From NCBI RefSeq assembly GCF_004137855.1, contig NZ_QBKB01000002.1, positions 491,327 through 555,326 on the forward strand: a stretch of 64,000 bases of DNA. The letters run 5' to 3'. Source of the stretch: Methanohalophilus profundi. GTDB taxonomy: Archaea; Halobacteriota; Methanosarcinia; Methanosarcinales; Methanosarcinaceae. Made by a program: the position numbers and the translations under genes. The notes below the pieces were generated by a model, which saw only the letters and a list, made by a program, of their open reading frames with translations, was not told the DNA's origin and made no database searches. Shown here in pieces: positions 1 to 64,000 of this stretch (positions are counted from its first letter, which is position 1; each line of letters opens with the position of its first letter).

Positions 1-1150
1 GGAGAATTTCGGAACTGGAACTCTTGCTATACCCTCTTTCAGGAGCAAAATTATGGGCTTCTTCCACAACCAGCATTCCCGGAGGAATTGTGCCAAGTTT
101 GCGAGCTTCAAAAAGAGTATCACAGAGCTGGGCCACAATCATTGTCTGTATATGAGGGGGGACCCCTTTCAGGTCAATAATCGAAGCCTTACCATCCTGC
201 ATTAATTCTTCAACCGGAGTAGGTTGAGGGGAAAGTATATCCAGCTGGTTAATATCTTCAAGTAAATTAATTACATTCCAGCGGGCCTTGCTTTCATTAT
301 TACTGACCTCCCTGATTATATCATCAAGGAAATAGGTTTCCACATCAGCACGTAACCTGTGTACAGCTTCATAGAGAATGCCGGAATGGGTACTGTTAAA
401 ATTATCAGGAAATAAAGTCATCAGTTCACTGGGAGTAAGATTAACCCCGTTTAACCTGAAAAGATGATCAGCATTTGGATTAATTGATTTATCGGCAGGA
501 GTATAAACCTGTACCCTGGAGCCGTATCCTTTGGATTTTATACCGTATTTTTTTAGATCACCGTCATTCCCACTGGCTGATTCTTTAAGGGAAGAATATT
601 CACTATGAGGATCAATTATCAACATGGGCACATCATGATCAAGTAATTCTTCAAGAATTACTCCGGCCGTGTAAGACTTACCACTACCGGTCTTTGCAAG
701 GATGCTACAATGTTTCTGCACAAGACTGTTCACATTAAGATGTACAGGAATACCGGTACCTTCAAGCAATCCGATATACATGTCATCTCCCACAAGACCC
801 AGTGTATCTCTAATAAGTGTATCATCTGCCAGATAGACCAGATCCCCGGGACTGAAAGGACTCATAGGTGCCCTTAAAAGACCACGATCATCCCTGCTTC
901 CTATTATTGTGGCAGAGGCCACTATACGGTCATCATTTCGATCTTTTCTCTGCCCTTTTTTAGCTTCTTCCAGAGAATATTTTTCACTGGAGCGCACAAT
1001 TGACATTACCTGCGCAAGTATCCAGCCATCTGTCTCATGCCATATTTTGACATAATGCCCTCTCAGAACTGCCGTACTGTCCGATATCAGGAACTTGAAA
1101 TTAAGAGTTCCTGTTTCACCGAATATTACTCCTACTGAACCACGTACCAT
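1..1150 (-). CDS. HerA-type DNA-translocating ATPase, partial (C-terminus beyond window)
   Basis: This frame opens with ATG at 1148-1150 and runs leftward off the window, giving about 383 residues with no stop. An N-terminal beta-barrel-like HAS segment is followed by a Walker A motif (AKTGSGKSYTAG) near 660-700 and a Walker B strand ending MLVVEEAHNF near 60-80. This order is typical of HerA/FtsK-superfamily hexameric ATPases. HerA works with the NurA nuclease in archaeal DNA-end resection. Whether a nurA partner lies next to it cannot be seen, because the downstream side is outside the window. The family call is firm; the exact subfamily (HerA versus other bipolar helicase-like ATPases) is inferred. 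Confidence 0.85.
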   Translation of the reverse strand, partial: MVRGSVGVIFGETGTLNFKFLISDSTAVLRGHYVKIWHETDGWILAQVMSIVRSSEKYSLEEAKKGQRKDRNDDRIVASATIIGSRDDRGLLRAPMSPFSPGDLVYLADDTLIRDTLGLVGDDMYIGLLEGTGIPVHLNVNSLVQKHCSILAKTGSGKSYTAGVILEELLDHDVPMLIIDPHSEYSSLKESASGNDGDLKKYGIKSKGYGSRVQVYTPADKSINPNADHLFRLNGVNLTPSELMTLFPDNFNSTHSGILYEAVHRLRADVETYFLDDIIREVSNNESKARWNVINLLEDINQLDILSPQPTPVEELMQDGKASIIDLKGVPPHIQTMIVAQLCDTLFEARKLGTIPPGMLVVEEAHNFAPERGYSKSSSSEIL

Positions 1151-1195
1151 ATTATACTCTCACCAGTAAATGATTTTTACACAGAATACTTCAAA

Positions 1196-2002
1196 TTAAT
1201 TTTCTTCCCCTTCTTCAAGGATATATTCAGGTGCACCCGCAAGTTTAACAAGGGCCTCTGCCTCGACAAAATGCAGATCTGCCGGAATAGCTACAATGTG
1301 CAGGGGAGAGCCAAAATCGTAACTTTCGAGATTTTCAGCAAAATCTGCCTTTACAATAGGTTTTTCAGAACCTGCGTTTGCAATACCTACAGCTATTGAA
1401 CCTTTTATGAGATTTTGCCCTCTTTTTTCATCTATCTTAAGCAAAAGTTCAATTCCCTGATTTACCGTCATATAGCCTTTATTCATATCAATATCAAGAA
1501 ATACAGCCGTATGCAGACCCATCTGCCTGTTGTGTAGAATAGTATCATAGGGAGTTTCAGAAATAATGGTATTTCCCCGGGTGCTCGTGTATGGATGAGG
1601 AATGGTTGCCGCTTTGCCAAACCTGTAATTCTGGAGGCCAGTCAGACCACAGATAGCGGAGACTATGGAAGAGCCGTGGACCAAACGGGTTTCAATGCCC
1701 AACTCCATTGCTCTGAGTTGGATATCTACATGAGTAGTGGATACCATCGTGTCCCCACCTGTTAGAAAAGCTATATCCATCTCTTTTGCTTCTTCCAGCC
1801 ACCAGGGATCTTGCTCTACTTCCTGCCTGTCAAGAACGTGTATTTCCCTGCCATACAGGTTTTCCATCTTTTCTTTATCCGCACCCATCAATCGGGAAGT
1901 ATAAAATTCCACATACACCTTATCGGCATTTTTTATAACTTCAAGCCCCTTTACAGAAACATCCTTTTCATCAAATAACCCAAGTCCGACAAAATAAAGC
2001 AT
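1196..2002 (-). CDS. dphB: Diphthine synthase DphB
   Basis: The 268-residue protein matches the SAM-dependent tetrapyrrole-methylase fold family. It begins MLYFVGLGLFDEKDVSVKG and carries the glycine-rich FLTGGDTMVSTTH segment. DphB methylates the modified histidine of elongation factor 2 in diphthamide synthesis, in the cytoplasm. Length fits archaeal DphB (about 255-270 aa). A TATA-like element (tttaatatata on the minus strand, about 2020-2030) sits only about 25 nt upstream of the ATG, so the transcript is probably leaderless. It lies divergent from the thermosome gene. Confidence 0.93.
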   Translation of the reverse strand: MLYFVGLGLFDEKDVSVKGLEVIKNADKVYVEFYTSRLMGADKEKMENLYGREIHVLDRQEVEQDPWWLEEAKEMDIAFLTGGDTMVSTTHVDIQLRAMELGIETRLVHGSSIVSAICGLTGLQNYRFGKAATIPHPYTSTRGNTIISETPYDTILHNRQMGLHTAVFLDIDMNKGYMTVNQGIELLLKIDEKRGQNLIKGSIAVGIANAGSEKPIVKADFAENLESYDFGSPLHIVAIPADLHFVEAEALVKLAGAPEYILEEGEEN

Positions 2003-2076
2003 AGGCTTTATAAGAGCCCGCTCTATATATTAAAGGTTTTGAAAAGGCTAGCAATAGCAAAGAGCTACTGCGAAAC

Positions 2077-2086
2077 GTATTTATAG
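2077..2086 (+). promoter_or_regulatory. Putative TATA box of the thermosome gene
   Basis: The sequence gtatttatag lies about 60 nt upstream of the thermosome ATG. Transcription would start about 25 nt downstream, near 2107, and would leave a leader holding the strong Shine-Dalgarno aggaggt at 2129-2135. A second AT-rich element at 2107-2116 (ctttatatac) would start transcription downstream of that ribosome site, so I prefer the upstream box. Confidence 0.45.
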
Positions 2087-2144
2087 AACCATAGACAGTT
2101 AGATTTCTTTATATACAGATTATTCATCAGGAGGTTCAACATCA

Positions 2145-3773
2145 ATGCCAGGACATTATGGCGGACAACCCGCCTACATCATGAATCCCCGCACCGAACA
2201 CAAGCAGGGAAGAGATGCTTTATCCGTAAACATCGCCGCGGCAAAGGCAGTAGCAAACATTGTCAAAACTACCCTTGGGCCCAAGGGCATGGACAAAATG
2301 ATGGTAAACTCCATTGGAGACATAGTCCTAACCAACGACGGGGCCATTATCCTCAAGGGAATGGATATCGAGCATCCAACTGCCAAAATGATTGTAGAGG
2401 TTGCCCGTACCCAGGAAGAGATTGCAGGTGACGGTACAACCAGTGCAGTTGTGACTGCAGGTACATTACTTGACAAAGCATCCGATCTCATAGAAGAAGG
2501 TGTGCACGCACGTGTTCTTGTAAGAGGATTCGAAAATGCATCTGAAAAAGCTCTGGAAATTCTCAATGAATTTGCCATAGATGTATCCGAAGGAAACAGG
2601 GAAGTTCTTGAAAAGATAGCCAGCACTTCTATGTCAGGAAAGGCTTCCGAAACCAACAAGGAAATACTTGCATCACTTTGTGTGGATGCAATCCTGCAGA
2701 TTAGCAAAAAGGGAAGTGTCAATGTAGACAACGACATAATCCTCAGACAGGAACCTGGAAAAAGTGTCAGTGAAACAGAAATCCTCGATGGCATAATGCT
2801 CAACAAGTACAGGGTACACCCTGGTATGCCAAAAACTGTAAAGGATGCAAAGATCGCTATTATAGACACACCTCTTGAAACCCAGAAAACATCAAACACA
2901 TCCAAATTACAAATTAGCAATGCTGATGAAATGCAAAAGTTCCTTGCCCGTGAAGAGGATGATTTCAAACATATGGCTGACCATATCATCCAGAGCGGGG
3001 CAAACGTCGTGATATGCTCCAAGAATATCGGCGACAAGGTAGCACATTACTTGCAAAAGAGCGGTGTGATGGGAATCCGCAGAGTCAGTGATGATGATAT
3101 CAGGAACCTGTCCTATGCAACAGGTGCAAAAATCGTGAAAAGGGTCTTTGATCTCAGTGAAGAGGACCTGGGACATGCAGGCGAAGTTGGAGAAGAGGGA
3201 GAGTCCACCGTTGCCAAGATTTTCATAAAGAAATGTGAAAATACAAAGGTAATTACCATTCTGCTTCGTGGAAGTACCGAGCATGTCACTGACAACCTGG
3301 AAAGAGCCTTTGATGACGCACTCCACGTTATCAACTCAGTCTTAGAGGATGGCAAGATTGTGGCTGGTGGCGGTGCAGCAGAAGTGGAAATTGCCCAGAG
3401 ACTGCGCAATTATGCTTCATCCATAGGTGGCAGGGAACAACTTGCAATTACTGCATTTGCCGATGCTGTAGAATCCATACCCATGGCTATTGCTGAAAAC
3501 GGTGGAATGGATGCGACATCCGTAATCCTGAAACTGCGTAATGCACATATCGAAAATCCCAATATAGGATTGGACATCTACAGCGGCGATTACCTTGACA
3601 TGGTTGAAAAAGGAATCGTGGATCCTCTTCGTGTAAAGACCCAAACTATAAGGTCTGCTTCAGAAGTTGCAACCATGATCCTCAGGATCGACGACATGAT
3701 GAGGGCACAGAAAAAAGATATGATGGATGTCAATCCCGAACATAACATCCATAACTACAACAGGCCTTTCTAA
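2145..3773 (+). CDS. thsA: Thermosome (group II chaperonin) subunit
   Basis: The 542-residue protein folds other proteins in an ATP-dependent double-ring chamber in the cytoplasm. It shows the family signatures: TTLGPKGMDKM near the N-terminus, the ATP-binding NDGAIIL and GDGTTSAV segments, and VVAGGGAAEVE near residue 410. Length is normal for archaeal subunits. The C-terminus lacks the Gly-Gly-Met repeat tail seen in some paralogues and ends in an Asn/His-rich stretch. The start is supported by the perfect aggaggt ribosome site 9 nt upstream. Methanosarcinaceae usually have several paralogues, so the letter of the symbol is uncertain. Confidence 0.95.
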   Translation: MPGHYGGQPAYIMNPRTEHKQGRDALSVNIAAAKAVANIVKTTLGPKGMDKMMVNSIGDIVLTNDGAIILKGMDIEHPTAKMIVEVARTQEEIAGDGTTSAVVTAGTLLDKASDLIEEGVHARVLVRGFENASEKALEILNEFAIDVSEGNREVLEKIASTSMSGKASETNKEILASLCVDAILQISKKGSVNVDNDIILRQEPGKSVSETEILDGIMLNKYRVHPGMPKTVKDAKIAIIDTPLETQKTSNTSKLQISNADEMQKFLAREEDDFKHMADHIIQSGANVVICSKNIGDKVAHYLQKSGVMGIRRVSDDDIRNLSYATGAKIVKRVFDLSEEDLGHAGEVGEEGESTVAKIFIKKCENTKVITILLRGSTEHVTDNLERAFDDALHVINSVLEDGKIVAGGGAAEVEIAQRLRNYASSIGGREQLAITAFADAVESIPMAIAENGGMDATSVILKLRNAHIENPNIGLDIYSGDYLDMVEKGIVDPLRVKTQTIRSASEVATMILRIDDMMRAQKKDMMDVNPEHNIHNYNRPF

Positions 3774-3782
3774 ATTGCCGTG

Positions 3783-3818
3783 TGGCCTGTGACATATTCA
3801 CAGGCCATAAAATTTTTT
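3783..3818 (+). terminator. Hairpin-plus-T terminator after the thermosome gene
   Basis: A perfect 10-bp stem (tggcctgtga, 3783-3792, with tcacaggcca, 3798-3807) closes a 5-nt loop and is followed by a T6 run at 3813-3818. It lies between two convergent genes. Confidence 0.75.
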
Positions 3819-3834
3819 GTAATCCTCAATTGCC

Positions 3835-4377
3835 TTAAGAGCCGCAGCTGGATACTTTTTTTTCAAAAAAGGCAATAAAATCATCCCGACCCTTACACTC
3901 TTTCATCCTATCAAGCATATGAAGTGCAAGTTCATCTGATGCAGGATTTTCCCTTTGCACCTCCAGAGATAAGCAGAGGGCCTCTTTGGGGAAATGTAGC
4001 CTGATGTGAGGAGACACCGAACCAAGCAGCAGGCCTTCTTCCAGCACACTGTAAGGAGGAACCCCTGTTCTGGAAATACGATCTCCTCCGGCAAGTTTAT
4101 GGAAATTCTGCTTTGAATAGGAATGAATCTCAACATATATCTCAGGGGCACAATTGTTCACAAAAACAGGGATTTTAGAACCGGGACCTTTGTAGTAGCC
4201 TTCCTGAAGAGTTGAGAGGTAGCTACCCCGGTCAACAAGAGGCAACAGGAAAAGAGAACCCGACAATGGAGGGTTCAATTCCAGCAGGAGGTTGGAAGTG
4301 TCTTTCCACTCACCACCATGCATCCCTGCAGCAAAAAGCCTGTAGGGCCTGCCCTTACCATAAACCTTGAGCAACAT
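3835..4377 (-). CDS. DUF2119-like protein, possible M14/AstE-like fold
   Basis: The 180-residue protein resembles the DUF2119 family of methanogens; the family call is from memory of its conserved pattern and is not certain. An early AAGMHGGEW segment and a later VEIHSY segment resemble the zinc-ligand pairs (H-x-x-E ... H) of carboxypeptidase M14 or succinylglutamate desuccinylase-like enzymes. That is a pattern observation, not a demonstrated activity. The gene begins just 7 bp from the 3' end of the neighbouring S4/FtsJ-like methyltransferase gene, on the same strand, so the two are probably cotranscribed. No signal peptide or membrane segment is seen. Confidence 0.6.
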   Translation of the reverse strand: MLLKVYGKGRPYRLFAAGMHGGEWKDTSNLLLELNPPLSGSLFLLPLVDRGSYLSTLQEGYYKGPGSKIPVFVNNCAPEIYVEIHSYSKQNFHKLAGGDRISRTGVPPYSVLEEGLLLGSVSPHIRLHFPKEALCLSLEVQRENPASDELALHMLDRMKECKGRDDFIAFFEKKVSSCGS

Positions 4378-4384
4378 AAGTTCC

Positions 4385-5041
4385 TCATGTCTTTTTTGCC
4401 ACTACGTAAAATTCCCTCTGGGCAGAATCCAGAACTTCCAGGACTTCGATTCCCAGCGATTTAATCTTTTCAACCAGGTGTTTTTTATTTCTTCCCCTGC
4501 CCAGTTTAATTATCTGAAAAATCATTCCACCTTCCTTGAGAAGGGGAAGCACCTTGCCAAGAGCCTCTATCGAAGCCTCAGGTTCAAGAGTCATATCAGT
4601 AAGCAATACGTCAAAGGGACTTCCCGGTATTTTAGAAATCGGCATCGTAAATACATCATCAAGGATTATGGTAATATTTGGATTTTCATAAGCCAGCCTG
4701 CCAAGTTCTGAGCGAAAATGGCGGCTGTATTCAATCCCTACGGCATTCGCACCGAGTTCACAGGCAAACATCAGGAAACCTCCGGCACTGGAACCCAGGT
4801 CCAATACGCTGTCGCCTTCTTTGATTAAATCGAATTTTTCCTGTATGTTACGAAGTTTAAAATATCCCCGGGGTTTATCGAGGCCTTCATCGACTTCTAT
4901 TTCATTGAACTCGGACACTTCACGGGAAGATTTCGTTATAACGTTCCCGTCAACCTTCACATGACCTTCACTAATTGCCTTCTTGGCCCTTCCGCGGGAA
5001 CTGAAAAAGCCGGTTTCTATAAGATATACATCAAGTCGCAT
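4385..5041 (-). CDS. S4-domain plus FtsJ/TlyA-like RNA methyltransferase
   Basis: The 218-residue protein has an N-terminal S4 RNA-binding domain (MRLDVYLIETGFFSSRGRAK, residues 1-60). A Rossmann methyltransferase follows, with SAM motif VLDLGSSAGGF and DVLLTDMTLEP. It is similar to the TlyA/FtsJ group that 2'-O-methylates rRNA; the target nucleotide is unknown. An upstream in-frame ATG exists at 5092. However, a palindromic TATA element (ctatatatag, 5064-5073) lies between the two candidates and would start transcription near 5043, so I place the start at 5041 on a leaderless message. Confidence 0.8.
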   Translation of the reverse strand: MRLDVYLIETGFFSSRGRAKKAISEGHVKVDGNVITKSSREVSEFNEIEVDEGLDKPRGYFKLRNIQEKFDLIKEGDSVLDLGSSAGGFLMFACELGANAVGIEYSRHFRSELGRLAYENPNITIILDDVFTMPISKIPGSPFDVLLTDMTLEPEASIEALGKVLPLLKEGGMIFQIIKLGRGRNKKHLVEKIKSLGIEVLEVLDSAQREFYVVAKKT

Positions 5042-5063
5042 GAGATACAAGATGTACAACGCC

Positions 5064-5073
5064 CTATATATAG
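5064..5073 (-). promoter_or_regulatory. TATA box deciding the start of the S4/FtsJ-like gene
   Basis: The element ctatatatag is a strong archaeal TATA match about 25 nt upstream of the ATG at 5041. It implies leaderless transcription and excludes the longer reading frame that begins at 5092. Confidence 0.55.
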
Positions 5074-5153
5074 GGTAAGTTGACCTGTACAAAAATTAAT
5101 AATATTTATGCCCAAAGATATTTCCTGCTTACTTTTTAAAAATGATCCTGCCC

Positions 5154-6239
5154 TTAGAGGTCAAAATCATAATTGCACCTAATGCCACCTTTATCAAAAC
5201 AGCGGTTACATGAAACACAGCGTGCTCCTTCTGCCCCTTGTTCCAGTTTTTTCACAAGGTCTGGTTCGCTGATGAACGGGCGGCTCATGGAGACCATATC
5301 CGCATAAACCCTGAGGACTTCATCCATAATGGCTCTTGTGCGGATACCCCCCACCAGTATTATGGGCATACTTACAGTATCCTTTATCATCTTGGCATAA
5401 CGTCTGAAGTAAGCTTCCTTTTCCTCTGAATCAACTCCGGGCTGGGACATTACAGAACCAGCCTCAACAATTCCACCACTTACCTCTATGGCACATACTC
5501 CCGCTTTTTCAAGAAGGGCAGCAATTTCCACGCATTCCGGTGCATCCAGGCTAATATGACCAGAATATATATCGAAACCGTCGGTTGCATTCAGTTTGAC
5601 CATTACAGGAAAATCGGGAGAGACATCCTCCCGGATACGGCGCACTATCTCGGTGATAATATGTGTACGGTTTTCCACAGAACCCCCCCATTTATCCTCA
5701 CGCCTGTTGGTATAGGGTGAAATAAAACTGCTCAGCAAAAAGCCATGGGCACAGTGCAGTTGTATTCCATCAAAACCTGCCTCCATTGCCCTGCGGGTAG
5801 CATTAACAAAATCATCAATGGTCTCCAGGATTTCTTCTTCTGTCATTGCCCTTGGAAGTTTACCTGTGGAACTGTCTTCAACCGCTGAAGGAGCAAGCAG
5901 AGGATAACCGTGCTGTGCCATTGATTGCCGTCCTCCATGTACTATCTGGAGAACGATTTTACTACCATAGGAATGAACCCTCTCAACAATCTTCCTGTAA
6001 GGGCCTATGAAGCGGTCATCATAGATACCCTGCTGCAGATAATCGCTCTTTCCGGCAGGATTTACGTAAGAATACCCCGTTACAATAAGCCCAACCTCGT
6101 TTTTGGCTAATTCTTCATAGATATCCCCTATGGCTGCTGTGGGTGTGCCGTCTTCCTCTGCCAGCCATTCATGGGTTGCTGAGCGTACAAATCTGTTCGG
6201 GATGGATAAACCTTCAATATTGATCGGATCGAATAGCAT
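5154..6239 (-). CDS. NADH:flavin oxidoreductase (Old Yellow Enzyme family)
   Basis: The 361-residue TIM-barrel FMN protein starts LFDPINIEGLSIPNRFVRSA and contains QIVHGGRQS, the GFDGIQLHCAHGFLLSSFISP substrate/FMN region (cited in part: LHCAHGFLLSSF) and a C-terminal VGGIRTR phosphate-binding strand. The tail holds a CVSCNRCF...C cysteine cluster like that of the enoate-reductase/TMADH-type branch, which suggests a bound iron-sulfur cluster. The physiological substrate is unknown. It is monocistronic, between the methyltransferase and ccmC. Confidence 0.85.
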   Translation of the reverse strand: MLFDPINIEGLSIPNRFVRSATHEWLAEEDGTPTAAIGDIYEELAKNEVGLIVTGYSYVNPAGKSDYLQQGIYDDRFIGPYRKIVERVHSYGSKIVLQIVHGGRQSMAQHGYPLLAPSAVEDSSTGKLPRAMTEEEILETIDDFVNATRRAMEAGFDGIQLHCAHGFLLSSFISPYTNRREDKWGGSVENRTHIITEIVRRIREDVSPDFPVMVKLNATDGFDIYSGHISLDAPECVEIAALLEKAGVCAIEVSGGIVEAGSVMSQPGVDSEEKEAYFRRYAKMIKDTVSMPIILVGGIRTRAIMDEVLRVYADMVSMSRPFISEPDLVKKLEQGAEGARCVSCNRCFDKGGIRCNYDFDL

Positions 6240-6278
6240 ATTTCAATATTCATGCCCGCAGGGGCATATATGCTTTAC

Positions 6279-6980
6279 TCAACGACCTTTAGCCATTTCC
6301 AGTTCTCTTCCAAGCTTTTCATTTTGGAACTTAAAAGAAGTAAGGCCTATAAACAGCATCACAAATGCCAGCATATTGAAAAGCAGCACAAGAAGTAAGG
6401 AAGAACCTTCAAGCCCGCCTCCGTCCTGACCATAAAGAGAACCTCCAAACATCAGGGGATGGGCACTTCTCCAGATACGAATGGAAAGAAAACTCAAGGG
6501 AACTGATACAAAGGCCACAATCCCGAAAACAGCAGATAACCGGGCCCTTTTAAGAGGGTCATCCAGGGCTGTCCTGAGCATGAGATAGCCTACATACACA
6601 AGAAAAAGCACAAGAGAGGTCGTTAACCGGGGCTCCCATACCCAGTACCAGCCCCATATAGCCTTTGCCCAGATGGAGCCGGTGGCAAGCACAAGGAATG
6701 CAAATATGACACCTACTTCTGCAGCAGAAAGAGATACCATATCCCATTTCGAATCATTCTCACGCAGATAAAGGATACTCGAAACAAAAACAACAAAAAA
6801 GGCCAGATAGGCAACAATTGCAATCGGCATGTGGAAATAGAATATATTAAAACTGGAATCCAGTACATTACCCGCCGAATCTTTCATGACCGGCAGATAG
6901 AAAAAAATGGCCCCGAATGCTACAACAAGCATCAGAACTGTGAACATGTAAAATGGTTTGGAATATTTTTCCCACTGCAA
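6279..6980 (-). CDS. ccmC: Haem exporter/handling protein CcmC
   Basis: The 233-residue integral membrane protein has about six hydrophobic segments and the tryptophan-rich haem-handling motif WGWYWVWEPRLT (WWD domain) near the middle. Flanking histidines in the outer loops fit haem ligation. CcmC delivers haem to CcmE in system I cytochrome c maturation at the cytoplasmic membrane. It lies downstream of ccmA and ccmB on the same strand (63 nt after ccmB). No ccmE or ccmD is visible nearby. Confidence 0.9.
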   Translation of the reverse strand: MQWEKYSKPFYMFTVLMLVVAFGAIFFYLPVMKDSAGNVLDSSFNIFYFHMPIAIVAYLAFFVVFVSSILYLRENDSKWDMVSLSAAEVGVIFAFLVLATGSIWAKAIWGWYWVWEPRLTTSLVLFLVYVGYLMLRTALDDPLKRARLSAVFGIVAFVSVPLSFLSIRIWRSAHPLMFGGSLYGQDGGGLEGSSLLLVLLFNMLAFVMLFIGLTSFKFQNEKLGRELEMAKGR

Positions 6981-7043
6981 CTAGCATCACCGGTTTGTAA
7001 GGGTTATTTCAGATGTCTGCATGACTATGGAACTCACTGTATA

Positions 7044-7718
7044 TTAATCCTCTACGACATATTCAAAAACCAGCATTGAAACTGCAAAGAAGACAAAGTC
7101 ATAAACCACCAGCAGTCGGATATATGACATTAAAGAAAATATATCCTCACCCCTCAATAGGCCCGAAGTGGCAGACACCGCCGGGATGATAACCGGCAGG
7201 GACAGAGGTAAAAGCAGGACAGGAAGCAGCATTTCCCCGGCACGGGCCCGTATAACAAGAGCAGATATCAGACATCCCACCACAACAAAGCCAAAGGATC
7301 CCAGTAATATAACAATACCAACCCAGATAATGGCAGTAAACTGGTAATTAAAGAGGACAGAAAACATTGGGATAGTAATTATTTCTACCAGTAGCATCAG
7401 CAAGAACACAAAGATTACCTTGGAAAGGTAAATTGAATTGGGGGGTATGGGACACATTTTCAGGGCATCCATACAACCGTTCTGGACCTCTGTAGCAAAA
7501 GTGCGGTTTAAACCCAGAGTCCCTGCAAATATGAAACATATCCAGAGCACACCCGAAGCCACCGTTGCAGTTTTGCTGGCAGAAGACAACAGGTCAGAAA
7601 AAGCAATACTAAAGATAATAAGGATCAATAACGAAAAAACAACCATCGAAATGAATATCTCCCTGGCCCTGCTTTCAATTTTCAAATCCTTAAAGGCTAT
7701 ATTCAATCCCTTTAGCAT
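7044..7718 (-). CDS. ccmB: CcmB haem ABC exporter permease
   Basis: The 224-residue protein has about six predicted membrane spans and a start and length typical of CcmB. It pairs with the CcmA ATPase. Its ATG overlaps the 3' end of ccmA by 7 nt, which points to translational coupling. Conserved GCMDAL...PNSIYLSK residues match the cytoplasmic loop of the family. Its job is release of holo-CcmE during cytochrome c assembly. Confidence 0.9.
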   Translation of the reverse strand: MLKGLNIAFKDLKIESRAREIFISMVVFSLLILIIFSIAFSDLLSSASKTATVASGVLWICFIFAGTLGLNRTFATEVQNGCMDALKMCPIPPNSIYLSKVIFVFLLMLLVEIITIPMFSVLFNYQFTAIIWVGIVILLGSFGFVVVGCLISALVIRARAGEMLLPVLLLPLSLPVIIPAVSATSGLLRGEDIFSLMSYIRLLVVYDFVFFAVSMLVFEYVVED

Positions 7719-8433
7719 TTAAATTGCCCTCCAGCAGAAAAACAGACGGCTTCGGCAAATTTACGGGCATTTGGGTCGTTGGCCACCACATCATGAACAA
7801 TATTCCCGGCCTCCATAATTAACAGGCGACTGCACAGACGAAATGCCCGGTCCATGTCATGGGTTACCATTATCTTAGTCAAATCCGGTTTTTCCAGAAG
7901 GAGGTTTTCCATAAGTAAAGCTGCATTCATGTCAAGGCCGGTATAAGGCTCATCAAGTAATAGCAAGGAAGGGGCATGGATAATAGCCCTTGCAAAGGAC
8001 AGACGCTGTTTCATTCCTCTTGAGAAAATTTTAACAGGATCTTCGGCCCTTTTCCACAGACCGACTTTCCGGATAAGATAATCACATCTCTCATCAAGAG
8101 CAGCAGGTTCCATGCCATACAGTTTCCCAAAAACAAAAGATTTTCACGAGCTGTCAGGTTGTCATACAGGAAAGTTTCATGGGAAAGCATTCCTATTCTA
8201 TCCTGTACATCCTCCCTGTCTTTATCTTTTGTTCCAAAGATATGCAATGTACCTTTGGTAGGAGAGCTCAGAGAGGCTAAAATTTTCAGAAGGGTAGATT
8301 TGCCTGCCCCATTGGGACCGATAATTGCAATAAATTCACCTTTTTCCACACGCAGGTTAATTCCATTTAGAGCATGTAGGCAACCATAATCCCGGAAAAT
8401 ATCCTCTGCAACAAGAATCGTTTCGCCCATCAT
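7712..8433 (-). pseudogene. ccmA: CcmA haem ABC exporter ATPase, frameshifted
   Basis: The N-terminal part (Walker A GPNGAGKSTLLK) reads from 8433, or the second Met at 8430. The rest, with a signature-like FSRGMKQRLSFARA and Walker B LLLLDEPYTGLD, reads in another frame down to 7712. The frames join if one A is added to the A3 run (minus strand; 8123-8125), restoring FLGKLYGMEP and a normal protein of about 240 residues. Because ccmB and ccmC are intact, I read this as a one-base deletion in the sequence rather than decay. A true mutation is possible. The gene is first in the ccmABC operon. Confidence 0.85.
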
Positions 8434-8536
8434 GGATTAAATGATAGTAGCCATAAATTAAGATTGTGATATATTGGCAAATACAACCAAAAGAAATATA
8501 GCATTATAATCACAACATCTTAGCGGGGGTATATTG

Positions 8537-8974
8537 ATGAGTACGAAAATTGAAAAGATAATGATCGCCACCGACGGATCTGAGAATGTAAAGAATGCCG
8601 TTAGCTGGGGTATTGAACTTGCAAAAGCAACCGGTGCAAAGGTCAGGGCAGTCTACGTTTTGCCACCCGTAAGTGTATCTATCGCAACCCGCGGAGAAAG
8701 GTGGGCCGATTCATTGCGCAATCACCTGAAAGATGAAGGGAAAAGCGCAACACAATACGTTGTTGAAGCCGGGAAGAAAGCAGATGTCGAGGTAGAACCT
8801 CTAATCATTGAGGGCAATCCCGCAGATGGCATCACCAAATTTGCTGCGGAAAACGGGATAGACCTAATCGTGATGGGGACACTGGGTAGAACCGGCATCA
8901 GTCACCTTTTGCTTGGCAGTGTGGCAGAAAATGTGGTAAGACATTCCAAAACACAGGTATTGGTCGTACCCTAA
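8537..8974 (+). CDS. Universal stress protein (UspA family)
   Basis: The 145-residue cytoplasmic protein starts KIEKIMIATDGSENVKNAV and ends with the ATP-binding G-x2-G-x9-G-S/T pattern (GTLGRTGISHLLLGSVAENV in part). A TTG directly precedes the ATG at 8537; the ATG with the upstream gcgggggt ribosome site is preferred. A TATA-like element (gcattataat) lies at 8501-8510. It is a single-domain Usp of normal length. The specific stress role is unknown. Confidence 0.92.
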   Translation: MSTKIEKIMIATDGSENVKNAVSWGIELAKATGAKVRAVYVLPPVSVSIATRGERWADSLRNHLKDEGKSATQYVVEAGKKADVEVEPLIIEGNPADGITKFAAENGIDLIVMGTLGRTGISHLLLGSVAENVVRHSKTQVLVVP

Positions 8975-9100
8975 GGCACATAGCTTCAGGCAAACGATTA
9001 TATAATCCAAACACGATGTTAGCATGGTTGCGAACGGCTGTGTCCATCCTACCAAACATTCTCCATCCAGCCGTTTGCAATATCTTTATTGAGAGTTGAT

Positions 9101-9499
9101 ATGTCCGAAAACTGGAAACAAATTTCAGAAGAGGAATGGAAAAAACGATTGTCTACAGAACAGTTTCGTGTCCTCAGGAAAAAAGGAACAGAAGCACCTT
9201 TCAGTGGCAAATACAATGATTTTTACGAAAAAGGTATCTACTCCTGTGCCGGATGTGATCAGGATTTATTCTCTTCCTCCACAAAGTACGATGCAGGCAC
9301 CGGATGGCCAAGCTTCTGGGAAGCAATATCCGAAGACAGCATTGAAAGAATACCGGACTATTCCCTGGGAATGAAGCGCATCGAAGTAATATGCAGCCGT
9401 TGTGGAGGGCACCTGGGCCATGTTTTTGATGATGGACCAGCTCCCACCGGAGAGCACTTTTGCATCGACTCAATTTCCCTGAATTTCAATCCTGAATAA
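9101..9499 (+). CDS. msrB: Peptide-methionine (R)-S-oxide reductase MsrB
   Basis: The 132-residue enzyme repairs methionine-R-sulfoxide in proteins. It shows two zinc-binding CxxC pairs (CAGC and CSRCGGHLGHVF), the GTGWPSFW substrate loop, and the catalytic cysteine in HFCIDSISLNF near the C-terminus. The ATG at 9101 is preferred over an upstream TTG at 9089. It stands alone between usp and the RNase P RNA gene. Confidence 0.95.
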   Translation: MSENWKQISEEEWKKRLSTEQFRVLRKKGTEAPFSGKYNDFYEKGIYSCAGCDQDLFSSSTKYDAGTGWPSFWEAISEDSIERIPDYSLGMKRIEVICSRCGGHLGHVFDDGPAPTGEHFCIDSISLNFNPE

Positions 9500-9531
9500 G
9501 AAAATAGATAAAAATCATTGCGATAAGTATT

Positions 9532-9540
9532 TCTATATAT
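9532..9540 (+). promoter_or_regulatory. TATA box of the RNase P RNA gene
   Basis: The element tctatatat lies about 25 nt upstream of the first base of the P1 helix (about 9558-9560), the expected archaeal spacing. Confidence 0.6.
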
Positions 9541-9555
9541 CCGATGAATTAAGGA

Positions 9556-9909
9556 CCTTGTGAGAGAGGGAGGGCAGTTTCCGGGCCTTCTGGTCTGAGG
9601 AAAGTCTCCCCACCTTCCGGACGCGCGAATACCTGTAAAGGGTATCGGGCGAGAGCCCGGGCAGCCGGGAAACCGGCTCTTGCGGTTTTACCGCATGATG
9701 GCACAGAAACGATACCGACCTGCGTTAAAGCAATGATATGAAAAATTGAGGTCGCGCAGGGTACGGATGGAACGGCGAATCCTCGCGGGTGCAAGTCGAA
9801 ATGGGATCAAAGTTGTTGTTCGGACAACCCCCGTTTTGGTGTGACGCTTAGCCGAATACTGCCAATGCATCTTTGCATCAACAGAAGGGAGCTTACTCCC
9901 CTCACTCAC
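9556..9909 (+). ncRNA. rnpB: RNase P RNA (archaeal type A)
   Basis: This is the catalytic RNA that trims tRNA 5' leaders. Conserved region I is present as ctgaggaaagtc (about 9593-9606), region II as acagaaacgatacc (about 9703-9716) and region V as acagaagggagcttac (about 9881-9896). The ends pair as helix P1: gtgagagagggag near 9560 with ctcccctcactcac at the 3' end. The 3' end runs into, and overlaps by a few bases, the stop codon of the convergent DUF116 gene at 9906. Exact ends are estimated from P1. Confidence 0.92.
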
Positions 9910-10541
9910 AAACTATTATCAACCGGGCCGAATTCTTCAAGAATACCTGCTATTTTTTCATAACTTATAGAGGTATTATAGCAACCATCACTTTCAAGAG
10001 GGACACCATAAGCAATAACACCTTTATCTCGTAGAAAACGCATACCCTTGTTAATCTCATAATTACAACCAACAACCAGAATTCCATCTGCAGGCTTTTC
10101 TTTCAATACATGCTTCACAAATGAGGAGCCTGTTATAATGTAGAAACGATAACCATACCTTTGTGCATCCCTTTTTACCTGTCCAACTATACACCTGCCA
10201 CATTCCTTGCATTGTATACCATATCTTGAAGCATTGGCAGGGCAATCCAGAAAACGCATACAATGTGGTAAAAGCATTATCCTTTTACGAGTCCTTCTGA
10301 AAGCATGGTAATGAGCGATGTTTTTCAGGGAAACCATCCAGCTATCCAGAATACGTGGATCGGACAACTTGCAAAAGAAATATTTGATAGGCAGGTAGAA
10401 TAAATCAAGTATCCATGCAAAAATACCTGCAAGACGTACATGCCGATTAAGGCTGATGCGGCTGACAAAAAGAGCAAGACTACTCAATAAGACAGATATT
10501 GCCACGAATCCTATCAGCAATTTACCTATCAGATCGTACAT
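9906..10541 (-). CDS. DUF116 family membrane protein (second of a tandem pair)
   Basis: The 211-residue protein has two N-terminal hydrophobic segments, then a soluble domain with cysteines in LLPHCMRFLDCPA and CKECGRC, the DUF116 pattern. A metal or iron-sulfur site is likely but unproven. ATG 10541 is chosen because ggagg sits just upstream; an in-frame TTG at 10562 lacks that support. It overlaps the end of the preceding DUF116 gene by about 20 nt. Function is unknown. Confidence 0.8.
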   Translation of the reverse strand: MYDLIGKLLIGFVAISVLLSSLALFVSRISLNRHVRLAGIFAWILDLFYLPIKYFFCKLSDPRILDSWMVSLKNIAHYHAFRRTRKRIMLLPHCMRFLDCPANASRYGIQCKECGRCIVGQVKRDAQRYGYRFYIITGSSFVKHVLKEKPADGILVVGCNYEINKGMRFLRDKGVIAYGVPLESDGCYNTSISYEKIAGILEEFGPVDNSL

Positions 10542-11169
10542 TACATGCCTCCATTTTATCAATTACAGCCTCTACGTCAACTTCTGTTTCAAAACAACCA
10601 TCTTTTAAAAGGCAGATTCCCTGTACTGGCATAAATGAAACCTCTTCCATAGCCTCTGCAAGTTCAGTATAACAGGCCACTGCGATGCATGAAGTAGGAT
10701 GATAGTTTTTTATGATTTTCTTTATGAAACTTCCCCCGGGAATTACAAAAGCGCGGAAGCCACGTTTTTCAGCTTCTGCACTGATATAACCAATAGAACA
10801 AAGGCCGCATCGCTGACATTCATAGCCATGAATAGGATCACAACGCGCAGGACACCGGGCATGCCTGAGACATTGTGGCAGGAATACAACACGTAAACCG
10901 CTACTGTTCCTAAATTCATCCAGCATTACAGCATTGCGCACTTCGATCAGAATCTCATCAACCAGGGTATCCCTGATATGGAATACCCTGCATATCCATT
11001 TGGCCGGAGTATAGAACATATAGAGAATGAAAAGGACAAAACCTGGGAAAATTATGTGCCTTTTCCTGAAACTGTAAGCACCCACTATAAGTGCCAACAG
11101 TATCCCTGCCAAAGCCAGAATTATCAGGTATATGAATATCCTGCCTAAAAACTCATAGGGAATTTGCAT
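10522..11169 (-). CDS. DUF116 family membrane protein (first of a tandem pair)
   Basis: The 215-residue protein has two N-terminal membrane spans and the same soluble domain as its neighbour. Cysteine motifs are FLPQCLRHARCPARC and CQRCGLCSIGY, and a glycine-rich GGSFIKK loop follows. The two genes are clearly paralogous yet divergent. Their overlapping arrangement suggests a heteromeric membrane-attached complex (inference). No enzymatic activity can be assigned. Confidence 0.8.
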   Translation of the reverse strand: MQIPYEFLGRIFIYLIILALAGILLALIVGAYSFRKRHIIFPGFVLFILYMFYTPAKWICRVFHIRDTLVDEILIEVRNAVMLDEFRNSSGLRVVFLPQCLRHARCPARCDPIHGYECQRCGLCSIGYISAEAEKRGFRAFVIPGGSFIKKIIKNYHPTSCIAVACYTELAEAMEEVSFMPVQGICLLKDGCFETEVDVEAVIDKMEACNVRSDR

Positions 11170-11208
11170 AGCAGCAACAAGACGTAACTGATAATTTATG
11201 TAGGTTTC

Positions 11209-11242
11209 TAAAAAAAAGAAAATAAAAGGGGTATAACCCCTT
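11209..11242 (-). terminator. Terminator of hdrED
   Basis: On the minus strand a hairpin (aagggg ... cccctt, 11226-11242) just after the hdrD stop is followed by a long T-rich tract, read as the A-rich run at 11209-11227 of the plus strand. Confidence 0.7.
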
Positions 11243-11249
11243 GAGTTGA

Positions 11250-12506
11250 TTATCGTGCCTGATCTTCACAATCAGAAAGATCGATACCAAGAGCTTCAGC
11301 GGTCAAAACAATGACATCTTCGACTTCCAGTGATTCTGCCTTGACAGAGTCCCTACCATCACAAAGATTTCTCTTACAGAATGGACAGGCACTGGAAAGA
11401 ATATCCGGACTCTTGGCAAGAGCATCTTCAACCCTCGTCTCGGCAACACCAAGTGCAAGGTCAGGAATGCCTGCTTTGACACCACCACCTGCTCCGCAGC
11501 AGCGTTGATTCTCCTTTATACGGTCCATTTCAATAAAGTTCAGACCGGGGATACTGCGCAATACTTTACGTGGTGGTTCAAAGACTCCCACGTGACGTCC
11601 CAGGTGACATGGGTCGTGGTAGGTAATTGTCTTATTATCAAAGGGCTGTTTCCAGTTGATCTTGCCTTCATCGATGAGTTTGTCAAGGTACTCAGTTATA
11701 TGGATAACCTCGAATGGAAGTTCTTCACCAAGCAATCTTGGCCAGTCTATTTTTGCAGTTCTGTAACAACCAGCACAGGCAAACAGTACTTTGGTTGCTC
11801 CCTTAGCCTTAATTCCATCCACATTCTTGCGTGCCATCCTTCTGGCAATATCCTCCATTTCATACTGGCCTGTTCTTACAAGAGCAGAACAGCAGCATTG
11901 TTCATCCTCACCGAGCATGGTGAATGGAATCTCCAGATGGTTCAGTACACGTGCGGTTGCAAAAGCAAGTTTTTTCTGTCTCAGTTCAGCGGTACAGCCA
12001 CCGAAATAGAGAATATCTGCTTTATCTTCTATTTTAACATCATCGGGAACCCAGCTGAGACGTTCCTTGGGATCTGCCATATATGGGTTGCCATATTCTC
12101 CTATAAGCTTGACAAACATGGGCTGTTTACCAACAGGACCATTGCCACGTTTTACAAGATTGGCACGCATTGCTTCCCAGAGTTCAACGGTATTGATGCC
12201 GGATTCACACACTGTACCACACATTCCACAAGTGGTACAATCAAAAACATCTTCCTTGAATTGTTCAATTTCTTCCTCTGGAACCTGTTTGGGCCCAAAG
12301 AGCCGGGCACGCAGACCATAGGATTTCTTCATGTACTCCTGCCAGCGCAGGATCTTATCCCTGGGTGCAAGTCCAGGGTCCTGGTTTCTTGCATCATAGG
12401 TCGGGCACCACTGTACACATTCACCACAACGTGTGCAGGAATCGATTTCCATAAGCTGGACAGCTGTAAGGTTTTCCGTTGTAATAGACGGATTATCACG
12501 TACCAT
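11250..12506 (-). CDS. hdrD: Heterodisulfide reductase subunit D (HdrD)
   Basis: The 418-residue catalytic subunit reduces CoM-S-S-CoB, the last step of methanogenic electron transport. Two [4Fe-4S] motifs occur near the N-terminus ([23 protein letters not shown]). Two complete CCG cysteine domains follow: FGGC...CCCSALV...CAGC and HDPC...RCCGAGGG...CPFC, which bind the noncubane active-site clusters. The start is the ATG at 12506, 1 nt after the hdrE stop, with ggaggc just upstream. The longer in-frame candidate at 12551 would read into hdrE. Confidence 0.96.
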
Positions 12507-12507
12507 T

Positions 12508-13284
12508 TTATTCGCCTCCCTTGTTGGCCAAAATAGTAAGAGGTGTTGCAATCATGTGGATGTATTTGCTGTACGGGATGTAAGCAATACAGAAGAGCAG
12601 GGAAATTATCACGTGGAACAGTGCAGCTGGTGGAGCATAGGGGTATTCAATACCAAAGCCCCAGAAAGTGCCGTTCCTGATACCATCAGCAATAAACCCT
12701 GTAACAGTAATGAGGGTCAGTCCACCAAGCAGTATGGAGTCATATGCAATGGTAGCTTCACGCATTCTTGGAATAAAGAGCCTTCTTGCGATTGCAATTA
12801 TTATACCTGTAAGCAGAATGTAGCTGAACAGGTCATTAATTGGACCGAGGAATTCCCTGAAGACTGCAGGTTCGGGCCCGATTCCCAGATGTGCCATGTG
12901 TAGTAATTCCACAAGGAACATGAGAAGGGACAATAGGAAAAGGGTCATCCAGCCTACGAAAATGGTAATGTGCATGAACCATCGAAGGGGACTGCGGCGC
13001 ATTATACGACGCTGCAATAGAATATCAAGTACAAGAGTTACAATAATATTCTGCTTATGACCATGCCCATCCTCACTCAGCTGATAGGCAAGTGTTTTCG
13101 GGAAAGTAAAGATGCTGCCTTTGGAAGGTTTTTGTCCGTAACCTTCAGCACCCAATCCCCATTTTTTCAAATTTATATACATTCCATAGAGGAATATCAC
13201 AATTGCGATCGTGGCCAATATCATGACCTGCACGAATGTGATCCTCATAGCATCGGATATGCCAGAATAATATTCCATAGCCAT
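12508..13284 (-). CDS. hdrE: Heterodisulfide reductase subunit E (b-type cytochrome)
   Basis: The 258-residue membrane protein has five hydrophobic segments and histidines placed for b-haem (e.g. [18 protein letters not shown]). It accepts electrons from methanophenazine and feeds HdrD. It is first in the hdrED operon, with SD aggaga upstream of ATG and a TATA-like cttataatt near 13345. The presence of hdrE marks a cytochrome-containing methanogen. Confidence 0.95.
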
Positions 13285-13452
13285 AAATTCTATCTCCTGA
13301 TACCATTTTAAAAGATATTTTACAAAAATTATTAGCAGTAGTAATTATAAGATGGTTTATTGGTGGTAACAATTGTATTTAAATATTTTCATTATGCAAA
13401 AAACAAAACAGGAGAGGAGAATTAGAAAAAAGGAAAGGAAAGAATCCCTTAA

Positions 13453-14110
13453 TTAAAGGCCTATTTCCTTTTTGAAATTTTCAAGACCCATATCATCGAT
13501 CATGCGTCCGATTCTATGTTTTTTGCGTGGGTCTTGTAAAAGCTGACAATCGTGTCAACTAGTTCTTTGACCTCATCATCATTCAGTTCATCAGCTATCA
13601 CATCACCAAGTCTTGGACGAATACCTGCATTACCCCCGACCATCACGGTATAACCTTTTGGAGTACCCATGATACCTATATCTCTGACAGCAGGTTCGGA
13701 ACATGAATTCATGCAGCCTGAAACCGCTATTTTGAATTTGGAAGGAAGTTGCATTCCATGGTATTTCTCATCCAGTTCAAGACCGAGAGTTACAGCATCC
13801 TGCTGACCACGTTTACAGAAAGTAGTACCCGGACAGATTTTGATACTTCTCACACATGGACCGATTGCAGCAGCTGGTTTCATACCCAGGTCATCCCAGG
13901 CATTGTCTATATCGTCCTCCTTGAGACCTATAATACAAACACGTTGAGCAGATGTCAGTTTAATGGCAGCTGCCTCATATTTGTCCGCAGTGTCCGCAAT
14001 CGTACGCAACATATCAGCTGATACAAGGCCTCCAGGGGTTTGGGGGCAATAGCGAATGTTTCACGGTCCCTCTGGAGAATGGCACCCTTTTCAAGAATAT
14101 CTTTTGACAT
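13453..14110 (-). pseudogene. Small sulfite-reductase-like sirohaem protein, two frame breaks
   Basis: Three collinear pieces form one protein of about 219 residues. The first, from ATG 14110, starts MSKDILEKGAILQRDRET. The middle (14012-13500) carries CPGTTFC and GCMNSC, the CX5C...CX3C ligands of a sirohaem/[4Fe-4S] site. The tail ends GLENFKKEIGL, stop at 13453. One extra A at the A3 run 14039-14041 and one at the A6 run 13519-13524 (minus-strand bases) join them. Size and motifs match the small, low-spin sulfite reductase-like proteins of Methanosarcina. Role: sulfite reduction or detoxification is likely, not shown. It follows the rubrerythrin-like gene by 13 nt. Confidence 0.78.
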
Positions 14111-14123
14111 TAATAATCCCTCA

Positions 14124-14508
14124 TTAGCACTCTTTTTCCAGTCTTTTCAGCAGACCTTTAAGGCCTTCTTTATGCCTTGCCTCATCAAAGGAAGCTTTCT
14201 CGAAGAAAAGAGCTGCCTGTACATTACCTTCATCCCTGGCAATTTTAGCAGCGTCACTTTTTTTCACCTTCTGCCATGGTTTCACCTTCAAGCATCATCT
14301 TGATGTTCTCAATTGTGGTATCTTTGATCAATCCAAGAATCTCCGCAGTCTCTGCGGCATGCCAGGCCTCATCCATTGCAATCTGGCGCAAGTAAACTGC
14401 AACTTCAGGATAGCCTTCCCTCTCTGCCAGTTTTGACATGGCAAGGTACCATCCAACTTCTGTCGTTTCCCCTTTGAAAGTATCTTTCAATATTTTCTCA
14501 AGACTCAT
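14124..14508 (-). pseudogene. Rubrerythrin/ferritin-like diiron protein, frameshifted
   Basis: From ATG 14508 (SD ggagtg) the frame reads MSLEKILKDTFKGETTEVGW with ferritin-like E...ExxH residues (DEAWHAAE). It then hits a TGA at 14254. Removing one A from the A7 run (plus-strand T7, 14258-14264) continues into SDAAKIARDEGNVQAALFF in part and a second DEARHKEG motif, ending at 14124. The restored protein is about 127 residues with two E-x-x-H motifs, as expected for a diiron four-helix bundle. Oxidative-stress protection is inferred. Probably cotranscribed with the sirohaem protein. Confidence 0.75.
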
Positions 14509-14663
14509 GAAATCACTCCATCGTAATGCTATTAGAGCAGCAGAAAATAGATTGTTCGTATAGTATATAACATTTTTTGGCACGAAATATTGCATCAACC
14601 CAACTGCAAACAGACAACCATTCGCAAGATATTATAGTAAAGAGCGTATTCAAAAAGGAAGAC

Positions 14664-15359
14664 ATGTCACCGCAAATTAGAATCGTACTTGTAGAACCTT
14701 TATACCAGGGAAATGTAGGTTCGGTTACACGCTCAATGGAAAACTTCGGATTTGATGACCTGGTTCTTGTAAATCCCTGTAAGCTCGAAGGACAGGCAAG
14801 AGCAATGTCATGCCATGCACGTGATTTACTGGAAAGTGCCCCTAGAGTAGACTCATTGGAAGAAGCTATTGAAGATACAGATATAGTAATTGGAACATCC
14901 GGAATCACAGGTATAAAAACCGACCAGCACATACGCATGCCTGCATATACTCCCTCCGAAATCAGGGATAAATTCAGGGAAACTAATGGAAAGATTGCCT
15001 TCCTTTTCGGAAGAGAGGATAATGGATTTACCCGGGAAGAACTCAAAAGGTGCGATATGATAATGACAATTCCAACATCAGAAAAATATCCCATAATGAA
15101 CATCTCCCATGCAGCAACAGTTACAATGTATGAGATGAGCAATCTGGAAATCGGCAAGAGACCAATTGCTGATGGTTTTGATCTGCAATTATTATATGAC
15201 CATTTTGAACAGGTGCTTGCAGGTATAAAACACCCCAAACATAAGATGGAAAAAACTTCAATTATGTTGAAAAGGATATTCGGACGTGCAGAACTGACAC
15301 CAAGGGAAGTACAGACACTAAGAGGAGTACTCAGAGATATACAAATAAAAAAGAAATGA
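14664..15359 (+). CDS. trmJ: TrmJ-like SPOUT tRNA 2'-O-methyltransferase
   Basis: The 231-residue protein starts MSPQIRIVLVEPLYQGNVGS, with the N-terminal asparagine motif and the SAM-binding knot (FLFGREDNGFT ... MNISHAATVTMYE) of TrmH/SpoU family enzymes. Archaeal TrmJ methylates the 2'-OH of C32 in tRNAs. ATG 14664, preceded by aaaggaag, is preferred over an upstream candidate at 14577 that adds a non-conserved leader. It lies divergent from the rubrerythrin-like gene. Confidence 0.85.
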   Translation: MSPQIRIVLVEPLYQGNVGSVTRSMENFGFDDLVLVNPCKLEGQARAMSCHARDLLESAPRVDSLEEAIEDTDIVIGTSGITGIKTDQHIRMPAYTPSEIRDKFRETNGKIAFLFGREDNGFTREELKRCDMIMTIPTSEKYPIMNISHAATVTMYEMSNLEIGKRPIADGFDLQLLYDHFEQVLAGIKHPKHKMEKTSIMLKRIFGRAELTPREVQTLRGVLRDIQIKKK

Positions 15360-15430
15360 TACACACGAAAGATAGATAAAGCTTGTAAGTTTTTATAATC
15401 CGAATTCAAATCTGGTATGCACTGATATTA

Positions 15431-17520
15431 ATGACGGAAGAAAAATGGGAAAATAAATTCCGGGATTTTCTTAAACGATATTGCTGGCATGATATACTTA
15501 AACTTGCCAACGAATACCCGGAATTACGAAGTATAGAAGTAAATTTTACAGATCTGGAACAATTCGACAGGGAACTTTCCGAAGAATTATTACAAACGCC
15601 GGATGAGGTTATCCCCTCGGCTGAAGAAGCTCTTAAACAAATTGAGCTCCCTGTTGAAAAACAACTGCATGATGCACACATCCAGTTTACCAGTATTCCA
15701 AACAAAGTTACAATACGTGACCTCAGGAGCAATCATCTCCTTAAATTCATTGCAGTTGAAGGAATGATACGCAAGGCAACCGAAGTACGCCCAAAGATTA
15801 CCAATGCGGCATTTTACTGTATGCGTTGTGAAACAGTAAATTATGTACCCCAGAGCGGGCCAAAATTCGTGGAACCCGGCGAATGTGAAGAAGAGAGTTG
15901 CGGCAAAAGAGGGCCATTCAAACTTCTCATTGATAAATCCAATTTCATCGATGCCCAGAAGCTCCAGGTACAGGAATCTCCCGAAAGTCTCAAGGGAGGA
16001 AGTCAGCCCCAGAGTATTGATGTCGATGCCGAAGATGAACTGGCCGGCATTGTGAAGCCAGGTGACCGTGTAGTAGTAAACGGTATTCTCAGGTCCCACC
16101 AGAGAACCACACGTGAAGGTAAATCCACATTTTACGATCTTGTCTTACACTGCAATTCCATAGAATACCTGGATCAGGAATTTGATGAGCTGGATATATC
16201 CCCGGAAGAAGAAGACGAAATAATAGAACTTAGCAATGATCCACAGATATATAATAAAATTATAAAATCCATAGCACCTTCAATTTATGGTTATGAGAAT
16301 ATCAAAGAAGCACTAACTTTACAGTTATTCTCAGGAGTCCCAAAATCCCTGCCTGACGGAGGACGTATTAGAGGAGATATCCACCTGTTGCTTGTAGGAG
16401 ATCCCGGTATTGCGAAAAGTCAGTTACTCAGATACATGGTGAAATTATCCCCAAGAGGTGTGTTTGCTTCAGGTAAGAGTGCCTCATCAAGTGGGCTGAC
16501 TGCAGCAGCGGTCAAGGATGAACTGGGAGACGGTCGCTGGACACTGGAAGCCGGTGCCCTGGTCATGGCAGATATGGGAATTGCGGCAGTGGACGAAATG
16601 GATAAGATGAGCAGGGAAGACAAAAGTGCACTCCATGAGGCAATGGAACAACAGACAATCTCTGTGGCAAAAGCTGGAATCCTGGCAACACTGAAATCCC
16701 GTTGTGCCCTGCTGGGAGCGGCAAACCCTAAATACGGAAGGTTTGACAGATACGAAGGACTGGCAGAACAGATCAATATGCCTCCAGCCCTCATATCCAG
16801 GTTTGATCTGATTTTCATCCTGCTTGATGTACCGGATTCAAAAATGGATGCTAATATCGCAAACCATATTCTCAAATCCCATTATGCCGGAGAACTCTAT
16901 GAACAATGGGACAAATTATCCACCTCCACAATAACACAGGAAAAGTTGCCTCTCACCAGAAAGTAATCCTGCCTGAAATCGAGACGGAATTATTACGCAA
17001 ATACGTTGCCTATGCACGCAGGATGGTCTACCCCATTATGGAAGAAGAAGCCAGGCAACATCTGATCGATTTCTATCTAGATCTACGTAAGATGGGAGAG
17101 AATAAGGATTCACCGGTACCTGTCACTGCAAGGCAGCTGGAAGCACTGGTCAGGCTTGCTGAATCCAATGCTCGAATAAGGCTTAGCAACACTGTGACCC
17201 TTGAAGATGCAAAACGTACCACTAAAATTTCCCTCGCATGTATGAAACAAGTTGGTGTTGATCCTGACACCGGAGCTCTTGATGTGGATGTCATAGCATC
17301 AGGTACGAGTAAAAGCCAGCGTGACAAAATACACATACTTCAGGATATTATAAAGCACGTAAGTCAGAAACATGCCGGCGGTAAAGCACCTTTGGATGAA
17401 GTCTATGAAGAAGCCTCAGCTGAAAATATAGATAGGGAACACGCAGAGGAGCTTATTCAGAAAATGAAACGAACGGGTGATTTGCTGGCACCTGATAAAA
17501 AACATATAAGACTGGTATGA
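15431..17520 (+). pseudogene. mcm: Replicative helicase MCM, frameshifted near residue 504
   Basis: The first 15431-16966 frame holds the N-terminal OB/zinc region (CMRCETVNY...CEEESCGKR), Walker A (GDPGIAKSQLL), Walker B (AAVDEMDKM) and the arginine finger region (SRFDLIF). It then ends prematurely. The C-terminal lid and winged-helix part continues in another frame to 17520. Adding one A to the A4 run at 16941-16944 gives QEKVASHQKV and a normal 696-residue MCM. Because MCM unwinds DNA at the replication fork and is expected to be essential, the break is most likely a sequence error. The stop overlaps the DUF424 start (ATGA). Confidence 0.92.
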
Positions 17521-17819
17521 GGAAATATATGTACCTCAAAGAACACCGAGCCGGAGACAGACTGATTGTTGCTGCTTGTGACCAGGAGTTAATCGGACAG
17601 AAATTGGAACACGGGAATGTTGTTGTCGAAATAACGGAAAGTTTCTATAAAGGGGACATCGTATCTGAAAAACAAGTGCAATCTGCTCTTGGAAGGGCAA
17701 CCAGTGCGAATCTGTTTGGCAAGAAAACAATTGAATGTGCCCTGGAATGCGGGATGATCAATCCCGAATCAATAATTACTATTAATGGCGTGCCACATGC
17801 GCAATTATACAGGATATAA
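17517..17819 (+). CDS. DUF424 family protein
   Basis: The 100-residue cytoplasmic protein matches the archaeal DUF424 pattern (RLIVAACDQELIGQ near the start, LFGKKTIECALECG in the middle). It overlaps the mcm stop by 4 nt, so translation is probably coupled. Function is unknown; its position links it to the replication helicase and to translation of the same message. Confidence 0.8.
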   Translation: MRKYMYLKEHRAGDRLIVAACDQELIGQKLEHGNVVVEITESFYKGDIVSEKQVQSALGRATSANLFGKKTIECALECGMINPESIITINGVPHAQLYRI

Positions 17820-17839
17820 GACTACGAAAGGTTTTTAAG

Positions 17840-18484
17840 ATGAATGAGAGTGCAGTTGAAGAAAATTCACCCTTCCCTGGCAAAGAAGGAGTGGTGAATG
17901 GTGTGATTGAAAAACACCAGAAGTTTCTGAATGAGTACAATGCCGAATACAGTAAACTTGAGTATGAAGTTAAAATACTCGAGGATACAATAAGCAACTC
18001 TAAAAAGAAAAGGGAAGAAGAGAAAAACCGCTTAGAAGTACTCAAGGAAAAAAAGCAGCAATTGTATCACCAGGCGAATAATCTGCTGGGAGAAATGTTC
18101 TCAGCCTGTCCCGAAGAACTTGATAATCGAATTATGCACTCCACAAATGATGACATCGAGGAGTTGAAAAGGACAAGACAGCTGGAAAATGAAGAAAAAA
18201 CTGTTCAAGATGTCCTGGGAAAAATAGCTGAACTTGAAAACGAGAATACACGTGAATACACCAGCCAGATAAAAGCCCGCATACAAGAAGCTTCAAAAGC
18301 TTCCTCCGAAATATCATCCCTGGTAAAATCTATGGAAAAAGAAGAAAACATGGATCAGATTCATAAAGAACTTGGTGAAAAAAAACCCAGGCATAACTGG
18401 CTGGAAAGAAGGATCAAAAGCCACAAAGAAGCACTTGAGTACTGGAAAAACCAAAAAGAAGTGATTGCGGGGAATGTTGCATGA
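17840..18484 (+). CDS. Coiled-coil protein, uncharacterised
   Basis: The 214-residue, Glu/Lys-rich protein has long heptad stretches (about residues 30-95 and 115-200) and no membrane segment or cysteine motif. I do not recognise a catalytic domain. It ends 4 nt into the next coiled-coil gene (ATGA), so the two products may be made together and may interact. The operon context is mcm-DUF424-this gene-next coiled coil. Confidence 0.75.
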   Translation: MNESAVEENSPFPGKEGVVNGVIEKHQKFLNEYNAEYSKLEYEVKILEDTISNSKKKREEEKNRLEVLKEKKQQLYHQANNLLGEMFSACPEELDNRIMHSTNDDIEELKRTRQLENEEKTVQDVLGKIAELENENTREYTSQIKARIQEASKASSEISSLVKSMEKEENMDQIHKELGEKKPRHNWLERRIKSHKEALEYWKNQKEVIAGNVA

Positions 18485-19398
18485 AAGATGTATCTTCAAT
18501 GACAGAACGCGAACTCAAAGATACTGTAAATAATTACAGGAAAGAGATATCCCAGCATGAAAAGAGCTTAAAGGGGGTTTTCGAAGAACTCAAACTTCAT
18601 AAAACTAATATTGATGAACTCAAAGAGAAAAGGAATGAGCTCAATGCAAAAGTCAGGGAACTTGCAAAAGAGGCACGGGAAGAAAAAACTCAACGTGATG
18701 AGATCAACAAGAAGATAGCTGATTTAAAATCCAGAAGGAATGAAGTTGCTGGTGAAAGAAACAAGGTCGTGAAAGATATAAATGATCTCAAGAAAAAGCG
18801 TGATCAATATAACGAACAATCAAAAGGGAGTTTGGAAACCCTTTCTAAAGCCTATGCAGAAGACCTTGATAAATTCCTCAACGCTGACATTCCCCTGAAG
18901 CACGAGCAGGATCTTTTTGAAAAACTCAACGAACTGGAAAAGCGTCTTGAAGCAGCAAAATCTGCCAATGATTTCCACAAGCAGGTCATCAATACTTATG
19001 AAAATACCAGAGACATTGGTGACGAGGAAAGAGATGTTTCAAAGGAAATAAAGCAACTTGCAGAAAAATCCCAGCAACATCATTTGAATATGATAGAGCT
19101 ATATAAGCAGGTCGATGAGATCCGTAAGGAAGCGGATAAATTCCATTCGCAGATTAAAGAAACCTACCAGGTAATTGCTCCTACTCGTGAAAAGATAGAT
19201 CCTCTCAAAACAAAAATATCTAGTTTGAGGGATGAACTTAGCATCTATCTTGATAAATTGAATGATATACAAACTCATAAGGACGAACAAAAAAAGAGTA
19301 ATCAGCACGTTGCCGCAAAAGAAAAGTTTGAAAAGACCGGCAAACTCAGTCTTGAAGAACTGAGAGTCCTTATGGATAAAGGAGATATCAAACTCTAA
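18481..19398 (+). CDS. Archaeal conserved coiled-coil protein
   Basis: The 305-residue protein is almost entirely predicted coiled coil (Lys/Glu-rich heptads from residue 10 to 275). It ends in a short conserved tail, EKFEKTGKLSLEELRVLMDKG, that recurs in euryarchaeal coiled-coil proteins of this size. No ATPase head is present, so it is not an SMC. Structural or scaffold roles are possible. The start ATG overlaps the upstream coiled-coil gene. Confidence 0.75.
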   Translation: MKDVSSMTERELKDTVNNYRKEISQHEKSLKGVFEELKLHKTNIDELKEKRNELNAKVRELAKEAREEKTQRDEINKKIADLKSRRNEVAGERNKVVKDINDLKKKRDQYNEQSKGSLETLSKAYAEDLDKFLNADIPLKHEQDLFEKLNELEKRLEAAKSANDFHKQVINTYENTRDIGDEERDVSKEIKQLAEKSQQHHLNMIELYKQVDEIRKEADKFHSQIKETYQVIAPTREKIDPLKTKISSLRDELSIYLDKLNDIQTHKDEQKKSNQHVAAKEKFEKTGKLSLEELRVLMDKGDIKL

Positions 19399-19400
19399 AA

Positions 19401-19928
19401 TTACCTGTTTTCATACACATAGGGCAACAGAAATGCAAACAGAACCAGGAGTGCCGGGTTTAAAAAGGGCACTCCCTGATTTTTAGATTCATTTTCAGAT
19501 GAATTTGGCATTTTATTCTGCATCTCTTCATCCTCCGGATTATAAGGATACCTCTGATCTACATATTGATAAACCGGGTCAAACGTTACCAGCTCACCAC
19601 TGGAACCATAATATATCTTACCCATTGTAATATTGAATACCGTTGATGAATTACTGGAGTAGGTAAATATCTCACCCCGGCCCAGAATGGAATCCGCCAC
19701 ACTTTCATCATTCAATGAAAGGGATATCCATATTCTTTCACTTTCCGGATTGACATACTTGACATGCAAAGAATAATCCTGCTCAAAACCGAAAGTCTCT
19801 CCGGCTTTAACATACACGGATGTACCATTGAGGATTATATCAGAATCCCCGGCAGTTACCACACCACATAAAAGAATACTACATAGTATAAAACAATAAA
19901 AAATTTTAAAATATGGAATGTCCTTCAT
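19401..19928 (-). CDS. Exported, C-terminally anchored protein with an S-layer-like domain
   Basis: The 175-residue protein has an N-terminal signal peptide ending near LLCGVVTAG. One beta-rich domain follows (FGFEQDYSLHVKYV ... IWISLSLNDESV ... GEIFTYSS) that resembles a single Methanosarcinales S-layer repeat, and then a C-terminal hydrophobic anchor. Full S-layer proteins carry tandem copies, so this is a minimal version. The ATG overlaps the birA stop (tgatg), suggesting coupling. Function is unknown. Confidence 0.6.
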   Translation of the reverse strand: MKDIPYFKIFYCFILCSILLCGVVTAGDSDIILNGTSVYVKAGETFGFEQDYSLHVKYVNPESERIWISLSLNDESVADSILGRGEIFTYSSNSSTVFNITMGKIYYGSSGELVTFDPVYQYVDQRYPYNPEDEEMQNKMPNSSENESKNQGVPFLNPALLVLFAFLLPYVYENR

Positions 19929-20908
19929 CACAATCCCCGGCAGATGTAGATACAGCGGCCAGACATAATTTCTTCGGTTGAACCATCATTTTTCTGCAAA
20001 AGCAAACCCCCGGAGAGGCCTATCCCAATTGCTCTGCCATCCACCATTTTAGAAGGAGTGACTATACGTACGTTTCTACCAATAGTATCCGAAGAATCTA
20101 TCCACCTTTCCATTAATTCCTCAAAGGGTTGTGTCTTAAAATGGATATAATACTGTTCCAGATTATAAAGTAAAGAGCGGACAAATTCGAGCCTATCCAC
20201 ATAGTTACCAAGCTCATCACTTATGGTTGTGGAACCATCCCGGATTTCCTCCGGCAACATATCGGTATCAAAGTTTAAATTAATTCCCAGACCCAGGACA
20301 ATATATTCAACCCGATCTATTTCAGCTTCCATTTCTGTAAGAATTCCACAAATCTTTTTGCTGTTAACAAGCACATCGTTTGGCCATTTCAAAGACGGAT
20401 TAAGGCCAATTGATTTCAGAGAATCAACCACAGCAAGTCCGCCCAAAAGAGTCAATCTTGAAGCATCCGCAGGAACTATCGATGGTTTAAGGACTATAGA
20501 CATCCATATCCCCCCTTGAGGAGATACCCAATCAAACCCCTTTCTACCACGTCCCTTTTTCTGGACTTCTGCAATTATAACAGTGCCTTCATTTGCATCT
20601 CTTGCAATTGTTTTTGCATGATCGTTGGTGGACTCAAGTTCCATAAAATGCCGGATGTCCTTACCCAAAATATCTGTTTCAAGACCTGCTTGCACAAGTT
20701 CTGGCAAAAGAGAATCAGGAACCGAGTTTAAAAGATAGCCTTTACCAGGGGATGAGATAATTGAATACCCCTGGCTTTGAAGCGACTGAATATATTTCCA
20801 AACCATTGTCCTGGAAATTTCCAGTTTTCTGCCAATCTGTTCCCCGGAAATAGGCTTGCTCTCGGTCTGAGAAAGAAGACGTATCAATTCAATTTTTTTA
20901 TTCTCCAC
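19928..20908 (-). CDS. birA: Biotin-protein ligase BirA with N-terminal HTH
   Basis: The 326-residue enzyme attaches biotin to the carrier lysine of PycB. An N-terminal winged helix (GRKLEISRTMVWKYIQSL) and the ligase core with GRGRKGFDW and KWPNDVLV are present. I prefer the GTG at 20908, which has ggggag 5 nt upstream, over a TTG at 20923. It lies downstream of pycBA on the same strand. The DNA-binding domain suggests biotin-responsive autoregulation of the cluster (inference). Confidence 0.9.
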   Translation of the reverse strand: MENKKIELIRLLSQTESKPISGEQIGRKLEISRTMVWKYIQSLQSQGYSIISSPGKGYLLNSVPDSLLPELVQAGLETDILGKDIRHFMELESTNDHAKTIARDANEGTVIIAEVQKKGRGRKGFDWVSPQGGIWMSIVLKPSIVPADASRLTLLGGLAVVDSLKSIGLNPSLKWPNDVLVNSKKICGILTEMEAEIDRVEYIVLGLGINLNFDTDMLPEEIRDGSTTISDELGNYVDRLEFVRSLLYNLEQYYIHFKTQPFEELMERWIDSSDTIGRNVRIVTPSKMVDGRAIGIGLSGGLLLQKNDGSTEEIMSGRCIYICRGL

Positions 20909-20932
20909 AAAAACTCCCCGCAATAAAGAAAG

Positions 20933-20963
20933 AGAGACAGATAAAAAAAAAGTTATCTGTCGT
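20933..20963 (-). terminator. Hairpin between pycA and birA
   Basis: An inverted repeat (gacagataa ... ttatctgtc, about 20935-20961) encloses an A-rich loop that reads as a T8-9 run on the transcribed strand. It may act as a partial terminator or attenuator that lowers birA expression relative to pycBA. It could also serve as an operator for BirA. Confidence 0.45.
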
Positions 20964-22459
20964 CATTCATCTGAGCCTTTCATATCATGCCTTTTTGCGG
21001 CATTCATATATGAACCAACTGCAGTACTGATCGCAGCAATCTTCTTGTTGCGATCCTCAAGAGCAGAAGAAAGAGTTGCACATCTTTCACTATCAGATAA
21101 AGCAACCTTCCCTAAAGCTGAAAGCACATCGTGGTCATCAATAAAGTGTGTTGTTAGATCCCCTTTTACAAATGCATCAATGGACAAAACCGTTCTGTGG
21201 AAAGGAATGTTGGTTTGCACACCTACAACAACATATTCATAGAGGGCTCTTTTCATACGTGCAATGGCTTCCTCACGATCACTTCCCCATACACAGAGTT
21301 TGGAGATCATTGAATCATAAAATGGAGGAATAGCATAACCCATATGAACTCCACTATCCACCCTCACTCCCGGGCCACCTGCTGAACGATACCTGCGTAT
21401 TTTACCAGGTGAAGGAGCGAAATCATTCAACGGATCCTCGGCATTGATACGACATTCAATAGCCGAACCCCGGATCTCGATATCATCCTGTGTAAAGGGT
21501 AATTTTTCATCACAGGCAACACGCAACTGCTGTTTTACTATATCGATGCCAGTAACAAGTTCCGTAACTCCATGTTCTACCTGAAGCCTTGTGTTTACTT
21601 CAAGGAAATAATAATCACCCTTTGAATACAGGAATTCAACAGTACCAGCATTCACATATCCTATTGATTTGGCGGCTTTGACAGCAGCTTCACCCATATC
21701 CTTGCGAAGTTCAGGAGTCATTATAGGAGAAGGAGCCTCTTCAATCAGTTTCTGGTGTCTTCTCTGAATGGAACATTCACGGTCACCGAGATAGAGACAG
21801 TTGCCATGAGAATCAGCCAATATCTGTATCTCTATGTGGCGTGGTTCTTCAAGATATTTTTCAATGAAGACGGTTGAATCACCAAATGTAGAAGCTGCAA
21901 CATTACGTATGGATGAAAGTGCCCGGGTCAGCTCGTCGGGAGTATAAACAACTTTCATGCCTATACCACCACCTCCGGCAGAAGCTTTCACCATCAAAGG
22001 ATAACCGATGGATTCGCCTATTTCAATTGCCGTGGCATCATCCTCAACAGCCCTTCCATCACCGGGAACCACCGGTACACCGGCCTCGATCATTGCCGAA
22101 CGGGCAGCGATCTTGCTACCCATTTTTTCGATAACTTCACTCGACGGGCCGATAAACTTGATGCCTGCTTTTTCACAGGCACTGGCAAATTTCGCATTCT
22201 CCGAAAGGAATCCATATCCCGGATGAACTGCTTCTGCCCCTGATTTTTTGGCCACGTCGATAATTGCATCTATATTCAGATAACTTTTGGAAGAGGGAGG
22301 TGGACCTATACAGTACGCCTCGTCCGCATATTTGGCAAAAAGAGCGTTACTATCGGCTTCGGAATACACCGCAACCGTGGACACATCAAGCTCTTTGCAG
22401 GCCCTCATTACCCTGATCGCGATCTCACCTCGGTTTGCAATCAGTATTTTCTTAAACAT
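20963..22459 (-). CDS. pycA: Pyruvate carboxylase subunit A (biotin carboxylase)
   Basis: The 498-residue ATP-grasp enzyme carboxylates biotin on PycB. It starts [20 protein letters not shown] and contains the glycine-rich ATP loop [12 protein letters not shown] and the catalytic [13 protein letters not shown] region. Length is standard for stand-alone biotin carboxylases. It follows pycB by 18 nt. The pair makes oxaloacetate for biosynthesis (2-oxoglutarate/aspartate families). Confidence 0.95.
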
Positions 22460-22477
22460 CGAAAACCTCCGGCTAAA

Positions 22478-24208
22478 TCACTCAATGATCATTATCACAT
22501 CATCCGTTGTCACGGAATCGCCTTCAGCAACAAGGATTTCCTTGACCACGCCGCCATGCGGTGAATTTATGGCATTTTCCATCTTCATTGCTTCAATGAC
22601 GCCAATCTTGTCTCCCTCTTCAACATTGTCCCCAATGTTGACATCAACTGAGAGGACCATGCCTTGCATATGACATGTTACGGCACCAGGAGAAGATGCT
22701 GAAACAGAAGATGCCTTTGGACTGCTTTCCTCGACTGCAACAACACTACCGTCCATTGGTTCCACATGTACATCGAACACTTCATTATCCACTTCCACCT
22801 TGAATCTGGTAGGTATGGATACCTGTGGCAGGGGTGGTGATGCAGTTTGTTTGGCAGGTGCAAGTTTTTCTTCCCTGGCCTCCCCACGCAGGAATTTCGG
22901 AGCGATGGAAGGATACAGGATATATGTCAATATGTCTTCTTCCTTTTTGACAAGGCCCATTTCTTCGGCTTCCTTTTTCCTTTTATCGTATTCAGGTTCA
23001 AGCAGGTCTGCCGGCCTTACATCGATTGGATCTTCTTCACCAATGATCATTGTAACGATATCATCACTGATAGGTGATGGTGAACGGCCATACAGACCTC
23101 TCACGTAATCCTTGACTTCCTTGGGAATAACTTTGTACCGCTCCCCCATGAGAACGTTAAGGACAGCCTGTGATCCCACTATCTGACTTGTAGGTGTTAC
23201 AAGAGGTGGATATCCAAGTTCAGCCCTGACTTTGGGCATCTCTTCCAGTACATCATCATACCTGTCAAGAGCGTTCTGCTCCTTCAACTGGGATACAAGG
23301 TTGGAAAGCATACCTCCCGGAATCTGATACAATAGTACATTGGTATCAATCTGCTCGGATATCGGATTGATTACCCCGCTGTATTTGGATTTGATATCCT
23401 TGAAATAACGGCTTACTACGGCAAGCTGCTCGAGATCCAGACCAGTATCATAAGGTGTTCCTTGCAGTGCAGCTACCACGGATTCGGTGGGAGGCTGGGA
23501 AGTACCCCAGGCAAAGGGAGACAGGGCAGTATCCAGTATATCTACACCTGCATCACATGCCGCCATGTAAGTCATAGGAGCCATACCAGAAGTGCAATGA
23601 CAGTGGAGATCTACAGGCAGGCCAACTTCCTTTTTTAGAGAACTAACCAGTTCTTTGGCTTCATGAGGTGTCAAAAGGCCTGCCATATCTTTGATACAAA
23701 TCGAATCACAATCCATAGCAGCCAGCTCATTAGCAAAATCCACATATTTTTCAACTGTGTGAACCGGGCTTGTGGTATAACTGATTGTACCCTGTACATG
23801 TGCACCCAGTCCTTTTGCAACGGTAATTGACGTTTCCATGTTACGTATATCATTAACAGCATCGAATATACGGAAAATATCAATTCCATTTTCATAGGCC
23901 TTGGTCACGAACTTTTCGACCACATCATCGGAATAATGCCTGTATCCGACAAGATTCTGTCCTCTCAGAAGCATCTGGGCATATGTGTTATCCATATGGT
24001 TTTTAAGTTCACGCAGCCTTTCCCAGGGGTCTTCATTGAGGTACCTGATGCAGGAATCAAAAGTTGCTCCTCCCCACATCTCGAGAGAATAATATCCAAC
24101 CTCGTCCAGTTCTTCAATAATAGGCAACATACTCCTCGTGCGCATCCTTGTCGCAAGAAGCGACTGGTGCGCATCCCTCAGAATTGTTTCCGTTATTTTA
24201 ACTTTCAT
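22478..24208 (-). CDS. pycB: Pyruvate carboxylase subunit B (carboxyltransferase plus biotin carrier)
   Basis: The 576-residue protein has an N-terminal carboxyltransferase TIM barrel (ETILRDAHQSLLATRMRT; LHCHCTSGMAPM) and a C-terminal biotinyl domain with the biotinylation motif EAMKME about 35 residues from the end. A Pro/Ser-rich linker joins them. Start is at the second Met (24208), matching the conserved N-terminus. It is first in pycBA-birA and works with PycA on pyruvate. Confidence 0.95.
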   Translation of the reverse strand: MKVKITETILRDAHQSLLATRMRTRSMLPIIEELDEVGYYSLEMWGGATFDSCIRYLNEDPWERLRELKNHMDNTYAQMLLRGQNLVGYRHYSDDVVEKFVTKAYENGIDIFRIFDAVNDIRNMETSITVAKGLGAHVQGTISYTTSPVHTVEKYVDFANELAAMDCDSICIKDMAGLLTPHEAKELVSSLKKEVGLPVDLHCHCTSGMAPMTYMAACDAGVDILDTALSPFAWGTSQPPTESVVAALQGTPYDTGLDLEQLAVVSRYFKDIKSKYSGVINPISEQIDTNVLLYQIPGGMLSNLVSQLKEQNALDRYDDVLEEMPKVRAELGYPPLVTPTSQIVGSQAVLNVLMGERYKVIPKEVKDYVRGLYGRSPSPISDDIVTMIIGEEDPIDVRPADLLEPEYDKRKKEAEEMGLVKKEEDILTYILYPSIAPKFLRGEAREEKLAPAKQTASPPLPQVSIPTRFKVEVDNEVFDVHVEPMDGSVVAVEESSPKASSVSASSPGAVTCHMQGMVLSVDVNIGDNVEEGDKIGVIEAMKMENAINSPHGGVVKEILVAEGDSVTTDDVIMIIE

Positions 24209-24389
24209 AGAATACCTCTTCATGTCCTCTTATTGATAATTCAGATTGGCCACACCGGGCAAAAATATGCCAGTAATAGCATACATGCAATAAGTAGAAT
24301 TGTAACTAATTATGCATGAACTTTTATGTAGTTTCTGGTAGAAAAGCCATACAGTAAAAATAAAAAAGAGACATAGCCAGAGAATTATA

Positions 24390-24848
24390 TCAGTAGAACC
24401 CCAGCCATTGCGATATTTTCACTACAAATTTACCCACTGTAAGAGATACTTTTTTTGTAAAACTTGGAGAAGTTATCTCAATATCCCCTCTGTCATAAGC
24501 ATCCAGGAAAACCTGAGCCGGGGACGCAGAATCCATTATGGCCCTTGCGGTGTCCTCATCAGTGTTTACAATAAGAGAGGGTTCAAATTCTTCACCATCT
24601 TGCATTTCGTCAAATTCAACAATCTTGCCATCGACTGTCACGGCTGTGAGATTTAAAACGGACTCATTATTCATATCTACTATGACATGAATACGCTCAT
24701 TGCCCAGCATGTTTTTCAGGGAAGAGGGTATGTCATCCGAATTGGCATTGTATTCATCCACCTCGCTTTTCATGTCATCAACAATAGTGGCACCTGCAGA
24801 CATGGAAAAGATAAATAGGGCCATTAGAATCGTTATAAATTTCTTCAT
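24390..24848 (-). CDS. Small secreted protein, unknown
   Basis: The 152-residue protein has a clear signal peptide (MKKFITILMALFIFSMSAGA) and an acidic mature part with no cysteine or transmembrane anchor until a weakly hydrophobic C-terminus. I do not recognise the domain. Acidic composition fits a halotolerant organism's exported proteins. It is monocistronic, divergent from the AAA ATPase. Confidence 0.6.
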   Translation of the reverse strand: MKKFITILMALFIFSMSAGATIVDDMKSEVDEYNANSDDIPSSLKNMLGNERIHVIVDMNNESVLNLTAVTVDGKIVEFDEMQDGEEFEPSLIVNTDEDTARAIMDSASPAQVFLDAYDRGDIEITSPSFTKKVSLTVGKFVVKISQWLGFY

Positions 24849-25017
24849 TAATACTCACCTCTCAACAAACATCAATATAAATTTGAGTTTAATGTTAGTT
24901 ATATTTATTCCTGCTAAATTGGGACAAAAGACTGTGCTCAACCCATAAACCACCACCAGAAAACCACTACCCAAATGGCGCAATCTTTTTTAAAAGACGG
25001 AAATCAAACTTTGAAAT

Positions 25018-26439
25018 ATGACTTTTAAGATAAACAGTGATGTCCTGAATATGAAGGATTATAATAATATATTCTTCTCAATCAACGAAGAAAATGTTGT
25101 TTCATTACTTTCTCCCCTGCATACAAGGGACGAGATTTATGAAATTTCAGCTGTCCTTGTATCTCCACATTCCTTTAACGATGAACTTTATGATATATAC
25201 GGAAGAGTCGTCCTTGGTGACGAAGCAAGTGCTGAAAAAACCATCGAATTATTTAAAAGAGAACTTCCAAGGGATAAGTACTCAATCGAAGGCACAAAAA
25301 GAAGTTTACGTATACTCAACACGGAAAACAAAAATCTCTACATACTCAGTCATACCAAAAAGACATTCAAAATATCCTCAACCTCAATTCTTGACCCTGC
25401 CGAATTAAAAGAAAACATTCCCGTTTTCCTGGAAATACTCGAGACACTTGTAAACTGTGGATATGAAGCCGGCGAGGGAGAAAGTGATCTATCCCTTGTG
25501 CCAATGCCCCAAAGAGAACCCGAATATAAACCCCATTCTTTTGAAGAAAAGGAAGGAGAAAAAACAGGAGAAGGGGGGAAATTCGAAGTCATTCCCCGTG
25601 AGTTTTTGGATATTGATTTTGAAGCTGTCGGGGGCTGCGAGGAAGCAAAAGAGCAACTCATGCTAATCGACCTGGGTATACGTTTTCCTAAAATATATGA
25701 AGTTTACAAGGCAGAATTACCTCGAGGAATTCTGTTATATGGCCCGCCGGGTACCGGGAAGACCATGCTTTCAAAAGCTGCTGCAAAAGAACTTGATGCA
25801 AACTTCTATTCCATAAATGGTTCAGACATCCTTTCGAAATGGTACGGAGAATCAGAGAAAAACCTGAATACACTTTTCGAAAAAGCAAAGGCCAGCAGCC
25901 CTTCGGTGATTTTTATTGACGAGATTGATGCATTAATGCCTCAGAGAGACACTTCACATGAAGTTACCGTAAGGATAGTATCCCTTCTTTTGCAGGAAAT
26001 GGACGGAATTGAAAGTACAAAAGGAGTGATCATAATGGGTGCTACAAACCGGCCCAACCATATAGATCCGGCATTCCTGCGCCCGGGGAGATTTGATTTG
26101 AAAATGGAGGTACCCCTGCCCGACGAAAAAGCCCTGCAGGACATCTATTATATACACTTAAGTGGACGCAACCTTGAGGAAGGAATGGATTATGAAAAAC
26201 TGGCAAAGGCAAGCAAAGGACTAACAGGTGCTGACGTTAAAGGGATAATTAATGCCTGTGTATTTAATAAAATCGTCAAATTGCGCAAACAGATGCCTGA
26301 TGTCATAACCCGCTCGGACTTAGAAAATATAGAAACCGAAACCCTGACCACCGATGATGTCCTCAAAAGCATTGAAAAATACAAAAAAGAGATCAATACA
26401 CTTGTCATGTCTCCTGAGGTGGCAGGTATGTATGCCTGA
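25018..26439 (+). CDS. AAA+ ATPase (Cdc48/PAN-like module) with novel N-domain
   Basis: The 473-residue protein has an N-terminal region of about 190 residues that I do not recognise. A single AAA module follows: Walker [14 protein letters not shown], Walker [11 protein letters not shown], sensor-1 GATNRP and arginine finger LRPGRFD. Only one AAA ring is present, so it is not full-length Cdc48, and there is no PAN-type coiled coil at the start. The substrate is unknown. The gene is 61 nt upstream of the PolD large subunit and may share its transcript. Confidence 0.8.
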
Positions 26440-26500
26440 ATTTTCCTATGGCAGACTTTTTTTTACTATACCACATATTGTTTGTGAAAGGCAGATAATA

Positions 26501-29500
26501 ATGGGAGACATTGAAGTAAGCGAAACCATGCAGAAATACTTCGACCTAATGGAAGGAGTGCTGCATAATGAAATTGAAATAGCAAACAGGGCACGTTCAC
26601 AGGGAAAGGATCCAAAACCCGATACAGAGATTCCCCTGGCAAAAGACCTTGCAGACCGGGTAGAAAATCTCATCGGGGTTGAAGGTGTAGCCGGGCGTAT
26701 ACGGGAACTGGAAACCGATCTTTCGCGGGAAGAAGCAGCCCTGGCCCTTGGAAAAGACATCGCTGCCGGCAATGTGGGAAACTTTGATACAAAACGTGAG
26801 GCAATAGAAAGCGCCATACGGGTGGCGGTTGCAATGCTTACAGAAGGTGTAGTTGCCGCCCCGATAGAGGGAATCGACAGGGTAGACCTGGGCAAAAATG
26901 ACGATGGTACTGAATACATCAAGATATACTACGCAGGACCTATACGCAGTGCTGGTGGTACAGCACAGGCCCTTTCTGTACTTGTGGGAGATTATGTCAG
27001 GAGAGGAATCGGTGTTGACAGGTACAAACCCCGCAAGGAGGAAGTGGAAAGATATGTCGAAGAAATATTGCTATACAGAAGAATTGCCACTCTCCAGTAC
27101 ATGCCCTCGGAAGACGAAATACGTCTGATCGTTGATAATTGTCCCATCTGCATAGACGGAGAGCCCACTGAACAGGAAGAGGTCGAAGGTTACAGAAACC
27201 TTGACAGGATCGAAACAAACAGGGTTCGCGGGGGAATGGCACTCGTACTTGCCGAAGGACTGGCCTTAAAAGCTCCAAAAGTACAAAAACATGTGAACAA
27301 ACTCAAAATCGACGGATGGGAATGGCTGGATACGTTCATTTCAGGAGGAAGTTCTGATGAGGAAGATAAAGATGAGAAGACAAAGGTCAAGCCCAAGGAT
27401 AAATACATGCGGGACCTCATTGCAGGCAGACCTGTATTTTCCCACCCCTCCAGACCTGGGGGATTCAGGCTCCGCTATGGCAGGTCACGCAACACATCAT
27501 TTGCGGCATCCGGCATAAATCCCGCAGGCATGGTCATAATGGATAATTTCATTGTTGCCGGTACCCAGCTGAAAATAGAAAGACCCGGAAAAGCTGCCGG
27601 AATGGCACCTGTGGACTCTATCGAAGGGCCAACCGTGCGTCTCTACAACGGAGATGTGCTTCGGATAGATGATGAAAAAACTGCAATAGAGCTACATTCA
27701 CAGGTGGAAACCATTATCGACATCGGTGAAATACTTATCAATTACGGGGATTTCCTGGAAAATAATCATCCACTTATACCTGCATCTTACTGTGTGGAAT
27801 GGTGGGCACAGGAATACACAAAAAAAACTGGCCAGAATGCCCCTGAAAATCCAATCCAGCATGAAGTAATGAATATTTGCAACAATTACAATCTTCCCCT
27901 GCACCCTGATTACACCTATACCTGGCCTGACATCGACAGAGACGAATTCATAAAACTTGCAGAATTCATTGCTCAAAATGGCATAAAAGAAGACCAGGGA
28001 AATAGACTATTGCTACCTGAAGAAAAAGCAAAGGAGCAGGGAATAAAAACGATTCTGGAAAAACTTCTCGCATTACACCGGATTTATGATGGGAAAATAA
28101 CAATAGACAATCCTTTGCCTTTTATACAGTGTCTGGGGCTAGGAGAGAATCTTAAAAAACATTGGGAAGAATTACCTTGTGAAGATATCCTTGAATGTGT
28201 CAATAAACTCTCAGGATGGACTGTCAGAGAGAAAGCACCAATGCGCATCGGGGCAAGGATGGGAAGACCGGAAAAAGCGAACCGGCGTAAAATGTCCCCT
28301 GCTCCGCATGTATTGTTTCCGATAGGTGAAAGCGGTGGAAATACCCGCATGCTCTCCAGTGCTGCGTCCTATAAAGCCGACAACAACAGCAAAGTGGGCG
28401 AAATAAAGATTGAGATAGGAAATCGGATATGCCCCACATGCGGGATGGAAACCCATGAATTCAGATGTGAATGTGGCACCCATACAATCCCAAAACTTTT
28501 CTGTCCCCGTTGTGGCAGGGCTGTCAATAAGGACATCTGTCCGAAATGTAAGGTTACCACGTCCTGTGTGACCGCCCACAATATTAATTTTAAAACGATA
28601 TATGACAGGGCATTTGAGAGGCTAGGGGAACGAAATAAACTGGAATCCTTCAAAGGGGTAAAAAGGATGATGTCAAAGCACATGACCCCTGAGCCTCTCG
28701 AAAAAGGAATCCTTCGAGCAAAACATGACCTTTTTACATTCAAGGATGGAACTGTCAGATACGACATGTCGGATATTCCCCTGACACATATCCGGGCCGA
28801 TGAACTGGGAACCACGGCTGAAAAACTTCTTGAACTGGGATATGAGTCAGATATTCACGGCAATAAACTGGAGAAGGATGATCAGGTCGTAACCCTTAAA
28901 GTGCAGGACCTGGTGGTGTCCCGGGGTGCGGCAGAATATATCCTCCAGACTACAAAGTATATCGATGACCTGCTGGTGAAGTATTACGGACTTGAACCCT
29001 ATTACAAAGCAGAAACTATAGAGGATGTTATCGGGGTGATGCTAATCGGTCTGGCTCCACACACATCAGCAGGAGTTCTGGGTAGACTGGTGGGATTCAC
29101 AAAAGCATCTGTGGGGTATGCTCATCCTTTCTTCCATGCAGCAAAAAGGCGTAATTGTGATGGTGATGAGGATTGTGTCATGTTGCTTATGGACGGCCTG
29201 ATTAATTTTTCACATGAATACCTGCCCGATAAAAGAGGGGGAAAGATGGATGCCCCACTTGTGCTTACAACCAGGATTGATCCCAGTGAAGTCGATAAGG
29301 AAGCTCACAACATTGACGTTTGTTCTTCTTATCCTCTGGAATTTTATGAAACTACCTTGAATTATACAAATCCCAAGGAACTGGAAGAAACCATGGACCT
29401 GGTCAGCAGCAGATTAGGGACCCCGGCACAGTTTGACGGATTTATGTTTACACACGATACTTCGGATATTGCCGCAGGGCCGGTCAAAAGTGCATACAAG

Positions 29501-29908
29501 ACACTGGGTTCTATGGTGGAAAAAATGGATGCCCAACTCTCCCTGGCGGAAAAAATACGTGCAGTTGATGTGGCAGATGTGGCTGAAAGGGTCCTTATAT
29601 CGCACTTCCTCCCCGATCTTTTTGGCAACCTCAGGGCATTTTCCAGGCAGGGGACGCGTTGTGTCAAATGTGGCGGGAAATTCAGAAGGGCACCGCTTAC
29701 TGGTACATGCCCACATTGTGGCGGAAGAGTCATACTGACTGTTCATGAAGGAGCGGTCAAGAAATATCTTGAAGTGTCACTGAAGGTTGCAAAAAAGTAT
29801 AATGTATCAAGTTATACGCAGCAGCGCATCGAACTTATCGGATACGATATCGAGTCGTTGTTTAAGAACGATAAATCAAAACAGATGGGACTTGCGGATT
29901 ATATGTAA
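26501..29908 (+). CDS. polC: DNA polymerase D large subunit DP2
   Basis: The 1135-residue catalytic subunit of the archaeal replicative D-family polymerase is present in full. The start is ATG 26501 with [14 protein letters not shown], not the longer frame that overlaps the ATPase gene. Visible are the [14 protein letters not shown] region, zinc motifs ([22 protein letters not shown]...CPHCGG near the C-terminus) and the catalytic [16 protein letters not shown] loop. Many archaeal homologues carry inteins at this loop; none is present here. The exonuclease small subunit (DP1) is elsewhere. Confidence 0.95.
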
Positions 29909-31141
29909 TTATTCCACAGGAAGTCCAACTACGTTTATGTGCTGGATAAGCTCGGTGAGATTCTCGATTTCAAAAGAAAGAACTTGATCCCTATCCAGAC
30001 CAATGGACATTTCGCCGTCATAGGTGAGCTGGTCCGGACCTCGTCTGATAAGTCTCTCCACACCGTCATTTGAAAGGATCGATTTTATCTCAGGATCATG
30101 AGCAAGCGTGCGGCCTGGAATCATTACAGTTTCCTTTATCTGAGACAGGTCAAGTGCCTGGAAATCCTCAATTGTGATAAGGCATCCAATGTCCTTGCCT
30201 GCCGCCACAACATTGACAGGTGCATCCAGCGCCTCGAAAAATTCCTGTAATCTCGGATGAGCAGCTTTACTGGTAACAATGGTCGCGGTCTTTGTAACTT
30301 CCGGGAGTTTGGAAAGTGCTGCTTTGTCCTTCCTTATGGCAAAGGGACAGCCAATAAGTGGATCTTCAAGAGGTGTGCCGGTGATACGCAGATCAAATTT
30401 GTCTGCCGCATTTCTTACTATGGTCACAAATTCCTCTATCGAATGTGTAGTAATATTTTCCAGAACAGGGGAATTGCGTAGAATCAAACCTTCTTCGCGA
30501 CTGTTGGCAAAACGCATCAGTATTGCTCCCTTTGCACCCATTTCCTGAAGATCTGAAAGGGTTTTTTCCAGGACATCACCATCATTTACACCGGGAATCA
30601 GGACGATAGCGGCATATACATCACATTCTCCACAGAAGCGGCGAAGAATTTCAATAGATGCTTGTGGCTCAGGATCATTCATGTATTTGGCCCTGAGTTG
30701 AGGGTCAGTGGCAAAAACTGTAAACGAAACCTCACAGACACCGTTTTCAATGTAAAAGGAAGCGTCATCGGGATCATCAAAGCCTTTTCCGCTTGTGTAT
30801 CCCAGATGAATGGGCTTTCCAAAACGAGAAAGTGAACTGACAAGTTCCTTGAGCTCGGGGTAGCAGCTGATATCTCCACCCCCACTGATGGTAAATTTAT
30901 CCGGTTCAGAAGATGAGAAGCGTAAATTCTGGGATACATCCCTCATTACAATCTGTAGAGGTTTAAAGCCGGGATAGGATTCCCGTATACTACGTGTACA
31001 GTAATCACAGCCCTTTGCAAAAGGAAAACAGTGTTTGCAACCAAAAGGAGGTACTTCCTGTACCTTCTTAAAATAGCAGTATGAACAAAATCCTCGGCAG
31101 TCAATTCCGGGACTGCCTCCAATATCAGCAACGATCTCCAT
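29909..31141 (-). CDS. mmp10: MCR arginine C-methyltransferase Mmp10 (methanogenesis marker 10)
   Basis: The 410-residue cobalamin-dependent radical SAM enzyme installs the 5-methylarginine in the McrA active site. The radical SAM cluster motif is [12 protein letters not shown]; further cysteines (GCKHCF, GCDYC) ligate a second site. The SISGGGD-like segment [14 protein letters not shown] lies in the SAM barrel. It is divergent from mcrB across a 288-nt gap and is separated by only 1 nt from the convergent polC end, a compact tail-to-tail junction. Confidence 0.93.
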
Positions 31142-31429
31142 GTGACCCAGTGGTAGAAAAAGATATTACTAAATCTTTGTGGTAAAGAACGTAAGAAATC
31201 AAATGCAATTGAGTAAACATCATGAATAATCATTGCATATAGTGCCGGGTCAAAAAACGAATGCAAAAGTTTTAAAGGCAAAAACTCCATTGCTGACATG
31301 AATAAATTAAAGAAAACCGACTGGAAGGCATTCTCACCCTGAAAGTGCTTACAGCATATCCTCGCTCAAGCGTGGTTGCTTTCCAAATGGGGATTTCTTT
31401 CCATTAAAAAACTTAAAGGAGGAAAATAC
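31142..31429. promoter_or_regulatory. mmp10-mcrB divergent promoter region and mcr leader
   Basis: This gap holds no gene. A plausible mcr promoter is the BRE/TATA-like aaaagttttaaagg near 31265-31278, which would give a leader of about 130 nt. A strong ribosome site (aaaggagg, 31415-31422) lies 7 nt upstream of the GTG start of mcrB. Small inverted repeats (e.g. aaatgg...ccatt near 31384-31406) could fold in the leader. No known operator was recognised. Confidence 0.45.
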
Positions 31430-32734
31430 GTGTCTGACAAAATAGACATCTACGACGACAGAGGAAAACTCTTAGAAAGCGGCGTTGCAATTGAAGAGCT
31501 CGCTCCTACAAGGAACGCGGCAATTCAGCGTATCATCGGAGACACAAAGAGGACTGTAGCAGTCAACCTGGGAGGTATTCAAAAATCTCTCGCAACCGGT
31601 AAAATGGGCGGAAAAGGTCGCCACATGCCGGGACGTGAAATGGAACTCGATATTGTCGAAAACGCTGGTGCAATTGCAGACTCCGTGAAGGAATTTGTAC
31701 AGGTAGACGGTGACGACGACACAAACATTGAGATTCTTGGTGGCGGCAAGCAACTTCTTGTCCAGCTTCCAACCGCAAGGCTCACTGCCGGTGCTGACTA
31801 CTCGTCCTCACTTACTGTGAGTGCAGCAGCAACCGTCCAGACCATTGTTGACATGTTCAACATTGACATGTTCAACGCGCCTGTGGTCAAAGGAGCAGTA
31901 TGGGGCGGCTATCCACAGACGATGGACTTGTCCGGTGGAAACGTCGCTTCAATCCTGAACATTCCACAGAAGAATGAAGGTCTGGGTTACTCCCTGAGAA
32001 ACATTATGACCAACCACATTGCTGCAATTACAGAGAAAAAAGCAATGAACTCAGCAGCACTGTCTTCCATCTTTGAACAGGCAGGTATGTTCGAAATGGG
32101 TAACGCAGTCGGAGAATTCGAGAGACATCAGCTTCTTGGATTTGCATGTCAGGGTCTTAACGCTAACAACGTAGTATACGATCTTGTAAAAGACAATGGC
32201 AAAAATGGAACCATTGGTAGCGTAGTACAATCTGTTGTTGAAAGAGCAATTGAGGACAATGTAATCGAAGTCGATAACACTGCTCCTTCAGGTTACAACT
32301 TCTACAAGGCAAACGATGTATCCATGTGGAATGCTTACGCCTCAGCCGGTCAACTTGCCGCTACAATGGTAAACAGTGGTGCAGGCAGGGCTGCCCAGAA
32401 TGTGTCATCCACAATTCTGTATTACAACGATATCATTGAGAAAGAAACTGGCCTGCCTGGCTGTGATATGGGTAGGGCACAGGGTACTGCTGTCGGATTC
32501 TCTTTCTTCAGCCACTCTATCTATGGTGGTGGTGGTCCCGGTGTATTCAACGGTAACCACATTGTAACCAGACACTCAAGAGGATTCGCAATTCCATGTG
32601 TATCCGCTAGTGTAGCACTTGATGCAGGTACCCAGATGTTCTCCATCGAAAAGACATCCGGCCTCATAGGTGACGTATTCGGTTCAATCAAAGAATTCAG
32701 AGAACCAATAAAAGCAGTCGCTGAATCACTCTAA
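31430..32734 (+). CDS. mcrB: Methyl-coenzyme M reductase beta subunit
   Basis: The 434-residue subunit is part of the nickel F430 enzyme that makes methane. It starts at GTG 31430 ([17 protein letters not shown]) with a strong SD, not at the longer frame from 31376. The [20 protein letters not shown] segment (cited in part: [17 protein letters not shown]) near the C-terminus is the coenzyme-binding region of the family. It is first in mcrBDCGA. Confidence 0.97.
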
Positions 32735-32763
32735 ATGATTCACAAAGATTGAAGGTACCAATA

Positions 32764-33258
32764 ATGGAAACTTCTGCTTCAGACACAAAGAAACCCATAC
32801 AAATCGAGATTTTCCCAAAGCGTATGATGAAACCCGATACCGTAGAAGGGCTGCTTAACAAACTTTGCAGTCTGGAAGGTATACAAAGGGCATTCATACA
32901 GGGGCCGCGCCTACCTACAAAAGTACCATTCGGACCTGCTGTCGGAACACCCGTACATCATCCATTAAGGACAAATGTACATTTTGGTAAGACCGAAATG
33001 GGCCTGGAAGTACTTGTGGGAAGGATCACACTGGAACTTGCCGGAAAGGAAGTCATGGAAGAAATAAATGCAATTTGTGTAGACACACTTCCCTGCGATT
33101 ATGACATTAGGGAAGGACGTTTTATCCAGACAAGGCAAACGGTTTCAGATTTTGCAAAAAGAGGCCCGGGAGCTGATCCTGTTATATGTGGTCTTTATGA
33201 CCCGAAAAGCAAGGTAGAATCACAGGTAAACCTCCTGAAAACAAACGAAGAGGAATGA
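32764..33258 (+). CDS. mcrD: McrD, MCR operon chaperone/activation protein
   Basis: The 164-residue protein matches McrD, which associates with MCR but is not part of the mature enzyme; an assembly or F430-delivery role is proposed in the literature. The central RLPTKVPFGPAVGTPVHHP stretch is typical. ATG 32764 is preferred over an upstream Met-like codon at 32749 because the SD gaaggt lies just before it. Confidence 0.9.
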   Translation: METSASDTKKPIQIEIFPKRMMKPDTVEGLLNKLCSLEGIQRAFIQGPRLPTKVPFGPAVGTPVHHPLRTNVHFGKTEMGLEVLVGRITLELAGKEVMEEINAICVDTLPCDYDIREGRFIQTRQTVSDFAKRGPGADPVICGLYDPKSKVESQVNLLKTNEEE

Positions 33259-33264
33259 TTCCAG

Positions 33265-33876
33265 ATGTTTGACCGGGAAACCCAGGTTGTAGATTGCAGA
33301 CAAGGAATGGGCCTTGGCAAAGGAGGCGGACTTGCCCAAAGAGGTACACTCTCCGAAGCCGGCAGGACCGACGTAGTCGCAGTCGCTATGAGTCCCGGAA
33401 AACGCCATATCACCAAGCCTATTTGCGAACTGACTTACGGAATGCGCAAAGAAGACATACAGGTAAGTGTACTTGTGCTAAATTCGGGATCAGGAGTTCC
33501 CGATGAACAAATGAAATCCGGTTCCTTCGGCATCAACCCGGAGGAGATCAAGCAGATAAACAGGCACAAGATGGCAGTCATTCATACAGGAAACATTCGT
33601 GATCACGTTGTCAGGAAAGTAAGGGAAATATTGGTTTATGCAGAAGTGCCGGCAGTGGTTGTCTGTCAGACAATCGTGGACTTTGAAGATTTTGCAAAGG
33701 CCGGTATCCATACTAGATTGGTAAAACCTCAAGATAAAAACATCCAGACAAAGGGAAAAGTGATGGAGATTGTGACTGGAGTGACGCGAGGAGAAACTTG
33801 TCCAAGAGATAAGTTAAACGAACTCGTCAAAGCAGTGAAATCCACAATGAAATCAATTGATAACAAAGGAGTGTAA
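33265..33876 (+). CDS. mcrC: McrC, MCR activation component
   Basis: The 203-residue protein is the McrC member of the operon. It has the glycine-rich GMGLGKGGGLAQRG segment near the N-terminus. In methanogens McrC belongs to the ATP-dependent machinery that reductively activates Ni in MCR. It follows mcrD by 6 nt and ends just before mcrG, with the mcrG ribosome site inside its last codons. Confidence 0.92.
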   Translation: MFDRETQVVDCRQGMGLGKGGGLAQRGTLSEAGRTDVVAVAMSPGKRHITKPICELTYGMRKEDIQVSVLVLNSGSGVPDEQMKSGSFGINPEEIKQINRHKMAVIHTGNIRDHVVRKVREILVYAEVPAVVVCQTIVDFEDFAKAGIHTRLVKPQDKNIQTKGKVMEIVTGVTRGETCPRDKLNELVKAVKSTMKSIDNKGV

Positions 33877-33880
33877 TCAT

Positions 33881-34636
33881 ATGGCATATGAAGCACAGTT
33901 TTATCCCGGAGCAACAAGTGTTGCGGAAAACAGAAGGAAACACATGTCCGGTAAAGTCGAAAAACTCAGGGAAATCTCTGATGACGACTTAACCATTATT
34001 CTCGGACACCGTGTTCCCGGTACAGATTACCCAAGCACCCACCCACCACTGGCAGAAATGGGCGAACCAGAATGTTCCATCCGTGAACTGGTAGAACCTA
34101 CAGATGGTGCAAAAGCAGGTGACAGGATCAGATACGTACAGTTTGTAGATTCAATGTACAATGCACCTTCCACCCCATACTTCAGGACCTACAACGCTGC
34201 AATTAACTTCAGAGGCGTAGACCCGGGTACACTTTCCGGCCGTCAGGTCGTTGAAGCCCGTGAAAGGGACATGGAAGAACTTGCAAAATTCCAGCTTGAA
34301 ACCGAAATGACCTGCCCTGCACTTGCATGCCTTCGTGGTGCCAGTGTACACGGTCACTCCCTCCGTCTTCAGGAAGATGGTGTAATGTTTGACATGCTCG
34401 AAAGAGTACGTCTGGAAAACGGAACCATCATCGTCCAGAAGGACCAGGTAGGAAGACCAATCGACAAGAAGGTCGATCTCGGAAAACCAATGTCCGAGGA
34501 GGAAGCTGCAAAAAGGACCACAATCTATCGTGTAGATAACGTCCCATACAGGGAGGATAAGGAAGTCCTCGAATGGGTACACAGGATCTTTGAAAAGAGA
34601 ACCATGTATGGATACAAGCCAGCTGTACAGGAGTGA
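33881..34636 (+). CDS. mcrG: Methyl-coenzyme M reductase gamma subunit
   Basis: The 251-residue subunit starts [19 protein letters not shown] at 33881, preceded by aaaggag. The [19 protein letters not shown] region ([12 protein letters not shown]) is diagnostic. It forms the alpha2-beta2-gamma2 hexamer with McrA and McrB. Confidence 0.97.
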
Positions 34637-34641
34637 GTAAA

Positions 34642-36363
34642 ATGGCAGACGACAGAAAGAGAATGTTCCAGAAAGATTTAGAAAATAAATTCACAAAGGA
34701 GCACGGCACCAACAAGATGGGCGGCGGCGACATTACGGATATGAGAATTCCATATTACCGCCTCGGTGTCGACCAGAACCCCAGGAAACTGGAAATGAAG
34801 AAAGTCGGTAAGGAAATTGCAGAAAAGAGAGGTCTTGCAGGATATAACCCTATGATGCACTGCGGTGGTATACCACTCGGTCAGAGAGCTCTTACACCTT
34901 CCTTTATCTCCGGTAATGATGACATGATGGTCGAAAATGATGACCTTCACTATGTCAACAACGCTGCAATGCAACAGATGTGGGACGACATACGCAGAAC
35001 ATGTATTGTCGGTATGGATATGGCCCACGAAACCCTCGAGAAAAGACTGGGCATCGAAGTAACCCCTGAAACAATCAACCACTACCTCGAAGTGCTCAAC
35101 CACGCACTCCCTGGTAGCGCAGTTGTTCAGGAACACATGGTAGAGAGCCATCCTGCACTCGTTGATGACTGTTACGTGAAAATATTCACAGGTGACGATG
35201 AACTTGCAGACGAAATCGATGACCAGTTCCTCATCGACATCGACAAACAGTTCCCCGCAGAACAGGCAGAACAGCTCAAATCCGCTATCGGCAATACCAC
35301 CTGGCAGGCAGCCCACATCCCAACCATCGTATCCAGAACAACAGACGGTGGTCAGACCACAAGGTGGACTGCAATGCAGATCGGTATGTCTTACATTGCA
35401 GCATACGGAATGTGTGCCGGTGAAGCAGCTGTAGCAGACCTTTCCTATGCAGCAAAGCACGCAGGTGTTGTCGGTATGGGTGATATGCTTCCTGCAAGAC
35501 GTGCACGTGCACCAAACGAACCTGGTGGTATCCCCTTCGGTAACCTTGCAGACATAATCCAGACCAGCCGTATAAACCCGGATGACCCTGCAGACGTAAC
35601 CCTTGAGGTAGTCGGTGCAGGTTGTATGCTCTACGACCAGATCTGGCTCGGATCCTACATGTCTGGTGGTGTCGGTTTTACCCAGTACTCCACTGCTGCA
35701 TACACCAACAACATTCTGGATGACAACCTGTACTATGACGTTGAGTACATCAACGACAAGTATGACGGTGCAGCCGACAAGGGTATCGACAACAAGGTCG
35801 CCCCAAGCATGGATGTTATCAAGGACATCGCAACAGAGTCCACACTCTACGGTCTCGAGAACTACGAGAAATACCCAGTTGCCCTTGAAGACCACTTCGG
35901 TGGATCCCAGAGAGCAACCGTCCTTTCCGCAGCTGCCGGTAGTGCAGGAGTCCTTGCAACCGGTAACGCAAACGCCGGTCTCTCCGCATGGTATCTATGT
36001 ATGTACCTGCACAAGGAAGGTCACGGACGTCTCGGTTTCTTCGGATTCGACCTGCAGGACCAGTGTGGTGCAACCAACACCTTCTCCTACCAGTCCGATG
36101 AAGGTCTGCCCCACGAACTCCGTGGTCCAAACTATCCGAACTACGCAATGAACGTTGGTCACCAGGGTGGCTACGCTGCAATCGCAGCCGCAGCACACGC
36201 CGGTCGTGGAGATGCATATGCACTCAACCCACTAATCAAGGTCTGTTTCGCCGACGAAATGCTCCCATTCGACTTCTCCCAGCCAAGGAAGGAGTTCGGA
36301 CGCGGTGCGCTTCGTGAGTTCGAGCCTGCTGGTGAGAGATCCCTCATCATCCCGGCCAAATAA
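34642..36363 (+). CDS. mcrA: Methyl-coenzyme M reductase alpha subunit
   Basis: The 573-residue catalytic subunit starts at ATG 34642 (MADDRKRMF) with ggagtg upstream; a GTG 9 nt earlier overlaps the mcrG stop. Sites of known modification are visible: the N-methylhistidine segment [13 protein letters not shown], the Mmp10 target in [13 protein letters not shown], the thioglycine context [14 protein letters not shown], and nearby the S-methylcysteine. Very strong codon bias is seen. It is the last gene of the operon, followed by a terminator. Confidence 0.98.
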
Positions 36364-36372
36364 GCACAATAC

Positions 36373-36409
36373 GAAGTAGGCTCCTTGCCTACTTCACCTA
36401 CTATTTTTT
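36373..36409 (+). terminator. Terminator of the mcr operon
   Basis: A 9-bp stem (gaagtaggc, 36373-36381, with gcctacttc, 36387-36395) is followed by actattttttaaa. It begins about 10 nt after the mcrA stop. Confidence 0.75.
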
Positions 36410-36499
36410 AAACCCCCAATTAAATAGCTAAAAGCTTTTTTTTATACGATAATCTTATTTGCTCTTGCCATAGTTACAACCATATAACCAGGTGTTCCC

Positions 36500-37843
36500 A
36501 TGACCGATAATACAGAGAAAAAAGTCATACCAGCAAAAGATGCCTCCATCAGACTTGCCAGCATAAATACACTCCTAAAAAATAAAGGTCTTGAAGCAAT
36601 GGCACAAGCCCTTGATCAAAATAGGGACTCAATACTTAAGGCAAACCGCAAAGACCTCGAATCTGCTGAGCAGTTAAAAGAGCAAGGGAAAATCTCACAG
36701 GCTCTTGTGGATAGGCTGAAAGTAAATGATAGCAAAATCGATGGAATGATCGCAGGTATAAGAGATGTCATGGAACTTGAAGACCCAACAGGCAAAACTC
36801 TCAGCTGCCTGGAACTTGATGAAGGACTAGAACTGTACCAAGTAAGTTGTCCGATTGGCCTTATTGGGGTTATTTTCGAGTCACGTCCTGACGTTGTTCC
36901 GCAGATCATGTCCCTCTGCCTGAAAAGCGGTAATGCAACGATCTTTAAGGGTGGAAGTGAGGCCTTTAATTCAAATCGTACTATTTTCAACATACTTAAA
37001 AGCGCCCTGGAAGAAATCGGGGATATTCCTGCAACAGCCTTTCAACTGATGGAAACCCGGGAAGAAGTAATGGACATCCTGGCACTTGATTCCTATATAG
37101 ACCTGCTCATACCCCGTGGTTCAAACGCTTTCGTGAAGTTCATACAGGATAATACCAGGATACCCGTACTGGGTCATGCAGACGGGATATGCCATGTCTA
37201 TGTGGACAATGAAGCAGATATGGAAAAAGCTATTGATGTCTGCTATGATTCAAAGGTACAGTATCCTGCAGTGTGCAATGCAATGGAAACATTGCTTGTA
37301 AACAGTGATATTGCAGACAAGTTCCTGCCCGGTATGATCGAAAAATTCTTCAAAGCAGGTGTCGAGATCCGCCTGGATGAAAAATCATACACTATTGCAG
37401 AAAATACCGGTATCCGGGATTTGAAAAAAGCATCCGATGAAGAGTGGAGCACCGAATATAATGATTTGGTACTGTCTGTGAAAATGGTTGATTCAATAAA
37501 TGAAGCAATCGATCATATTAACAGGTATGGTTCCCATCATACGGATTGCATTGTCACCAAGGACAAGGACAAGCGCCGCACATTTACCGAGCTTGTGGAT
37601 TCCTCAAGCGTCATGGTAAATGTCTCTACAAGATTTGCCGACGGTTTCAGGTATGGAAAAGGTGCAGAGGTTGGCATCAGCACAAACAAAATACACGCAC
37701 GGGGACCCGTAGGAATGGAAGGTCTTTTGATATACAAGTATATTCTTCTGGGTAATGGTGACAGGGTATCCGATTATGCAGGAGATAATGCAAAACAATT
37801 TACCCACAGGAAACTGGATAAACAGATAAGCGACATCATTTGA
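36500..37843 (+). CDS. proA: Glutamate-5-semialdehyde dehydrogenase (gamma-glutamyl phosphate reductase)
   Basis: The 447-residue NADPH-dependent enzyme carries out the second step of proline synthesis. It shows the family sequences IGVIFESRPDVVPQ, ILKSGNATIFKGG-like LKSGNATIFKGGSEA, and the catalytic cysteine in YPAVCNAMETLL. SD aggtgt precedes the ATG. It is followed 17 nt later by proB, an operon order that pairs reductase and kinase. Confidence 0.95.
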   Translation: MTDNTEKKVIPAKDASIRLASINTLLKNKGLEAMAQALDQNRDSILKANRKDLESAEQLKEQGKISQALVDRLKVNDSKIDGMIAGIRDVMELEDPTGKTLSCLELDEGLELYQVSCPIGLIGVIFESRPDVVPQIMSLCLKSGNATIFKGGSEAFNSNRTIFNILKSALEEIGDIPATAFQLMETREEVMDILALDSYIDLLIPRGSNAFVKFIQDNTRIPVLGHADGICHVYVDNEADMEKAIDVCYDSKVQYPAVCNAMETLLVNSDIADKFLPGMIEKFFKAGVEIRLDEKSYTIAENTGIRDLKKASDEEWSTEYNDLVLSVKMVDSINEAIDHINRYGSHHTDCIVTKDKDKRRTFTELVDSSSVMVNVSTRFADGFRYGKGAEVGISTNKIHARGPVGMEGLLIYKYILLGNGDRVSDYAGDNAKQFTHRKLDKQISDII

Positions 37844-37860
37844 AATAATATCCGGGGATT

Positions 37861-38997
37861 GTGATTTTGAGCAAGAGAAAAGTCATTCTTGACAACACAA
37901 AAAAAGTTATCATCAAAATAGGAACAACTTCAATTAGTAGTGATTATGGAGGATTGAATGAGGAATTCATGAAACATGTGGCCTCCCAGGTCGCATACCT
38001 CCACAGTCTGGAAAAAGAAGTCATTCTTGTCAGCTCCGGCTCCATTGGAGTGGGGATTGACCTGATGCAACTTGGCTGTAAACCGCGGGAAATTCCGGTT
38101 CGACAGGCAGCAGCAGCTGTTGGTCAAAATGTTTTGATGCAAAAATGGATGGAGGCTTTTAGTACTTATGATCTCAATGTTGCCCAGATTCTTTTGACCT
38201 ACGAATCCTTCACCAGCAGGTTAACATATCTCAACCTGAGAAACAGCATATCCACGTTACTGGAATATGGGGTGATCCCGATTATCAATGAGAATGACAG
38301 TACCTGCGTGCACGAGATAGAAGCTACCCTTGGAGATAATGACAGGCTTTCCGCAATGGTTGCCAGCAAAATGGAAGCCGACCTGCTGATACTCCTATCG
38401 GATATTGATGGTTTATATGATAAAAATCCTAAAAGGCACAAGGATGCTGTATTACTGAAAACTGTGCCTGAAATCACACCAACTATAGAAAGTTACGGAG
38501 GGAGCCCATCAAGTACAAAGGGAACCGGTGGCATGAGAACAAAGATAGATGCTGCAAAGATATGCAATATAGCAGGCTGCCATATGATAATTGCAAACAG
38601 CTCTATTCAAAACGCAATTCTCAAAATAATGGAGGGTGAAGAAATCGGCACCCTCTTTTTAGCTGAAGGAGAAGTCCATAAGAACCGCATTCGATGGATA
38701 TTACTGGCTCATTCCTCAGGCACAATTGTGGTAGATGAAGGAGCCAGAGATGCGGTAAGAAACCGCATGAGTCTCCTGCCTTCGGGTGTAATTGGTTTAG
38801 AGGGCGAGTTTGATCGCGGAGATATAGTAAAACTCGAGTGCAACGGGCAGGTATTCGGGAAAGGAATTACGGATTATACCTCAGATGAATTGCAGAAAAT
38901 AAAGGGAAAACATACCAATATGATAGCAAATATCCTGGGATATAAAAATTATGACAATGTTTTAAACAAGGATAACATAGGGCTTTTTAAAGAATGA
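37861..38997 (+). CDS. proB: Glutamate 5-kinase with PUA domain
   Basis: The 378-residue protein phosphorylates glutamate in proline synthesis. An amino-acid-kinase domain (VIIKIGTTSIS, VLVSSGSIGVG-like VSSGSIGVGID, NENDSTC, GTGGMRTKIDAAK) covers residues 1-260. A C-terminal PUA domain (about 280-365) follows, as in bacterial ProB. GTG 37861 is used; TTG 37867 is an alternative with better spacing from the ggggat ribosome site. Confidence 0.94.
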   Translation: MILSKRKVILDNTKKVIIKIGTTSISSDYGGLNEEFMKHVASQVAYLHSLEKEVILVSSGSIGVGIDLMQLGCKPREIPVRQAAAAVGQNVLMQKWMEAFSTYDLNVAQILLTYESFTSRLTYLNLRNSISTLLEYGVIPIINENDSTCVHEIEATLGDNDRLSAMVASKMEADLLILLSDIDGLYDKNPKRHKDAVLLKTVPEITPTIESYGGSPSSTKGTGGMRTKIDAAKICNIAGCHMIIANSSIQNAILKIMEGEEIGTLFLAEGEVHKNRIRWILLAHSSGTIVVDEGARDAVRNRMSLLPSGVIGLEGEFDRGDIVKLECNGQVFGKGITDYTSDELQKIKGKHTNMIANILGYKNYDNVLNKDNIGLFKE

Positions 38998-39051
38998 ATT
39001 AATATATAAGTATGAATATACAATATATTAATAGTATCTGGATGCGGTGAC

Positions 39052-40581
39052 ATGCTCGATGATAAAATAGCCTCAATTGCCCTTATAAGCAGCAAAAATA
39101 ATGATGAATTGCTGGGGTATCTGTCAGCATACAGGGTGCTACAAGCAGAACCCAAAAAAGATACTATTTCTTTTATCAAAAAAAGTACACCGACTGTAGT
39201 TATAATTGACAATACTATGTCTGAAGAGGTTAACTACCGCATTTGCAGGGAGCTTAAGGAAAATACAGGTAATCATTATCTCCCCATAATTATGGTCACC
39301 AAAACAGACAAAGAAGAGATAAGGGAAGCTCTGAAAAATGGGGCAGATGATTTCATAACCGCTCAATCCGATGATCTGGAAATCCTCACACGAATCAATT
39401 CCCTGCTACAAATAAAAAGCCTTTACGATAAACTTGCAAAAGAAAGAGACCAGGCACAGACTTACATCGACGTTGCCCAAACAATAATAGGTGTAGTTGA
39501 CAGGGACCTGAAAGTCGTACTTGCCAATAAGAAAGCTTCTGAAATTCTGGGGTATTCCCAGGAAGAAATTATAGGACAGAAATGGTTCGATGTTTTTTTG
39601 CCGGAAAGAATAAGGGATATGATAAAAACCGGCTATAAAATGGTCCTGGAGGGAGAAATTGAACCTCCCGAATTCTCTGAAAAACCTATTCTTACACGTA
39701 CAGGTGAAGAACGATTGGTTTTCTGGCATGATGTTGTACTCAAAGACGATCAGGGAGGCATCATGGGTACCATCAGTTCCGGTGAAGATATTACTGAAAA
39801 AAAACAGGCAGAAATGGCCCTTGTAGAGGCAAATAAAGAACTTCAGGAACTGGATGGCATGAGGAATGACTTTCTTGCCAATATAAGCAGGGAATTACAA
39901 ATACCTCTTGCATCCATCAAAGGTTTCAGTGATTTGCTCGTTAAAGGCGAGTTAGGTGTAATTAATAACAAGCAAAAAGACGCCCTAGTTACAATAATCA
40001 GGAATTGTGATAGGCTACAGCAACATGTCAATGCTCTTCTCTATGCCAGTGAGGACTGTAGCCAGAATGTGACATACAATTTTGAAGATACAGATATAAA
40101 TTCCCTTCTCGACAAGATCCTAAATGACCTGACAATAAATTTTACAAAATACAACCTGAAACTTGAAAGAAGCCTGGAAAATATTCCACATATAAATGTT
40201 GATGAAAGATATCTGAAAAATGCTATATTCCATATACTCGATAATGCAATCAAGTTTACTCCTGCAAATGGTAAAATAAAAGTTTCCACCAGTAGAACAG
40301 GCAAATACGTCGAGATAAAAATAAGGGATTCAGGAATTGGAATAGCCAAGGGCAAGTTAGAAAACATTTTTAAAAGCTTTTATCAGGTAGATGGCTCCAC
40401 CAGAAGAAAATATGGAGGAACTGGCATTGGTCTCTACATCTGCAAGAAAATCATTGAAGGTCACAATGGTCAAATCCTGGTGGAAAGCGTAGAAGGAAAG
40501 GGTAGTGAGTTCACAATTCAACTCCCGATTCGCACCCGACCGGATCGTACCACTACTGAAAACCTGGCTGTTGCCCACTAA
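39052..40581 (+). CDS. Receiver-PAS-histidine kinase with degenerate phosphorylation sites
   Basis: The 509-residue cytoplasmic sensor has a receiver-like domain (1-125), a PAS domain (about 135-260) and a DHp plus ATPase pair (about 275-495). The N box (FHILDNAIKFTP), G1 (DSGIGI) and G2 (YGGTGIGLYI) are intact. The H-box reads NISRELQIPL, with Arg where the phospho-accepting His should be. The receiver keeps its Asp strand (VVIIDNTM) but lacks the acidic pair at strand 1 and the late Lys (DFITAQ). Autokinase activity at the usual site is therefore unlikely. No membrane segment is present and the partner is unknown. Confidence 0.85.
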   Translation: MLDDKIASIALISSKNNDELLGYLSAYRVLQAEPKKDTISFIKKSTPTVVIIDNTMSEEVNYRICRELKENTGNHYLPIIMVTKTDKEEIREALKNGADDFITAQSDDLEILTRINSLLQIKSLYDKLAKERDQAQTYIDVAQTIIGVVDRDLKVVLANKKASEILGYSQEEIIGQKWFDVFLPERIRDMIKTGYKMVLEGEIEPPEFSEKPILTRTGEERLVFWHDVVLKDDQGGIMGTISSGEDITEKKQAEMALVEANKELQELDGMRNDFLANISRELQIPLASIKGFSDLLVKGELGVINNKQKDALVTIIRNCDRLQQHVNALLYASEDCSQNVTYNFEDTDINSLLDKILNDLTINFTKYNLKLERSLENIPHINVDERYLKNAIFHILDNAIKFTPANGKIKVSTSRTGKYVEIKIRDSGIGIAKGKLENIFKSFYQVDGSTRRKYGGTGIGLYICKKIIEGHNGQILVESVEGKGSEFTIQLPIRTRPDRTTTENLAVAH

Positions 40582-40603
40582 AAATAATAAGCAAAGAACA
40601 GTT

Positions 40604-41653
40604 TCAATCCTGTTCTTCAAAATATCTTTTTGCAAGCAGCGATGTTCCCACAAGCGTAATTCCTGCTAGGAATATACCTATTAAGAGGCTTTCTGCATTG
40701 AAATCCTGCCAGGAATGGACAGAAGCCCACATACCACTTCTCGTAACAAAAGTTGCAAAAATTACAAGTATAAATGAGAAAATAGCCATTGCTGGTGCCA
40801 GGAATCTGAACTGTCCCTGTCTGCCGTATATTGTATGCAGATAAGCTGTCGCGGTTATCCAGGGAATCAACGACGAGGTCTCAACCGGGTCCCAGCTCCA
40901 GTACCATGCACCCCAGCCAAGTACCTCATAGGCCCAGAAACCACCCAGACCTATCCCTGCAGTCAGGAATAGCCAGGAAACCCGCATCCAGTTATTGGCT
41001 ATTTTGCGCCAGCTGCTGTCATTAAGGATCAGACCCGCAATAGCAGATGCAAAAGGAATAGTAAAAGCTGCATAACCCAAAAAGAGGATGGGAGGATGGA
41101 CGGCCATCCAGGGATTGCGAAGTAGTGGATTCATGCCCTGCCCATCTGTTAGATGATAGGGATGGACAAACGGATTCCAGTTGCTTACAAGAACGGAGCC
41201 GGCTTTTGAGTAGTATACTGCAAACGGATTGTCAAGTACAAGCAGCATGAGGAATACCGAAAGGATACCCAGGGACAGTATCCTTGTGACCATGAATACA
41301 TTGCCGTTGGAAAAACGGAAAGAATACCTGAGAACCAGAAGCATAACCGAAATGGCCCAGGCCCACAACAAAAGTGAACCTGCCTGGCCCGCCCAGAAAG
41401 CTGAAAGGCGATAGTAAGTGGAAAGATCAAGACTGGAATGATTATAAACATACTCAAAGAACGCGGCAACATCATAAAGATAGTACATCAGCATGACAGA
41501 AGCAGCTGTGACCAAAACAGCACAGGCAATTTCAAGTCTTGATGAAAGTATCCGGTACTTCTCATCTTCTCTGCGAAAACCCAGGTATGAATAGACCATA
41601 GCAAGCAAACCAAACAGAAATGCCACCCAGATAATAATCATTCCGAAATTCAT
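40604..41653 (-). CDS. ccmF1: CcmF N-terminal half (haem lyase, WWD domain)
   Basis: The 349-residue membrane protein has about nine hydrophobic segments. The WWD motif WGAWYWSWDPVETSSLIPW and haem-ligand histidines (MAVHPPILFLGY) match the first half of bacterial CcmF. CcmF ligates haem to apocytochrome c. The gene is the second of a two-gene set, overlapping the first by 4 nt (ATGA at 41650-41653). The bacterial-style C-terminal half is the upstream gene. Confidence 0.88.
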   Translation of the reverse strand: MNFGMIIIWVAFLFGLLAMVYSYLGFRREDEKYRILSSRLEIACAVLVTAASVMLMYYLYDVAAFFEYVYNHSSLDLSTYYRLSAFWAGQAGSLLLWAWAISVMLLVLRYSFRFSNGNVFMVTRILSLGILSVFLMLLVLDNPFAVYYSKAGSVLVSNWNPFVHPYHLTDGQGMNPLLRNPWMAVHPPILFLGYAAFTIPFASAIAGLILNDSSWRKIANNWMRVSWLFLTAGIGLGGFWAYEVLGWGAWYWSWDPVETSSLIPWITATAYLHTIYGRQGQFRFLAPAMAIFSFILVIFATFVTRSGMWASVHSWQDFNAESLLIGIFLAGITLVGTSLLAKRYFEEQD

Positions 41654-42579
41654 GTGGTCACCTCATTTTCATTGTCTGGTAGCACTATACTTCCAAGGAG
41701 TAGTATGAACATGCCCCCAAGCATTATGTAAATACCAGCCCAGAGAAAGCTGATAAATGGTACTACACGCAGATACAGGTCAACTTCTCCGGATTTTTCA
41801 TCGAGGGCTTTGGGGGCAATAAAAACCTCTTCCATGATTCCGCGGTAAATATATGTAGAAGTATAGGTCTGCCTCCATTTTATATCGGTTATATACCGAA
41901 CTGTACCCCTGTCAAACTCATTCCCGTTTTTGGAAATTATAAGACCAACATCCGTTGCATAGGATGAACCAGGATAATTGTCATAGGGAGTGCCTTCAAA
42001 ACTTGAATCCATACCCATCACACTCACAGAATAGGGAATCCCTTCAAATGCCGTTTCTTCACCAATGCTAACTACAGCTGAATCTTCTACTTTCATTGCT
42101 GAACTGAAAATGGTACCGAATATCACCAGCAAAATCCCAATATGGATAATGTGGGCACCTATTCCCTTTAAACGGGATTTGCCACTGCGTTTTCTGATAA
42201 CATGGGCCAACCGGTACAGCGATGCCGCAAAAACAGCAAGCATAGGTATTATAGAAATGTCTACAAGCAGTTTCCCGGTCGGAGAAAACACTGCCATAAA
42301 CGCAGACAATAGAACTATACCTCCAAGCAGCATACCAATATACCTGCTGGAGATATGGGTGACAAGCAAACAGGCACAGAGCAGGATTACAAGTAAACCG
42401 GCAATCGGTGCTGCCCTGTTATTGAAATATGTTGCATCCATACCTATTTGCATCCCACTTAAGAACTGAATCACCAGGGGCGTCAGCATTCCAATTGTTA
42501 ACAAAGCTGCAAGTATCCCGAATACTGTCACTGTTACAAAAATAAGGTTTTTTCTGGAAAATAGGTTTTGGATATCCAT
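41650..42579 (-). CDS. ccmF2: CcmF C-terminal half
   Basis: The 309-residue membrane protein aligns by eye with the second half of CcmF. It has an N-terminal TM, PYFNNRAAP-like ATYFNNRAAPIAGLL, the HIIHIGILLVIFG segment, a large outer beta-rich domain with VRYITDIKWRQTYT, and a C-terminal TM. It is transcribed before the N-terminal half, an inverted split. Together the two genes would reconstitute CcmF. Confidence 0.82.
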   Translation of the reverse strand: MDIQNLFSRKNLIFVTVTVFGILAALLTIGMLTPLVIQFLSGMQIGMDATYFNNRAAPIAGLLVILLCACLLVTHISSRYIGMLLGGIVLLSAFMAVFSPTGKLLVDISIIPMLAVFAASLYRLAHVIRKRSGKSRLKGIGAHIIHIGILLVIFGTIFSSAMKVEDSAVVSIGEETAFEGIPYSVSVMGMDSSFEGTPYDNYPGSSYATDVGLIISKNGNEFDRGTVRYITDIKWRQTYTSTYIYRGIMEEVFIAPKALDEKSGEVDLYLRVVPFISFLWAGIYIMLGGMFILLLGSIVLPDNENEVTT

Positions 42580-42798
42580 GCAATCAAGCCTGTCCTGTAA
42601 GAAATATATTAGCAGAAAGGAAGATTTTCAGGTATAAAGGAGTTTGCACTTTTTAGTTCACACTGTTAATTGTTTAAACTGATAATGATTCTACTCAAAT
42701 GAATAAAGTAAAGAAATTTGTTCAAATTTCACCCCTCCATACAAGAATAAAACAGCAAACCCTTATATAAAAACGAGAATAACTGAAGTCAAAAGGGG

Positions 42799-43368
42799 CT
42801 GATCAAGACGCTTGATACAATTATTCTCGCTATATGGTTAATGGTGCCTGCCTACCTTCCAAGTCCTTTTGCAGCTCTTTTGGGAGGAGGAAGACCCATT
42901 GATGGCAAAAGAACAATGGGTGACGGAAGAAGGATACTTGGTGACGGAAAAACGATAAGGGGATTTGTCGCCGGAAGTTTAATTGGAATTGTTGCCGGGA
43001 TTCTACAAACGTGGATTGCCTTTACCAGAATCGAGTTTATGGGGATTAGATTACCACCTTTTGGGTTTACAATCCCGGATGTAATAATTCCGATTGCTGC
43101 TCTTTCGATTGGCTCACTTATTGGTGATATGGCAATGAGTTTTGTTAAAAGGAGGATCAATCTGAAAAGAGGAGCTCCTTTGCCAGTTGCAGATCAGCTT
43201 GATTTTGTAGCAGGTGCGTGGATATTGACCTACCTTGTAGCTCCACAATGGTTTGTTGCAAATTTCACACTGAATATCATTATAGTGTTACTTATACTAA
43301 CACCCCTTTTACACATAGGGACCAATATAATAGGTTACGTACTTGGAATCAAGAAAGAACCCTGGTAA
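42799..43368 (+). CDS. carS: CDP-archaeol synthase CarS
   Basis: The protein is a multi-span membrane enzyme that activates archaetidic acid with CTP for lipid synthesis. It shows AALLGGGRPIDGKRTMGDGR and GDGKTIRGFVAG, typical of the family, and about five TM segments. The first in-frame ATG (42841) would remove most of the first TM (LDTIILAIWLM). I therefore extend to a CTG at 42799 after aaagggg; a TTG at 42812 in another frame with a one-base error is an alternative. A TATA box (cttatataaa, 42764-42773) places transcription start near 42795. Confidence 0.8.
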   Translation: MIKTLDTIILAIWLMVPAYLPSPFAALLGGGRPIDGKRTMGDGRRILGDGKTIRGFVAGSLIGIVAGILQTWIAFTRIEFMGIRLPPFGFTIPDVIIPIAALSIGSLIGDMAMSFVKRRINLKRGAPLPVADQLDFVAGAWILTYLVAPQWFVANFTLNIIIVLLILTPLLHIGTNIIGYVLGIKKEPW

Positions 43369-43386
43369 CCTCAGGAGACAAATGCA

Positions 43387-43929
43387 ATGCAGGAAAACAA
43401 TGAGAAAGATGAACTCATAGAAGCTCTCAAGAAGTGTGAAGCCGTCAAGTTCGGCCAGTTTACCCTTGCTTCGGGAAAAACCAGCAAATATTACGTCGAC
43501 ATAAAAAAGGCAATTTCAGATCCTGTAACCCTCAAAAAAATATCAGACATTGCTTCAGCCAGAATTGATCTTGCTGCAACAAGTCGTATTGGCGGAGTGG
43601 CCCTTGGAGGAGTTCCTCTTGCAACGGCTGTCTCCCTGAAAACAGAGATTCCCCTTTTACTCATACGCAAGGATGCAAAGGCTTATGGAACCGGGGGAAG
43701 GTTTGTAGGTGATCTGGAAGAAGGAGATAAAGTCATACTGATAGAAGACGTGACCACAAGTGGCGGATCTGTTCTTGAAGCGATCGATCTTCTCAGGGAC
43801 TTCGGTGCCAATGTCGATGAAGTGATTACCGTTGTTGACAGGGAAGAAGGAGCAGAAGCAAATTTGTGGAATGAAAATGTGACATTGAATCCACTTGTGA
43901 AAGCATCCGATCTGCTCAAAGAAGAATAA
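43387..43929 (+). CDS. pyrE: Orotate phosphoribosyltransferase
   Basis: The 180-residue enzyme makes OMP in pyrimidine synthesis. It shows FTLASGKTSKYYVDIKK near the start and the PRPP loop VILIEDVTTSGGSVLEA. It begins 18 nt after carS on the same strand, so the two are probably cotranscribed. Confidence 0.95.
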   Translation: MQENNEKDELIEALKKCEAVKFGQFTLASGKTSKYYVDIKKAISDPVTLKKISDIASARIDLAATSRIGGVALGGVPLATAVSLKTEIPLLLIRKDAKAYGTGGRFVGDLEEGDKVILIEDVTTSGGSVLEAIDLLRDFGANVDEVITVVDREEGAEANLWNENVTLNPLVKASDLLKEE

Positions 43930-44068
43930 GCGGCCAAAGCGGAAAGTATTTATTTAATTATCCGGAATGCTCTATTCTAATAATAACTGTTTACAACACA
44001 AATTTGCATAATATAAATGAATATTTAGCAACGTGTTTTATAGGATTTTTAATCAGAGAGGTCTACAC

Positions 44069-45369
44069 ATGAATGTTTTGCTTATCGGTGGAGGCGGCAG
44101 AGAGCATGCCATTGCTGAAGCCATCTCCAGAAGTAAGAGAGAGCCGCAACTGTATGCAGTAATGAGCAAAAAAATCCCGGTATAGCAAAGCTTTGCAGGG
44201 ATTTCTTACTTGAAAAAGAAACAGATGTGGAAAAAGTGGTTGAATATGCCACTTCACAAAAAATAGACATTGCATTCATAGGTCCGGAAGCACCTCTTGC
44301 AGCCGGCCTTGTAGATGCTCTTGAAAAAGTCAAAATACCTTCCGTGGGTCCGAAAAAGGATGTTGCCCAGATTGAATTCGATAAATCGTGGTCAAGGACT
44401 TTCATGAAGGAAGAAAATATCGAGGGATGTCCTGCATTTAAAGTATTCAATGATGAAAAAGGGTTGAAAGAGTATATTGAAGAACTTGGGGATGTCGCCA
44501 TAAAACCTTCCGGGCTTACCGGGGGTAAAGGTGTCAGGGTTATGGGCGACCAACTGCCGGATACCACAGATGCCTATGAATATGCACTTAGCATTCTCGA
44601 AAACGATAGTGTGGTTGTTGAGGAAAAACTGAAAGGAGAGGAATTCACCCTGCAGGCATTTGTGGATGGAAGTACTCTTGCCTTTACCCCTTGCGTACAG
44701 GACCACAAGAGAGCATTTGAAAATGACCTGGGACCAAACACAGGCGGAATGGGAGCCTATTCCGACACCGATGTAATCCTGCCTTTCATGATGGTAGATG
44801 ATCTGGAGAAGGCAAAAGCAATCATGCAAAAGGTAGTAGAAAAGCTCTGTGAAGTTACAGGAATCCCGTACCAGGGCATCCTTTACGGCCAGTTCATCCT
44901 TACCAGGAAAGGACCAAAGGTCATAGAGTTCAATGCGCGCTTCGGAGACCCCGAAGCTATGAACATAATGCCTCTGCTTGAGACCGATATGCTTGATGTC
45001 ATGGAAGCTATTGTGGAAGAGCATCTGGATGATCTAGATGTGATATTCAGCAAGAAGGCAACTGTGTGTAAGTACGTGGTTCCTGCAGGATATCCGGATA
45101 ATCCTGATTCAGACAAAGAAATCGTTTTCGGGGACATGGGCGATGCAATGTTGTTCTATTCCAGTGTATATGAAAAGGATGGTAAAATCTATACCAGCAC
45201 ATCTCGCGCCGCAGCAGTTGTCGGTATCGCTGATTCCATAAGCAAGGCTGAAAGAATAGCACAGGATGCACTTGAGAATATCATCGGCGATCTGCATTCA
45301 CGCCGGGATATCGGCACCCGGGCTCTTGTACGAAAGAAAATCACACATATGAATAAAATAAGAGAGTAA
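44069..45369 (+). pseudogene. purD: Phosphoribosylamine-glycine ligase PurD, frameshifted early
   Basis: From ATG 44069 (SD agaggt) the frame reads [18 protein letters not shown]. It hits a stop near residue 35. Adding one A to the A7 run at 44168-44174 gives [18 protein letters not shown] and joins the remaining ATP-grasp domain ([28 protein letters not shown]) down to 45369, a normal 433-residue PurD. PurD performs the second step of purine synthesis. The downstream part alone lacks the N-terminal glycine-rich loop. Most likely a sequence error. Confidence 0.9.
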
Positions 45370-45385
45370 AAACAGAGCTGATATA

Positions 45386-46290
45386 ATGAAAAATGTTCTG
45401 TCAATGACGGACCTTTCCAAAGAAGATATACTGAATATATTGGAGACAGGAGAGGATCTGAAAGAAAAGAGAATTAAGGGCAAGGTCACTGATCTGCTGA
45501 AAAACAAAAGCCTTGCAATGATCTTTGAAAAATCATCTACCAGAACCCGGGTTTCCTTTGAGGTGGCCATGAGTGATATGGGCGGCCATTCCCTCTATCT
45601 TAACCAGAGAGACATGCAGATAGGCAGGGGTGAAACGGTTGCAGACACCGCAAAGGTCCTTTCCAGGTATGTGGCGGCTATTACTGCCAGGGTGAACAAA
45701 CACTCGACCGTGGAAGAACTCGCAGAACATGCTACCGTGCCTGTGATCAATGCCCTCTCCGATAAGGAACACCCCTGCCAGATCCTGGCAGACCTGCTGA
45801 CGATCAAGGAGTACAAAAGCACATTAGAAGGGCGGAAACTTACCTGGGTAGGCGATGGCAACAATGTGTGCAATTCAATGATACTTGGTTGTGTCATGGT
45901 GGGAATGGAAATTGCTGTGGCCTGTCCTGATGGTTATGAACCGGACGATGATATCGTAAGCATGCACGTGAAATGGGGGGTAAGGTTGAGACCCTCAGGG
46001 ACCCGATTGAGGCTTCGACTGATGCCGACGTTCTCTATACCGATGTCTGGATATCCATGGGAGACGAAGAGGAAAGGGATAAAAGACTGAGTGACCTGGC
46101 GGATTACCAGATTAACAGTAAATTGCTTGATGTCGCAAAGAATGATGTAATCGTTATGCATTGTCTGCCGGCCCACAGGGGAGAAGAGATATCGGCCGAA
46201 GTTATGGACGGTACCCATTCAGTGGTTTTCGATCAGGCAGAAAACCGGTTGCATGCACAGAAAGCCCTGATTTTGAAACTTATCGGATGA
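45386..46290 (+). pseudogene. argF: Ornithine carbamoyltransferase, frameshifted
   Basis: The first part holds the carbamoyl-phosphate loop [13 protein letters not shown] and the [11 protein letters not shown] motif. At 45958-45959 one A is apparently missing from the A run. Adding it converts IVSMHV into [12 protein letters not shown] and continues to the ornithine motif [12 protein letters not shown], ending 46290 (about 301 residues). Arginine synthesis enzyme. It starts 17 nt after purD. Confidence 0.9.
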
Positions 46291-46320
46291 GAAGTAGCTC
46301 ATCCGTTTGTTCTTTTTTCA
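46283..46320 (+). terminator. Terminator overlapping the argF stop
   Basis: The inverted repeat cggatgag (46285-46292) with ctcatccg (46297-46304) includes the argF stop codon and is followed by tttgttctttttt. Confidence 0.65.
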
Positions 46321-46330
46321 TTTAATGGCC

Positions 46331-46341
46331 CTTTATATTTT
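46331..46341 (+). promoter_or_regulatory. TATA box of the candidate structured RNA
   Basis: ctttatatttt is a strong TATA-like match after the argF terminator and about 25 nt before the first hairpin of the intergenic region. Confidence 0.5.
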
Positions 46342-46357
46342 TTAATGCCATACTCAT

Positions 46358-46545
46358 AGTCACCCCTCGTTGGAAAAAACAGGCAACGGAGGCTATATAC
46401 CTCCCATGCATTCTGTTGATGGGAGAGAAATACAAATTCTAACCCTTGCCGGAGGTTAAAAACTTCCGGCTTACAACCTCCAAAAACAGACTCCTGTATT
46501 TAGATGTCAGGGTGAAATATCCCTGACCTACTGTTTATCCAGGAC
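46358..46545 (+). ncRNA. Candidate structured RNA, four successive hairpins
   Basis: This part of the 302-nt gene-free stretch 46291-46592 has no credible reading frame but dense inverted repeats. A: cctcgttg (46365-46372) with caacggagg. B: ctcccat (46401-46407) with atgggag (46419-46425). C: gccggaggtt (46448-46457) with aacttccggc (46461-46470). D: gtcaggg (46506-46512) with ccctgac (46521-46527). The ggaggtt arm of C can instead pair with aacctcc (46475-46481), a switch-like alternative. It may be an independent small RNA or a long leader of the tRNA gene. No known family recognised. Confidence 0.4.
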
Positions 46546-46592
46546 CAAAACCCTTATGAATCAAAAGCCCCATCTATAGCCAGAAATCGTGT

Positions 46593-46677
46593 GCGAGGGT
46601 TGCCCAGCTAGGCCAAAGGCGATAGGTTCAGGGCCTATTCTCGTAGGAGTTCGAGGGTTCGAATCCCTTCCCTCGCA
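46593..46677 (+). tRNA. tRNA-Leu (anticodon CAG)
   Basis: The 85-nt type II tRNA has a 7-bp acceptor stem (gcgaggg with ccctcgc) and a D arm from 46600. The anticodon stem ataggt..cctat encloses the loop ttcaggg (anticodon CAG). There is a long variable arm, and the T arm contains gggttcgaatccc. The 3' CCA is not encoded. No intron. Confidence 0.93.
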
Positions 46678-46811
46678 TCACAATCTTTTTTGGGTTATAG
46701 TTGGTGCTGAAAAACAGAAATCTGCAAATTGTTTTAAGTGCCGATTTTGTATTAGATGATCAACATTGCAACTTCAAATATTTTATATAATAGAATTTCA
46801 AATCTTCATTC

Positions 46812-47525
46812 ATGCCTAAATTCTTGACCACTACAGGAGTTTCTTTCAAATTAGAAGAGATCATAAAAAGTGCGGATGAAAAATTAATTTTGATTAGCCC
46901 TTTTTTGAAAATTAATGAACGAATTAGAGAGTTAATTGAAGATAAAAATCGAATTAAAATTAATACTGAAGTTATCTATGGAAAAAAAGAAATTCAACCA
47001 GATGAGGATAATTGGTTGAGAAATTTGGATTATGTTAGAACTGGTTTCTGTAAAAATTTACATGCTAAATGTTATTTAAATGAAAAAGAGGCACTTGTAA
47101 CCTCCATGAACCTCTATGAATTTTCTCAACAAAACAACAACGAAATGGGGATATATGTTTCCAAAGAGACAGATCCAGAGTTATATGATGCTATAAATGA
47201 TGAAGCTAAACGTTTGTTTAGAATTAGTGAAGAAGGGAAGGTGACTGTTGAGAAAGTGGCTCGTAAAGAAGAGAAAAAGGAAAATAACAAAAAAAGTAAA
47301 TCCTCTGATAGCGGTTATTGTATTAGATGTAAGAAAGAAATAAAGATAGATCCATTACATCCATATTGCAAAGATTGCTTCATGACATGGAACAAATATG
47401 GTAATGAAGATCATGCAGAAAACGTATGTCATGTCTGTGGAAAAGAAACAAACTCCAGCAAACTGAAACCAATTTGCTACAACTGTTATAAAAAGTACAA
47501 AGGAAAATTAGAGTTGCCTATCTAA
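46812..47525 (+). CDS. PLD-like nuclease domain plus two zinc ribbons
   Basis: The 237-residue protein has an N-terminal phospholipase-D-like domain with an HxK motif (NLHAKCYLNEKEALVTSMNL, residues about 95-115), as in single-domain PLD nucleases. A charged Lys/Glu linker follows, then two C4 zinc-binding segments (CIRCKKEI..CKDC and CHVCGK..CYNCY). Only one HKD half-site is present, so a dimer is expected. Base composition is clearly more AT-rich than the flanking housekeeping genes and it sits right after a tRNA gene, which suggests horizontal acquisition. A TATA box (attttatataa) lies near 46777-46787. Substrate unknown. Confidence 0.75.
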   Translation: MPKFLTTTGVSFKLEEIIKSADEKLILISPFLKINERIRELIEDKNRIKINTEVIYGKKEIQPDEDNWLRNLDYVRTGFCKNLHAKCYLNEKEALVTSMNLYEFSQQNNNEMGIYVSKETDPELYDAINDEAKRLFRISEEGKVTVEKVARKEEKKENNKKSKSSDSGYCIRCKKEIKIDPLHPYCKDCFMTWNKYGNEDHAENVCHVCGKETNSSKLKPICYNCYKKYKGKLELPI

Positions 47526-47621
47526 TATTTCCTATACTTTTTAAGATAATAAATCACTCCAATAATAAACAAATATTGAAACGATGTTAGTAAAACGTTT
47601 GGTCACATCAGAGAGAGTAAA

Positions 47622-48002
47622 ATGAGCGGCAATGTAGTTCATTATAAAAATAGCCATTTCGATTACGATTGGCTAAATGACAGTATGTACATCTATCCTC
47701 AGGACCGCAAATACAAATCCTCATTGATGTTAGATGATATCATCCTTGACATGGACGAAAATAACAAGTTCGTCGGGATTGAGATACTTGACGCATCCAG
47801 GAAATTCAAAATAAGTAAATGCAAGATATGTGAACCTGTTGAATTAAATGTTAATTTTGAAACAGGGGAAGAAGGAACACTCACCCTCAACCTTAAAATG
47901 ACTTTTGTAAAAAGGAATAATCCCGTTATAAGAACCGTTTCTGTTACCGGTAGCAATGAGATGAATTTGTCACCAAGATCAACCACACTGACCCTGGCAT
48001 AA
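47622..48002 (+). CDS. DUF2283 domain protein
   Basis: The 126-residue protein contains the short DUF2283 pattern (DWLNDSMYIYP ... ILDMDENNKFVGIEILDAS) at its N-terminus. A further segment of about 65 residues has beta-strand character. The start has a gagaga ribosome site. Function is unknown; the family is often found near toxin-antitoxin genes, but no partner toxin is seen here. Confidence 0.75.
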   Translation: MSGNVVHYKNSHFDYDWLNDSMYIYPQDRKYKSSLMLDDIILDMDENNKFVGIEILDASRKFKISKCKICEPVELNVNFETGEEGTLTLNLKMTFVKRNNPVIRTVSVTGSNEMNLSPRSTTLTLA

Positions 48003-48005
48003 ATA

Positions 48006-48143
48006 TTATTCACCAGTATCCAGCAGGTGTCGGCTTTTTCCTACCCGCTCATCTCCAGGATGCACCGGTTCCACATGTGCCGCTTTCTTTTTCTTATCTT
48101 TGCCTTCAGTTTCTTTTTCTTGCTTATTCTCTTTTTCCACCAT
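48006..48143 (-). CDS. Small charged protein of 45 residues
   Basis: A short frame starts at ATG 48143 with a good ribosome site (aggtgg) 6 nt upstream. It encodes MVEKENKQEKETEG, a Lys-rich middle and a distinct tail VHPGDERVGKSRHLLDTG. Good SD and coherent composition support expression. No family recognised. It is convergent with and adjacent to the DUF2283 gene. Confidence 0.5.
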   Translation of the reverse strand: MVEKENKQEKETEGKDKKKKAAHVEPVHPGDERVGKSRHLLDTGE

Positions 48144-48197
48144 AATAGACCACCTATACATAATTAGCACTGATTAAAGATAGTAGAGGCTGAGAAA

Positions 48198-48599
48198 TCA
48201 TCCCCTAAAATCAGATGATGACACCACTATATCTACATTCCTCTTGCGCGGCCCATCCAGTTCCACAAAAAATATACTCTGCCATGTACCAAGCTCAAGG
48301 TCCCCCTTTTTCACAGGCATCGTTTCACTGTTTCCCAGGAGAACTGCTCTTAAGTGGGCATCTGCATTGTTATCTATTCTATCGTGATAGTAGTCTGCAT
48401 TTGAAGGAACCAGTTTTTCCAGCAATTCCATAATATCAAAAACCAAACCCGACTCGTGTTCATTGACAATTATCGCACAGGTTGTGTGGGAAGTACTAAT
48501 CGCACATATTCCTTCATCGATATTACTGCTTCTCACCACACCGGACACTTTATCGGTAATATCCAGAATTTCAATACGCTTGCTGGTGGACAGTTGCAT
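48198..48599 (-). CDS. YjbQ/UPF0047 family protein
   Basis: The 133-residue protein shows the family signature HTTCAIIVNEHESG and the histidines DYYHDR...DAHLRA...GTWQSIFFVELDGPR (split motifs) that form the metal-site trimer. Members have reported thiamine-phosphate synthase side activity; the natural role is unsettled. Strong SD (ggagga) before ATG 48599. Confidence 0.9.
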   Translation of the reverse strand: MQLSTSKRIEILDITDKVSGVVRSSNIDEGICAISTSHTTCAIIVNEHESGLVFDIMELLEKLVPSNADYYHDRIDNNADAHLRAVLLGNSETMPVKKGDLELGTWQSIFFVELDGPRKRNVDIVVSSSDFRG

Positions 48600-48619
48600 A
48601 CAATTCCTCCATTATCAAC

Positions 48620-49228
48620 TCACAAATCATCACTGAATGCTTTATCAACTACCCCGGCTGCTATATTTTCAGCAAGATGGCGCCTATAGTAGGGATAGGT
48701 TACAAGACCTTTTGTAGTATCATTTAAGGTGAGTTGCCCATGTCGCAATAACTGATAACCATCCATAGAAGAAAAGACAACCGGTTTATCAAAATCATCA
48801 ATCAGCATATCCAGGTATTCCATGTTGCCTGTATGGGAATAAACAAATTCCACATCCATAGTTGCAGTTGAGTAAAACGGATTGTAGAAAATATCTGGTT
48901 TATTTACAACAACAGCAAGTGCAGTACTGTCATAAATAACCGGTTGCATTGAAACTGTTTCCACTTTAAATCCTTTTTCTTCAAGAAGGTCTGCAATTTC
49001 ATCTTCAAGAATTACAGAAAATCCATTTTCACCTTTTAAATCAAGGTAAACAACACCTGTTGGAGCCGGATCGGATGAATTGGGCTGGGAGAATGAATAG
49101 CCACTTATCTTTTGTTCAACACCTGTAGTTGAAGTGGAAACGCCTGCATCCACAAATGCCAGAAATAACGCAAATGTCACAAAAACGACAATTGAAACTA
49201 TCAGAATACGATTATTTTTTAGGTTCAT
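48620..49228 (-). CDS. Membrane-anchored extracellular protein, unknown
   Basis: The 202-residue protein has one N-terminal TM (ILIVSIVVFVTFALFLAFVD) and an outside domain of about 165 acidic residues with no cysteines. A TATA-like element on the minus strand near 49277-49289 supports its own promoter. Domain not recognised. Confidence 0.6.
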   Translation of the reverse strand: MNLKNNRILIVSIVVFVTFALFLAFVDAGVSTSTTGVEQKISGYSFSQPNSSDPAPTGVVYLDLKGENGFSVILEDEIADLLEEKGFKVETVSMQPVIYDSTALAVVVNKPDIFYNPFYSTATMDVEFVYSHTGNMEYLDMLIDDFDKPVVFSSMDGYQLLRHGQLTLNDTTKGLVTYPYYRRHLAENIAAGVVDKAFSDDL

Positions 49229-49307
49229 AATTGATCACAAGGTCCCCTACCCACCTCTCACATCAAAATAAACAGCCGCAAATATATAAATTTTATCTGA
49301 CAAAGTA

Positions 49308-49577
49308 TCATTTGCGTGTAAGGGAATAATCTGCCATCATTTCCAGATACTCCTGATCATATTCAAGTAAAACGGATTGAAACATTACAATATGGAGCTT
49401 TTCTTCCCTGGCAATATCCAGAAGCACTGCACGTAGATCATCATCATTTGTCAGGCCAGCCATCTGTTCATAGATATTAACCGCATCGAATTCTGCGATA
49501 ATAGCTGCCCTTAATACCTCTTTATCGATATTTTCAGGATCTAGTTCCTCAAGTATTGCAGGAATTTCCGATAACAA
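49308..49577 (-). CDS. Small ferritin-like diiron protein
   Basis: The 89-residue protein shows IIAEFDAVNIYEQMA and AREEKLHIVMFQ, the two E-x-x-H-type helices of a half ferritin-like bundle. It would need to dimerise. The pattern resembles cargo-type ferritin-like proteins of encapsulin systems, but no encapsulin shell gene is in the window. The start is probably TTG 49577 after gggggctgga. Confidence 0.65.
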   Translation of the reverse strand: MLSEIPAILEELDPENIDKEVLRAAIIAEFDAVNIYEQMAGLTNDDDLRAVLLDIAREEKLHIVMFQSVLLEYDQEYLEMMADYSLTRK

Positions 49578-49657
49578 CTTCCAGCCCCCATAAAAGAGAA
49601 GTGTTCATTTTATAAATAATACAGGGAAACACAGGTAACAGCACAACGGAAGCAGGA

Positions 49658-49688
49658 AAAGGAAAAATGACACCCCTTATAGGGGTGT
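49658..49688 (-). terminator. Terminator of the Fe-S oxidoreductase gene
   Basis: A perfect 8-bp stem (acacccct with aggggtgt, 49670-49688) with 3-nt loop; on the minus strand it is followed by a T-rich tract (A-rich plus-strand 49658-49667). It ends 9 nt beyond the stop. Confidence 0.7.
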
Positions 49689-49696
49689 ATCGAATC

Positions 49697-51346
49697 TTAG
49701 TTCTGCTTGATGTATTCTATCATCCGGGGTGTCAAAAGCGGTGCAATCTGTGGGAGCATGTTGGGCATCAGATTCTCCATTGCTTTTGGCATCAGGTCCG
49801 GGAGCTGTTCTTCCATGTGGTCGGGCATCTGGACATGACGGGTAATTGCTTCAAGCATATCCGGCAGACCTTCGGCATCAGGGAAGGCGGAGCATCGGCA
49901 TCATTTTGGGCATCATGGATAGTAACGGTCTTTTCCAGTGGAACCTTGAGTTTGGGTTCAAGTACGTCCATCCTTTCAGCAAGTACTTCGGAATAGTGCT
50001 TGACTTCAAAATCATAATCAATTCCCAGTTTTTCAGCCCACTGTCGGTAATAGGTATGCCACACAAACCAGCATGCAGGACAGGAAGTAATTACGGTTTT
50101 GACACCTTTTTTTCTTCATGTTGCCCACATTCATTTTCATGATGTTTTCAAAAACATCCCACTTCCCGGCAGCAAGCATCGGAATACCACAGCAGGATTC
50201 TTCCTTACCCAGAATAGTAAAATCAATTCCGGCATCAGAAAGCATGCGGGCAGATGCTTCTGCGATATCCTTTTCTACAAAAGAAGCCGTACAACCTGCA
50301 AAATAGGCATAATCGGCCTTTTCCTTGATTTTGGGTTTGAGGTCTTCCGGAACCCACTCGTCCCTGCCCTGGCGGTATTGTGCCCAGATATTGCGTTCCT
50401 TGTTCAGGCTCTGAGCCATGATCTCAAATGGCGGGAAGGTCATCTTACCACGCTGCTGCACAAGATTTTCCCTCAGGCGCAACCATGAATTCTCAATGGG
50501 AAGATCCAGCTGGCACCGTACATCACACAATTCACAGGTAGTACATGCAAGGAAAGTATCCGTTTGTTCCTGATTAATCTCATCCCTTCCGGCCAGGTAT
50601 TCTTTGATAAAGAACCATTTACCCCGGGGAGATTGGGATTCCCATCCACGCCCGTAATACTGATCGCATTCATTTACACAATAGCCACACTGTGCACAGG
50701 TATAAGCATGGGAAATTATGTCACCTGGAATGTTTTTCTGATCTTTGAATTCAGTCTTATCCACCCCTGACATGTTACCCACAAAGCGCATCATAGGTTC
50801 CATTTTACCTGCCATGGAAAGAGCAGAAGTGAATAATCCTCTGCCGGTAAATGTCTCAGGATTCATTATATCGGAGGGGTCAAACTCCTTTTTGACATCC
50901 ATCAATTGTTTGAGCCTTTCACCGTAAACTTTCTCGGCCTGGTCGGCAAAGTAGAGACCGGAAGCATACATCCTGCCTCCGTTATCTTCAGCAATCTTGA
51001 TGATACTGAGACCCAGGGAGAATGCCATATTGAACTTGAAAGACCTCTCCGAATGAGGAATGAAACAGAGGAGTACGACTTCGCCATCCCGGGAAACCAT
51101 CCCTTCGATCAATACAAGCAGCGAAATTTTTTCGTTAATCTCATTGATTATCGTACTGACCCTGTCCTGTGGAACTACAACCTCTGCTGGAATAAAAGAA
51201 GGCCCAAGCCTTTTGACTTTCATCGTCCTGAACCATTCACCGGTTTCATGTTTTGAAATTTGCTCAGGAAGGATGGAACCACCGGCTTCTTTGATGGCAT
51301 CCTCAAGACCATCAACATTTCTGTTATCCGGATAAAAAAGTTGCAT
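49697..51346 (-). pseudogene. FAD-oxidase C-domain / HdrD-like Fe-S oxidoreductase, frame-broken
   Basis: Starting at ATG 51346 the protein opens directly in a GlcD-type FAD-oxidase C-terminal (cap) domain, without the usual N-terminal FAD-binding part. Two [4Fe-4S] motifs (CAQCGYCVNEC, CTTCELCDVRC) and one CCG domain (FAGC...SCCGIP...CPAC) follow. Removing one A from the A7 run (T7 at 50107-50113) restores GVKTVITSCPACW. A further shift between about 49880 and 49910 is needed to read the tail PDMLEAITRHVQMPDH to stop 49697. No second CCG cysteine set is seen. Electron-transfer role likely; substrate unknown. Confidence 0.7.
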
Positions 51347-51520
51347 ATATAACTTTTAGGTAAATCGGTATCCTCTGTAGTATTAAAAAGATACAAAAAA
51401 TACTCATGAATAATACGCAACAAATATTTATAGAATTAACTGCTACGAAATTGAATAATAATAGCACTTGGTATGACAGTATGAACTATTCTTGTGTACC
51501 ATAAATTTGAAGATGATTGT

Positions 51521-52708
51521 ATGAATAGAATAAGAATATTACTCACACTGGCAATATTAGGAATTTTACTAACATCATGTGGATGCATAGATTCCTCAGA
51601 ACCACAAAATAAAGGAAATGAAGAAAATAATGAAGCGTTAACCATAACAGATCCCTATGGAAGACAAGTAGTAATTCCCGATAACATTGAGCATACTATT
51701 TGTGTGGGACCGGGCGCATTACGATACCTGTGTTATCTTGGGGAACAGGACACAGTTGTCGGAGTGGAGGACATTGAACAATGGGAGGAATCCATCGATT
51801 CTCCTCAAAAACCATACAGGATCGCAAATCCCCAGTTCGGAGATTCTGAAAAATATCCCTATATTGGTGCTTTCAGGGGTAAATATGATGCAGAATCCAT
51901 TTTGACTCTCAAACAGACTCCTGATGTTATATTTTACACATATTCCAATGCTGAGGATGCGGATAAATTATCTTCTGATGTCGGAATACCGGTAGTTGGT
52001 CTGAATTATGGCAATACAGGAGATGAAAATATGAAGCAATCCCTCCAGATTATGGGCAAGGTAATGGACAGAGAACAAAGAGCCAACGAAGTAATAAATT
52101 TCTTTGAAGAAGAAATTGCAGAACTCAATGAGAGAACTAAGGATAAAGAAACTCCCACTGCATACATAGCAGGAATCAGTTACCGGGGCTCACACGGAAT
52201 TCTTTCCACACAGCCGGACTATCCACCTTTTGAATATGTTAATGTTAACAATGTCGCTTCCGGCGTTTCAAAAACCGGGGATTGGGAAGGCTATCAGGTA
52301 GGAGCTGATGCCCTTTTTAACTGGGATTCAAATCCGGGTATAGATTACATTTTCGTTGATCTGAGCACCTACGATTTCGGAGAATGGGAACACCCATACC
52401 AACGAAAATACGGCATTAATTCTTTTGCAAGCGGTGGGGTTTATGCTGAGCTAGGCGCGGCGAAAAACAGTGAAATTTATGGAGTGATGCCGTACAACTG
52501 GTATACAACAAACCATGGAAATGTGCTTGCAGATGCATGGTATGTAGGAAAAGTTGTCTATCCGGCAGAGTTCGAAGATGTGAATCCACAGGAAAAAGCA
52601 AATGAGATCTATTCATTCCTCTATGCTGAATCGCCTGTAAATGAAAAAATCTACGAAACTATGACCGACAACTTCGGCCATGAGTTTGGACAGATTTCTT
52701 TTGAATAA
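51521..52708 (+). CDS. ABC importer substrate-binding lipoprotein (iron complex/B12 type)
   Basis: The 395-residue exported protein has a signal peptide ending in a lipobox-like LLTSCGC. A periplasmic-binding fold follows (ITDPYGRQVVIPDNIEHTIC, then VIFYTYSN, IDYIFVDLSTYDFGE). Start chosen at 51521 instead of 51494, because the former begins the hydrophobic leader. Operon with the FecCD-type permease and ATPase. The ligand could be a siderophore, haem, cobalamin or another metal complex. Confidence 0.88.
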   Translation: MNRIRILLTLAILGILLTSCGCIDSSEPQNKGNEENNEALTITDPYGRQVVIPDNIEHTICVGPGALRYLCYLGEQDTVVGVEDIEQWEESIDSPQKPYRIANPQFGDSEKYPYIGAFRGKYDAESILTLKQTPDVIFYTYSNAEDADKLSSDVGIPVVGLNYGNTGDENMKQSLQIMGKVMDREQRANEVINFFEEEIAELNERTKDKETPTAYIAGISYRGSHGILSTQPDYPPFEYVNVNNVASGVSKTGDWEGYQVGADALFNWDSNPGIDYIFVDLSTYDFGEWEHPYQRKYGINSFASGGVYAELGAAKNSEIYGVMPYNWYTTNHGNVLADAWYVGKVVYPAEFEDVNPQEKANEIYSFLYAESPVNEKIYETMTDNFGHEFGQISFE

Positions 52709-52725
52709 TACAATCAGGGGATTAC

Positions 52726-53799
52726 ATGGAATATTACTGCAAAAAATATGAGGATGAAGTGGGGACACTTCCTGAAGAATACCGAAGTTACATTGGCAGG
52801 AAGGTCTCCTTTATCCTCCTTTCAATATTGTTGACCGGAGGAATATTCCTGTATTCCCTTTCAGTAGGGAATGCCGACCTTACAATCTTTGAAATAACCC
52901 GCGCGATCCTTGGAATGCCAACTGAATTAACGCATTCCAAATCAATTATCTGGAATCTGAGAATACCCCGTGCTATTGCTGCAATAATTGCAGGTGTCGC
53001 CCTTTCCATATCTGGGGTTGTATTGCAGTCCATCCTGCGCAATCCCCTTGGTTCACCCTACACACTGGGAATCTCCCATGCAGCCGCTTTTGGAGCCACC
53101 CTTTCAATCCTGGCAGGTACACGCAACTGGCTACCGATGCTCGACTTGCCTTACATGACAACCTTTTCAGCTTTTGCTTTTTCCCTGATATCAACTTTAA
53201 CGATCCTCGCAATTGCAAAATACAAAAATGCAACCCCGGAAGTGCTTATACTTGTTGGAGTGGCATTGAGTTCATTGCTTACGGCTGCCACTATGTTGTT
53301 ACAGTTTTTTGCAGATGACTCGGAACTACCGCAAATCGTTTTCTGGACCTTCGGTGATCTTGGAAGAGCTTACTGGGAAAGTATCTACATAATGGGATTT
53401 ATCACACTGCTATCTTCAGCCTATTTCCTCTATAATCGCTGGAATTATAATGCGATTGATGCAGGAGATGAGGTCGCCAGGGGACTTGGAGTGAATGTTG
53501 ACAGGGTGCGTCTGACAGGAATGCTGGTGGCATCACTGGCAACTGCAGTAGCTGTGTCTTTTCTTGGAATAATAGGATTTGTCGGGCTGGTGTGCCCGCA
53601 TATCGCCCGCCGGTTTGTAGGAGACGACCAGCGTTTCCTGATACCTTCTGCCTGTATTGTAGGTGCGGTTCTGCTACTTGCTTCTGACGTTGCAGCACGC
53701 CTGATAATTGCACCCTATGTACTCCCTGTGGGTATTATTACTGCATTCATGGGAGCACCTTTGTTCCTGTATCTGCTTATCCGGGGGTATAGCCACTAA
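52726..53799 (+). CDS. ABC importer permease, FecCD/BtuC family
   Basis: The 357-residue membrane protein has about ten spans and the family core (LRIPRAIAAIIAGVALSISG, NPLGSPYTLGIS, GFVGLVCPHIARRFVGDD). It shares its last base with the start of the ATPase gene (spacing -1), indicating coupling. Confidence 0.93.
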   Translation: MEYYCKKYEDEVGTLPEEYRSYIGRKVSFILLSILLTGGIFLYSLSVGNADLTIFEITRAILGMPTELTHSKSIIWNLRIPRAIAAIIAGVALSISGVVLQSILRNPLGSPYTLGISHAAAFGATLSILAGTRNWLPMLDLPYMTTFSAFAFSLISTLTILAIAKYKNATPEVLILVGVALSSLLTAATMLLQFFADDSELPQIVFWTFGDLGRAYWESIYIMGFITLLSSAYFLYNRWNYNAIDAGDEVARGLGVNVDRVRLTGMLVASLATAVAVSFLGIIGFVGLVCPHIARRFVGDDQRFLIPSACIVGAVLLLASDVAARLIIAPYVLPVGIITAFMGAPLFLYLLIRGYSH

Positions 53800-54551
53800 T
53801 GCTAAAAATAAGAGAACTTCAGTTCGACTATAAAAAAAGAGAAGTACTCAGGGAAATTGAATTTGACCTCAACCCCGGAGAAGTACTGACAATTCTGGGA
53901 CCTAATGGTGTAGGGAAAACCACATTGCTTCGCTGTATCAACACAATTCTTGCTCCAAAATCCGGAAGTATAATTGTAGAAGGGGAAAATGTTCTGGAAC
54001 TTCCCCGCATAGAAATCGCAAAAAGGCTTGGTTATGTCCCCCAGAATACAGAACCCAGTCGTCTGACAGCATTTGATGCAATATTACTGGGGAGGAAACC
54101 TCACATCGAATGGGGTATGAAAGAAAAAGACATGAAAATTACCCGTCAGGTAATATCGGATATGGGGATGGAAGAGCTTGCATTGCGCTACATTGATGAG
54201 ATGAGCGGCGGTGAATTGCAAAAAGTAAGCCTTGCCCGTGCATTGGTGCAACAGCCCCGAATACTCCTGCTGGATGAACCCACAAACAGCCTGGACCTGA
54301 AAAACCAGCTGGGTATCCTGAATACTGTTGTAGAGGTTGCCAGGAAAGAACACGTTTCAGCAGTAATAAGCATGCATGATATTAATCTGGCAATTCGATA
54401 TTCCGATCGTTATGTCCTTATTAAGGATGGGGAAGTGTTTGCACACGGAAAGGAAGAAGTAATCACACCTGAAAATATCGAAGCTGTTTATGGGGTCAAA
54501 GTGACCATTGGTGAGGTGAGCGGCTATAAGATGGTAGTTCCTTTGGAGTGA
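53799..54551 (+). CDS. ABC importer ATPase, FecE/BtuD family
   Basis: The 250-residue nucleotide-binding protein has Walker A GPNGVGKTTLL, signature MSGGELQKVSLARAL and Walker B ILLLDEPTNSLD, then the H-loop ISMHDINLA. It completes the type II importer encoded at 51.5-54.6 kb. Confidence 0.94.
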   Translation: MLKIRELQFDYKKREVLREIEFDLNPGEVLTILGPNGVGKTTLLRCINTILAPKSGSIIVEGENVLELPRIEIAKRLGYVPQNTEPSRLTAFDAILLGRKPHIEWGMKEKDMKITRQVISDMGMEELALRYIDEMSGGELQKVSLARALVQQPRILLLDEPTNSLDLKNQLGILNTVVEVARKEHVSAVISMHDINLAIRYSDRYVLIKDGEVFAHGKEEVITPENIEAVYGVKVTIGEVSGYKMVVPLE

Positions 54552-54687
54552 TAGGAGACGGCTATTATTCAAAAAAATACAATGGAAATGCTTACACTGG
54601 AAACCCAAACATAATTATAATTAAAAACAATCTGTAGTTCCAGTAAAACCAATCATCTGAAATTATAGTCACAAAAGGAGAATATCA

Positions 54688-56031
54688 ATGGCCATTCATC
54701 CCATAGAATACCGATACGGAACCGAGGAAATGAAACATGTCTGGAGTGAGGAGAACCGTCTGGTATGTATCATGAAAGCAGAGGCAGCCCTTGCAAAAGC
54801 AGAAGCTTATGCAGGATTAATCCCTGAAGACGCTGCCAGGATAATAGAACAAAGCATTGGAAATGTGGAACTCAAAAGGGTCAAGGAAATCGAAGATGAG
54901 ATCCATCATGACATGATGGCAATTGTGCTTGCTATCTCGGAAAAATGTGAAGAAGATGCCAGTAAATGGGTACATTTCGGTGCAACATCAAACGATATGC
55001 TGGATACAGCCACCGGTCTCCAGATGAAAGACGCCATTGAAGTAATGGAACCAAAGATCAGACAACTACTGGAAGTACTCCTGCGTCAGGCTGAGGAACA
55101 CAAAGAAACTGTATGTGCAGGCAGAACCCACGGACAGATCGGTGTACCAACAACCTACGGCCTGCGTTTTGCAATCTGGGCAGCCGAGATTGGCAGGCAT
55201 ATCGAGAGGCTTGAGCAGCTCAAACCTAGGGTAGAGGTAGGCCAGATGACGGGGGCTGTCGGCACACAGGCTGCTTTTGGTGAGAAGGGTATTGAAATCC
55301 AGAAAAAAGCGATGGAATATCTTGGGATCACAGGTGTGGATGTCTCCAACCAGATTATCCAGAGGGACCGTCATGCGGAATTTGTCATGTGGATGGCAAA
55401 TGTCGTAACAACACTGGATAAAATTGGTGTTGAATTACGAACACTGCAGAGAAGTGAACTCGCAGAAGTAGAGGAAAGTTTCGGCAAAAAACAGGTAGGC
55501 TCCTCTACAATGCCCCATAAACGCAACCCCATCAAATCCGAACAGATATGCGGACTTGCAAGAATTGTACGCTCCATGATTGAGCCTGAACTTATGAATA
55601 ACACACTATGGGACGAGAGGGATCTTACAAACTCTTCATGTGAAAGGGTTGTTTTCCCTGAAACATGTGTGCTGACCGACCACATCCTGAAACTCGGCAT
55701 CCGGGTGACCGATAACCTGCGCTTCTACCCAGAAAACATAAAGCGTAACCTCGAATTGCTCAAAGGACTTAATATGGGCGAAGCGGTCATGATAGAACTT
55801 GCAAAAAGAGGTGTCGGCAGACAGGAAGCCCATGAGATAGTACGTACAGCTGCTATGCAGGCCCATGAGAGCGGAAAACACCTGCGTGAAACCTTACTCG
55901 CAAATAAAGAAGTATCCGGCTATCTTAATGAAGAGGATGTCGAGAAACTTGTTGATCCTTACAGATATACGGGTACTGCTGTTAAGCAAGTTGAAATTAC
56001 AGTTGAAAATTTAAGAAAACAATACCTATGA
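54688..56031 (+). CDS. purB: Adenylosuccinate lyase
   Basis: The 447-residue enzyme acts in purine (AICAR and AMP) synthesis. It starts MAIHPIEYRYGTEEMKHVW, has the catalytic histidine segment AGRTHGQIGVPTTYG and the family signature GSSTMPHKRNPIKSE. ATG overlaps no neighbour; SD aaggag lies 9 nt upstream. Confidence 0.96.
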   Translation: MAIHPIEYRYGTEEMKHVWSEENRLVCIMKAEAALAKAEAYAGLIPEDAARIIEQSIGNVELKRVKEIEDEIHHDMMAIVLAISEKCEEDASKWVHFGATSNDMLDTATGLQMKDAIEVMEPKIRQLLEVLLRQAEEHKETVCAGRTHGQIGVPTTYGLRFAIWAAEIGRHIERLEQLKPRVEVGQMTGAVGTQAAFGEKGIEIQKKAMEYLGITGVDVSNQIIQRDRHAEFVMWMANVVTTLDKIGVELRTLQRSELAEVEESFGKKQVGSSTMPHKRNPIKSEQICGLARIVRSMIEPELMNNTLWDERDLTNSSCERVVFPETCVLTDHILKLGIRVTDNLRFYPENIKRNLELLKGLNMGEAVMIELAKRGVGRQEAHEIVRTAAMQAHESGKHLRETLLANKEVSGYLNEEDVEKLVDPYRYTGTAVKQVEITVENLRKQYL

Positions 56032-56039
56032 GGGATTTT

Positions 56040-56627
56040 ATGGAAATTGAAGATGCAATAAAGTTTCACGGCCATCTTTGTCCCGGAATATCTCTGGGAT
56101 TCAGGGCTGCAAAAGCAGCAGAGAAACATTTCAAAAACATAAGGGCAGAGGATGAAGAGCTCGTGTGCATAGTTGAAAACAAGTCATGCTCTGTGGATGC
56201 CATACAGGTGGTCAATGGATGCACCTTTGGGAAAGGTAATCTGATATACCGTGATTTCGGCAAACATGTATACACTTTTTTCAATCGGGGAGACGATAAA
56301 GCTCTGCGGCTTGTGCTGAAACCTGATGGGATGAAAAATGATGAAGAACAGCAGAAGCTGTTTCCAAAGATCAGGGAAGGTAGTGCCACGGAAGAGGAAA
56401 AGAAACGGTTCAAGCAAAAACATGAAGAAAAATCCCATGAAGTCCTGAACATGCCTCTTGAAGAGCTGTTCAAAATCGAGGAAATCGAAATAAAGCCGCC
56501 TGAAAAGGCAGTTATTTTCCAGACCCTCATCTGCAGCGAATGCGGCGAAGGAATGATGGAAAGCCGAGCAAGAGTTATGAACGGCAACTATTACTGCCTT
56601 CCATGTTTTGAAAAATATGATATATGA
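56040..56627 (+). CDS. FmdE-like protein with C-terminal zinc ribbon
   Basis: The 195-residue protein has an FmdE domain (FHGHLCPGISLGFRAAKAA, with the conserved Cys/His metal site). A C-terminal zinc-binding region (CSECGEGM...YYCLPCFEKY) follows. Despite the name, FmdE homologues are not proven subunits of formylmethanofuran dehydrogenase; a molybdenum/tungsten or metal-transfer role is suspected. ATG 56040 with gaggg upstream is preferred over 56028, which overlaps the purB stop (ATGA). Confidence 0.85.
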   Translation: MEIEDAIKFHGHLCPGISLGFRAAKAAEKHFKNIRAEDEELVCIVENKSCSVDAIQVVNGCTFGKGNLIYRDFGKHVYTFFNRGDDKALRLVLKPDGMKNDEEQQKLFPKIREGSATEEEKKRFKQKHEEKSHEVLNMPLEELFKIEEIEIKPPEKAVIFQTLICSECGEGMMESRARVMNGNYYCLPCFEKYDI

Positions 56628-56632
56628 AGGAA

Positions 56633-56818
56633 TTAGCGATCAAGCTCTTCCTTCTCTTTTTCATCCCTTAGTATTTTGCATAGTGTCTTCTTATATTCTA
56701 TCTGAGTTTTAAATCTGGCCACATCAGGAGTTGGCTCCCTGCCTTCCTGATGTGACATGATGTCTCCCAAATATTCGAGGTCATTCTTGATATTCTTGCA
56801 ACGGATTTTTCTTACCAT
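56633..56818 (-). CDS. Small conserved-looking protein, unknown
   Basis: The 61-residue, charged protein starts MVRKIRCKNIKNDLEYLGD. ATG 56818 has a good gggggtg ribosome site; an upstream Met (56860) adds a non-coherent leader. Two cysteines (IRCK, TLCK) are 43 residues apart. No family recognised. Convergent with the FmdE-like gene, 5 nt apart. Confidence 0.5.
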   Translation of the reverse strand: MVRKIRCKNIKNDLEYLGDIMSHQEGREPTPDVARFKTQIEYKKTLCKILRDEKEKEELDR

Positions 56819-56903
56819 ACATACACCCCCGGTAAACCCGGTAATCATTATATTAGCCATATTGATTTTTTCCTGAAAGAAAATAAAACTTGTGGACGAA
56901 TCC

Positions 56904-59729
56904 TCAGGAGAGAATGTTTTTCAAAAATTCACCGGTATAGGAACCTTCAACCTTTGCCACATTTTCAGGAACCCCTTCTGCAACAACAAGTCCTCCACCT
57001 TCTCCACCTTCGGGACCAAGATCAATAATCCAATCTGCAACCTTGATAACATCCAGATTGTGCTCTATGACAATTACTGTATTTCCCCCCTCAACGAGGC
57101 GCTGGAGCACTTCAAGTAACTTCCTGACATCATCAAAATGCAACCCTGTGGTTGGTTCATCAAGGATATAGACCGTTTTACCGGTAGAGCGTTTACTCAA
57201 CTCAGTAGCAAGTTTGACACGCTGGGCTTCTCCTCCGGAAAGCGTAGTTGAAGACTGGCCAAGTTTGATGTAGCCCAGACCAACGTCAAAAAGCGTCTGT
57301 AACTTACGTTTTATTTTTGGCACATTCTCAAAAAAAGCAAGGGCCTCTTCCACTGTCATATCCAGTACAGCGGCTATGCTTTTACCCTTGTAAGTTACCT
57401 CAAGGGTTTCCCTGTTGTACCTTTTACCATGACAGACTTCACAGGGTACATAAACATCAGGCAAAAAGTGCATTTCAATAGTGATTATTCCCTCCCCGGC
57501 ACAGGTCTCACAACGGCCTCCACGTACATTGAAACTGAAACGACCCGGTTTATAGCCGCGGGACTTGGAAAGTTTTGTCTGGGCAAATAATTCACGTATG
57601 GGTGTGAAGAGATTGGTATAGGTAGCCGGATTGGATCTGGGAGTCCTGCCAATGGGAGACTGGTCTATTGTAATTACCTTGTCAACATTTTCAAGACCTT
57701 CGATAGCGGAATATTTTCCGGTTCTCTCCCTGGCACGATTGAGTTTGCGGGCTAACACTTTATTCAGGGTTTCATTGATAAGTGTACTTTTACCTGATCC
57801 TGAAACCCCGGTTACACATATCATTACAGAAAGAGGAAATTCCACATCAATTTCCTTGAGATTGTTTTCAGCAGCTCCTATCAGTTTTATGAAACCCTCA
57901 GGAGTACGCCTTTGCGACGGAACCGGAATCTTTAATTTCCTCTCAAGGTATTTCCCTGTGAGAGAATCCGGGTTTTGCATAATTTCCACAGGAGTTCCCT
58001 CCGCTACCAGGTCACCCCCATGGATACCGGCGCCGGGCCCCATATCCACAACATGATCGGCACTCATTATTGTTTCTTCATCATGCTCCACAACAATCAC
58101 AGTGTTACCGATATCACGTAAGTGTTTGAGAGTGTTGATAAGCCTGAGGTTATCCCGCTGATGCAAACCAATACTCGGTTCATCCAGAATGTACAGTACC
58201 CCCATCAAACTGGAGCCTATCTGGGTGGCAAGACGGATACGCTGGGCCTCCCCTCCGGAAAGAGTGGATGCTGAACGACTCAAAGTAAGATAATCCAGAC
58301 CCACATCAACCAAAAAGCCCAGTCTGGATTTAATTTCTTTCAATATCAGGCGGGCTATGGTAAATACCCGCTGGTCCAAATGAAGTTCCAGTTTCTCGAA
58401 GAAGTGGAGACAATCCTCAATTGACATATGAGTTGTCTGGATTATATTGAACCCGTCTATGAAAACAGACAGACTGGCTGGTTTGAGCCTTTCACCTTCA
58501 CAGGCCGGACATGGTTTGGTGCTTATATACCGTTTTAGCCGGTCTTTGGTATTTTCTGAATCTGTACGATTGTATATCTTGGAAATGGCAGCAATAACAC
58601 CTTTAAAACGACTGTTGCGTTTCCAGATCCCTCCACCTTTACCGGTATGGACCATCGGGACTTTGGTGGCCGTGCCATAGAGAATCATATTCTGGTACTG
58701 TGGCTCCAGATCTTCAAAAGGAGCATCCATAGAAAATCCGAAATGATCAGCAAGAGACTGGAGAGACTGCATGTAATAGCCATCTTTTCTCGTACCCCAC
58801 GGTTCAACTGCTCCTTCATTGAGAGACAGAGACCTGTCAGGAATTATCAGGTCCGGATCGAATTCCATTGAAGTACCCAGGCCATGACATACATCACATG
58901 CTCCCTGTGGGCTGTTAAAGGAAAACATGGCAGGTTCCAGTTCTTCAAATCCAGTTCCACAGTGTGGACAGGCAAGTTTTTCGCTGAATACGAATTCATC
59001 GCCATCCACAACATCAGCTATAACAATCCCGCCACTCCTGGCAAGGGCCTGTTCCACAGAATCAGAGAGACGTTCTTCTATTCCTTCTTTGATGGAAAGC
59101 CTGTCCACCACAATTTCAATATTATGTTTATTGTAGCGCCCCAGTTCAAGGGAATCAGCTTCATCGAGACGGATAATCTCCCCATCCACACGTGCACGGG
59201 AATAACCATCAGACCTGATATCAGCAAGCAGTTTCCTGTATTCACCTTTACGCTCCCGGACAACAGGCGCCAGGATATGAAGTTTGCTTTTTGCAGGGAA
59301 TTTCATTATGTTGTCCACAATCTGGTCAACACTCTGGGGTTCGATGGCACGCCCACAATCCGGGCAGTGGCGAGCCCCTATACGAGCAAACAGCAATCTC
59401 AGGTAATCGTATATCTCGGTAACAGTACCCACGGTGGAGCGGGGATTCTTGCTGGTGGTTTTCTGTTCGATTGAAATAGCAGGAGAAAGCCCTTCAATGT
59501 ATTCCACATCGGGTTTTTCCATCTGGCCCAGGAATTGCCGGGCATATGATGAAAGTGATTCAACATAGCGACGCTGTCCCTCGGCATAGATCGTATCAAA
59601 AGCAAGAGATGACTTGCCCGAGCCACTTAAACCCGTGATCACGATTAGTTTATCCCTGGGCAACACTACATCAATATTTTTTAAGTTGTGCTCTTTGGCA
59701 CCCTTTATCATTATGTTTTTGAGAGACAT
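56904..59729 (-). CDS. uvrA: Excinuclease ABC subunit A
   Basis: The 941-residue nucleotide-excision-repair protein has two ABC modules (Walker [15 protein letters not shown] and [14 protein letters not shown]) and two signatures ([28 protein letters not shown]). It also has three zinc-like cysteine regions ([26 protein letters not shown]). Full length. It presents damaged DNA to UvrB. uvrB and uvrC are not in the window. Confidence 0.97.
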
Positions 59730-59842
59730 GGGTCCTGTAAGTCTAAAAAGATTGTTTTAGGTTGATTTGGGGAGGAGAATATTGTCTGGGAGGATTAAAG
59801 GTTTGCTGTTTAGAAAAATGAAGAGGGATTAAGATTACGAAA

Positions 59843-60046
59843 TTAACGGTAGTCTTTACTTGCAAAGTATATCATATACAGACCCGACAAACCTACAAGG
59901 ATGTAAAGAGCCCTACCTATTGCACTATAACCGAAGATTCGGGCTATCAAGTCATAATCCTGCGATATACCAAACAATCCCCAGTTCAAACCTCCAATTA
60001 CTACAAGAGCAATTGCTATCCAGTCCAATGCTGTTTTCTCGGTCAT
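59843..60046 (-). CDS. DUF378 small membrane protein
   Basis: The 67-residue protein has two membrane helices around VVIGGLNWGLFGI, the DUF378 hallmark, and ends SKDYR. SD gagggt precedes the ATG. Function is unknown. Confidence 0.8.
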   Translation of the reverse strand: MTEKTALDWIAIALVVIGGLNWGLFGISQDYDLIARIFGYSAIGRALYILVGLSGLYMIYFASKDYR

Positions 60047-60308
60047 ATTTTACCCTCACTCAAAAACCTATCTTGATAGGCAAATTAACATTACTGTGAA
60101 AACTATTATAACTTTTGGTCATATAAAGAATAAAAGTTAGAATATAAAACCGAATTCAAAAATGTCCATGTTATATATTTCATAAACAACAACGAAAAAC
60201 TATAAGATGCAATCTTATTATCTCACTAATAAAGCAGAACAATAATAGATTCTGTAAATGACGAAGTAACTTTAAATATATTGTAAGCCGAATATGCAGG
60301 AAGTAAAA

Positions 60309-61331
60309 ATGGAAATAATCATCTGGATTCTACTTGCGTTTTTTATAAGCCAATCAGCAATGTTTTCCGGTCTTACTATCGGCCTTTTCGGACTGAGCAG
60401 AATGGGGCTGGAAACTGAAGCTGAATCAGGCAATTTAGCTGCAAAAAAAGTGCTGGACATCAGGCACGATTCGAACTATCTTTTAACAACCTTACTGTGG
60501 GGGAATGTAGCTGCAAACGTCCTTATAACCCTGTTAACAGATTCTCTAATGGGCGGAACAGCTGCCTTCCTTTTCTCTACAGTAATTATTACCTGTTTTG
60601 GGGAAATTATGCCCCAGGCATATTTTACAAGGAAAGCCCTGAAAGCCGGCGCATCCCTTGTACCAATTGTCAGAGTATATCAGTTGCTCCTGTTCCCGGT
60701 TGCAAAATCTTCGGCAATAATGCTTGACTGGTGGCTTGGGAAAGAGGAGATAACATTTTTCAGGGAACGCTCGTTGAAAAAAGTTCTCCAGAGGCATATA
60801 CAGTCGGAACGGTCCGATATCGGAAGTGTGGAAGGACAGGGAGCTCTTAATTTCTTGACTCTGGATGATACCAAAATCACAAAGGAAGGTAACCCAATCG
60901 ACCCAAAGAGTATAATTGCACTTCCTACAAAAAACAGGAAACCGGTTTTTCCGGAAGTTAAACAGACCCTTGAAGATCCGTTTCTTAAGAAAGTCAGTGA
61001 AGCCGGCAGAAAATGGATTATTATCACCAATCTGGAAGGGGAACCTATACGAACCCTTAACAGTGATGATCTTTTCAGAGATCTAGCCTACGGTAACACC
61101 ATCTATCCCGAAGATTATTGCCACAGACCTGTTATTGTCACGTCACCAAAAACCAGACTCGAAGAGATTATCCCGAAACTTCGGCTGTATCCTGACCAAG
61201 ATAAAGGGGAAGTAATTGATCTGGATGTCATAATCTACTGGACAGCTGATGATAAAAGGATCATGACAGGTTCAGATATCCTTGCCAGGCTACTTAGAGG
61301 GGTTGTAAGACGGGTGGAGACTACATTCTGA
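60309..61331 (+). CDS. CNNM/CorC-like membrane protein (DUF21 domain)
   Basis: The 340-residue protein has an N-terminal DUF21 transmembrane region (SAMFSGLTIGLFGLSRMGLE, about four spans) followed by a cytoplasmic CBS-like region (LTLDDTKITKEGNPIDP...). Members are thought to move or sense magnesium or sodium. Start chosen at 60309 (aggaag upstream) rather than 60294. Confidence 0.8.
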   Translation: MEIIIWILLAFFISQSAMFSGLTIGLFGLSRMGLETEAESGNLAAKKVLDIRHDSNYLLTTLLWGNVAANVLITLLTDSLMGGTAAFLFSTVIITCFGEIMPQAYFTRKALKAGASLVPIVRVYQLLLFPVAKSSAIMLDWWLGKEEITFFRERSLKKVLQRHIQSERSDIGSVEGQGALNFLTLDDTKITKEGNPIDPKSIIALPTKNRKPVFPEVKQTLEDPFLKKVSEAGRKWIIITNLEGEPIRTLNSDDLFRDLAYGNTIYPEDYCHRPVIVTSPKTRLEEIIPKLRLYPDQDKGEVIDLDVIIYWTADDKRIMTGSDILARLLRGVVRRVETTF

Positions 61332-61646
61332 ACGGTTTTTTGATCCACCTATCAAAAACAGAGGATAGGGGAGATAATTCACGATAAAGATTTTTTGAAG
61401 TCTGATGAGACTGAAAGAGTTATATTTGCCCTGAAACCGTGCCAGAAACTCTATGCATGGGTTTACTTCGATAAGTACAGGGAGTTCTGTACCCTTGTAT
61501 ACTGCAATGTTCATGGATTGTGACAAAACTGCATCGAAATCAGGAAACAACTCAGGTTAACAGTCCAGTGTCACAGAGAGATATGTCTGCAAAAAGCTTT
61601 CGGTGTCTGAAAAACACAAGAGTCTGCAGTCTGGTTTATATCGGTT
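61332..61646. other. Gene-poor 315-nt stretch
   Basis: No confident gene. A short plus-strand frame from about TTG 61398 to TGA 61521 (41 codons) reads protein-like (CQKLYAWVYFDKYREF) but lacks a clear ribosome site and any recognised family. It could be a remnant. A minus-strand frame at 61290-61550 also has no support. The rest is AT-rich spacer. Confidence 0.3.
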
Positions 61647-61934
61647 TTAACTTTTAAAAATCTGGTTATACTTTTGGGTCCAGTGTAACTGCGAACCCCC
61701 GGCAATAAACATTGAGACTGCAATTGCTTCTGCTATCTCATCTTCAGTTGCACCATTATCTTTTGCACGCGATGCATGAATTTCTACACATTTTTCACAC
61801 CTCATCAGGACCGATGAGGAAACAGCGATCAATTCTTTTGTCTTTGTATCCAGGGCGCTGTCCTTGAAAAGTGATGCACGCATGTCTGCAAATGCGTTTG
61901 CAGTTTCCGGTAATTTATCGATAAGAAATTTCAT
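61647..61934 (-). CDS. Carboxymuconolactone decarboxylase/AhpD-like protein
   Basis: The 95-residue helical protein shows the AhpD-type redox motif CEKCVEIHASRA and AEAIAVSMFIAGGS. The CxxC plus His suggests peroxidase-type or thiol-disulfide activity. No partner (e.g. peroxiredoxin) lies next to it. Confidence 0.85.
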   Translation of the reverse strand: MKFLIDKLPETANAFADMRASLFKDSALDTKTKELIAVSSSVLMRCEKCVEIHASRAKDNGATEDEIAEAIAVSMFIAGGSQLHWTQKYNQIFKS

Positions 61935-62017
61935 TAATTATCTCCTGATAGGATATAACGAACAAGAATATAGATAATTATTGCTACTGTAATTAATACA
62001 AGTATGTTTCCAGCTCT

Positions 62018-62860
62018 TTAAATTTCAATATCCACCTCATACACTTCTTCAACATTCTTCTTATGAACCTTCCAGAAAACTTCTTCCCCATAGGTTTCAA
62101 CAAGTTTTAGGGTTCGCCTGGGAATAGTTTTTGGCCCCAGTACTGCACCGGGACGTTGCGGATCATCAATATAATCCGTCTCCATCATGAAACGACTACC
62201 CTGCTTAAGGGCTTCTTCAATTGCTCCTTTGCCGGCAAGTACACCAGGATAAAGGCCTATCCTTTCACAGACATCAACAAGCGGAGGTGCATAATGTTTC
62301 ACAACCTTCCCGGGGGGAATACCAACACTCTTTGCCCTGCTGGCAATGTCCTCCAGCTCAGCTTCTCCTACACTTTCGGTATGCAGCTGGACAGCACATC
62401 CCAGATCCTTGCCCAGGCAAAAAGCATGAGACATTATTGAGTTGGAGGCTTCCCATACCTCATCCGAAACAGGATAATGAGGACGTCCGCTTTTCAACCC
62501 CACGGCAATGCCCTCGTTTACATATTCAGATGCAATTTCCAGACCTGACTTCATAAGAGAAACAGCTTTTTTGATCTCCATTTTTTCACAGAGTCTGGTG
62601 ATTTCTGCCGGATGTACGCCAAGCACCGGAAAAGCACCAACCCCGATTTCATTGATCTGGCGGACAATATCCACAGTTTCATCAAATACAGCACGATAGT
62701 CATCGGGTTTTACAACTTCGACCCCAAGAGTCCATGTAGGTTTGGAGACCACCATCATATGAGTCCCCCCTGCATTCTGGAATTGCTTTACAGCATCAAT
62801 ACCCTTTGCCCGGGGGTCAATATGTATATGCTCATCGGTAATAGGAATATTTGGGGGCAT
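62018..62860 (-). CDS. TatD-like metal-dependent hydrolase
   Basis: The 280-residue protein has TIM-barrel metal ligands: TDEHIHIDP at the start, the VQLHTESV segment, VKHYAPP and METDYIDDP. This fits the TatD branch of the amidohydrolase superfamily, and an archaeal sub-branch of it. Substrate unknown (DNase activity exists in TatD relatives). Its ATG is 190 nt upstream of, and divergent from, icd. Confidence 0.8.
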   Translation of the reverse strand: MPPNIPITDEHIHIDPRAKGIDAVKQFQNAGGTHMMVVSKPTWTLGVEVVKPDDYRAVFDETVDIVRQINEIGVGAFPVLGVHPAEITRLCEKMEIKKAVSLMKSGLEIASEYVNEGIAVGLKSGRPHYPVSDEVWEASNSIMSHAFCLGKDLGCAVQLHTESVGEAELEDIASRAKSVGIPPGKVVKHYAPPLVDVCERIGLYPGVLAGKGAIEEALKQGSRFMMETDYIDDPQRPGAVLGPKTIPRRTLKLVETYGEEVFWKVHKKNVEEVYEVDIEI

Positions 62861-62978
62861 GAGAGAAAGTATGATTCCCTGTGATATAAAAATACTCAGG
62901 AAACGAAATTAATCTAATAAGCCCCAGATATAATCAAAAATATATAAACCATAATTATTGCAATCAACTGGGCAGATA

Positions 62979-62989
62979 GCATATATATG
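62979..62989 (+). promoter_or_regulatory. Putative TATA box of icd
   Basis: The AT-rich element catatatatga, about 65 nt upstream of the ATG, is the best box in the interval; transcription would begin about 25 nt downstream. Confidence 0.4.
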
Positions 62990-63050
62990 ATGGAGGCATT
63001 AAAGGGGCACAATAGCCGTATTAATACAATTAATTATAGAAGTGATTAAA

Positions 63051-64000
63051 ATGAGTAAAACTGCAGCAGTTATTAAAGGAGATGGAGTCGGGCCGGAACT
63101 TGTCGATGCCATGCTTAAAGTAGCAGAGGCAGCAGGTACGAATGTGGAGTTTGTACCCTGTGAAGCCGGTGCCGCCTGGTGGGAGGAAAACGGAGGAAAT
63201 ACCCTTATTCCCGATGAGACATGGGAAATACTGGAAAACTCCGATGCCTGTTTCAAAGGACCAACTACCACCCCCGGAGGTGCGGGTTCTCCAAAAAGTG
63301 TCGCAGTATCAATCAGACAGAAATACAATCTTTACGCAAATGTCCGACCTACAAAAACATTCCCCAACACAAACACTCCCCTTGGTGATGTTGACTTTAT
63401 CTGCGTACGTGAAGGAACGGAAGGAATGTACATAGGTGAAGAAGTAAAACTGACGGATGATGTGTATATAGCACTGCGTAAGATCACCCGACCGGCCTGC
63501 CGTAGCATTGCAAGGTATGCCTTTGAAGAAGCAAAGAAACGTGGGTATGATACGGTCGTTCCAATCCACAAGAGCAACATCCTCAAACAGACATGTGGAA
63601 CTTTCCTGGAAGAGGTCGAGAATATAGGAAAAGAATATCCTCATATTGACATCTGGGAATACCACATCGACAATATTGCTCAGCAACTTATCAAGAACCC
63701 ACAGCTTTTCAACAAGAAAGTATTGCTTTCCACAAACCTGTTCATGGATGTTATCAGTGAGGAATGCTCCGCTCTTATAGGAAGTATCGGCCTGATATAT
63801 TCTGCAAACATCGGGGACAATTATGCAATGTTTGAACCTGCCCACGGTTCAGCACCTAAATACGCAGGAGAAGACAAAGTAAATCCCGTTGCAACAATTC
63901 TTGCAGGCGCCTGGATGCTTGACTACCTCGGAGAAAAAGACAATGCAAATGCTATTTTCAAAGCAACCGAAGAAGTCATTTCCCAAGGCGAGTATGTAAC
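63051..64000 (+). CDS. icd: Isocitrate dehydrogenase, partial (C-terminus beyond window)
   Basis: The frame starts MSKTAAVIKGDGVGPELVDA at ATG 63051 and is open to the window edge (316 residues seen). It has the isocitrate/isopropylmalate dehydrogenase core: a substrate-binding arginine region (YANVRPTKTF), VREGTEGMYIGEE, and the Asp/Ala-rich cofactor segment FEPAHGSAPKYAG. The Ser/Arg loop and the NIGDNYAMFEP context favour isocitrate over isopropylmalate. It makes 2-oxoglutarate in the oxidative branch. NAD versus NADP use is not decided here. Confidence 0.85.
   Translation, partial: MSKTAAVIKGDGVGPELVDAMLKVAEAAGTNVEFVPCEAGAAWWEENGGNTLIPDETWEILENSDACFKGPTTTPGGAGSPKSVAVSIRQKYNLYANVRPTKTFPNTNTPLGDVDFICVREGTEGMYIGEEVKLTDDVYIALRKITRPACRSIARYAFEEAKKRGYDTVVPIHKSNILKQTCGTFLEEVENIGKEYPHIDIWEYHIDNIAQQLIKNPQLFNKKVLLSTNLFMDVISEECSALIGSIGLIYSANIGDNYAMFEPAHGSAPKYAGEDKVNPVATILAGAWMLDYLGEKDNANAIFKATEEVISQGEYV

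What the first reader, a model, noticed from the sequence alone, without database searches (positions are those of the whole stretch)
46358..46545. Promoter-preceded, hairpin-rich gene-free region: candidate new structured RNA with a switch-like pairing
After a clear argF terminator comes a TATA box and, about 25 nt on, four stable hairpins in 165 nt. Hairpin C (10 bp, tiny loop) competes with a perfect alternative pairing (ggaggtt with aacctcc, 46451-46457 and 46475-46481). No open frame is credible. This is the window's best candidate for an undescribed RNA element; it may also serve as an upstream leader for tRNA-Leu processing.
Basis: partly seen in the sequence, partly recalled or inferred. 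Interest (0 to 1): 0.65.

Follow-up and report, generated by a model that had tools for sequence, protein, structure and literature searches.

The report
Methanohalophilus small RNA with anti-Shine-Dalgarno motif
Between two ordinary genes, salt-loving methane-producing archaea of the genus Methanohalophilus appear to carry an undescribed small RNA gene whose conserved unpaired stretch could cover the ribosome-landing sites of messenger RNAs; it is a real conserved element, but its transcription and targets are unproven.

Summary
The window is from Methanohalophilus. A structured element does lie between argF and tRNA-Leu(CAG), and it is conserved in all eight Methanohalophilus genomes held. 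It is not found in the 104 other genomes of the family searched. Its layout: TATA promoter (46389-46399), a weak 5' stem, a 10-bp hairpin (46448-46470), an invariant unpaired ACAACCUCC (46473-46481), and a second hairpin (46506-46527). The fold is far better than shuffles (z -4.6), the main hairpin shows compensatory changes between the two clades, and the RNA carries no conserved ORF. The 'switch' pairing exists but is about 7 kcal/mol worse. A tRNA-leader role is not supported: tRNA-Leu keeps its own promoter, and in Methanolobus argF and tRNA-Leu lie close together without the element. ACAACCUCC is an anti-Shine-Dalgarno sequence, so the best reading is a genus-specific intergenic sRNA that masks ribosome-binding sites, as M. 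mazei sRNA154/sRNA41/sRNA162 are reported to do. One candidate target is the structured mttB leader (GGAGGUUGUAAG in all eight genomes). The same hairpin-(A)AACCUCC design occurs, unrelated in sequence, in Methanosarcina. Neither is in Rfam. Verdict: a new member of a known kind.

The parts
46389..46399 (+). Promoter (TATA block GAGGCTATATA) of the RNA gene
   Evidence: Identical in all 8 Methanohalophilus genomes although surrounding sequence differs between the two clades; function inferred
46415..46424 (+). Inferred transcription start zone, about 22-27 nt after the TATA block
   Evidence: Inference from archaeal promoter spacing; no transcript data available
46421..46445 (+). 5' stem-loop (GGG..AGAA / UUCU..CCC)
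   Evidence: In the MFE structure of 46416-46545 and in folds of other group-A sequences; weaker than the core stem
46448..46470 (+). Core hairpin GCCGGAGGUU-AAA-AACUUCCGGC
   Evidence: z -4.39; 100% of cells paired in 8 genomes, 2 pairs with changes on both sides
46473..46481 (+). Unpaired anti-Shine-Dalgarno motif ACAACCUCC
   Evidence: Invariant in all 8 genomes; unpaired probability 0.73-0.99 per base; 0 of 13 columns variable over 46473-46485 in group A
46506..46527 (+). 3' hairpin GUCAGGG-UGAAAUAU-CCCUGAC
   Evidence: z -3.17; 1 of 24 columns variable over 46507-46530 in group A; replaced by other hairpins in group B
46544..46567 (+). Separate promoter block of tRNA-Leu
   Evidence: ACCAAAACCCTTA block conserved in all 8 genomes; similar block before tRNA-Leu in genomes without the element
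46592..46679 (+). tRNA-Leu(CAG)
   Evidence: ARAGORN, Rfam RF00005

Best explanation
46415-46545 is an intergenic small RNA gene specific to Methanohalophilus, about 110-130 nt long, transcribed from its own TATA promoter. Two stable hairpins hold and protect a single-stranded ACAACCUCC. That stretch pairs with Shine-Dalgarno regions (GGAGGUUGU) of a few mRNAs and blocks ribosome binding, as reported for sRNAs of Methanosarcina mazei. A candidate target is the structured 5' leader of mttB (trimethylamine methyltransferase). Shown: conservation, fold, invariant motif, absence of a conserved ORF, genus restriction. Inferred: transcription, start and end of the RNA, pairing in trans, direction of regulation, target.
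For: All 8 genus genomes match the core model at E 8.4e-9 or better, and no match of comparable strength appears in the other 104 family genomes. The two clades differ strongly in sequence but share the TATA block, a hairpin with compensatory changes and ACAACCUCC. Fold z -4.62 in clade A and -5.96 in clade B. Group-A columns are invariant at 46473-46485 while 37/105 third codon positions in argF vary. Possible ORFs are broken by 1-nt indels in two group-A genomes and absent from group B. GGAGGUUGUAAG lies in the mttB leader of all 8 genomes; the sRNA segment pairs with it at -27.9 kcal/mol, better than all 1694 tiles of the window. mttB was confirmed by its PYLIS_3 element.
Against: No transcript data. 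Only two divergent clades, so covariation is modest: 2 pairs with double changes, and 119/500 shuffles reach that number. The motif is complementary to many Shine-Dalgarno sites, so target choice is weak. The mttB site was picked by its match, so its rank is biased. Clade B keeps only the 9-nt core of the pairing, and its duplex energy (-21.8 to -22.5) is not exceptional. No terminator is evident before the tRNA in most genomes.
Confidence: 0.55

Rival explanations
1. It is a conserved structured RNA gene that does not act on Shine-Dalgarno sites, for example a protein-binding or ribosome-binding RNA in which ACAACCUCC mimics the 3' end of 16S rRNA or docks on a protein.
For: The 9-mer is invariant while most candidate targets differ between clades; the motif resembles the 16S anti-SD core.
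Against: Published M. mazei sRNAs with known function act by masking ribosome-binding sites (PMC5867862, PMC3510493), which is the simpler precedent.
Confidence: 0.2
2. The element is the 5' part of a joint transcript with tRNA-Leu, a leader that is released by RNase P and has no separate function or helps tRNA maturation.
For: No T-run lies between the element and the tRNA in most genomes, while one follows the tRNA; order argF-element-tRNA is kept where both sides were seen.
Against: tRNA-Leu has its own conserved promoter block; in Methanolobus and ANME-3 relatives tRNA-Leu(CAG) follows argF without the element; an invariant unpaired anti-SD motif is not expected of a mere leader.
Confidence: 0.12
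3. A cis-acting switch in which GGAGGUU (46451-46457) pairs alternately with the hairpin partner or with AACCUCC (46475-46481).
For: Exact complementarity; 6-7 bp of it are possible in all 8 genomes.
Against: About 7 kcal/mol less stable than the hairpin; no downstream coding gene that it could control, since tRNA-Leu follows and the sequence beyond it differs among the relatives; any unpaired CCUCC near a GGAGG arm gives this complementarity.
Confidence: 0.06
4. Ordinary intergenic sequence with chance hairpins.
For: Only the genus keeps it, and no transcript is known.
Against: Invariant motif and promoter across two diverged clades, z below -4.5 in both, compensatory changes in the core stem.
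Confidence: 0.07

Closest known systems
Methanosarcina mazei sRNA41, sRNA154 and sRNA162 (intergenic trans-acting sRNAs)
   Same: Intergenic, own promoter, stable stem-loops, similar size (sRNA154 130 nt, sRNA162 191 nt); reported to mask ribosome-binding sites of mRNAs (PMC5867862, PMC3510493, PMC3177094); same family of archaea.
   Different: Different gene neighbourhood (sRNA154 lies between MM3337 and MM3338, sRNA162 between MM2441 and MM2442); sRNA162 homologues were reported only in Methanosarcina. Their sequences could not be compared here: the sRNA154 paper is not held and the sRNA41 paper was not found in the library.
Methanosarcina hairpin-AAACCUCC module found here (loci L104, L118, L210, L219 and others; no Rfam match in the four loci tested)
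   Same: 10-bp hairpin with tiny loop followed at once by unpaired AAACCUCC and usually an A-rich stretch; covarying stem.
   Different: Hairpin sequence unrelated (GCUCGAGGGU/ACUCUCGAGC), often in tandem pairs, in another locus and in several genomes downstream of a small ORF of about 45 codons; common descent not shown.
Cold-induced conserved sRNAs of Methanolobus psychrophilus R15 (PMC5378194)
   Same: Methylotrophic Methanosarcinaceae, intergenic sRNAs with promoters.
   Different: Sequences not in the text that could be read; the element here was not found in the other genera of the family, Methanolobus among them.

Membership tests
Archaeal intergenic trans-acting sRNA masking ribosome-binding sites (M. 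mazei sRNA41/154/162 type) | Conserved intergenic gene with own promoter and no conserved ORF | tested here: met
Archaeal intergenic trans-acting sRNA masking ribosome-binding sites (M. mazei sRNA41/154/162 type) | Single-stranded region complementary to ribosome-binding sites | tested here: met
   Unpaired ACAACCUCC, invariant in 8 genomes
Archaeal intergenic trans-acting sRNA masking ribosome-binding sites (M. mazei sRNA41/154/162 type) | Transcribed as a discrete small RNA | not testable with these tools
   No RNA data; no usable Methanohalophilus transcriptome found in the library
Archaeal intergenic trans-acting sRNA masking ribosome-binding sites (M. mazei sRNA41/154/162 type) | Pairs with specific mRNA targets | tested here: inconclusive
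   mttB leader 12-13 nt complementary in clade A, 9 nt in clade B; selection bias
Homologue of sRNA41 or sRNA154 by sequence | Sequence or covariance similarity to those RNAs | not testable with these tools
Any Rfam 15 family | Match at gathering score | tested here: not met
   Only RNase P and tRNA in the window; permissive scan gave only sub-threshold chance hits
C/D box sRNA | C box RUGAUGA and D box CUGA | tested here: not met
   No exact C box in any of 8; one single-mismatch site in one genome; no CUGA in group B
H/ACA sRNA | Hairpin with internal pseudouridylation pocket before ACA | tested here: not met
   An ACA follows the stem, but the stem is an unbroken 10-11 bp helix without a pocket
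Riboswitch or attenuator | Alternative structure controlling a downstream gene | tested here: not met
   Alternative about 7 kcal/mol worse; no conserved downstream coding gene, tRNA-Leu has own promoter

The most novel reading that the evidence does not exclude
Methanosarcinaceae repeatedly use one RNA design, a tight hairpin presenting an unpaired (A)AACCUCC, as a general anti-Shine-Dalgarno regulator. In Methanohalophilus the RNA and the structured mttB leader form a pair that sets trimethylamine methyltransferase synthesis, the sRNA competing with the leader's own CUUACARC strand for GGAGGUUGUAAG.
Probability: 0.15. Interest if true: 0.75.

Novelty: new member of a known kind. Interest (0 to 1): 0.5.

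Why it matters
Few archaeal sRNAs have a known mechanism, and those of methanogens come almost entirely from Methanosarcina mazei. A second lineage with a conserved, compact sRNA that presents an anti-Shine-Dalgarno 9-mer would be a simple system for testing how archaeal sRNAs choose among many ribosome-binding sites, and possibly how methylamine use is controlled in halophilic methanogens.

Tried and rejected
Degenerate pattern GAGG-N-ACAACCTCC across the family: of the five hits outside the genus that were read, four lie inside coding genes and one is an isolated intergenic match. Weak R1 matches in Methanosarcina turned out to be a different-sequence module of the same design, not clear homologues. 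Small protein: the longest candidate frames are broken by 1-nt indels in L005 and L006 and absent in L007 and L008. Target list from GGAGGTTGT plus start codon: mostly inside coding genes; an MtrA-like gene, a small glycine-rich protein and mttB stayed as leads, and only mttB was followed. Other GGAGGTTGTAAG sites: one is antisense downstream of mtaB, one next to a corrinoid-protein gene in the window's genome, one inside a large gene in two others. tRNA-Leu 3' end as an attachment site: no second copy in the window.

Full report
Where it is. The window lies in a Methanohalophilus genome: eight genus members were found, one of them M. euhalobius WG-1MB. The stretch 46291-46591 separates argF from tRNA-Leu(CAG) at 46592-46679.

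What is really there. Six genomes (the window's own included) keep the whole interval at 90-100% identity. Two more (G002, G005) are strongly diverged but retain the same plan. Shared by all eight are GAGGCTATATA (46389-46399), a hairpin, ACAACCTCC (46473-46481) and the tRNA promoter block. The RNA downstream, 46416-46545, folds at z -4.62 with no shuffle as good; the diverged copy L008 gives z -5.96. The core stem is paired in every genome and has two pairs changed on both sides between clades. With two clades this is supportive, not overwhelming. In the six close genomes 46473-46485 shows no variable column, against 37 of 105 third codon positions in argF.

Not coding, not a known RNA. Candidate frames are interrupted by single-base indels and are not shared. 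Rfam gives nothing, even with permissive thresholds. C/D boxes are absent and the unbroken stem excludes an H/ACA pocket.

Not a tRNA leader, probably not a switch. argF and tRNA-Leu are close neighbours in several Methanolobus and ANME-3 relatives without the element, and the tRNA has its own promoter block. The alternative pairing is exact but about 7 kcal/mol weaker than the hairpin. Because no T-run separates the element from the tRNA in most genomes, while one follows the tRNA, a transcript that runs on into the tRNA and is cut by RNase P is possible; this is inference.

How it most likely works. The invariant unpaired 9-mer is complementary to Shine-Dalgarno sequences extended as GGAGGUUGU. 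M. mazei sRNA154, sRNA41 and sRNA162 are reported to mask ribosome-binding sites (PMC5867862, PMC3510493). The simplest reading is an RNA of that kind. Among the target leads, the leader of mttB stands out. It is itself structured, has a TATA block, and carries GGAGGUUGUAAG in all eight genomes. The mttB identity is supported by the PYLIS_3 element. The sRNA of clade A is complementary over 12-13 nt, that of clade B over the 9-nt core. The duplex with the window's own mttB leader (-27.9 kcal/mol) beats all 1694 window tiles, but the site was found by its match, so this is biased; clade B values are unexceptional. The 12-mer occurs two or three times per clade-A genome apart from the sRNA itself, and rarely elsewhere in the family, but several of those sites are antisense or inside genes.

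Range. The covariance model of the core finds all eight Methanohalophilus genomes at E 8.4e-9 or better and nothing comparable in 104 other family genomes. The weak hits in Methanosarcina led to a second, unrelated-sequence module of the same design: a 10-bp covarying hairpin followed directly by AAACCUCC, without Rfam match in the four loci tested. Homology of the two is not shown.

Verdict. A conserved RNA gene is very likely (about 0.85). Anti-Shine-Dalgarno action in trans is the best mechanism (about 0.55). mttB as a target is a lead (about 0.2). It is a new member of a known kind.

Noticed in passing
L104:1496-1640 (+), L118, L107, L210, L219, L222 and others: Methanosarcina-like genomes (g8) carry an undescribed module, a 10-bp hairpin GCUCGAGGGU/ACUCUCGAGC followed directly by AAACCUCC, often in tandem pairs and in several genomes downstream of a ~45-codon small ORF; stem covaries (0/500 shuffles reach the score); no Rfam match in the four loci tested.
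   Followed up: partly
L267, L263, L282, L270: about 100-300 nt upstream of mttB: The 5' leader of mttB in Methanohalophilus is conserved and structured: CUUACARC pairs with GGUUGUAAG of a Shine-Dalgarno-like element, in clade A followed by a tiny possible leader ORF (MNKGWFSFP). No Rfam match other than PYLIS_3 inside mttB.
   Followed up: partly
window 45960-45975: argF of the window lacks one G (ATGCACG against ATGGCACG in relatives), splitting it into two frames (45386-46090 and 45973-46290), while other Methanohalophilus genomes have an intact 301-aa argF. Sequencing error or real frameshift.
   Followed up: partly
window 46680-47525: Sequence just after tRNA-Leu differs in most relatives; here a PLD-like domain protein with C-terminal zinc-ribbon-like cysteines follows (Pfam PLDc_2), suggesting a variable site next to the tRNA.
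   Followed up: partly
L254 and L081, about 130 nt downstream of mtaB: The mRNA strand downstream of a gene that looks like mtaB (methanol methyltransferase, by eye) carries the same CTTACAACCTCC as the small RNA, conserved in the six close Methanohalophilus genomes.
   Followed up: partly
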